A stretch of 33,357 bases of DNA from Candidatus Methanoperedens sp. (GTDB lineage Archaea; Halobacteriota; Methanosarcinia; Methanosarcinales; Methanoperedenaceae), in assembly GCA_030650845.1 (NCBI GenBank), contig JAUSDC010000084.1:1-33357 (forward strand), read 5' to 3'. The notes beneath the pieces are model-generated. The model was given only the letters and a program-made list of their open reading frames with translations, had not been told where the DNA came from and did no database searches. Made by a program: the position numbers and the translations under genes. Below are positions 1 through 33,357 of the stretch, piece after piece (within the stretch, counting starts at the first letter, position 1; each line of letters begins with the position of its first letter).

Positions 1-367
1 CATCCACACACCTATTCTTCTTGGACTTGATGGCAAGAAGATGTCTTCAAGCAAGGGGAATTACATCTCAGTGGACGACACGCCAGAAGATATCAAAAAG
101 AAGATGAAAGGGGCGTTCTGCGTTGAAGGAGAGGTCAGAGATAATCCGGTTCTTGCGCTTTTCAAATACCACATAATGCCGCGTTATCCAGAGATCGTAG
201 TGAAGCGCCCTGAGAAATATGGTGGTAACCTGAATTACGGAATCTATGATGCACTCGAAGCTGATTTCGGGGAGAAAAAACTTCATCCCATGGACTTGAA
301 AACAGCGGCTTCTGAGTACATGAACGAGATACTCGAGCCAGTACGGAAATTGATGGTGGAAAAATAA
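1..367 (+). CDS. tyrS: Tyrosyl-tRNA synthetase, C-terminal part (5' end outside window)
   Basis: Partial gene: the reading frame is open from base 2 with no start in the window. It carries the class I KMSKS-loop variant Lys-Met-Ser-Ser-Ser (bases 38-52), followed by Lys-Gly-Asn-Tyr-Ile and the helical C-terminal region with a KYGGNL segment, as in archaeal/eukaryotic-type TyrRS. The enzyme charges tRNA-Tyr with tyrosine in the cytoplasm. Only about 121 residues are visible, so the catalytic N-terminal half cannot be checked. TrpRS is a related alternative, but the KMSSS loop followed by this C-terminal segment fits TyrRS better. Confidence 0.88.
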   Translation, partial: IHTPILLGLDGKKMSSSKGNYISVDDTPEDIKKKMKGAFCVEGEVRDNPVLALFKYHIMPRYPEIVVKRPEKYGGNLNYGIYDALEADFGEKKLHPMDLKTAASEYMNEILEPVRKLMVEK

Positions 368-413
368 AATTCAGATGCAAAGGTATACCCGAAACCTATT
401 TGTCAATTGAAAG

Positions 414-423
414 ATATATTTAA
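414..423 (+). promoter_or_regulatory. TATA box of the Dabb-domain gene
   Basis: ATATATTTAA lies about 20-25 nt before the ATG at 439, the archaeal TATA-to-start spacing expected for a leaderless transcript. A purine-rich GAAGGA just before the ATG could alternatively act as a weak ribosome binding site. Confidence 0.5.
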
Positions 424-438
424 AGCTCGAAGGATACC

Positions 439-729
439 ATGATTACACACATTGTTTTTTTTAAGCTCAAAGACAAACATAATGTAAAGAAAGCCAGCGA
501 AGTCCTGCTCGGATTGAATGGCAAGATCCCGCAGTTGCGTCATCTGGATGTTGGTATAGATATCCTTCATTCAGACCGTTCATATGACATTGCACTTGTG
601 ACGAAATTCAATTCGTTAGAGGATATGAAGGCATATCAAATTCATCCAGTTCATGAAGAGGTGTCAAACTATATGGCATCGGTTAGGGAATCTTCGGTAA
701 CTGTAGATTACGAGGGGAAAGGTTTATGA
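439..729 (+). CDS. Stress-responsive alpha/beta barrel (Dabb) domain protein
   Basis: A 96-residue single-domain protein. It opens with the Dabb signature of a beta strand Ile-Thr-His-Ile-Val-Phe-Phe-Lys-Leu-Lys, has a central RSYDIALVTKF strand, and ends with the conserved Ala-Tyr-Gln-x-His-Pro-x-His segment (about residues 70-77). Dabb proteins are small dimeric ferredoxin-like barrels, and most have no established reaction in archaea. The gene stands alone between tyrS and the small basic protein and appears to have its own TATA box. Family membership is clear; the function is unknown. Confidence 0.82.
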   Translation: MITHIVFFKLKDKHNVKKASEVLLGLNGKIPQLRHLDVGIDILHSDRSYDIALVTKFNSLEDMKAYQIHPVHEEVSNYMASVRESSVTVDYEGKGL

Positions 730-778
730 ACAAATGGTATTATTGTGGAGCCAGACAAACTCACTGGAGGAAAACCAC

Positions 779-955
779 ATGGGAAAAACAGGCACAACAA
801 AATGGGGCAGGATCAAGCACCGAAAAGGAACAATAATAATGGTGCCGGAATCCGAGCTCGCCTATAAACGCCCGGGCCCGAATCAGCGATATACTTCTTC
901 AGGCGCAAAGCGCAAGAAGATAGCACGCTCACCAAAAGCCCAGGTTAAAGGGTAA
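779..955 (+). CDS. Small basic protein (58 aa), possibly the DUF5350 family
   Basis: The ATG at 779 follows a strong GGAGG (766-770) with 8 nt spacing, so this start is preferred over an upstream in-frame ATG at 734. The product is a 58-residue, highly basic protein starting MGKTGTTKWG and rich in Lys/Arg (IKHRKG, AKRKKIARSPKAQ). From memory it resembles a short family conserved in methanogenic archaea that I associate with DUF5350; this is not verified. Its charge suggests nucleic-acid or ribosome binding (inference). There are no membrane segments or cysteines. Confidence 0.7.
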   Translation: MGKTGTTKWGRIKHRKGTIIMVPESELAYKRPGPNQRYTSSGAKRKKIARSPKAQVKG

Positions 956-963
956 TTTTTTTA

Positions 964-988
964 GACGGACTGCCGAAAGGCGTCTGTC
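964..988 (+). terminator. GNRA-capped hairpin after the small basic protein gene
   Basis: Bases 964-974 pair with 979-988 in a stem of about 10 pairs with one bulged T (971), closed by the loop GAAA (975-978). The inner helix is GCC/GGC. Seven T residues (956-962) lie immediately before it and a T-rich stretch follows. It probably marks the 3' end of the upstream transcript, though a structured RNA element cannot be excluded. Confidence 0.5.
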
Positions 989-1091
989 CATTCTGATTTT
1001 AGCAATATGTCATGTCTTAGTTTTGGATACTCTATTTTTGGATACATGCCAAGCTAAATAAACTTCCAGGTATAACTCTGAACAGGTATTT

Positions 1092-1388
1092 ATGCTGACA
1101 GGAAGGGTCCAACACGAACTCGAATTATTAAAAAGGCATGTCATAGTGCTCAAGAAAGTTATGGAAAGCGGCCCTATCGGTATAATGAAGCTCTCAACCG
1201 AAACTGGCATTCCAGACCACCTTGTAAGGTACTCACTTCGCGTACTTGAACAGCAGGGATTAATAGAGCCTTCTACTCAGGGAGCAGTTGCAACAAAGTC
1301 TGCAAAAGATGCCTTCGTTGAGTTCAGGAATGAACTTACGCAGATCGGAGAAATGACCGAGCAAATTAAGAGTATCTGTCCCATTTAG
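1092..1388 (+). CDS. Winged helix-turn-helix transcriptional regulator
   Basis: A 98-residue protein. After an N-terminal helix (residues 1-25), residues about 30-66 read as a winged-helix DNA-binding unit: Gly-Pro-Ile-Gly-Ile-Met-Lys-Leu-Ser-x-Glu-x-Gly-Ile-Pro, then the recognition helix [15 protein letters not shown] and the wing [12 protein letters not shown]. The C-terminal helix may dimerise. It has no ligand-binding domain or cysteine sensor. Two 10-bp direct repeats upstream (1021-1045) are possible operators. The target is unknown. Confidence 0.72.
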
Positions 1389-1450
1389 TCATATTAGTTA
1401 ATAAAGTTGCAATACAATATTTATTCTTTGTCAACTATCGAGAGAACACT

Positions 1451-2917
1451 ATGCCAGAAGCGATAAGAAAAGATGTCACAGACATCGTTACAAAAGTTAA
1501 TGATTACACATGGGACATCCCCACGACATACAAAAAGGGGATGAGAGTGCCGGGGAGGATATTCGTTTCATCAAAATTGCTCGCGAACCTTGAGTATGAG
1601 ACACTTGAACAGACGGCAAACGTAGCCACGCTTCCAGGGATCCAGAAATATTCCATGGCTATGCCAGATGCACATTCAGGTTACGGTTTCCCGATCGGCG
1701 GGGTGGCCGCTTTTGACAGGGACACAGGTATAATCAGTCCGGGAGGCGTGGGATACGATATCAACTGCGGCGTACGCATTATCAGGACGAACCTGACAGC
1801 AGATGAAGTGCGCCCAAAAATGAAAGACCTGATCGACCTTCTATTTCACGATATCCCCTCAGGTGTGGGCTCAAAGAGCAAGATACGCGCATCGGATAAG
1901 GAGCTCGACGACGCGTTACTTTACGGTGCTAAATGGGCTGTAGAGAGCGGATACGGGGTAAAAGAGGACATCGAGCACTGCGAGGAGAACGGGTTCATGA
2001 AAAGCGCAGACCCTTCAAAGGTCAGCGATAAAGCCCGAAAAAGGGGTAAACCCCAGTTCGGGACGCTTGGAAGCGGAAACCATTTCCTTGAAGTGCAATG
2101 CGTGGACGAAGTATATGATGAAGCGGTCGCAAAAACATTCGGTCTTGAGAAAGGGCAGGTCACGGTCATGATCCACTGCGGCTCAAGGGGAGCAGGTCAC
2201 CAGATATGCGATGACTATTTGAAAATACTGGAACGAGCGACGCAAAAATATGGTATCGTGCTTCCTGACAGGCAGCTTGCATGCGCGCCTGCTGAATCAA
2301 CAGAAGGGCAGAATTATTTTAAAGCCATGGCCGCAGGAGCAAATTATGCGTGGGCGAACAGGCAGGTGATCACGCACTGGGTAAGAGAAGCGTTCTCACA
2401 ATTTTTCGGGCGCGATATGGACGATCTGGGAATGCACCTGATATACGATGTCGCTCATAATGTGGCAAAACTTGAAGAGCACACCATTGATGGAGAAAAA
2501 AAGATGGTGTACGTACACAGGAAAGGCGCAACCCGTGCCTTCCCGCCAGGGCACAGGGACGTACCTTCGGTTTACAGGAACGTGGGTCAGCCCGTGCTCA
2601 TTCCTGGCAGTATGGGAACACCATCATTCGTGTTGCATGGCACAGAAAAATCCATGGAACTCACATTCGGAAGCGCATGCCATGGTGCAGGGCGAGTATC
2701 AAGCAGATCAGCTGCACTTAAGGCTTTCCGCGGCGAGGATATCCAGAAAGAGCTTGCTGCAAAGGGAATATCTGTAAGGGCTTTCCAGCCTTCGGTGATC
2801 GCTGAGGAAGCTCCTGCAGTGTACAAATCAAGCGAGGATGTGGTGGATGTGGTGCATCAACTGGGGATCGCACGAAAAGTCGTGAAGCTGATGCCCATGG
2901 GTGTAGCAAAGGGATAG
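1451..2917 (+). CDS. rtcB: tRNA-splicing RNA ligase RtcB
   Basis: RtcB joins RNA 2',3'-cyclic phosphate or 3'-phosphate ends to 5'-OH ends in a GTP- and Mn-dependent reaction, for example tRNA exon halves after intron removal. At 488 residues it is full length. The metal and nucleotide residues are in place: Asp103 and Cys106 in [11 protein letters not shown], His211 in [10 protein letters not shown], His242 in [10 protein letters not shown], His336 in DVAHN, and the guanylylated His411 in SACHGAGR. No intein is present. It is followed at 31 nt by a UPF0146 gene, and no archease gene is visible nearby. Confidence 0.97.
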
Positions 2918-2948
2918 ATATTTCGATATATTCTTAAATACAGACGAT

Positions 2949-3362
2949 ATGTTATCCTCAATGATCTTGGATTGTGAGGATATTGCGGACTATATCTTAA
3001 AAAACTACATGAATAAAGTGGTTGAAGTGGGGGTGGGAAGCATGCCTCATGTCGCACTTGCATTAAAAGACAGGTTAGATGTTGTCGTTACTGACATAAA
3101 CGAACAGAAAAATGAAGGGATCAGATTTTGCAGAGATGACATATTCGATCCCGACATGGGGATATTCAAAAACGCTACGCTCATATATTCTATAAGACCC
3201 CCTATTGATATCCAGGAAGCAATGGCAAAGATAGCAAAAGAAGTGGGATCTGACTTGCTCATCAGGCCTTTTGGAAATGAAAAAGCTGATCTTGACAGGA
3301 TATGCAAATCGTGCAGTCTTATGAATTACAAAAAAGCGAGGTTTTATGTATACCGATTCTAA
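2949..3362 (+). CDS. UPF0146 family protein
   Basis: A 137-residue protein of an uncharacterised archaeal family. The Val-Val-Glu-Val-Gly-Val-Gly segment (residues about 24-30) followed by a strand ending TDIN resembles the start of a Rossmann/methyltransferase-like fold (GxG loop, then an acidic residue at the end of the next strand). The later SIRPPIDIQ segment is characteristic of UPF0146. It lies 31 nt after rtcB and may share its transcript. A methyltransferase role is inference only. Confidence 0.82.
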   Translation: MLSSMILDCEDIADYILKNYMNKVVEVGVGSMPHVALALKDRLDVVVTDINEQKNEGIRFCRDDIFDPDMGIFKNATLIYSIRPPIDIQEAMAKIAKEVGSDLLIRPFGNEKADLDRICKSCSLMNYKKARFYVYRF

Positions 3363-3420
3363 TATAACATTCCGTTGTCAATAATTATTTATATTTCAAT
3401 TTATTAAAAGTTTAATCAGT

Positions 3421-3446
3421 TATTTATATATACTAAAATTTAAATA
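3421..3446 (+). promoter_or_regulatory. A+T-rich promoter region of the KaiC/GTPase/Roadblock operon
   Basis: The gap between UPF0146 and the operon contains TATTTATATATAC (3421-3433) and AAATTTAAATAG (about 3436-3447). The second lies about 25-35 nt before the ATG at 3474. Either could be the TATA box. A GGAAAG (3465-3470) just before the ATG could serve as a ribosome binding site. Confidence 0.45.
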
Positions 3447-3473
3447 GTATTAACAGTAAATTTAGGAAAGATC

Positions 3474-4178
3474 ATGAGTGATTATACACTTGGAATTAAA
3501 GAGTTAGATAGCGTTATTGGGGGGATAAAAAAGGGCTCTAATATCATGCTTATCGGTCCGCCAATGAGCGGAAAAGAAACTATCCTGTATTCAATAATGT
3601 ATTACGGGGCAACAAAAAATGAAAATGCGGTAATAACGGTCTCAACTCGCGAATCTGCGACCCATATCCTTGAATGGTTCAAGGAACAAAAACTGGTCCT
3701 TCCTTTAGCCAGGGTGGGGATAGTTGATTGCGTCACAAAAACTCTTGGCGGTGCGTCAGTTGAGAATGAAAATATCAAAATAGCAAGCAGTCCTGTGGAT
3801 CTTACAGGAATTGGAGTAAAGATAAGCCAGTTCTTTGAAGAATATTTTATGAAGAAAAATATCAGGAAAACCCAGCTTCATATCAATTCATTATCAACGA
3901 TCCTGATGTATTCGAATATCCAGACCGTTTTCAGGTTCCTGCATGTTTTTACTGGACGTATCAAAGCTGCAGGTTCTCTGGGAATATATGTGCTTGAGAG
4001 CGGCATGCATGATGAGCAGGCAATTTCAACGTTGAAACAGCTTTTTGATGGCTTGATAGAGATAAAATCAGAAAATGATAAGAACTTTATTAGAGCTGTA
4101 GGGCTTTCCCCGAAACCTACACCATGGTTTGAATATGAGATCGATGGAGCAGACGTGAAGATAGTAGGGAGAAAATAA
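3474..4178 (+). CDS. KaiC/RecA-superfamily ATPase-like protein (HTR-like), single domain
   Basis: A 234-residue single KaiC-like domain. It starts with the family pattern TLGIKELDSVIGG, then a P-loop Gly28-Pro-Pro-Met-Ser-Gly33-Lys34-Glu35-Thr36. The residue after the Walker lysine is Glu rather than Ser/Thr. The C-terminal half has the typical FDGLIEIK strand and ends in a short beta region. It is the first gene of an operon with a KaiC-GTPase fusion (1 nt gap) and a Roadblock protein. The family is often linked to signalling in archaea, but no function is proven. ATPase activity is uncertain because of the modified P-loop. Confidence 0.8.
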   Translation: MSDYTLGIKELDSVIGGIKKGSNIMLIGPPMSGKETILYSIMYYGATKNENAVITVSTRESATHILEWFKEQKLVLPLARVGIVDCVTKTLGGASVENENIKIASSPVDLTGIGVKISQFFEEYFMKKNIRKTQLHINSLSTILMYSNIQTVFRFLHVFTGRIKAAGSLGIYVLESGMHDEQAISTLKQLFDGLIEIKSENDKNFIRAVGLSPKPTPWFEYEIDGADVKIVGRK

Positions 4179-4179
4179 C

Positions 4180-5349
4180 ATGATCGAAACTGGCATCCCC
4201 AAACTGGATGAATTCCTGGGAGGCGGCATACCAAAGGGTAAAAGTCTTGTTTATTATATCCAGCCCGGCGTTGAAGGTGAGATATTCGGATTGCAGACAA
4301 TTTATAACTCTCTAAAAAAAGGAGGGAGAGGCGTCTTTGTTGTCTCAAGCACCATACCTGAAATAATTAAGGGACAGTTCAGAGAATTTGGCTGGGATAT
4401 CGATCAGTTCAAAGACAAGTTCTTTTTTGTTGATGCTTATAATTCATTGATAGGAGCGCCGTCAAATGAAAAATTCGTGGTTTCAAACCCAGACAATATT
4501 GAAGCGTTCAGTAAAGTTATTATGAACGCTTTAAAGGAATTGCCCCCCAGCACTATAGTTTTTGGCTCACTGTCAACGATCATAGACCTTTGCGGAGAAA
4601 AAGAAACGATAAACGCTGTCAAGTCCTGGAATAAGACAGCAAAGGTGTACGATCATGTGATGGTCTATAATTTCACCGCATGGCCATATTCAGAAGAAAC
4701 ATTAAAAGCCATAAAAGATGAATTGTTCAATGCCGTCATATCTGTCGGGGGTATAGCAGAGCGGGTTATCTTCGGGCAATATTTCGGGATATTCAAGGCT
4801 GACTGGACAAATGAAAATAAAAAATCCATGCTATTCAGGGTACTTCGCCCGGGCGGGATACGGCTGTATATACCGAAGATACTTGTTACAGGACCATTTG
4901 ACTCTGGAAAATCCACCTTTGTACATGCGCTCTCCACAAGAGCGATATCTGTTGATAGGCTGGGGACTACAATAGCTCTTGACCACGGACATATTGATTA
5001 TAAAGGTTTCAGTGCTGATATCTTCGGAACACCTGGCCAGGAGAGGTTCGACCCGATAATAAAACTGCTAAGTGGCGAATCAATGGGTGTCTTTTTGATA
5101 GTGGATTCAACAAACCCGACTGATTTTATCCGCGCAAAACAGATGCTTGAGATAACTAAATCATACGGGCTACCGTATGTGATAATTGCCAATAAGCAGG
5201 ATTTACCCGGCGCTTTAGCCTCTGAGGAGATAAGGATCCAGTTCAACCTCCCCTCTGATGTCCCAATTGTCCCTGTGGTGGCAAAGGATAAAAAAGGTAT
5301 TTTTGAGGCCTTCGAAGTATTGATAGACAAGATCACAGGAGGGATTTAA
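4180..5349 (+). CDS. Fusion: inactive-looking KaiC-like domain plus Arf/MglA-like small GTPase
   Basis: A 389-residue two-domain protein. Residues 1 to about 225 are a KaiC-like fold (TGIPKLDEFLGGGIPKG), but the P-loop position reads QPGVEGEIFG, with no Walker lysine, so ATP binding is doubtful. Residues about 230-389 are a small GTPase: G1 Gly238-Pro-Phe-Asp-Ser-Gly-Lys244-Ser-Thr, a G2 threonine near 263-264, G3 Asp280-Ile-Phe-Gly283-Thr-Pro-Gly-Gln, G4 Asn-Lys-Gln-Asp 338-341. The Q-E-R after DxxG and the overall pattern fit the group containing MglA, conservon and COG2229 GTPases. The stop overlaps the next ATG by one base (TAATG), so it is translationally coupled to the Roadblock gene, a likely regulator of this GTPase. 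Confidence 0.86.
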   Translation: MIETGIPKLDEFLGGGIPKGKSLVYYIQPGVEGEIFGLQTIYNSLKKGGRGVFVVSSTIPEIIKGQFREFGWDIDQFKDKFFFVDAYNSLIGAPSNEKFVVSNPDNIEAFSKVIMNALKELPPSTIVFGSLSTIIDLCGEKETINAVKSWNKTAKVYDHVMVYNFTAWPYSEETLKAIKDELFNAVISVGGIAERVIFGQYFGIFKADWTNENKKSMLFRVLRPGGIRLYIPKILVTGPFDSGKSTFVHALSTRAISVDRLGTTIALDHGHIDYKGFSADIFGTPGQERFDPIIKLLSGESMGVFLIVDSTNPTDFIRAKQMLEITKSYGLPYVIIANKQDLPGALASEEIRIQFNLPSDVPIVPVVAKDKKGIFEAFEVLIDKITGGI

Positions 5350-5717
5350 TGACCGATACAATTGAACTTATTGACAAAGTACTATCCGACCTAAAAACAG
5401 CAGGAGGTGTGGAAGCTTGCGCAGCGGTAAGCCGCGACGGTCTTCTTATCAGATCCAGCCTTCATAAAGAACAGTTTGCTGAATCCTTCGCTGCAATGTC
5501 GGCCACAATGCTCGGTGCTGCAGAAACTGCATCCATTGAACTTGGAAAAGGTGTACCCAACAGGGTCATTGTGGAATCTTCACAGGGGCGGTTGATAGCT
5601 GTTGGAGCTGGGCGTAAAGCCCTGTTGGTCGTTATTGTGAACCAGGACGCAGGGCTTGGATTGGTACTCCTTGAACTTGATAAAGCTGCATTAAGCCTGA
5701 AAGAGTTGCTCGAATGA
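5349..5717 (+). CDS. Roadblock/LC7 domain protein (MglB-like)
   Basis: A 122-residue single-domain protein with the Roadblock/LC7 pattern: an N-terminal helix, Val-Glu-Ala-Cys-Ala-Ala-Val-Ser-Arg-Asp-Gly-Leu-Leu-Ile strand-turn-strand, a long Ala-rich helix (FAAMSATMLGAAETA), two strands (RVIVESSQGRLIAVGAG) and a final helix. In bacteria such proteins (MglB, conservon CvnB) dimerise and control small GTPases. Its start overlaps the stop of the GTPase fusion and its end overlaps the next gene by 4 nt. A GAP or adaptor role for the adjacent GTPase is inference from this linkage. Confidence 0.9.
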   Translation: MTDTIELIDKVLSDLKTAGGVEACAAVSRDGLLIRSSLHKEQFAESFAAMSATMLGAAETASIELGKGVPNRVIVESSQGRLIAVGAGRKALLVVIVNQDAGLGLVLLELDKAALSLKELLE

Positions 5718-5968
5718 ACAGACAGGAACATAGAAAAAGCGCTACTGCACTTGAACCTGCCCTCCAGGTAGGTAAATCCGGTACAGGTGCAGTCGTTGAT
5801 GAGTTAAAAATACAGTTGAAGAAATTGAAACTCGTTAAAGTAAAATTCCTTAAATCTGCTTATTTTGAAGGGGATAAGAATGAGCTGTCTGAAAAACTGG
5901 CTAACATGACTGGCTCAGAACTTATTGAGGTAAGGGGTAATACTGCGGTGTTTCGCCGAAAAGGGTAA
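5714..5968 (+). CDS. YhbY/CRM-domain RNA-binding protein
   Basis: An 84-residue protein matching the CRS1-YhbY (CRM) fold: an N-terminal helix with RKSATALEPALQVGKSG (the conserved GK-x-G loop), a middle helix, KLVKVKFLKSA and a C-terminal strand ELIEVRGNTAVFRR. Members bind RNA and are associated with ribosome assembly in bacteria. It is coupled to the Roadblock gene by ATGA overlap and precedes rps19e, so its natural partners may be the ribosomal genes downstream rather than the GTPase cassette. Confidence 0.88.
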   Translation: MNRQEHRKSATALEPALQVGKSGTGAVVDELKIQLKKLKLVKVKFLKSAYFEGDKNELSEKLANMTGSELIEVRGNTAVFRRKG

Positions 5969-5993
5969 ATACTATCCGATAATTAGATAAGTC

Positions 5994-6010
5994 CCCTGAC
6001 ATATTCAGGG
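5994..6010 (+). terminator. Short hairpin after the YhbY gene
   Basis: CCCTGA (5994-5999) pairs perfectly with TCAGGG (6005-6010) across a 5-nt loop. No T run follows. It may contribute to the end of the upstream transcript or belong to the rps19e leader region. Confidence 0.3.
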
Positions 6011-6036
6011 AATCAATTACATTACATTTAAGAAAT

Positions 6037-6055
6037 CCCGTATTTATATGCGGGG
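6037..6055 (+). promoter_or_regulatory. Leader hairpin before rps19e
   Basis: CCCGTAT (6037-6043) pairs with ATGCGGG (6048-6054), including one T-G wobble, around a 4-nt loop. It ends 17 nt before the TTG start and just before the GGAGG. Nearly the same sequence and fold recur before the PDCD5 gene at 6532-6551. The inner TTTATAT could also read as a TATA box, but its spacing would put the transcript start after the ribosome binding site. Confidence 0.45.
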
Positions 6056-6072
6056 TCTACGGAGGATCAACA

Positions 6073-6522
6073 TTGACAACAGTATATGACGTGCCTGCAG
6101 AAATGTTCATAAATAACGTGGCACAGAAATTAAAGAATGATAAGAAGGTTAACCCCCCAGAATGGTCGAGGTTTGCCAAAACAGGAGCACATAAAGAACT
6201 CTCCCCTGATAATGCAGATTGGTGGTTCGTACGATGCGCGTCCATCTTAAGACGCGTGTATATCGACGGTCCGGTCGGCATATCGAGGTTACGGAGTTTC
6301 TATGGCGGAAAGCACAGGAACGGGGTAAGACCTGCACATTTCTCAAAAGGAAGCGGTTCTGTAGCAAGAGAAGCGCTCCAGCAGCTTGAGAAAGCAGGTT
6401 TGGTAAAAGCCCAGAAAGTTGGCAGGTCAGTATCGCCGCAGGGTCAGTCGTTCATGGACAATGCAGCGAATGAAGTCAAAACAGAGCTTGTAAAGACAAT
6501 TCCTGCCCTGGCAAAGTACTAA
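6073..6522 (+). CDS. rps19e: 30S ribosomal protein S19e
   Basis: A 149-residue protein of the small ribosomal subunit in archaea and eukaryotes. The family pattern is clear: VYDVPAEMFINNVA, a central WWFVRCASILRRVYIDGPVG, LRSFYGGKHRNGV and the C-terminal ALQQLEKAGLV winged-helix-like segment with SPQGQSFMD. The start is TTG at 6073, supported by GGAGG at 6061-6065 with a 7-nt gap and by the length expected of the family. It is followed by the PDCD5 gene, a pairing conserved in many archaea. Confidence 0.97.
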   Translation: MTTVYDVPAEMFINNVAQKLKNDKKVNPPEWSRFAKTGAHKELSPDNADWWFVRCASILRRVYIDGPVGISRLRSFYGGKHRNGVRPAHFSKGSGSVAREALQQLEKAGLVKAQKVGRSVSPQGQSFMDNAANEVKTELVKTIPALAKY

Positions 6523-6531
6523 ATTGAAATG

Positions 6532-6551
6532 CCCCGTATTTTGATACGGGG
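6532..6551 (+). promoter_or_regulatory. Leader hairpin before the PDCD5 gene
   Basis: CCCCGTAT (6532-6539) pairs perfectly with ATACGGGG (6544-6551) around the loop TTTG. It lies 9 nt after the S19e stop and 20 nt before the PDCD5 ATG. It shares sequence with the hairpin at 6037-6055, including the downstream GGGGT-T-TA-CGG motif. The T-G pair in that copy is T-A here, a small compensatory difference. Confidence 0.5.
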
Positions 6552-6571
6552 TTTAACGGGATTTTACGAAC

Positions 6572-6910
6572 ATGGATGAGGATATCGAAGATATAAGACG
6601 ACGCAAGATTGAGCAGATGCAACAGCAGCAATATGGCAACCAGGCGCAGGCAGCGCAGCAGGAACAGGCGCGTGCTGAGTATGAAGCAAAAAAAGCTGCT
6701 ATCATGCGCCAGATACTCACGCCTGAAGCCCGCGAGCGCTTGAACACTCTTAAGATGACAAAGCCTGAGCTTGTAGCAAGCGTGGAAGCCCAGTTGATCT
6801 CTTTAGCTCAAAGTGGAAGACTGACTGGTTTGATCGACGACGCCAAACTCAAATCTCTTCTTTTGCAGCTTCAGCCAAAAAAGCGAGAGATGCAAATCAG
6901 AAGGGTCTGA
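6572..6910 (+). CDS. PDCD5-related (TFAR19-type) DNA-binding protein
   Basis: A 112-residue member of the archaeal PDCD5 family: an acidic N-terminal helix [17 protein letters not shown], a Gln/Ala-rich linker, then the compact helical core [31 protein letters not shown] and a basic tail. Family proteins bind nucleic acid; in eukaryotes PDCD5 interacts with chaperonin and apoptosis factors, while the archaeal role is not settled. It sits directly after rps19e. No strong ribosome binding site is seen, only CGGGA 10 nt before the ATG. Confidence 0.95.
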
Positions 6911-6914
6911 AAAA

Positions 6915-6954
6915 AAGATTTTTTTAAAGAGATTTTTTTTATCAAAAAAATCTT
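6915..6954. terminator. Bidirectional terminator between PDCD5 and the CysRS-like gene
   Basis: AAGATTTTTTT (6915-6925) and AAAAAAATCTT (6944-6954) form a perfect 11-bp inverted repeat with an 18-nt T-rich loop. It separates two converging genes and supplies T tracts on both strands. It overlaps the stop codon and last codons of the minus-strand gene. Confidence 0.65.
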
Positions 6955-8150
6955 AATCCGAGGATCGAGTCCATAGTTCTAAATGTTTTCAGGATATTTT
7001 CAGATGAGCTTTTATCAGGCTGAATGAGACTGACCGCATCTGAAAGTTCTTCCATAGATTTTATAGCCTTACCTGTATCCAGGTTATCATCCATCGCAAT
7101 CTGGAATTTCTTCATAGCTTTCAGTGATATCTTTTCGGCATCATCAATACCATCCGATTCCTTTAATTTGTCAATTACTCCTCGAATATTTTCCAGTTTT
7201 TTCCCTGATTCCTTAATTCCCTGTAGTGTAAAATTAAGCCGTCTTCTGTAGCTTTTTGAAAGTAAGAGGTACTTTATCGCCATCGGGTCATAATTCTTTT
7301 CCAGAAGGTCGCGAAGAGTAAAGAAATTCCCTGTGGATTTTGACATCTTCCTGCCATCTATCATCAGATGCCGTGCATGAAGCCAGTATTTTGACGGATT
7401 CTCCCCGAACGCACCAAAGTTCTGCGCTATTACGGTTTCATGATGCGGATATATATTGTCAACCCCCCCAACATGGATGTCAAAACGGTCTCCAAGATAC
7501 TTTGTACTCATTGCAGAACATTCAATATGCCAGCCAGGTCTTCCTTTTCCCAGTTCGGTCTCCCAGAAGACATCTCCATCCTCAAACTCAAATGATTTCC
7601 AGAGCGCAAAATCTGATAATATGCCAGAATCCTCACCCCATTCATCCCGTTTTATTTTTCTTTTTCCGGGTTTAAGTTTCAAATGAGAGAGCTTCCCCCA
7701 ATCATTGAATTTTGAGACATCATAATATATTGAACCGTCTTTTCCCCTGTAAGCGTAACCGTTCGCCATCATCTTTTTAATTATGTCTATTATTTCAGGA
7801 ACATGCTGCGTTGCTCTTGGAAACACATCTGCATGCAGTAAATTCAACGTCTCCATATCCTCAAAGAATATTCGCGAATAATATTCTGTCAGTTCTTTCA
7901 GTGTTTTTCCTTCAGTCCTTGCTGTCGCTATTGCTTTATCCTCGATGTCAGTAAGGTTCATCACCCTTTTTACCCGGAAGCCTTTGAACATGAGATACCG
8001 GACAAGTACATCCTCGAATACGAACGTCCTGAAATTCCCGATGTGAGCATACTGGTACACTGAAGGTCCGCATGTGTATACCCCCACAACATTACCAATG
8101 GGAATGAAATCTTCTTTTTTTCGAGATAACGTGTTAAAAAGCTTTAACAC
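6942..8150 (-). CDS. CysRS-like protein, short form with altered zinc site
   Basis: A 402-residue class I synthetase of the CysRS family. It has the HIGH motif His36-Ile-Gly-Asn39, the KMSKS loop near residues 268-272, and zinc ligands Cys27, Cys211 and His236. The fourth ligand of E. coli CysRS (Glu238, in HHENE) is replaced by Val240 (HHETV). The chain ends at the MDSILGL position and lacks the roughly 60-residue C-terminal anticodon-binding region of bacterial CysRS. Both features recall MshC, the CysRS-derived cysteine ligase of mycothiol synthesis. The GTG start at 8150 is supported by AGGAGG inside the end of the upstream permease gene, so translation is coupled. It may be the cell's cysteinyl-tRNA synthetase or a paralogue with another acceptor. 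Confidence 0.85.
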   Translation of the reverse strand: MLKLFNTLSRKKEDFIPIGNVVGVYTCGPSVYQYAHIGNFRTFVFEDVLVRYLMFKGFRVKRVMNLTDIEDKAIATARTEGKTLKELTEYYSRIFFEDMETLNLLHADVFPRATQHVPEIIDIIKKMMANGYAYRGKDGSIYYDVSKFNDWGKLSHLKLKPGKRKIKRDEWGEDSGILSDFALWKSFEFEDGDVFWETELGKGRPGWHIECSAMSTKYLGDRFDIHVGGVDNIYPHHETVIAQNFGAFGENPSKYWLHARHLMIDGRKMSKSTGNFFTLRDLLEKNYDPMAIKYLLLSKSYRRRLNFTLQGIKESGKKLENIRGVIDKLKESDGIDDAEKISLKAMKKFQIAMDDNLDTGKAIKSMEELSDAVSLIQPDKSSSENILKTFRTMDSILGLRFF

Positions 8151-8151
8151 C

Positions 8152-8898
8152 CTACATCCTCCTGAAACTCAGAACTCCTATACCCATTGCTATTACAGCA
8201 AAAACAAACATCACTGCAACATCCAGTAATATCGGGAACTGATGTGTGCCCAGAATAATTCCCCTTACCGCATCCACTCCATATGTGAGAGGATTAATGA
8301 AAGTCACGGCATAAAGCCATCCTGAAAGATTGCCGACCGGGAACAGGGCGCCGCTAAAGAAGAACATAGGCCACATAACGAAGTTTATTACAAGGGTGAA
8401 GCCTTCCGGGCTTTTCAGGTTCGCACCTATCACAAGCCCTATGCTGACCATGGCGATCGAGATCAGAAGGAGCATGAGAAAGGCTTTTATGATAACCAAC
8501 GGTGTCAGCGGAACACTGATAAAAAGACCGATGATAAGCAAGAAAACTACCTGTATCATAGCATCGGTTGCCCCCCCCAGCACCTTTCCAGCAAATACGC
8601 TGGCTCTTGATACGGGTGCCACAAGCACTTCTTTTAAAAAGTCAAGTTTCCTGTCCCAGATGATATAGACTCCGTAGAAAAGTGATGCAAAAAGCACGGT
8701 CATCACAATTACCCCTGGATAAATAAAAACCTGATAGTTGTATCCCTCAATAGTTTCAATGGTCGAGCCCACACCTGCCCCGAATGCGAATATCCACAAC
8801 AGCGGCGAGACTATGGATGAGATCACGCGCTCTTTCTCCCGCATATATATCTTGGCTTCCCGAAGCCATATTGCATATATTCCTTCTATTTCACTCAT
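8152..8898 (-). CDS. ABC-2 type transporter permease
   Basis: A 248-residue integral membrane protein. A cytoplasmic N-terminal segment (IYAIWLREAKIYMREKERVISSIVSPLLWIFAFG) leads into six hydrophobic segments, the ABC-2 membrane-domain layout. The late segment PMFFFSGALFPVGNLSGWLYAVTFINPLTYGVDAVRG is typical of DrrB/NodJ-like exporters. It overlaps the ATPase gene by 4 nt and its last codons contain the ribosome binding site of the CysRS-like gene. The substrate is unknown; the family exports drugs, lipids or polysaccharides. Confidence 0.92.
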   Translation of the reverse strand: MSEIEGIYAIWLREAKIYMREKERVISSIVSPLLWIFAFGAGVGSTIETIEGYNYQVFIYPGVIVMTVLFASLFYGVYIIWDRKLDFLKEVLVAPVSRASVFAGKVLGGATDAMIQVVFLLIIGLFISVPLTPLVIIKAFLMLLLISIAMVSIGLVIGANLKSPEGFTLVINFVMWPMFFFSGALFPVGNLSGWLYAVTFINPLTYGVDAVRGIILGTHQFPILLDVAVMFVFAVIAMGIGVLSFRRM

Positions 8899-9887
8899 TT
8901 TTTCATCATCCTTTCCCAGAAACCGCCCTCTGCTTCACCCTCACGGATCTCCCTGCCAGTATAATGCATGAACACATCATTCAACGTTCCGCTCCTTACT
9001 TCCACAAAATCAATGGGTCCAGTGTGTGTGAGAAGATCCTGAAGGTGCTTGCTTGCATCCTTTATTGAAAGGTATAGCAACCCTTCTTTAACTTCAATTT
9101 TCCTGACATATTCAAGCTTCTTCAATGCTTCTGTATCCGGGGTTCGTAGTTTGAGTTTGACTACATCTCCGACTATTTGATTCTTTAGTTCTGATGGTGA
9201 ATCAAGCACTACGATCTTTCCATAATCGATGATAGCTATCCTGTCGCACAAATTCTCAGCCTCTTCCATATAATGAGTTGTCAACATGACTGTCATGCAT
9301 TCCTTTACCGCAAGGTCGCTGATATATTCCCAGATGTGCTCTCTCGTCTGGGGATCAAGCCCGAGCGTAGGCTCATCCAGAAAAAGTATCTTTGGGTGGT
9401 GCATTATGCCTCGTGCAAGTTCAAGCCGCCGGCGCATGCCGCCAGAGTAAGTATTGACAAGATCATCCGCACGCTTTTCAAGGTTCACAATAGAAAGCAC
9501 TTCACTGATGCGCTGCTTTCTTATTTCACGCGGAACTCCAAATAGAAGGTTGTGCATCTGGAGATTTTCCCGTCCTGTTAGAAGGTCGTCTACGCTTGGA
9601 GACTGGAAGACGATGCCTATGGACTTTCTTACTTTTCCAGGGTCTTTTACTATATCAAAACCATTCACCCAGGCCTTTCCTGATGTGGGTTTCAGGATGG
9701 TGCAAAGCATAGAGATAAGGGTGGTCTTTCCTGCGCCATTGGGGCCAAGGAGACCGAATATCTCACCTTCTTTGACTTCAAGGTTCATGCTGTCAACTGC
9801 AGAGATCTTGCCATATTTTTTGGTGAGCACTTCGGTTTTGATGACCACAGGCTCTTCGCTGAAGCAGCCTTCAGGTTTGGTGTGCAT
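8895..9887 (-). CDS. ABC transporter ATP-binding protein (DrrA/CcmA-like)
   Basis: A 330-residue ATPase subunit: Walker A Gly48-Pro-Asn-Gly-Ala-Gly-Lys-Thr-Thr, Q-loop in GIVFQSPSVDDLLTG, signature YSGGMRRRLELARG (variant of LSGGQ), Walker B ILFLDEPTLGLDP, and H-loop TTHYMEEAE. A C-terminal extension of about 90 residues is typical of DrrA-type exporters. It is the first gene of a three-gene minus-strand operon, with a T/A-rich TATA-like stretch about 30 nt upstream. It energises export with the adjacent permease. The start might lie a few codons later, since residues 1-15 fall outside the domain. Confidence 0.93.
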   Translation of the reverse strand: MHTKPEGCFSEEPVVIKTEVLTKKYGKISAVDSMNLEVKEGEIFGLLGPNGAGKTTLISMLCTILKPTSGKAWVNGFDIVKDPGKVRKSIGIVFQSPSVDDLLTGRENLQMHNLLFGVPREIRKQRISEVLSIVNLEKRADDLVNTYSGGMRRRLELARGIMHHPKILFLDEPTLGLDPQTREHIWEYISDLAVKECMTVMLTTHYMEEAENLCDRIAIIDYGKIVVLDSPSELKNQIVGDVVKLKLRTPDTEALKKLEYVRKIEVKEGLLYLSIKDASKHLQDLLTHTGPIDFVEVRSGTLNDVFMHYTGREIREGEAEGGFWERMMKK

Positions 9888-10076
9888 GAGTTATGATATG
9901 TTTTCTTTGAATAAAAGCATAGAGGAAAAACATTAAAGAGTTCACAAGTCATTGAGATAGCCATATTAATAAAGCCCAATTCAAACCATAATCAAGCTCT
10001 GCTTTGCGGTCTGAAATAAAAATCATGCTAACATATAATATAATAATCAGTATTATACTAAGGTCTAAAACAAACT

Positions 10077-10793
10077 ATGCCACAACTCTCATTCCGCGTC
10101 ATCCTCGTTGAACCTCTGTACAGCGGCAATGTGGGGTCAGTCGCCCGCGTTATGAAGAACTTTGGTTTTTGTGAACTTGTGCTTGTTTCACCATGCAATA
10201 TCGACATGAAAGCAAAGGTCATGGCTGTCCACGCATATGAAATAATAGAGAACGCAAAGATCGAATTCTCACTTTTCGATGCGGTCAGAGGTTCAAATAT
10301 AGTTGTTGGAATGACAGGAAATCCGGGTAAAACAGATAACAAACATATGAGACTGCCAGCTCTATCTCCCAGAAAGCTCAAGGAAAAACTTACTGGCAGC
10401 GGTGGAGTTATCTCGCTTGTTTTCGGGAGAGAAGATCATGGACTGCAAAATGAAGAGCTTGAGATGTGCGATCTTATTGTGAATATCCCGACAAGCCCTG
10501 AATATCCGAGCATGAACCTCTCTCATGCGGTATCAATCGTGTTATATGAACTGAGCGATGTCAGCGGAGGAAATACATATCTTGCTGACCATTTTGACAT
10601 AGATCTATTATACGGACACTTGGATGAAGTACTGGATGATATTGAGTACAAGGAACACAAGGAAGACAAGACAAAACTTATGATGCGCCGGATACTTGGA
10701 CGTGCTGAACTTACAGGGCGCGAAGTACAGACCCTGAGAGGCGTTCTGCGGCGCATACAATGGAAGCTGAATAAAAACTTGAATAAACTATGA
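10077..10793 (+). CDS. trmJ: TrmJ-type SPOUT RNA methyltransferase
   Basis: A 238-residue SpoU/TrmH-superfamily enzyme. Motif 1 reads VEPLYSGNVGSVARVMKNFG, motif 2 GGVISLVFGREDHGLQNEEL, and motif 3 IPTSPEYPSMNLSHAVSIVLYEL, the trefoil-knot SAM site. The archaeal homologue of TrmJ 2'-O-methylates position 32 of tRNAs; that target is inferred from similarity. A basic C-terminal helical segment (about 190-238) resembles the TrmJ extension. ATTATACTA about 20 nt before the ATG suggests a leaderless start. It overlaps the methanogenesis marker 14 gene by 4 nt. Confidence 0.88.
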   Translation: MPQLSFRVILVEPLYSGNVGSVARVMKNFGFCELVLVSPCNIDMKAKVMAVHAYEIIENAKIEFSLFDAVRGSNIVVGMTGNPGKTDNKHMRLPALSPRKLKEKLTGSGGVISLVFGREDHGLQNEELEMCDLIVNIPTSPEYPSMNLSHAVSIVLYELSDVSGGNTYLADHFDIDLLYGHLDEVLDDIEYKEHKEDKTKLMMRRILGRAELTGREVQTLRGVLRRIQWKLNKNLNKL

Positions 10794-12295
10794 CAAATCC
10801 TGTTAATTTAATCCTCGGATGCCTGTTCGGCACAAAACCAAGAATTGCGGAAAGCCAGATAATCGGCCCTGCCGAGCTAAAAGGCGATCCGAGGATGGGA
10901 ATGGTCACCCAGTTCTTTATCGTAGCATCCATCGAAGTAGGAAATACCACCACCAAATGCATCCTCACGGCTACGAACATGAAAGACGGGCGGACGCGTC
11001 TTTTGAATAAGACCGTAAAGATGACTCGTGATGTAAGGAAGCCTAAGCCTAACGAGAGGATATTTGGCTCGACTCTTAGCGGTGTATCGTTGACAAGGGA
11101 ATCAATAGCTGAACTTGTTCGCGATACACTCATCGAAGCTCATGAGGCTGTAAACCTCGATATCAAGACAGGCCTTGATTTTGCAGTTAGATCCACAGGT
11201 GTAGTGGCTGGTTTCTCATCTCCCCACGAAGTTGGAGAATTCATAAAAGCTCTTGCTGACGGCTGTCTTATGGCAGGCATCCCGCCAAAGAAGATGGTTC
11301 CTGCCATGTCAATAGATAATGTTCCGGTAAGGTTCAGGGATCATACTCTCATCGATAAGATCGTGTTCACAGGCGCGGTTGGAGGTGTGCTTCCTCCAGT
11401 TGGCTCCACGGGCGTTGAAATAGTTGCGAACGAGATGGAGGGTGAGCTTTCTACTGCAGGGATAAAGGAAGGAGCAAAATGGGCAGGAGTTGATTACAGG
11501 AATCCAGTTTTTTCCATGGACTTTGGAACAACGCTTAAAGGACGCATCACGAACGGGGATCTTCCATATGCCAGAACAATAGCCAATTTGTGCGGCTATG
11601 CTGGTGCGATCCCTGATGCAGTGATAAAAGGCACAGGGCTGGTGGACAGGAGATACGGGGCAGCGCTTGACCTGTTCCATGACAACAAAGAAAGAGCGAT
11701 ATGGCTGACAAAAGGCGGGAATATAGAGAAATACGCTAAGGAGATCCATGAAAGGATATCTATCGAGATCGTGCCTGAGAACAGGGACAGGTACGGAAGC
11801 GTGCCAGTTGATCCGGCTGCTGCAAGGGAGATCGGGGTAATGCTTCTCGGGTGCGATGCTGGCACTAACGGAAGTCTTATGCCTGAACTGACTGATATTG
11901 GCTCAGAGATATATTCCAGACATGGTCTTAAGACAATGTTCGCCACGCTTGATCTTGTTTGCGCAATGATGGTCGAGAGGTTTATGATGCTGGGAATAGA
12001 GAATGAACTTATTAGCGAAAAGACATCAATAGGGTTGACCGGCAGGGCTGCTATTACCGGATGCAAGCCGTACCTGATATTAAGAGCCATCAAGAAATTG
12101 GGACTCTATGATTCTCCGCGAGACCATGTGGTGTTCGTGGACGACGGGCTTGCGCGCGGCGCTGCTGTTATGGCGCGGTGTATGAATTCCATGGGTGTCC
12201 CGAAAAATCCCATTGGCGGAGTGCGTGGCGGCAGATGCGTGTTGAATGAACGTATTGAATATTACAGACGATCAAAAGAGAAGTCACAACCTTAA
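10790..12295 (+). CDS. mmp14: Methanogenesis marker protein 14 (RACo/RamA-like ASKHA fold)
   Basis: A 501-residue protein recognised as methanogenesis marker 14, a family found in methanogens and related methanotrophic archaea. The segment IVASIEVGNTTTKCIL (about 45-60) resembles the phosphate-1 loop of the actin/ASKHA fold, and VFSMDFGTTLKGRI and DDGLARGAAVMARCM have the same flavour. Distant relatives reductively activate corrinoid proteins (RamA, RACo), but no N-terminal iron-sulfur domain is visible. The true role is unknown. It starts at an ATGA overlap with trmJ and is followed by DUF1890 and DUF1894 genes, also methanogen-specific. Confidence 0.9.
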   Translation: MTNPVNLILGCLFGTKPRIAESQIIGPAELKGDPRMGMVTQFFIVASIEVGNTTTKCILTATNMKDGRTRLLNKTVKMTRDVRKPKPNERIFGSTLSGVSLTRESIAELVRDTLIEAHEAVNLDIKTGLDFAVRSTGVVAGFSSPHEVGEFIKALADGCLMAGIPPKKMVPAMSIDNVPVRFRDHTLIDKIVFTGAVGGVLPPVGSTGVEIVANEMEGELSTAGIKEGAKWAGVDYRNPVFSMDFGTTLKGRITNGDLPYARTIANLCGYAGAIPDAVIKGTGLVDRRYGAALDLFHDNKERAIWLTKGGNIEKYAKEIHERISIEIVPENRDRYGSVPVDPAAAREIGVMLLGCDAGTNGSLMPELTDIGSEIYSRHGLKTMFATLDLVCAMMVERFMMLGIENELISEKTSIGLTGRAAITGCKPYLILRAIKKLGLYDSPRDHVVFVDDGLARGAAVMARCMNSMGVPKNPIGGVRGGRCVLNERIEYYRRSKEKSQP

Positions 12296-12364
12296 AATTC
12301 GGTGAACATGACAAAATTCGAAAATATTACGAGTAACAGCGAACTTACACGAACCCTGCGCGTA

Positions 12365-12410
12365 TCCGCATCATCCGCGCTATCCGTGTTCTATTTCATG
12401 TTCTTTCCTT
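12365..12410. repeat. Degenerate ATCCGC-type repeat between mmp14 and DUF1890
   Basis: The stretch contains near-tandem ATCCGC/ATCCGT units (TATCCGC, ATCATCCGC, CTATCCGTG). It looks like dispersed intergenic repeat material rather than promoter sequence. It occurs in the 140-nt gap between the mmp14 stop and the DUF1890 start. Confidence 0.35.
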
Positions 12411-12435
12411 TAATCTATGATGAAAGGAGTTTCAC

Positions 12436-12888
12436 ATGAAAGCGCTTCTTATGATGGGATGCCCTGAACTGCCTGTGCAGACCGCGGTTGCTCTTTATAT
12501 CGCGAATAAATTGAACCGCGAGGGCTTCGAGGTCACCTCAGCTGGAAATAAAGCTGCGATAAGCCTTCTTCTGAACTCTGACCCTGAAAAACATTATATC
12601 AAAAAGGTGATGGATCTTGACAGGTGCATAGGCGCCCTGGCAGAGAAAAAGATGGATTTTGACCTGTGTTTCGTGTTCATTCACAGCGACAGCGGAACAA
12701 CATATCTCGCAACGGTCAAGTCGCTCTCGCAGGCAAAGACCGTAGCTGTGATCTTTGGAAAAGATATTGAGCCGCTCATCAAGGCGAGCGAGGGTTCTAT
12801 CATCATCGCAGCAAAGGCTGTGCATAATCCCACGCCGCTGAGAGCACAAATTGACGGAGTGAAGTCATGGGCTGCATTGACGAAATGA
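12436..12888 (+). CDS. DUF1890 family protein (methanogen-conserved)
   Basis: A 150-residue protein beginning MKALLMMGCPELPVQTAVALYIANKL, the DUF1890 pattern with an early Cys (Cys9). The alternating hydrophobic strands and helices suggest a Rossmann-like or cobalamin-binding-like alpha/beta fold. Later TTYLATVKSLSQAKTVAVIFGKD fits a second half of that fold. The family occurs in methanogens next to DUF1894 proteins, and no reaction is known. A ribosome binding site GAAAGGAG lies 12420-12428. It overlaps the DUF1894 gene by 22 nt. Confidence 0.85.
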   Translation: MKALLMMGCPELPVQTAVALYIANKLNREGFEVTSAGNKAAISLLLNSDPEKHYIKKVMDLDRCIGALAEKKMDFDLCFVFIHSDSGTTYLATVKSLSQAKTVAVIFGKDIEPLIKASEGSIIIAAKAVHNPTPLRAQIDGVKSWAALTK

Positions 12889-13157
12889 ATTATGAGATCC
12901 TACTGCCCAACAGCGGTTTTAAGGAGTGCGCGGATTTTATCAAGAAGAATTTCAAGGAGATCTATTATGTACCTCCTGGTTTTAAGATATTTGATAATTA
13001 TCTGGTAGGGCTGCCTCCTATTCCCCTGGCTGTTGATGGTAGTGACGTTATCCTGCCTTATGTCAAGCCCTGCCATGGATGTTTTGTGCTGAGGATTCCG
13101 GGAGGGGAGGAAGTGGAGAGATTGAGGAAGGGGGAGTTTGAGGTGAAAAACATTTAA
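12867..13157 (+). CDS. DUF1894 family protein (methanogen-conserved)
   Basis: A 96-residue protein of a small methanogen-specific family. Visible landmarks are the N-terminal MGCIDEMNYEILLPNSGF, a VPPGFKIFDNYLVGLPPIPL hydrophobic core, and a late Cys-His-Gly-Cys motif in KPCHGCFVLRI that could bind a metal or form a redox pair. The start at 12867 has GGAG 5-6 nt upstream; an alternative ATG at 12885 overlaps the DUF1890 stop as ATGA. Translation coupling with DUF1890 suggests a joint function, not known. Confidence 0.85.
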   Translation: MGCIDEMNYEILLPNSGFKECADFIKKNFKEIYYVPPGFKIFDNYLVGLPPIPLAVDGSDVILPYVKPCHGCFVLRIPGGEEVERLRKGEFEVKNI

Positions 13158-13162
13158 ATATA
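13153..13162 (+). promoter_or_regulatory. TATA box of the small membrane protein gene
   Basis: TTTAAATATA overlaps the DUF1894 stop codon and lies about 24 nt before the ATG at 13181 and 45 nt before the ATG at 13202. The position suits transcription starting close to 13183. Confidence 0.45.
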
Positions 13163-13201
13163 TCTTTTGAGAATATACATATGGTATTATTTGGTGGAAC
13201 C

Positions 13202-13378
13202 ATGAACAAAAAGATAAAAGATATACTTGTAATAATAGGATTAGTAATTGGTGCGTTTTCTTCTATAGCTGGTGGTATTAATGTCACACGCGACGATTTC
13301 GCATATGCCATCGTTTATCTGAATCTAATACTTTATTCTCTATGTTTAATCATCGTTGGCACCAGCAGGGAAACATAA
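13202..13378 (+). CDS. Small two-helix membrane protein
   Basis: Predicted 58-residue protein: a basic start MNKKIKD, a hydrophobic segment ILVIIGLVIGAFSSIAGGI, a short polar loop NVTRDDF, and a second hydrophobic segment YAIVYLNLILYSLCLIIVG, ending SRET. The ATG at 13202 has GGTGG 5 nt before it; an in-frame ATG at 13181 lies about 25 nt after the TATA-like TTTAAATATA (13153-13162) and could be a leaderless start. No family is recognised. It follows the DUF1894 gene but appears to have its own promoter. Confidence 0.5.
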   Translation: MNKKIKDILVIIGLVIGAFSSIAGGINVTRDDFAYAIVYLNLILYSLCLIIVGTSRET

Positions 13379-13470
13379 CATTACAGCAATTCATTCATCC
13401 TGCGGACAGACAGCGTACTCAGCGCGGTCGGCCGGGCGATAGGCATGCGGACAAGATAACGGAAAATCAA

Positions 13471-13538
13471 CAACGAACCCAACGAACTCCTTACGAACTC
13501 ACGCTATTGGAGTTCGTTTCAGTTAGTTTAGTTCGTTG
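13471..13538. repeat. Imperfect inverted repeat in the intergenic region
   Basis: The left arm CAACGAAC...AACGAACTCC (13471-13490) is mirrored by GGAGTTCGTT (13509-13518) and GTTCGTTG (13531-13538), with a 12-nt insertion in the right arm. A related stretch with the same CAACGAAC and ACTCACGC landmarks occurs at 31091-31125. The rest of the 13379-13646 gap holds no gene I can support. Confidence 0.5.
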
Positions 13539-13646
13539 CTCTGTTTCATGTTGGCTGCTTCGGATTCCACGATGCACCACAACTGTTTAAACATATAATT
13601 TTTATATTCGTATCAGAGGATTAATATTCAAATCATGTCGATCCAG

Positions 13647-15092
13647 TTAATACGTCTTTGCCATTATTGCCATACTTTCCGTTTCCCTTCCGCAAACTGG
13701 GCACTTTCCTGCGCCTTTCCCCATATCTCCCTCCGGGACACCGAGTATCCCGGCACCCACTGCTTCTTCCATCGCAAGTCCGCATTCCCGTTCGCCGCAC
13801 CACGCTATCCTTGCGATTCCTGTTGTGATCCTTTCCTTTACTTCTTCAAGTGTATCACAGTTGATTATTCTTTCTTTCAGCGAGATCGAAGCTTTTTCCA
13901 ACAGGCTTTCATGGACTGCTTCAAAGCGTTTTCTTACCTCTTCCACGATATTAGCAAGTGGAGCTGTTTCCTTGTTCCCGTTATCCCTTCTTACAATGGT
14001 AACCACATTGTTCTTCAGGTCGCGCGGACCTATCTCCACACGCACAGGCACACCTTTCATCTCCCACCTGTAATACTTGGCACCAGGACGCTCATCACTT
14101 GTATCAAGAGCAACTCGAATGCCATCTTTTTTCAGCACTTCAGCGACATCGCTGCATGCTTTTATTATGTCCTCGCTATTTCCGAATATTATCGGGATGA
14201 CTACCACCTGGACAGGCGCTACTTCAGGAGGGAACACAAGACCTTTTCCATCGCCATGTATCGATATGAGAGCCGCAATGCTACGCTCAGAGATTCCATA
14301 GCAGGTCTGGTGGGCATACACCTGCTCACCGTTTAAGTCTTCATATTTTATATCAAATGTCTTTGCAAAGTTACTCCCGAGATGATGCGCAGTTCCTATC
14401 TGCAGCGTCTTGCTATCAGGCATCAGTGTATCCACAGCCATAGTGTAATCTGCACCAGGGAACTTATCCCAGTCCGGGCGCTTAGAGACAATGGTGGGTA
14501 TTGCAAGCCGCCTGTAGAACTCCTGATATATTCGTGTGGCTTCCTTAACCTGTTCCGCTGCCTCACCCCAGGTAGCATGAACAGTATGCGCCTCTTTGAA
14601 CGAGGTTATCTCGCGAAGGCGGATAAGAGGGCGGGTATGTTTAGTTTCATACCTGAATGTGTTGACTATCTGGTATATCTTGATCGGCAGGTCGGCATGG
14701 GAGCGAACCCAGACCTTATACATCGGATAAATAGCCGTTTCGGAAGTCGGTCGCATCGCAAGTTTGACATCAAGTTCATTCTTGCCCCCATGGGTGACCC
14801 AGTACACTTCATTCTCGAAGCCTTTTATATGTTCAGCTTCCTTCATGAACTCAGTTTCAGGGATCAGCAATGGAAAAAGCGCTTCTTGGTGATCTTTATC
14901 AAGCAGTTCGCGAATTATGGCATAGGTACGCTTTCGCACATCAAAACCGAAGGGAAACCAGACATACAGTCCTTTTACTGGATAGCGCACGTCCATTATT
15001 TCTCCTATCAGGAGAAGTTCGTTATACCATTCGCTAAAGTTAGATTTTGATGGAAGTGCTGATTTTTTTTCTTCTGTTTGCTTTTCTGCCAT
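13647..15092 (-). CDS. proS: Prolyl-tRNA synthetase (archaeal/eukaryotic type)
   Basis: A class II synthetase that charges tRNA-Pro. Recognisable parts: motif 1 region [17 protein letters not shown], motif 2 [25 protein letters not shown], motif 3 [21 protein letters not shown], then the anticodon-binding domain and a C-terminal zinc-type domain with Cys residues ([15 protein letters not shown]), ending in the invariant Tyr. This C-terminal domain marks the archaeal/eukaryotic-type enzyme. The ATG at 15092 (MAEKQTEE) is preferred over a GTG at 15101. The upstream direct repeat puts an A+T-rich box near -25. Confidence 0.96.
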
Positions 15093-15109
15093 GAGGGTCA
15101 CTTGAATGC

Positions 15110-15155
15110 TAATATTGTCTTATTAGCTTTAAGCTTTGGTTAATATTGTCTTATT
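15110..15155. repeat. Two perfect 15-bp direct repeats in the proS/nikR divergent region
   Basis: TAATATTGTCTTATT occurs at 15110-15124 and again at 15141-15155, 31 bp apart (about three helical turns). The first copy sits about 25 bp upstream of the proS ATG on the minus strand, where a TATA box is expected. This could be a tandem operator or a duplicated promoter element. Confidence 0.55.
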
Positions 15156-15221
15156 GTTCTGGAAACAAAAGTTATTAAAATATAGATAAATAATATTGAA
15201 AAATGAAAAGATATATCAAGT

Positions 15222-15233
15222 TTTAAAATATAT
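15222..15233 (+). promoter_or_regulatory. TATA-like box of the NikR-family gene
   Basis: TTTAAAATATAT is centred about 27 nt before the ATG at 15256, consistent with a leaderless or near-leaderless transcript. No purine-rich ribosome binding site is seen before the ATG. Confidence 0.45.
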
Positions 15234-15255
15234 TGAACTGTCAGGCGATTGATAA

Positions 15256-15678
15256 ATGGAAAAGGAGCTGACCCGCATCGGAGTATCTCTTCCAGAGAAC
15301 TTGCTTGAAAAATTCGATGAAATAATCACAAAAAGAGGTTACTCATCACGTTCAGAAGGCATAAGGGACGCGATACGCAGCTACATCCGCTATTATGCCT
15401 GGATGAGCGAAGTGGAAGGTGAAAGGGCAGGGACGATCTCTATGGTGTACGACCACAACCAGAGAGGTCTTGTGAACTCATTGCTTGATGTTGAACATGA
15501 ATTCTCATCAATAATACGCTCCTCGCTTCACATACACATAAGTCATGACATGTGCATGGAAGTATTGCTTGTGATGGGAGAAGGGCGGGACGTAAAAAAG
15601 GTAGCAGAGAAGATAATGACTTTACGAGGGGTAAAACATGTCAAACTCACGACCATCATCCCTGGAGAAGAAATCTAA
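15256..15678 (+). CDS. nikR: NikR-family nickel-responsive regulator
   Basis: A 140-residue ribbon-helix-helix protein with an ACT-like metal-binding domain. The N-terminal RTRIGVSLPENLLEKFDEII-type strand and helices (here TRIGVSLPENLL, then RGYSSRSEGIRDAIRSYI) form the DNA-binding domain. The four high-affinity nickel ligands of E. coli NikR (His76, His87, His89, Cys95) have exact counterparts at His81, His92, His94 and Cys100 with the same spacing. Nickel matters in methanogens for F430 and hydrogenase or CODH. No nickel transporter lies in the window, so the target is elsewhere, or its own promoter. Confidence 0.92.
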   Translation: MEKELTRIGVSLPENLLEKFDEIITKRGYSSRSEGIRDAIRSYIRYYAWMSEVEGERAGTISMVYDHNQRGLVNSLLDVEHEFSSIIRSSLHIHISHDMCMEVLLVMGEGRDVKKVAEKIMTLRGVKHVKLTTIIPGEEI

Positions 15679-15680
15679 CT

Positions 15681-16625
15681 TCACCACTTGATCAGGTTGT
15701 ACATTATCGGATTGTGGTGCGTCAGTTCATGCATTATTTTTACTAACTCTTTCTTAGGGACGTTGATAGATCTCTGTGATATCCTGTAAACATCTTCTAT
15801 TTCCACTTTCCCGTAATAGCTCAGGAGTTTCACTATCCTCATGATCGTATTTTTCTTTCTTTCATGTTCACGAGTCTGGTATGTGCGTATGGCTCGCAGC
15901 AGGTCGATCCTCCTGAATTCAGGCCAGAAAGGAGCACAAAAGTAAGCAGCACATTCATTCCCGTTAGCCTGCCAGGGAAGGAAATTGGAGATTCGTTCAT
16001 CGCCCCCTGTCCTGATAATGAGATCGACGCATGGAACAGAACCGCCTGAGGGATACATATTTTTAGAGATAGTATCTTCAGTGATATCCTTTAGAGATAA
16101 ACTACCTTTTCTAATTTCTCGCGCCATGGCTTGCGTTGCATCCACGAGTTCCTGTCTTCCCCCATAAGCCAGCGCCACGTTGAGATACACACCATCGTAA
16201 TTTTTTGTGATCTCCTGCGCCCGTCTTGCCGCATTCTGCAGATTGGGGGGAAGTATATCGATATTTCCTATCACCCGAACTCTCATCCTGCGCCTGTGGG
16301 TACGTTCATCACTGCATATTTTATCGAACTTTATCCCAATAAGGTCAAAAAGCTGGTTTTTCTCGTCGTCAGTCCTTTCAAAGTTCTCTGTTGAAAAAGC
16401 ATAAACAGTAAGCTGTTTTATGCCAAGATCAAAGCTCCAGTCAAGGACTTTTTCAGTAGAATCCGCACCTTTGAGATGACCATAATAATGTGAAAGACCC
16501 TGTTTTTTTGCAAAGCGCCTGTTGCCGTCCATTATTATCGCAACATGCGATGGGATAGGCTTGCCTATTATTTCACTGGCAAGCAATTTTTCATATCCAC
16601 CATATAATATCCCTGTTAGATTCAA
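15681..16625 (-). CDS. uppS: cis-Prenyl diphosphate synthase (UppS family)
   Basis: A 314-residue (Z)-polyprenyl synthase, which extends an allylic diphosphate with isopentenyl units to make the lipid carrier for glycans. Signature segments: HVAIIMDGNRRFAKKQG with catalytic Asp33, GHLKGADSTEKVLDW, YAFSTENFERT, and the late DLIIRTGGDERISNFLPWQ and FCAPFWPEFR. It is somewhat longer than bacterial UppS, with a C-terminal extension of about 50 residues. In archaea the product is a dolichol-type carrier precursor, which would serve glycosyltransferases such as those at 23972-27027. It lies 41 nt downstream of hel308. Confidence 0.95.
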   Translation of the reverse strand: MNLTGILYGGYEKLLASEIIGKPIPSHVAIIMDGNRRFAKKQGLSHYYGHLKGADSTEKVLDWSFDLGIKQLTVYAFSTENFERTDDEKNQLFDLIGIKFDKICSDERTHRRRMRVRVIGNIDILPPNLQNAARRAQEITKNYDGVYLNVALAYGGRQELVDATQAMAREIRKGSLSLKDITEDTISKNMYPSGGSVPCVDLIIRTGGDERISNFLPWQANGNECAAYFCAPFWPEFRRIDLLRAIRTYQTREHERKKNTIMRIVKLLSYYGKVEIEDVYRISQRSINVPKKELVKIMHELTHHNPIMYNLIKW

Positions 16626-16666
16626 TCTATCACTTAACCTATTAATTACTAAACATGTATTAAAGT

Positions 16667-18985
16667 TTACCTGAAATCTCCAAGCTGGCGCTGTTCTTCT
16701 TTATCAGGTTTTTGTGGCTCATCAATCGCCCTGCCTATCTGCCTTAAGACCTTCACTGCGGTCTTTGTTCCGATAATGCGTGCCACCATATTCAGATCAG
16801 CCGTCCGAAGCGCTTCCATGCTCCGTATCCCCGCTGTATAGAGTTTTCGCGCCCTGACACGTCCTATGCCCCGAATCTGGATAAGTTCAAGGAGCTCCGG
16901 ACCAGCTCCAAATTCCACCCTTTGCGCAAGTTCATTTGCTTTCACGGCGCACGATCGTTTCTGGTCTTTTGCAAGTTCTGCCATGGAATGCACAAGCCAC
17001 AACGAAGTCTCGGAAAGCGCCCTGATATCGCCTTCTCCTATCCCGAATTTCTTCACGATCTGATCTTCTTTCACTTCATTTATCCAGTCAAGCATCACGC
17101 ATGCGGTCTTTACCTCTGACAGGAACCACTCATAGTCCTTCATGAACTGTGGCGGTATCTGAACGAACTCACCGCTGTGTTCCATTATGAAATCGCTTAT
17201 CCATCCATAATCATTAGAACGCAGGTACAGGGGGCGCATATCCGGTGTCTTGCTTATGAGGTGGAGCAGGGTAAGTTCATTATACCGCATTTCCTTCTCT
17301 TCGATTCTTTCCATTCCTTCAAGGATCATCGAAGCTGACAACGGATCGATGTACAGCCTGGATACAAGTTCCCCGAGCTTGGTGGCGAAAATACCGTTCT
17401 TTTCGATCACGAATTTTTTTTCAACAAGGAATACGATCACTTTTTCAATTACAGCTTTCAAACTCCTGGGTTCCTGTTGCGTTGAATAAAATGTCCCGCG
17501 CATGAACTCAAGGAGTTCATCCATATTCTGGGCAAAACCTGTGGCTATGGTTGAAAGAATATGGGTGCGAAGAGCATTTTCGCTTCCGAGTTTTGACCAT
17601 ATCTTTTCAACGTTGGCAAGCACATACTGCTGCATGAGTTCTTCCAGTTCATCGAAACTCTTTGCTATAAGTACGGATTCACCATACGGGTCAAGCCGCG
17701 GTCGTCCAGCCCTTCCAGCCATCTGCTTGTACTCAAGCACCGGGATGGGGGTAAGACCTTCATTGGCATTATACCTGCGATAACCTTTGATTATGACCCT
17801 GCGTGCAGGAAGATTCAGCCCTGCAGCAAGTGTAGGCGTGGCAGATATCACTTTAATAATTCCGTTTCGGAATCCACCCTCGATAAGCTTTCTCTGCTCC
17901 GAGATGAGCCCTGCGTGGTGGAACGCACTTCCGTTCTCAATGCAGAGGGCGAGTTTTTGCGCTGTGTCCACTTCACTTGATTCCCGCACCTGTGCTGCGA
18001 TATCCTTTAATTTTTCTTTTGTTTCGCCAGATATAAGAGATGATATTGAGGTTCCTGTGCGTGAAGCCATTCCTTCGGAATTCTTGCGGCTGCTCTCAAA
18101 TATCAGGCACTGTCCTCCTTCTGCCAGAGTATCCGTAACAAGAGAGATCGCCAGGTCCCTGGATCTTCCTTTCACTTCCCTCTGGCTGCCATCGCCAAAA
18201 TTTATCGCGTTCCCAAAGAATACGCCCTCTTTTAATACAATGGGGCGCCAGTCGCTTAGCACAAGTGAAGCATCCAGCCATTTTGCTATCTCATCAGCAT
18301 TGCCAATGGTAGCTGAAAGCGCTATTATCTGCATATTGGGATTTATCTGGCGCAACTTTGCAAGGACTATTTCAAGCGTCGGTCCCCGGTCTGGTGAATC
18401 TATCAGGTGTACCTCATCAGCAACAACAACAGTTATTTCCTCCATCCACCGGCTCCTGTTCCGGAGGAGCGAGTCCACTTTTTCTGAGGTGGCAACGATA
18501 ATATCGAATTGTCCGAGCCAGTCATCGCGTGAATCGAAGTCACCTGTGGCGATCCCTGCGGACACACTGCGCCCGCTGCTTTTTATTATGGGCTCAAATG
18601 TGCGGAAACGGTCATATTTTTCTGATGCCAGGGCGCGAAGAGGGACGATATAGAGGGCTTTTCCGGGATGATCTTCATTCATTATGGATTTTAACATGGC
18701 GAACTCTGCAAGCAGGGTTTTCCCTGAGGCTGTGGGTATGGCAGCAACGATGTTTTTGTGTTCGAGAAGACCGGCTTTGATGGCGTCGGACTGGGGGGGA
18801 TAGAGTTCTGTTATACCTGAATTAAGATAGAAACCTTGTACAACTTGAGGGAGGTTCAGATCTTTTATTTTTATTGAATTAGAATTGTCTATTGCTTTAT
18901 TAATTCTGTCAGCTTGAATAAACCCGGATGTCAAGATATCTGTATTTTTTACTGATCTCTCTTTCTCTCGTTCTTTTTTTTTCAT
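16667..18985 (-). CDS. hel308: Hel308-type Ski2-like DNA helicase
   Basis: A superfamily 2 helicase of 772 residues that unwinds lagging-strand and fork DNA in archaea. The Q-motif LYPPQ (61-65), Walker A AAIPTASGKT (81-90), DEVH box in VVVADEVHLID, motif III ALSATIGNADEIAKWL, motif VI MAGRAGRPRLDPYG, winged-helix and ratchet regions and a C-terminal helix-hairpin-helix (IQIRGIGRVRARKLYTAGI) are all visible. The N-terminal stretch of about 40 charged residues before IKDLNLPQ is unusual, so the true start could be later. It is first in a pair with uppS. Confidence 0.95.
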   Translation of the reverse strand: MKKKEREKERSVKNTDILTSGFIQADRINKAIDNSNSIKIKDLNLPQVVQGFYLNSGITELYPPQSDAIKAGLLEHKNIVAAIPTASGKTLLAEFAMLKSIMNEDHPGKALYIVPLRALASEKYDRFRTFEPIIKSSGRSVSAGIATGDFDSRDDWLGQFDIIVATSEKVDSLLRNRSRWMEEITVVVADEVHLIDSPDRGPTLEIVLAKLRQINPNMQIIALSATIGNADEIAKWLDASLVLSDWRPIVLKEGVFFGNAINFGDGSQREVKGRSRDLAISLVTDTLAEGGQCLIFESSRKNSEGMASRTGTSISSLISGETKEKLKDIAAQVRESSEVDTAQKLALCIENGSAFHHAGLISEQRKLIEGGFRNGIIKVISATPTLAAGLNLPARRVIIKGYRRYNANEGLTPIPVLEYKQMAGRAGRPRLDPYGESVLIAKSFDELEELMQQYVLANVEKIWSKLGSENALRTHILSTIATGFAQNMDELLEFMRGTFYSTQQEPRSLKAVIEKVIVFLVEKKFVIEKNGIFATKLGELVSRLYIDPLSASMILEGMERIEEKEMRYNELTLLHLISKTPDMRPLYLRSNDYGWISDFIMEHSGEFVQIPPQFMKDYEWFLSEVKTACVMLDWINEVKEDQIVKKFGIGEGDIRALSETSLWLVHSMAELAKDQKRSCAVKANELAQRVEFGAGPELLELIQIRGIGRVRARKLYTAGIRSMEALRTADLNMVARIIGTKTAVKVLRQIGRAIDEPQKPDKEEQRQLGDFR

Positions 18986-19230
18986 TTGTGAAATCGTAAT
19001 ATTAGATTTTTATCATTAGCCCATTCTAATCTTACAATATTTCCCCTATGAGCTTGAAGCAAAAATAGCTTGTTATTGTGTTATTATTTTGACTCTAGGG
19101 TGTCATTATAATATCTATGGAAAAATCCCAAAATGGCCTTCATGATATTGATAAAATGCATCGGGATAATTTATTACTCTATCAAAGTTATTGGCTTGTG
19201 TCCAGTATTCATAAAATAGCTGCGAATGTT

Positions 19231-19239
19231 ATTTATATA
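19231..19239 (+). promoter_or_regulatory. TATA box of the DUF373 gene
   Basis: ATTTATATA is centred about 26 nt before the ATG at 19262 with no ribosome binding site between, a clear leaderless arrangement. The rest of the gap from 18986 holds no supported gene. Confidence 0.6.
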
Positions 19240-19261
19240 AACATGGCAATATTGGATTACA

Positions 19262-20353
19262 ATGCAGACATTGATTATCTGTATAGATCGTGACAATGAC
19301 CTCGGGGAGAAAGCCGGAGTTCCAAGTCCTATAATCGGGAGAGCAGCAAACCTTGATGCAGCCATCAAGCTAGCCTCCGCCGACCCTGAAGATTCAGATA
19401 TCAATACCATTTTTGGCGGTATCAAAGTATTTGACGAATTAACAGAAGAAAAAATAGACGTAGAGATCGTATCTATCGCCGGTGACAAAAAGGTTGGAAG
19501 AGCAGCGGATAAAAAAATTGCCCACCAGCTTGAAGCCATTCTTGAAAAATTAAAGCCTCAGAGTACGATACTTGTTTCTGATGGAGCAGAAGATGAATCA
19601 GTACTTCCTATCATCCAGTCAAGGATCAAGGTCGACTCTGTCCATAGAGTAATTGTTAAGCAGCACGAAAACCTGGAAAGCACATATTATATAATTAAAC
19701 AGGCTTTTAACGACCCCAAGATCTCGCATACCTTTTTCATGCCCATTGGTCTTGCATTCATGATATACGCCATTTCACTATATGCGAACAAACCTGAAGT
19801 AGGTAGCATTGTGATCATGGGAGCGATAGGTGTGTATGCACTATTCCGTGGCACTGGACTTGATGATGCTTTTAATGAATTCAAAGGTGTTATGACGAAA
19901 TCGATGCATGGGGGGAAGATCACTTTTGTCATGTATCTTGCAGCCATAATCCTTTCACTCATAGGAACAGTCCAGGGATTTCTTGAACTCTGGGATTTTT
20001 ATAACCGCGAGATCATGGTAGGTTATCTCATACTACTTCTCGGGTATGTTAATGCCTCTATATGGTGGTATGTAATAGCAGGGGTTTTGATAAGTGCAGG
20101 AAAAATAGTGGACATGCGACTTGCCAGGGAGAAGATCGGAAGACAGTGGTCCCATCCTTTTTTTATCCTTGCTGGCGGTCTTCTGTTCTGGAGCGGCAGT
20201 ATTTATATCCTGGTAATAAGCGGTGCAATTGAAGTTTTTCCGCTTATCGATGACAGAAAGCAATTCATATTTTTAACTGTCCTTGCAGCCATCATCATTG
20301 CAGCTATCGGAGCAAGGATCTCAATACGATCTGAAAAAAACGTGTTGAATTAA
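19262..20353 (+). CDS. DUF373 family integral membrane protein
   Basis: A 363-residue archaeal protein. The soluble N-terminal domain (about 1-150) begins with the family motif TLIICIDRDNDLGEKAG and contains SIAGDKKVGRAADKKIAHQL and ILVSDGAEDE. The C-terminal half has about six hydrophobic segments, starting at HTFFMPIGLAFMIYAISLYA and ending before the basic tail ARISIRSEKN. Family DUF373 is widespread in Euryarchaeota and its function is unknown. The last 4 nt overlap the converging RuvC-like gene. Confidence 0.9.
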   Translation: MQTLIICIDRDNDLGEKAGVPSPIIGRAANLDAAIKLASADPEDSDINTIFGGIKVFDELTEEKIDVEIVSIAGDKKVGRAADKKIAHQLEAILEKLKPQSTILVSDGAEDESVLPIIQSRIKVDSVHRVIVKQHENLESTYYIIKQAFNDPKISHTFFMPIGLAFMIYAISLYANKPEVGSIVIMGAIGVYALFRGTGLDDAFNEFKGVMTKSMHGGKITFVMYLAAIILSLIGTVQGFLELWDFYNREIMVGYLILLLGYVNASIWWYVIAGVLISAGKIVDMRLAREKIGRQWSHPFFILAGGLLFWSGSIYILVISGAIEVFPLIDDRKQFIFLTVLAAIIIAAIGARISIRSEKNVLN

Positions 20354-21108
20354 GAACCGTTGTGCTGTTCAACTGCTTCTTCCAGCGTCATATCACCTTT
20401 TGCCACAGCCCTGGCAAGAAGGCGGGGGATCGTGGAGCGCCCGTTCGAGTGTTCCCTGCTGTGTTCCTGGATCACCCTAACTTCACCCTGCGACGGCTCT
20501 ATGTATTGTTTTCCAACTTTTTTCCCTTTGATCCTGGCGATGTTTATGGCCGCTATTATATCTGATACGACCTGCCCATGAACCCCCCTTCCAAGACGGG
20601 GTGTGGTACCGGTCTCATCCACCATTTCAATATGCAGTCCAAGATCAAGCATGTCATTGACAAGCCGGGAACGGACAAGCCTGGCTCCATGCCCGATACG
20701 CACCAGAACATTCTTACCATCAAATTCACGCAAGATATTTTTAATGAGCGGGCAGACCTCTCCTGATGAAACATGGTGAACTGAAATGGTTTTGCCATTC
20801 CCGAGCACTGCAATACCTGGATATTTACCCGGGTCTATCCCGATTATTATCTCGTCGAATTCCTCAGCATAAAGAAGGGAATATGCCCTGTCAACTGTAG
20901 CTTGCGCGTGCCCATCTGCTATGATCATCCTGTCATGGCTAAAGTCGATGTTGTGGGATTCTTCTTCTGTTGTAATGATCACTGCAACATTTGATGGGAT
21001 CCTATCAATTGGAGTTAGAACCAGCACGTCAATATTACTGCGCGACCTCGTCTCTTCTATGATCGAGTGATAGACTGAAAAATCGTCTGTGACAAGGGCT
21101 ATCCGTTT
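20350..21108 (-). CDS. RuvC/RNase H-fold protein of unknown function, start codon unclear
   Basis: The first conventional start (GTG at 21027) gives 225 residues, but coding-quality sequence continues upstream, reading KRIALVTDDFSVYHSIIEETR, to an in-frame stop at 21115-21117. A strong AAGGAGG (21122-21128) and a TATA-rich box (21151-21164) precede it, so translation should begin near 21111, where an ATG is expected but TAT is found. Numbered from the GTG, acidic residues match a RuvC-type site: Asp65 in IIIGIDPGKYPG, Glu138 in MVDETGT and Asp156 in VVSDIIAAINIAR. The fold is likely nuclease-like; substrate and role are unknown. It is downstream of pyrC. Confidence 0.72.
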   Translation of the reverse strand, partial: KRIALVTDDFSVYHSIIEETRSRSNIDVLVLTPIDRIPSNVAVIITTEEESHNIDFSHDRMIIADGHAQATVDRAYSLLYAEEFDEIIIGIDPGKYPGIAVLGNGKTISVHHVSSGEVCPLIKNILREFDGKNVLVRIGHGARLVRSRLVNDMLDLGLHIEMVDETGTTPRLGRGVHGQVVSDIIAAINIARIKGKKVGKQYIEPSQGEVRVIQEHSREHSNGRSTIPRLLARAVAKGDMTLEEAVEQHNGS

Positions 21109-21121
21109 ATACCTTTAAAGC

Positions 21122-21164
21122 CCTCCTTGATAGGTTCATTTTGCACTGATTTATTATATTATAC
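21122..21164 (-). promoter_or_regulatory. TATA box and ribosome binding site of the RuvC-like gene
   Basis: On the minus strand GTATAATATAATAA (21151-21164) is followed by AAGGAGG (21128-21122). The ribosome binding site ends 10 nt before the codon TAT at 21111, where homology-like coding sequence begins. This argues that translation begins well upstream of the GTG at 21027. Confidence 0.55.
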
Positions 21165-21184
21165 CTCACGGTATATTACCCTTT

Positions 21185-22522
21185 TCAATCCTCTTGATCT
21201 TTCCTGCTGACAAATCCACGACCTGGGATCGCCCTTCCACACCCTCTTTTTGCAATTATTTCTCCATCTTCGACTACAATTTCTCCTCTTGATATTGTCA
21301 TTTTCGGGAAAATACCCTGCATCCTGTCATATGGCGTCCATCCTGCCTTGCTGTGCATTTTTTCCTTGCGTATCACTGCAGGTTCACCGATCACCACAAG
21401 GTCTGCGTCATATCCCTGTTCGATCACTCCTTTTGGAAGCCCGAAAATTTGAGCGGGTTTCGTGCATGCAACCTCAAGCAGCCGCTTCAGTGTGATCAGA
21501 TTGCGTTTAACTGCCAGAAGCATTAATGGCATCATGGTCTCAACACCCGGAACACCTGCAGGAGCGCTCCAGATGTCTGTCTGTTTCTCATGCTCAAGAT
21601 GGGGGGCATGGTCTGAGGCTATGATATCAATGATGCCGTCATTCAATCCTTCCCATAATCTCTGCTGGGATTGGTAATCTCGAAGCGGCGGGTTCATTTT
21701 TCCCAGCGTCCCAAGACGCTTATAATCCTTTGTGGAAAGGAACAGATGGTGGGGCGCTACCTCGCAGGTAATGTTGTTATTGTTCGTTTTTGCTTCTCTT
21801 ATTGATTCAAGGCTTTCGCCTGCACTGATATGACAGAAATGCAGTTTTGTGTTCCCTGCTATTTTTATCGCTTTTTCAATAGCGATCTTCTCAGACAGCG
21901 GTGGCCGTGACTTTGAATGTGATTCCGGCTGCGAAGCCCCTTTTAGCGCATGGACGAACCGTATTCTAGTTTCCTCATCCTCAGCATGGATGCATGCAAC
22001 AGCACCCAGGGTCCCTATTATGCCAAGCGCCTCTCCAAGCGTCCTGTCATTCACGTTTAGAGCCCGGGTTGACTCTGCCATGAATATCTCTCCGAACGCG
22101 GTTGCACCAAGTTCCCACATGGATTTTAATTGTTTCAGGTTATGCGTAACACCTGCATTTATCCCGTAATCGATTATTGACTTTTTCGCTTCCTTCTGTT
22201 TTTTCTTGAAGGAATCCGGGTCAATAGTTGGAGGAATCGTGTTTGGATGGTCGATCACTGTGGTGACACCTCCTGCAGCAGCTGCGCAGGAGCCGGTGTA
22301 CCAGTCCTCTTTTTTTGTCATTCCGGGGTCTCGAAAATGAACATGCACATCAATGGCTCCGGGCAGAACAAGTGCATTTTTCGCATTGATAACTTCATCA
22401 ACGTCTTTTGCATCGATGATCTTTGCGACTTTTGTTATTTTCCCGTTATCTATTGCGATCTCGGCTGGCTGGATAGCGTTATTGATAAAGATCCTGGCAT
22501 TCTTTATTACAATGTCTGGCAT
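21185..22522 (-). CDS. pyrC: Dihydroorotase
   Basis: A 445-residue amidohydrolase of class I dihydroorotase type, which cyclises carbamoyl-aspartate to dihydroorotate in pyrimidine synthesis. The metal motif GAIDVHVHFRDPG (residues about 55-67) and the later CHISAGES, PHHLFLS and ASDHAPHLEHEK segments fit the family. The C-terminal GVIEQGYDADLVVIGEP strand is typical. It lies upstream of the RuvC-like gene on the same strand. Other amidohydrolases (allantoinase, hydantoinase) are less likely given the FRDPG motif. Confidence 0.93.
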   Translation of the reverse strand: MPDIVIKNARIFINNAIQPAEIAIDNGKITKVAKIIDAKDVDEVINAKNALVLPGAIDVHVHFRDPGMTKKEDWYTGSCAAAAGGVTTVIDHPNTIPPTIDPDSFKKKQKEAKKSIIDYGINAGVTHNLKQLKSMWELGATAFGEIFMAESTRALNVNDRTLGEALGIIGTLGAVACIHAEDEETRIRFVHALKGASQPESHSKSRPPLSEKIAIEKAIKIAGNTKLHFCHISAGESLESIREAKTNNNNITCEVAPHHLFLSTKDYKRLGTLGKMNPPLRDYQSQQRLWEGLNDGIIDIIASDHAPHLEHEKQTDIWSAPAGVPGVETMMPLMLLAVKRNLITLKRLLEVACTKPAQIFGLPKGVIEQGYDADLVVIGEPAVIRKEKMHSKAGWTPYDRMQGIFPKMTISRGEIVVEDGEIIAKRGCGRAIPGRGFVSRKDQED

Positions 22523-22646
22523 GGTGGTTACTCGATTTTATACTTGAATTTTATATAAGGCTTCCTTATTAGATAAATGATACCTGATCTGGGAATACCC
22601 TGAATATGCATCATATCTCGAATTGTTTCGCATGCCTCAGAAACCT

Positions 22647-22656
22647 TATTTTATAA
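22647..22656 (+). promoter_or_regulatory. TATA box of the deaminase gene
   Basis: TTATTTTATA is centred about 26 nt before the ATG at 22677. This supports 22677 over an upstream in-frame TTG at 22623 as the real start, giving a leaderless message. Confidence 0.5.
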
Positions 22657-22676
22657 CTTCACCATTATTACTATCC

Positions 22677-23936
22677 ATGGCAGACCTCATTATCAACGGC
22701 GGTAAAGTGCTTACAATGGATGGAACTGTTATCAATAAGGGAACAGTGGTCGTAGATAAAGGTTTGATAAAGTATGTAGGCAAGACTACAAAAGAGAAAG
22801 CAGAAAAAGTGATAGATGCACAGGGCTGTGTTGTAATGCCTGGTCTTGTTAACGCACATACGCATGTTCCCATGACACTTTTTCGAGGGATTGCGGATGG
22901 ATTATCTTATGCAGAATGGATGAAAAAGATCCAGATGGCAGAGACAAAACTCACTTCATCGGATGTTCGCTCTGGCGCATACCTTGGCATTCTTGAGATG
23001 ATCCGCTCAGGAACTACCACGTTTGCAGATATGTATATCCATGAGGATGAAGTGGCTCAGGTGGTGGAAGAAACAGGCATCAGGGCTGCACTGGGGTACG
23101 GGATGATCGAAGGTCTGAATGAGGATACAGATACAAAACTAAAGAGCAGGGAGATATTTGTGAAAAAATGGAATGGCGCAGCTGATGGCAGGATCACAAC
23201 TATGTATGCGCCGCATTCGGCGGCTTCTTGCTCAAAGGAGTTTCTGATCAAAGTAAAGGAACTTGCGCAAAGTGATAATTCCAGGGTTCATATCCATATA
23301 CTTGAGACAGAGGACGAACTGAAAACGATGAAAAAACGTTTTGGTATGTGCTCGGTAAATCTTCTCAATAGCATTGGTATGCTAGGACCCTCCGTGCTTG
23401 CAGCGCACTGCATCTGGTTATCTGATGATGATATCGATATTCTCAAAGAAAAAGAGGTTAATGTAGTTCACTGCCCCTCAAGCAACATGGCTCTGGGCAC
23501 AGGGGTTTCGCCTGTCCCAAAGATGCTAGGAAAGGGCATTAATGTGGCGCTGGGCACTGATGGCGCAGCGTCAGGCGGCAGCCTGGATATGTGGAAGGAA
23601 ATGCGTTGTACTTCGCTTCTGCACAGGCTCAAAGATCCACAGGCAATGCCTCCATCAAAAATCCTGGAGATGGCGACAGTTAATGGGGCGAAGGCGATTG
23701 GGATCAATGCAGGGGTGCTGGCTCCGGGACGGCTTGCGGATATAATTATAGTTGATATTAAGAAACCACAGTTTACCTCCATGGATCTTAGTTCGGCCCT
23801 GGTGCACGGCGCTGCAGGGTGTGATGTCAGGACGACAATAGTTGGTGGGAGAATATTGATGGAGGAACACAGGGTCGATCTGGATGAGGACATGATAATT
23901 GAGGATGCGGGGGAGGCGATGAAAAACAAAAAATGA
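22677..23936 (+). CDS. Amidohydrolase: 5'-deoxyadenosine / MTA / SAH deaminase type
   Basis: A protein of about 419 residues in the cytosine deaminase-like amidohydrolase group that deaminates adenosine-type nucleosides (5'-deoxyadenosine, methylthioadenosine, S-adenosylhomocysteine). Signature parts: MPGLVNAHTHVPMTLFRGIADG metal motif, IHILETEDE, LAAHCIWLS, VVHCPSSNMALGTG and ALGTDGAASGGSLDMWKEMR. In methanogens this enzyme (DadD) takes part in recycling of 5'-deoxyadenosine from radical-SAM reactions. Which nucleoside is preferred cannot be told from sequence. Confidence 0.9.
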   Translation: MADLIINGGKVLTMDGTVINKGTVVVDKGLIKYVGKTTKEKAEKVIDAQGCVVMPGLVNAHTHVPMTLFRGIADGLSYAEWMKKIQMAETKLTSSDVRSGAYLGILEMIRSGTTTFADMYIHEDEVAQVVEETGIRAALGYGMIEGLNEDTDTKLKSREIFVKKWNGAADGRITTMYAPHSAASCSKEFLIKVKELAQSDNSRVHIHILETEDELKTMKKRFGMCSVNLLNSIGMLGPSVLAAHCIWLSDDDIDILKEKEVNVVHCPSSNMALGTGVSPVPKMLGKGINVALGTDGAASGGSLDMWKEMRCTSLLHRLKDPQAMPPSKILEMATVNGAKAIGINAGVLAPGRLADIIIVDIKKPQFTSMDLSSALVHGAAGCDVRTTIVGGRILMEEHRVDLDEDMIIEDAGEAMKNKK

Positions 23937-23971
23937 AAAGATATTTACATCCTTAAGATATTCTTGATGCA

Positions 23972-25108
23972 ATGAACAAACCTCGGGTATCCATCATCAT
24001 CCCCTCCCTGAACGAGGAAAAAACTATAGGGAGCTGTATACAGAAAGCTCTTCTATCATTAAAAAATGAGGATATTGATGGAGAAATAATCGTATCAGAC
24101 AGTTCCTCTGATAATTCCAGAGCGATTGCTATTAGCATGGGGGCAAAAGTTGTTTTACCTGTAAATAAAGGGTATGGGAATGCTTACTTTGAGGGTATAA
24201 GATATGCTAAAGGTGATCTTTTTTTATTTACAGATGCTGATGACACATATGACCTGAGTGAAATGCCAAAGTTCTTAGAACCCTTGATATCCGGAAAAGC
24301 GGATTTTGTGATGGGAACTCGGATAAAGGGAGATATTAAAAAAAACGCAATGCCATGGCTGCACAGGTATGTTGGGAACCCTATTTTGACCACGATCCTG
24401 AATATGCTTTTCAAAACATATCTAAGCGATGCCCATTGCGGCATGCGGGCGATCACAAAGAAAGGATATGAAAAACTCGATATGAAAAGCGAGGGGATGG
24501 AATATGCTAGCGAGATGATAATTGAAGCTGCAAGGAAAAAGCTTCGAATAACAGAGGTGCCGATATCGTATTATCCAAGACAGACACCATCAAAACTTCA
24601 CTCATGGGGAGATGGATGGCGCCACCTGAGGTTCATGATGCTCTATAACCCCACGCCATTCCTGTTCATCCCAGGTCTTTTTGTCTTTTGTCTGGGAGTC
24701 TTCATGACGGCAGCACTTTCTATGCGGGGGAATGTGGAAACCACAAGCCTGCATTCCTTTATCCTTGGCAGCATGCTGGCTATTATAGGAATACAGATGA
24801 TAGCAACAGGTGGTTACTTGAAAATATACGGCATTATTCACAACAAGATAGACAGGACAGGAATAACAGCTCAAATGCTGGATTATCATTCTTTGGAGAT
24901 GGGGCTGCTTCTGGGTTTGATATTAGTTGCCGGCGGCATTATCTCAGGTGCAGGGGTTATCTATACATGGGTCTCCTCTGGATATGGATCTCTCTCTGAG
25001 GTGGGAAATGCAGTTATTGCGATGGTGCTTGCCGCCATCGGTATTCAGATAATATTTTCAACCCTTATAATAAGTATATTTTTGTTAGATAGCAAGGATA
25101 GTATATGA
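23972..25108 (+). CDS. GT2 glycosyltransferase, dolichyl-phosphate hexose synthase-like, with membrane segments
   Basis: A 378-residue protein. Residues 1 to about 225 are a GT-A domain: VSIIIPSLNEEKTIGSCI, DSSSDNSRAIA, FTDADDTYDL with the DXD metal motif, and YASEMIIEAARK. Residues about 228-375 hold four hydrophobic segments. The shape resembles DPM1/AglD-type enzymes that transfer sugar to dolichyl phosphate at the membrane. A GATATTTACA box about 30 nt upstream suggests a leaderless start. It overlaps the next glycosyltransferase by 4 nt, so they form an operon. Confidence 0.88.
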   Translation: MNKPRVSIIIPSLNEEKTIGSCIQKALLSLKNEDIDGEIIVSDSSSDNSRAIAISMGAKVVLPVNKGYGNAYFEGIRYAKGDLFLFTDADDTYDLSEMPKFLEPLISGKADFVMGTRIKGDIKKNAMPWLHRYVGNPILTTILNMLFKTYLSDAHCGMRAITKKGYEKLDMKSEGMEYASEMIIEAARKKLRITEVPISYYPRQTPSKLHSWGDGWRHLRFMMLYNPTPFLFIPGLFVFCLGVFMTAALSMRGNVETTSLHSFILGSMLAIIGIQMIATGGYLKIYGIIHNKIDRTGITAQMLDYHSLEMGLLLGLILVAGGIISGAGVIYTWVSSGYGSLSEVGNAVIAMVLAAIGIQIIFSTLIISIFLLDSKDSI

Positions 25109-26031
25109 AACTCAAACAAATAAAAATATCTATAATCATTCTTACAAAGAACAATGGTGGTACTATAGGAGAGGTCCTAAAACAGATAATATCCCAACAG
25201 GTCAATGACCCATATGAGATAATTATCGTGGATTCCGGTTCGAGTGATGATACTATCAGGCAGATATCTAAATTTGATGTGAGATCTTATAAAATCCCAC
25301 CGGATGAATTCGGGCATGGAAAGACGCGTAATCTGGCTTCTGAATATGCCTGTGGTGAGTATCTGGTATATCTTTCTGCGGACGCTATTCCAGCTAACGA
25401 ACACTGGCTCAGAAATCTTGTGAGCAAACTTAACTCAGAAGATATTGGGGCAACTTTTGGACGACAAATACCTTTTAAACAAACACCTCCCATGGAGCGA
25501 TTCTTTATTCAGAAGAATTATCCACCAGCAACGGAGGAGAATTATTCGCAGAAAGATTTCCGTTTGAATGCTTTTTTTTCAAATGTTAATTCCGCAATTA
25601 AACGCTCATTATGGAATAAGATAAAGTTCTCAGAAGATCTCATAATAAGTGAAGACTATTACTGGGCAAAAAAGGCGAATGATCAGGGATACAAAATAGA
25701 ATATATACCTGATGCTGCTGTATTTCATTCTCATAAATACAATTTGATCCAGGTATTTAAAAGATATTTTGATTCCGGTGTATCATTTTCACAGATGGGG
25801 TTGCAGCCTGGTGTCCTTCGAAATGGGCTTGGATATTTTTTTGAAGAGCTGAAATATATTCGACAGGAAAATATATTTTTATTGCCTTATGCGATATGCT
25901 ATGATATATTCAAATTCATTGGTTTTTTTGCAGGCAGATATCATAATTTTATACCGGCATTTATAAAAACGCATCTAAGTATGCACGCATACTACTGGAA
26001 AAATAATCTATTCTCGCTTGTAACCCTTTAA
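25105..26031 (+). CDS. GT2 family glycosyltransferase (rhamnosyltransferase-like)
   Basis: A 308-residue GT2 enzyme beginning ISIIILTKNNGGTIGEVLKQI with DSGSSDDTIR. The DXD position reads SADAIPANEHWL, as in rhamnosyltransferase-like members, and an acidic ISEDYYWAKKANDQGYKIEYIPDAAVFHSH segment follows. The C-terminal part is helical and aromatic-rich, without clear transmembrane segments. It starts at an ATGA overlap with the previous gene. Donor and acceptor sugars are unknown; a role in cell-surface glycan or S-layer glycosylation is inferred. Confidence 0.88.
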   Translation: MKLKQIKISIIILTKNNGGTIGEVLKQIISQQVNDPYEIIIVDSGSSDDTIRQISKFDVRSYKIPPDEFGHGKTRNLASEYACGEYLVYLSADAIPANEHWLRNLVSKLNSEDIGATFGRQIPFKQTPPMERFFIQKNYPPATEENYSQKDFRLNAFFSNVNSAIKRSLWNKIKFSEDLIISEDYYWAKKANDQGYKIEYIPDAAVFHSHKYNLIQVFKRYFDSGVSFSQMGLQPGVLRNGLGYFFEELKYIRQENIFLLPYAICYDIFKFIGFFAGRYHNFIPAFIKTHLSMHAYYWKNNLFSLVTL

Positions 26032-27027
26032 TATCCATGGATCAAGCACAGACAAATCTGCGCCTTTTGATATCAATTTTTTGCGCTGTTTGACCATATG
26101 ATGAAGCTTTTTGTAGGCAGACAATTTGGCGTGAATTATCGCTGAGACAATGGATAGAAAGCTGTAGTTGAAAATCGGGTTTTTTATCTCCTTATTATCT
26201 TTTTTCACAATCAATTTATTCAAAAATTTTGTAATATATCTAAAATAATGAATGTTAGTAAAAGGGAACTGAGTGATCATCATATTCAATGGAAAATATT
26301 TCCACATATTCCACAGCTTATTACGTTCTATATAAAAAATCTTAAATGGAGATGCTTGCTGAGATGTAGCAGAATGAATGTGATAAACGATAGCATCTGG
26401 TACATAGATGCACTTCCAGCCAAATAGATGCATTCGAAATGCTAAATCAACATCTTCAAAATATGCAAAATAATTATCATCAAAAAGACCGATCTCATCT
26501 AACATCAGTCTGCGATATAGTGCTGCTCCTGCGCACGCTCCAAATATCTCTTGCTGAAGATCATACTGACCTATATCAAATTCCTGAGCGCCCCTGTCAA
26601 ATGCATTTCCATTCTGATATACCACGATCCCTGCTGAATCGATGATCTCCCTATTATAAAAGCGCAACATCTTCGATGCACAGCTGCCTATTCTTGCATC
26701 TGATCCCATAACATGCATAAGACTGGAAATCCATTCACTATCTGCCTCAGCATCATTATTGATAGTGGCAATGTACTTCCCATGCGATGCAATGATACCA
26801 CTATTTACACCCTGTGCAAAACCAAGATTCTTTTTGTGAATGATAACGGTCAAAGAAGGAAATTTTTCTCGAACGAACTCTACTGACCCGTCTGTCGAAC
26901 CATTATCAACAAAGATGATCTCAATATCAGGATACTTCTGCTTCAAAAGGGACGACAGACAAGTCTCAAGATACTGTTTACCATTCCAGTTGAGAACGAT
27001 TATGGAGACAGTTGGCACGTTGGTCAT
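26008..27027 (-). CDS. GT2 family glycosyltransferase (WcaA/RfbC-like)
   Basis: A protein of about 339 residues starting MTNVPTVSIIVLNWNGKQYLETCLSSLL, with DNGSTDGSVEF, the metal motif INNDAEADSEW and the characteristic FEDVDLAFRMHLFGWKCIYVPDAIVYHIHSAT block. The ATG at 27027 begins the family domain and lies about 25-30 nt after TATTATATTA; an ATG 47 codons upstream would add a hydrophobic stretch that overlaps the promoter and is rejected. It converges on the preceding glycosyltransferase, with the two 3' ends overlapping by 24 nt. Confidence 0.88.
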   Translation of the reverse strand: MTNVPTVSIIVLNWNGKQYLETCLSSLLKQKYPDIEIIFVDNGSTDGSVEFVREKFPSLTVIIHKKNLGFAQGVNSGIIASHGKYIATINNDAEADSEWISSLMHVMGSDARIGSCASKMLRFYNREIIDSAGIVVYQNGNAFDRGAQEFDIGQYDLQQEIFGACAGAALYRRLMLDEIGLFDDNYFAYFEDVDLAFRMHLFGWKCIYVPDAIVYHIHSATSQQASPFKIFYIERNKLWNMWKYFPLNMMITQFPFTNIHYFRYITKFLNKLIVKKDNKEIKNPIFNYSFLSIVSAIIHAKLSAYKKLHHMVKQRKKLISKGADLSVLDPWILKGYKRE

Positions 27028-27121
27028 CACAACATATAATGGAAAAAGTAATATAATAGTATAAGCCTTTTTCATGAAGCTGCCAAAGTTTATTATCTGA
27101 ATGAATAAGATTGGGAAGCAA

Positions 27122-28390
27122 ATGATAATAGGGCTTGATGACACGGATTCAAAAGAAGGAATGTGCACGACCTACCTTGCAGCCGTGCTTATTGAGAAAC
27201 TTAAGGCATTCGGCAGGGTTGAAGGATATCCGCTACTTATCCGCCTGAACCCTAATATAATTTATAAGACACGCGGGAACGCAGCCCTTGCGATCCCTAT
27301 CGATATGAATAGAAGCGATGATGCCGGACCTATTAAGAAAATGGTTATTGATACAATTGAAGAGATGGCGGTATTTTCAGCTCAAAATACCAATCCTGGA
27401 GTGGTCTTTATTGAGGGTTCGTCAGATGGAATGAAAAATGACCTTGCACGTTTTTCCCTGAGAGCTGTCCAGGATGTTCTTGAGATCAGTGAAGCAGAGG
27501 AATTGCTTTTGCGCCACAGGATAAGCCATAAAGGGTTCAAGAATGGGAGAGGTCTTATAGGTGCTCTCGCTGCTGCGGGATTTGCTCTCACTGGTCTTCC
27601 AGATATCACATATGAGCTTATCGCTTACAGGGAAAAAAAGCGGTGGGGAACGCCCAGATCAATTGATGAAGATTCTGTATGGAAAGCTGCAGCGCAGCCA
27701 GATACCTGGGACACGGTGGACTATGAGAACAGACGTATCGTGTTCGCGCCTCACTCACCAGATCCTATCCTCTTTGGTATTAGGGGAAAGAGCGAGCTTG
27801 CTGTGAGGCGGGCGTTTTCCTTTATCAAAAGCGAGCCATTGGAGCGATATGTCGTTTACATGACCAACCAGAATACAGATATGCATCTTGTGAATGGGAA
27901 AATCAGCGAAGTTCTGGACTTTTGCTCGTACATTTTGGAAGGAACTGTCACGAAGCCCCCAAGAACGATGGAGGGAGGATATGTTATTATAGAAATTCAT
28001 GACACCACATCAGCCATTGAATGCGTGGCATTTGAACCTACGAAAGGTTTTCGAAATATTATAAGACAACTTCAAGTCGGGGATGAAGTAACCGTTTATG
28101 GGAGCGTTAAAGAAGGGACGCTGAACCTTGAAAAACTCAAACTCGAAGCTCTTAACCAGAATGAGATTAAAAATCCGCTATGCTGCAAAAAGCGCATGAA
28201 GTCCATGGGACGCGCGCAGGGCTTCAGATGCGAGAAATGCGGAGCCAGAGCCAAAGAACAGGTTATTGAATCTATAAAAAGGACTATTTCAACCGGGTTC
28301 TATGAAGTCCCTCCGTCTGCAAGAAGGCACCTGTCAAAACCGCTTGCTAGATTTCAGGGGCATTCGGAGGCATCCTTTTGTGCTCATTAG
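27122..28390 (+). CDS. tiaS: tRNA(Ile2) 2-agmatinylcytidine synthetase TiaS
   Basis: TiaS modifies C34 of the CAU-anticodon tRNA-Ile with agmatine so that it reads AUA. The protein begins MIIGLDDTDSKEGMCTTYL, the hallmark start of the family, then SRxHK-like RHRISHKGFKNGRGLIGALAAAGF, an OB-fold domain (PPRTMEGGYVIIEIHD) and a C-terminal zinc ribbon (CCKKRMKSMG...CEKCGARA). The ATG at 27122 is preferred over one at 27101 because the domain starts there and GTTTATTATC lies about 26 nt upstream. The 3' end overlaps nadE on the other strand by 44 nt. Confidence 0.94.
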   Translation: MIIGLDDTDSKEGMCTTYLAAVLIEKLKAFGRVEGYPLLIRLNPNIIYKTRGNAALAIPIDMNRSDDAGPIKKMVIDTIEEMAVFSAQNTNPGVVFIEGSSDGMKNDLARFSLRAVQDVLEISEAEELLLRHRISHKGFKNGRGLIGALAAAGFALTGLPDITYELIAYREKKRWGTPRSIDEDSVWKAAAQPDTWDTVDYENRRIVFAPHSPDPILFGIRGKSELAVRRAFSFIKSEPLERYVVYMTNQNTDMHLVNGKISEVLDFCSYILEGTVTKPPRTMEGGYVIIEIHDTTSAIECVAFEPTKGFRNIIRQLQVGDEVTVYGSVKEGTLNLEKLKLEALNQNEIKNPLCCKKRMKSMGRAQGFRCEKCGARAKEQVIESIKRTISTGFYEVPPSARRHLSKPLARFQGHSEASFCAH

Positions 28391-29123
28391 CATTCATCAG
28401 GGCAACAAGCCTGTCAACCTGTTCTGCAGGGAAAATTTTTTTGACCTCAGAGAGCTCTTTTTTCTCATCTTCAATCATAGAAAGTATCTTATCAGCGACC
28501 TCATAGGTGACACCCAGTTCTTCCTCATCAGTCTGCCCAGGCCATAGACCTGCGGTTGGTGTTTTATCAATGATATGGACTGGTACTCCCATATGTCGTG
28601 AAAGAGCGCGCACCTGGGTTTTGTAAAGACATCCTATGGGTTCAATATCCACCCCACCGTCACCGTATTTTGTGAAATACCCGAGGAGTAGTTCTGTCCT
28701 ATTCCCTGTCCCCACGACCATGCGGTGCATGAGGTTGGCATGGTAGTACAGGATACACATGCGAGTGCGCGCCTTCAGGTTCCCGTTGGCAAGAAAATCA
28801 TTTTTATCAGGATCAGGTATAACAGATGAAAAAGAGCTTAATATTTTTGAGATATCAATGACCTTATGATCAATGCGCAGAATATCTGCCACTTCTCTTG
28901 CATCATCAATATCATGTTTTGATGTGATGCCTTTTTCGGGAAGGAGCAGACCCAGGACTTTATCTGCGCCAAGCGCTTCGACGGCAAGAGATGCGGTGAG
29001 CGTGGAGTCTATGCCGCCGCTTAACCCGATGATGGCGCCGGTTGCCCCTGCTTCCTGAATTTTGCAGCGAATGAAAGAGACAATATCATTTTTTATTGTT
29101 GCACAGCTTTTCATTTGTATCAT
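28347..29123 (-). CDS. nadE: NAD+ synthase, ammonia-dependent
   Basis: A 258-residue enzyme that converts deamido-NAD to NAD with ATP and ammonia. The PP-loop SGGIDSTLTA (about 36-45) is intact, followed by LLLPEKGITSKHDIDDA, GNLKARTRMCILYYHAN, GTGNRTELLLGYFTKYGDGGVDIEPIG, and PTAGLWPGQTDEEELG, all standard NadE segments. There is no glutaminase domain, so ammonia is the nitrogen source. ATG 29123 lies about 26 nt from the TATA-like GATAAATAAG (29144-29153, minus strand); ATG 29114 is an alternative. Confidence 0.95.
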   Translation of the reverse strand: MIQMKSCATIKNDIVSFIRCKIQEAGATGAIIGLSGGIDSTLTASLAVEALGADKVLGLLLPEKGITSKHDIDDAREVADILRIDHKVIDISKILSSFSSVIPDPDKNDFLANGNLKARTRMCILYYHANLMHRMVVGTGNRTELLLGYFTKYGDGGVDIEPIGCLYKTQVRALSRHMGVPVHIIDKTPTAGLWPGQTDEEELGVTYEVADKILSMIEDEKKELSEVKKIFPAEQVDRLVALMNANEHKRMPPNAPEI

Positions 29124-29230
29124 CAATTTAATGGAAATGTTCTCTTATTTATCTTTGGTAGAACTTATTTTTCATTATTTATCTATGAATTTGTTCGATT
29201 CATGAATAGTTTCACACCGCTCTAATAACC

Positions 29231-29238
29231 TTTATATT
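29231..29238 (+). promoter_or_regulatory. TATA box of the rpa operon
   Basis: TTTATATT, centred near 29234, predicts a transcript start close to 29260, leaving a leader of about 45 nt before the ATG at 29304. Confidence 0.55.
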
Positions 29239-29261
29239 CTCACAGGTGCAAGGGGATTATT

Positions 29262-29297
29262 GCCTCTCAACTAACAAATCAAACAAGAGGCTTGAGG
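29262..29297 (+). promoter_or_regulatory. Structured leader with competing helices before rpa
   Basis: GCCTCT (29262-29267) can pair with AGAGGC (29286-29291), while the overlapping CTCAA (29266-29270) can pair with TTGAG (29292-29296), which contains part of the ribosome binding site GAGG (29294-29297). The helices could alternate or form an H-type pseudoknot, masking or exposing the ribosome binding site. Confidence 0.35.
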
Positions 29298-29303
29298 AAT
29301 AAT

Positions 29304-30242
29304 ATGAGTGACATAGCAACAAAGATAGAAGCCCGATTCACAGAATTGGGAATAAAAGTACAGCCAGACGAAATCGAAACCCGGTTGGACCAGTTGATAA
29401 ATAAGTTCAAGGTGCCTCCTGAAGAAGCACGAAGGAACGTCATCAACTATTTTCTGAAAGTTCACAACATACCGAGAACTGAGTTTTTCGAGAAGCGTGA
29501 AACACCGCAGGTGAAAGCATCAGAGATAAAAGAAGATGGCAAGTGGGTAACGCTGCGTGCCAGGGTTGTCCAGTTATGGGAGACAAACCATGAATCAGTA
29601 TCACAGGTCGGACTGCTGGGTGATGAATCAGGGACGATAAAATTCACAAAATGGACAAAAGCTGCCCTGCCTCAGGTAGAGGAAGGCAAAAGCTACCTGT
29701 TCAAGAACATCACCACTTCGGAATGGCAGGGACAGTTCAGTGTCAAGCTCAACAAGACGAGCGAAATAGTCCCGATAGATGAGAATGTCGAGGTGGGCAG
29801 AACACTTTTTGAATACAGCGGTGCCATCGTTGATATCCAGAGCGGTTCAGGTCTGATCAAGCGCTGCCCTGAGTGCAACCGCGCGCTGATAAAAGGCGCA
29901 TGCGGAGAGCACGGCAAGGTGGACGGCATATATGACCTTCGTGTGAAGGCTGTCATGGACGATGGTGAAAAGGTTCAGGACATCCTGCTGAACAGGGAAG
30001 TCACCGAGGCTCTGGTCGGAATTACACTAGATCAGGCTAAGGACATGGCGACAGAAGCGCTTGACCAGGCAGTGGTACTTGATGTAATAAAGAGCAAACT
30101 GGTGGGCAGGTATTTCATTGTTTCTGGATCAAAACTTGACCGATTCATACTCGTGAACACGATCAGGCAGGATACAACTCCGATCGAAGAAGGCATTATG
30201 AGTCTGCTTGCCACTGCAGCCCCAGTAGCGCAGGAGGCGTAA
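29304..30242 (+). CDS. rpa: Replication protein A (single-stranded DNA-binding protein, zinc-finger type)
   Basis: A protein of about 312 residues that coats single-stranded DNA in replication and repair. After a helical N-terminus (IATKIEARFTELGIKVQPDEIETRLDQLINKF) comes an OB fold (KWVTLRARVVQLWETNHESVSQVGLLGDESGTIKFTKW), then a region with a zinc finger RCPECNRALIKGACGEHG (Cys-x2-Cys...Cys-x2-His) and a C-terminal OB-like segment. The ATG at 29304 has GAGG 6 nt upstream and is preferred over a TTG at 29292. It is followed after 1 nt by its usual partner gene. Confidence 0.94.
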   Translation: MSDIATKIEARFTELGIKVQPDEIETRLDQLINKFKVPPEEARRNVINYFLKVHNIPRTEFFEKRETPQVKASEIKEDGKWVTLRARVVQLWETNHESVSQVGLLGDESGTIKFTKWTKAALPQVEEGKSYLFKNITTSEWQGQFSVKLNKTSEIVPIDENVEVGRTLFEYSGAIVDIQSGSGLIKRCPECNRALIKGACGEHGKVDGIYDLRVKAVMDDGEKVQDILLNREVTEALVGITLDQAKDMATEALDQAVVLDVIKSKLVGRYFIVSGSKLDRFILVNTIRQDTTPIEEGIMSLLATAAPVAQEA

Positions 30243-30243
30243 C

Positions 30244-30852
30244 ATGGCTGAAAATGGATCAGTAACAGCAGGTAATGGATCTGGAAGCAGCTCAGGATTC
30301 GCACGCGAAGTGGCACACCGCATATTCGCAGCAGAGTTCAGGGAATCTAACTTACAGGCAAAGGAAGGGCAGGACCAGTACTCCCCCTCGTATCTCATCA
30401 CCCCGACAGGGGCAAAGTGCAACCGCGTCTTTATCGTGGGAACACTGACCGAAAAGGATGATGTAGGCACGGACGCAGAGTTCTGGCGCGGGCGCATCGT
30501 GGACCCTACAGGGGCATTCTTCGTAAATGCCGGACAGTATCAGCCAGAGGCTGCGCAGGTGCTTGCAAAGACCACACCGCCAGAGTTCATTGCAGTGATC
30601 GGGAAGCCAACAACATATACCACAAAAGAAGGGAACGTTCTCACCTCCATCAGGGCAGAATCAATGCAGATAGTGGATGCTGCCACAAGGGACAGGTGGG
30701 TCATGGACTGCGCGAAGCACACCATGGCAAGGCTTGAGAAGCTCAAAGGTGATAATCCTGATGCTGTGAAGGCACGGGAGCATTACTCTACTGATGTTGA
30801 GGGCTACAGGGCAATGGTGCAGCAGGCGCTGGAGTCGGTGAGGGCACGGTAG
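30244..30852 (+). CDS. RPA-associated protein (COG3390 type)
   Basis: A 202-residue protein of the archaeal RPA-associated group. The N-terminus is a Gly/Ser-rich linker, then FAREVAHRIFAAEFRESN and an OB-fold domain with RVFIVGTLTEKDDVG, WRGRIVDPTGAFFVNAGQYQPEA and PPEFIAVIGKPTTYTTKEGN. The C-terminal helix carries WVMDCAKHTMARLEKL. It lies 1 nt after rpa, so the pair is co-translated, consistent with a complex on single-stranded DNA. Confidence 0.92.
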   Translation: MAENGSVTAGNGSGSSSGFAREVAHRIFAAEFRESNLQAKEGQDQYSPSYLITPTGAKCNRVFIVGTLTEKDDVGTDAEFWRGRIVDPTGAFFVNAGQYQPEAAQVLAKTTPPEFIAVIGKPTTYTTKEGNVLTSIRAESMQIVDAATRDRWVMDCAKHTMARLEKLKGDNPDAVKAREHYSTDVEGYRAMVQQALESVRAR

Positions 30853-30891
30853 GTTGCCCTTCTCCTTTTCATTTTTGTTCAGGAGATTATA

Positions 30892-30957
30892 ATGATCAGT
30901 AAGCTAATAAGTAACCCGTTATTTTTGCTCATGGGGCTAATTTCACTCGCGCCATGA
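30892..30957 (+). CDS. Possible 21-residue hydrophobic microprotein
   Basis: ATG at 30892 follows AGGAG (30881-30885) with 6 nt spacing. The predicted peptide is MISKLISNPL then FLLMGLISLAP: a short polar start and a single hydrophobic stretch. It lies 39 nt after the RPA-associated gene and could be read from the same transcript. The ribosome binding site and hydrophobic character are suggestive, but so short a frame may be chance. Confidence 0.25.
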   Translation: MISKLISNPLFLLMGLISLAP

Positions 30958-30973
30958 ATTGATGGACAGGATA

Positions 30974-31022
30974 ACAGGATTCACAGGATGAAAATATATC
31001 CGGTCGATCCTGTAAATCCTGT
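30974..31022. repeat. Inverted repeat of ACAGGAT units
   Basis: ACAGGATTCACAGGAT (30974-30989) and ATCCTGTAAATCCTGT (31007-31022) are inverted with a single mismatch, separated by 17 nt. A third ACAGGAT begins at 30967. This resembles a dispersed ACAGGATT-type intergenic repeat seen in many prokaryotes (from memory). It could also form a long hairpin ending the rpa transcript. Confidence 0.6.
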
Positions 31023-31119
31023 CTGAAATATTCATTATGAACTGGCTTCCATCCTGTCTTTGCGTCCTGGTATGAAAACACAATAATAAACAACGAACAT
31101 ATACTAACTCAATACGGAC

Positions 31120-33045
31120 TCACGCCGTTTTCCTTAATTTCGAAATCATATCCCTTATCTGCGCCGCTTTCTCAAATTCCAGGTTCTTCGCAGCCCTGTG
31201 CATAGCAGCCTCAAGCTCAATGATATAATTGAACATCTCCTCTTTGGGAGGCAGTGCCGCCTCAGCCACGCGCGGTTCGACTGCTTTCCTAATGGTCTGG
31301 GGAGTGATATTATGATCCTCATTGTATTTCATCTGCATTGCTCGTCTGCGGTTCGTCTCATCTATCGCACGCTGCATCGAACCTGTGATCTTATCCGCAT
31401 ACATCACCACCCTTCCCTCTATGTTCCTTGATGTCCTGCCTATGGTCTGCATAAGCGATCGGTCTGAGCGCAAAAACCCCTCTTTATCAGCGTCAAGTAT
31501 AGCCACTAGCGCCACTTCGGGCAGGTCGAGCCCCTCACGCAGCAGGTTTATCCCCACAAGCACATCGAACTCGCCCAACCTCAGCCCGCGGATAATATCG
31601 ATGCGTTCAAGCGTCTCGATCTCAGAGTGCATGTACCTTGCCTTTATCCCCATGCTGATAAGGTACTCTGTCAGGTCTTCAGACATCCTTTTCGTGAGCG
31701 TGGTAACAAGGACCCTGTACTTCTTAGCAGTCTTTGCATGTATCTCTGCCATCAGGTCATCTATCTGACCTGTTATGGGTTTTACTACGATTTCAGGATC
31801 AACAAGTCCTGTCGGTCTGATTATCTGTTCCACGACCTGAGCACTTTGAGCGATCTCGTAATCAGCAGGCGTGGCTGAAACGTACAGCACCTGGTTGACA
31901 CGCTCTTCGAACTCAGGGTACGTGAGCGGACGGTTATCAAATGCAGAAGGCATCCTGAAGCCGTAATCAACAAGAGATTCTTTTCGCGCATGGTCGCCTG
32001 CCTGCATTCCCCTGATCTGAGGGAGCATGACATGCGACTCATCGATGACCACAAGAAAATCCTCAGGGAAATAATCAAGCAGCGAGTACGGCGGCTCGCC
32101 GGATTTCCTTCCGTCCATGTGGCGGCTATAGTTCTCAATGCCCTGGCAGTACCCGATCTCATGCATCATCTCGATATCGAATTTTGTTCTCTGCTCAAGG
32201 CGCGCAGCTTCAAGGATCTTCCCCATGGATCTTAGCTCATGAAGCCTCTCTTCCAGCTCTTTTTCTATAGATTCGATAGCAGCTTCAATTTTTTCCTGCG
32301 GCATCACGAAATGCTTGGCAGGATATATTACTATGCCCTCACTTTCCCTTATCGGTTTCCCGGTCAGGGGGTCAAATTCAGCGATCCTCTCTATTTCATC
32401 CCCGAAAAGTTCTATCCTCATCCCGGTTGAAGCGTATGAAGGGAACACTTCAATAGTATCTCCGCGCACCCTGAACTTTCCCGCTGAAAAATCCATATCG
32501 TTTCTCTCATACTGCATGTCCACAAGCCTGGAAAGAATGGATTTTCGCTCTTTTTCTTCCCCAATCCTCAGTATCATGGCCATATCATGCCATTCCTGGG
32601 GAGAGCCTATGCCGTAAATGCAGGATACGCTTGCAACAACGATCACGTCGCGACGCTCAAAGAGCGACCGCGTTGCAGAGAGGCGCATCCTGTTGATCTC
32701 TTCGTTAATGGACGCATCTTTTTCGATGTAAGTATCTGTCTGCGGGATGTAGGCTTCAGGCTGGTAGTAGTCGTAGTAGCTAACGAAATACTCCACAGCA
32801 TTTTCAGGGAAAAATGCCTTGAACTCAGAATATAACTGTGCGGCAAGTGTCTTGTTGTGCGACATGACAAGCGTTGGTCGATCGACTGTTTGGATCACGT
32901 TCGCGACAGTAAAGGTCTTACCTGAGCCCGTTACTCCCAGCAGGGTCTGGCGCTTCATACCCTTTTCTAAACCCTGCACAAGCTTTTTTATCGCCTGCAC
33001 CTGGTCGCCCTTTGGTTCAAAGTCAGAAACGAGTTTAAATTCCAG
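31120..33045 (-). CDS. uvrB: UvrABC system protein B, probable CTG start
   Basis: Nucleotide-excision repair helicase that loads on damage with UvrA and recruits UvrC. From a GTG at 33000 there are 626 residues, but the conserved UvrB N-terminus [18 protein letters not shown] begins upstream at a CTG (33045), with AGGAGG at 33053-33058 spaced 7 nt from it, so CTG is the likely start (641 residues). Walker A GVTGSGKT, the beta-hairpin region [16 protein letters not shown] in VVIDESHVM, helicase motifs ([32 protein letters not shown]) and the C-terminal UVR helical pair are complete. Archaeal uvrB is generally taken to be of bacterial origin. No uvrA or uvrC is in the window. Confidence 0.96.
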
Positions 33046-33058
33046 AGCCGAACCTCCT

Positions 33059-33357
33059 GCTTCTTATTGATAACGGTTTGCTCTTCATCTGCATATAAAT
33101 GCTATTGTTCTGCGGCATTATCAGGCTTTCCAGTGCATATCACACATAATATATTTCATGGAATACCCTTCGGAAAGTATTATCTTCTCTCTCTCTCCAC
33201 GCCAACCCGCCCGCACGCCCCACACGCACGCCACATATTTCCAATAAATTCATCATAACATAAAATCATAAATTTTTATCATACAAACACCCAAATTTCT
33301 AAATCTTCATAATAATTCCATTTTATAAAATCAACTGCTATCAACAAATTACTATAT
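33059..33357. other. Intergenic tail of the window
   Basis: No gene is supported here. The stretch contains an unusual pyrimidine-rich, C-rich tract (about 33185-33236) with CT repeats followed by CACGC/CGCCC-type units, then a very A+T-rich end (33245-33357). It may carry the promoter of uvrB and of whatever lies beyond the window edge. Confidence 0.5.

Follow-up and report, generated by a model that had tools for sequence, protein, structure and literature searches.

What function might be served by three tightly packed archaeal genes that bring together KaiC-like domains, a Ras-like GTPase and a Roadblock protein? The genes lie in a 33,357-nucleotide stretch of Candidatus Methanoperedens DNA (the window, from a source genome of 3.4 Mb). 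The ORF list and the sequence show all three to be intact, to lie on the + strand and to start with ATG. K1 (3474..4178, + strand; Pfam, AF2 and Foldseek) is a stand-alone KaiC-like (RecA-fold) protein of 234 aa, FUS (4180..5349, + strand; Pfam, NCBIfam and AF2) is a 389-aa protein that joins a pseudo-KaiC domain to a Ras/MglA-like GTPase, and RB (5349..5717, + strand) is a protein of 122 aa with a single Roadblock/LC7 domain (Pfam Robl_LC7, 6.9e-14). The spacing of +1 nt between K1 and FUS and of -1 nt between FUS and RB (a shared TAATG) agrees with the 1-nt gap and 1-nt overlap given in the original prediction, whose reading of the third gene as a single Roadblock/LC7 domain is likewise borne out by the Pfam match. 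A candidate TATA-box-like element, ttatttatatatac (3420..3433, + strand), was read by eye ~40 nt upstream of the K1 start. Downstream, a co-directional gene for a YhbY/CRS1 domain protein (5714..5968, + strand) overlaps RB by 4 nt and is probably not part of the module; together with YhbY, the RtcB, S19e and PDCD5-type genes of the window mark it as archaeal.

The explanation that we favor, with a probability of roughly 0.7, is that the trio works as a single signalling module with a Ras-like GTPase switch at its core, in which RB would set the state of FUS in the manner of MglB and K1 and FUS would form a KaiC-fold assembly.

The GTPase and KaiC-like domains of the trio

The GTPase domain of FUS (4861..5346, + strand) was delimited with Pfam, NCBIfam and alignments. 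Residues 233-385 match the Arf/Ras/small_GTP families at 5.9e-11, and the NCBIfam small_GTP score of 53 bits lies above the cut-off. Alignment places the G1/P-loop GPFDSGKS at 4891..4914, the G3 motif GTPGQ at 5026..5040 and the G4 motif NKQD at 5191..5202 (all + strand), so that the fusion of a KaiC-like domain to a GTPase with intact G1, G3 and G4, as originally described, is confirmed; an invariant Thr-Thr pair at residues 263-264 (4966..4971, + strand) adds the G2 motif. Thr occupies the position of the intrinsic Arg of group 1 MglA, which rules out an Arg finger of that type in FUS. This Thr, combined with GTPGQ in G3, is a hallmark of MglA groups 2-5 (PMC4316618), and FUS carries the full motif set of these groups (G1 GxxxxGK[ST], G3 GTPGQ, G4 NKxD and Thr in G2); the coupled Roadblock partner gene that also characterizes them accompanies 102 of 122 distinct fusions. 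MglA proteins of these groups are single domains of about 160-180 aa, a description that does not fit the 389 aa of FUS with its N-terminal KaiC fold, and the trio is therefore classed as a variant of the MglA/MglB-type switch and not as MglA proper.

The GTPases of Thermus, Deinococcus and the Streptomyces/Euzebya conservons are 29-39% identical to the FUS GTPase. Each of the five bacterial relatives inspected in detail (Thermus, Deinococcus, conservons) adjoins a Roadblock gene, in line with the pairing of such GTPases with Roadblock proteins that the original prediction cited for MglA-MglB and the conservons. In a tree with outgroups, the root of which is not fixed, the fused archaeal GTPases make up one branch (100/95) apart from the stand-alone archaeal and bacterial GTPases; an earlier tree, three rows of which had badly cut domains, agreed on the single fused branch. 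Placement of all the fused GTPases in one clade is compatible with a single fusion event.

K1 matches DUF7504 (1.4e-24) and KaiC (2.6e-9) in Pfam, and its AF2 model (pLDDT 94.0, pTM 0.91) finds SSO2452, PH0284, KaiC and ArlH/FlaH among its Foldseek matches. In alignments, its P-loop GPPMSGKE (3555..3578, + strand) retains the Walker A lysine, as do most K1 homologues, and carries Glu in place of Ser/Thr. Glu or Asp stands at this position across the Methanosarcinales, which makes ATP use by K1 uncertain; the K1 proteins of Archaeoglobaceae and K1B of the second ANME-2 copy (GPPKTGKS) carry GKS/GKA.

The KaiC-fold half of FUS (about residues 1-222; 4180..4845, + strand) was recognized by a Pfam KaiC match over residues 2-141 (6.9e-22) and by a Foldseek search of the FUS model (pLDDT 90.3, pTM 0.86), in which PH0284 was its closest PDB match (TM 0.86 over the target). 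Where PH0284 has PGTGKTIF, FUS has the degenerate Walker A sequence PGVEGEIF (4264..4287, + strand). GK[ST] occurs at this site in none of 122 distinct homologues, and the Walker A lysine has been lost from all of them, which identifies the KaiC half as a pseudo-ATPase and leaves K1 as the putative nucleotide-binding KaiC-like subunit of the trio. As judged from these motifs, the RecA-fold parts would thus be a pseudo-ATPase in FUS and, in K1, a protein that may bind ATP. As to the proposal that RecA-fold domains act as receiver or scaffold, a scaffold or adaptor is the more likely role of the KaiC half of FUS, whose ATP site is gone.

A circadian KaiC is ruled out by the single KaiC domains of K1 and FUS and by the Walker A loss in FUS; the circadian ATPase has tandem CI-CII domains with Walker A motifs, and both proteins score far below the KaiC cut-offs. 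A separate Methanoperedens locus (L061:3345-4997) encodes a 550-aa protein with a pseudo-KaiC domain and an unidentified C-terminal region, from which the GTPase is absent.

Distribution of the trio and its Roadblock partner

A search of archaeal genomes for the fused protein with a Roadblock neighbor, as suggested at the outset, found the trio at ~100 distinct loci, a recurrence that argues against a chance arrangement. The carriers include genomes of Methanoperedens, ANME-2a/b/c, ANME-3 (HMMV2, accession DQIO01, PMC9012536), GoM-Arc1, Archaeoglobaceae, Methanocella-like archaea and Alkanophaga; the labels Methanocella-like, Methanomicrobiales-like, ANME-1-like and Syntrophoarchaeum-like are inferred from relatives and placement. 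The fusion query matches 55 of 60 related genomes at E <= 0.001, a count that includes KaiC-only matches, and full-length fusions occur in nearly all genomes of the same genus, in families f2 and f3 and in one f4 genome. An even sample of the phylum yields matches at 1e-30 in 69 of 393 genomes. Among the Methanosarcinaceae, 6 of 112 genomes and 2 of 14 genera have the fusion, the named carrier being ANME-3 HMMV2. No fused protein was found in family f10 (ANME-1-type, an inferred taxon), and this absence, together with the presence of the trio in Archaeoglobaceae and Methanocella-like genomes, rules it out as a marker of anaerobic methanotrophy.

The order K1-FUS-RB prevails at most loci. ANME-2 genomes have a second, reordered copy (RB-FUS-K1B), and in Alkanophaga RB is followed by a weakly K1-like gene of 203-208 aa and then by FUS. 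RB adjoins FUS downstream at 90 loci and upstream at 12, with a FUS-RB spacing of -47 to +3 nt in 86 of the 90, so that the situation that would have told against the pairing, a GTPase never found beside a Roadblock gene, does not hold. At one locus, L186, in a single genome, the two are naturally fused in a KaiC-GTPase-Roadblock chain of 546 aa (Robl_LC7, 7.8e-13).

The state of the GTPase motifs follows the presence of RB. They are intact in 100 of 102 fusions with an adjacent RB versus 10 of 20 without; after clustering at 80% identity the counts are 39/39 versus 8/18 (p 1e-6), and at 60% identity 14/14 versus 6/12 (p 0.004). In these counts L186, whose G3 reads GTPGH, was placed in the class without RB even though its RB is fused. 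The fusions that lack RB come from Methanomicrobiales-like genomes, half of them with altered GTPase motifs, and from three Methanoperedens duplicates, all of them altered; the motifs are unaltered in L174, L177 and L179. Because the lineages without RB are few and these three keep their motifs, the independent evidence for the association is modest. The Methanomicrobiales-like genomes keep K1-FUS with no RB next to it, so that RB at the locus is not obligatory; their Roadblocks are encoded elsewhere. Three Archaeoglobaceae genomes encode no Robl_LC7 protein other than RB, an observation that, with the conserved adjacency, the triple fusion and the motif association, supports a link between RB and the GTPase.

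RB has the Roadblock/LC7 domain of MglB, and its nearest solved relatives are archaeal and Asgard roadblocks (including 7YH1), CvnB5 and MglB; against the NCBIfam MglB equivalog NF052242 it scores 24.3 bits, under the 200-bit cut-off. Its Asp-Gly pair (in SRDGLL; 5436..5441, + strand) appears as DG or EG in 105 of 107 RB sequences, and a DG pair has been noted in the MglB partners of MglA groups 2-5 (PMC4316618). The unfused relatives were rejected as a true Roadblock-linked family, since none of 20 stand-alone group-4-like GTPases has a Roadblock gene within the ~5.5-kb stretches examined.

Mechanism and alternative explanations

If the trio is a switch of this kind, the GTPase of FUS, which is of the MglA group 2-5 type and looks active, would be tethered to a KaiC-fold domain that has lost the means of binding ATP through a P-loop. 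K1, with its P-loop lysine, would physically pair with FUS and so contribute the nucleotide-bound part to an assembly of mixed RecA-fold subunits, and the KaiC-like subunits would act as scaffold and as ATP-state input. RB, probably as a dimer, would contact the FUS GTPase and set its GTP/GDP state as a GAP, and possibly as a GEF too, like MglB on MglA; MglB serves MglA in both capacities (PMC11016934). We infer that signals would enter the module via sensor proteins that differ by lineage, such as the PAS proteins for the second ANME-2a/b copy, and this direction of signalling is putative, as is the GAP/GEF activity of RB. A bolder version, to which we give only about one chance in five, has an ATP-sensing K1 and the pseudo-KaiC of FUS joined in a mixed RecA-fold ring or dimer, with its ATP state gating the tethered MglA-like GTPases, with Roadblock as the resetting element, in an ATP-to-GTP relay that arose once in Halobacteriota, was duplicated in ANME-2 and, within Methanosarcinaceae, is confined to ANME-3-type methanotrophic genera.

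A good deal less probable than the switch itself is the proposal that RB is an adaptor or dimerization platform of the Ragulator type, which brings the KaiC-GTPase assembly to a membrane or to a sensor protein and leaves GTP turnover unchanged. Roadblock dimers are platforms in Ragulator and TRAPP (general knowledge; PMC10933270), and the MglB partners of groups 2-5 have no conserved catalytic residue beyond the DG pair (Wuichet and Sogaard-Andersen, PMC4316618), but a pure scaffold would require no association between intact GTPase motifs and RB such as we observe. Less probable still, and in our opinion unlikely, is an archaeal polarity or motility switch that governs where type IV pili or the archaellum are placed, as MglA/MglB does in Myxococcus. 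The FUS GTPase and RB do resemble MglA/MglB, ArlH/FlaH is one of several KaiC-like proteins to which K1 aligns, and arCOG02603 roadblock genes and KaiC genes are reported near archaeal T4P loci (PMC4858521). Against these resemblances, no pilus or archaellum gene was recognized among the neighbors of the module at the loci examined, these neighbors vary by lineage, and K1 scores 25.9 bits against the ArlH equivalog, for which the cut-off is 215, with no archaellum genes among its annotated neighbors. The genes that do occur there are for translation, iron uptake, PAS sensors or scattered housekeeping functions and provide no positive evidence for polarity, and the PAS-sensor and histidine-kinase contexts favor signal transduction. 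The original prediction of an archaeal polarity or signalling switch accordingly stands in its signalling half, on the strength of the MglA group 2-5 motifs and the conserved Roadblock neighbor, and finds no support in its polarity half, with no motility or pilus genes among the neighbors in the loci examined.

The adjacency of RB and YhbY, which is kept in Methanoperedens and ANME-2, might be taken to mean that the trio is read there together with YhbY (and then S19e and PDCD5) and controls ribosome assembly, but at none of the loci examined in GoM-Arc1, Archaeoglobaceae, Methanocella-like and ANME-3 genomes does YhbY lie next to the trio. The link is thus positional, and we regard a role in translation as very improbable. 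The loss of the ATP site from the FUS KaiC half is what a degrading remnant, with unrelated nucleotide-binding proteins brought together by chance, might display; the strong conservation across families, the two gene orders, the natural triple fusion and the intact GTPase motifs make such a remnant hardly credible.

Known systems and neighboring genes

Based on the sequence comparisons, the trio looks like a variant of the MglA/MglB-type switch that is widespread in archaea. It shares with MglA/MglB groups 2-5 the GTPGQ G3, the Thr in G2 and a Roadblock gene coupled downstream, and the GTPases of Thermus/Deinococcus plasmid GTPase-Roadblock pairs are 34-39% identical to that of FUS; unlike MglA/MglB, the FUS GTPase is fused to a pseudo-KaiC and partnered by a second KaiC-like protein, K1. 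The published MglA survey covers single-domain GTPases and found no conserved neighbors for the archaeal group 4 (PMC4316618, Wuichet and Sogaard-Andersen 2014). The actinobacterial conservons (CvnA-B-C-D) also have a Ras-like GTPase (CvnD, ~31% identical) and a Roadblock in one operon, but the histidine kinase and DUF742 protein of a conservon are absent from the trio operon, which rules out that identification, and KaiC-fold subunits are present instead. Asgard GTPase-Roadblock fusions (PMC10933270) similarly join an archaeal small GTPase to a Roadblock domain; their GTPases are Rag/Rab-like and, in contrast to FUS, come without a KaiC domain, and operon linkage is reported to be uncommon (PMC10933270). 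ArlH/FlaH, PH0284 and SSO2452 agree with K1 and the N-terminal half of FUS in fold and domain size, but the end of the K1 P-loop is altered, the FUS half has no P-loop, and archaellum genes are not nearby. Archaeal KaiC-like proteins have reportedly been proposed as signalling hubs (by Makarova in mBio in 2017). FUS is like such hubs in that inactivated KaiC-like domains are joined to signalling modules, and inactivated iKaiC domains are mentioned in PMC5847659. The KaiC-GTPase-Roadblock arrangement was not found in the literature searched, which is in keeping with the initial statement that no characterized equivalent was known; the search did not take in the Makarova 2017 paper, where an earlier listing is possible.

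If our explanation is right, methanotrophs, alkane oxidizers and Archaeoglobus-type and Methanocella-type archaea, both cultured and uncultured, would share an unstudied GTPase switch that unites two nucleotide-based regulators, the KaiC-like proteins and the Ras-like GTPases. Archaeal small GTPases would gain a specific, testable Roadblock partner, and there would be a concrete prediction for the role of inactivated KaiC domains in archaeal signalling.

The genes that flank the trio differ by lineage, and in the loci examined none emerged as an input or output gene shared across lineages. Translation genes lie in the Methanoperedens window, multi-PAS proteins are encoded directly upstream of RB in the three ANME-2a/b type B loci scanned (L051, L058 and L059), and TatC, V4R and siroheme-type genes flank the trio in Archaeoglobaceae. 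In the Methanomicrobiales-like loci L192 and L199, where the Roadblock gene is not adjacent, a DtxR/FeoA-type regulator and FeoB lie upstream of K1-FUS and a TP_methylase and DUF357 pair lies downstream. The reordered ANME-2c module (L055:1727-2676) has two conserved proteins of ~150 and ~165 aa directly upstream of RB, with equivalents in L053, L056, L073 and L074 and no Pfam match. On contig C218 of the source genome (L065:142-5232), another Roadblock gene, whose product shares 54% identity with RB, adjoins the gene for a tandem KaiC protein, and is accompanied on the same strand by genes for two small possible membrane proteins and then a PAS/GAF/HAMP histidine kinase.

Several further loci depart from the common pattern. 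Extra K1-FUS copies without a Roadblock gene in Methanoperedens (L049, L050 and L054) have GTSGQ or GTPDQ as G3 and a 13-residue repeat-like insertion (KSDWIKE.../KSDWAKE...) in the linker. In two genomes of the ANME-1-like family f10, a stand-alone MglA-like GTPase is flanked by a Roadblock gene on either side, and a third Roadblock gene is nearby (L212:476-1717 and L213:1066-2350). Finally, a contig labelled Nanoarchaeota (L184:5998-12468) carries FUS, possibly through transfer or mis-binning; three genes related to Roadblock come after it, and among them lie a gene of the metallo-beta-lactamase fold and one for a HAMP protein.
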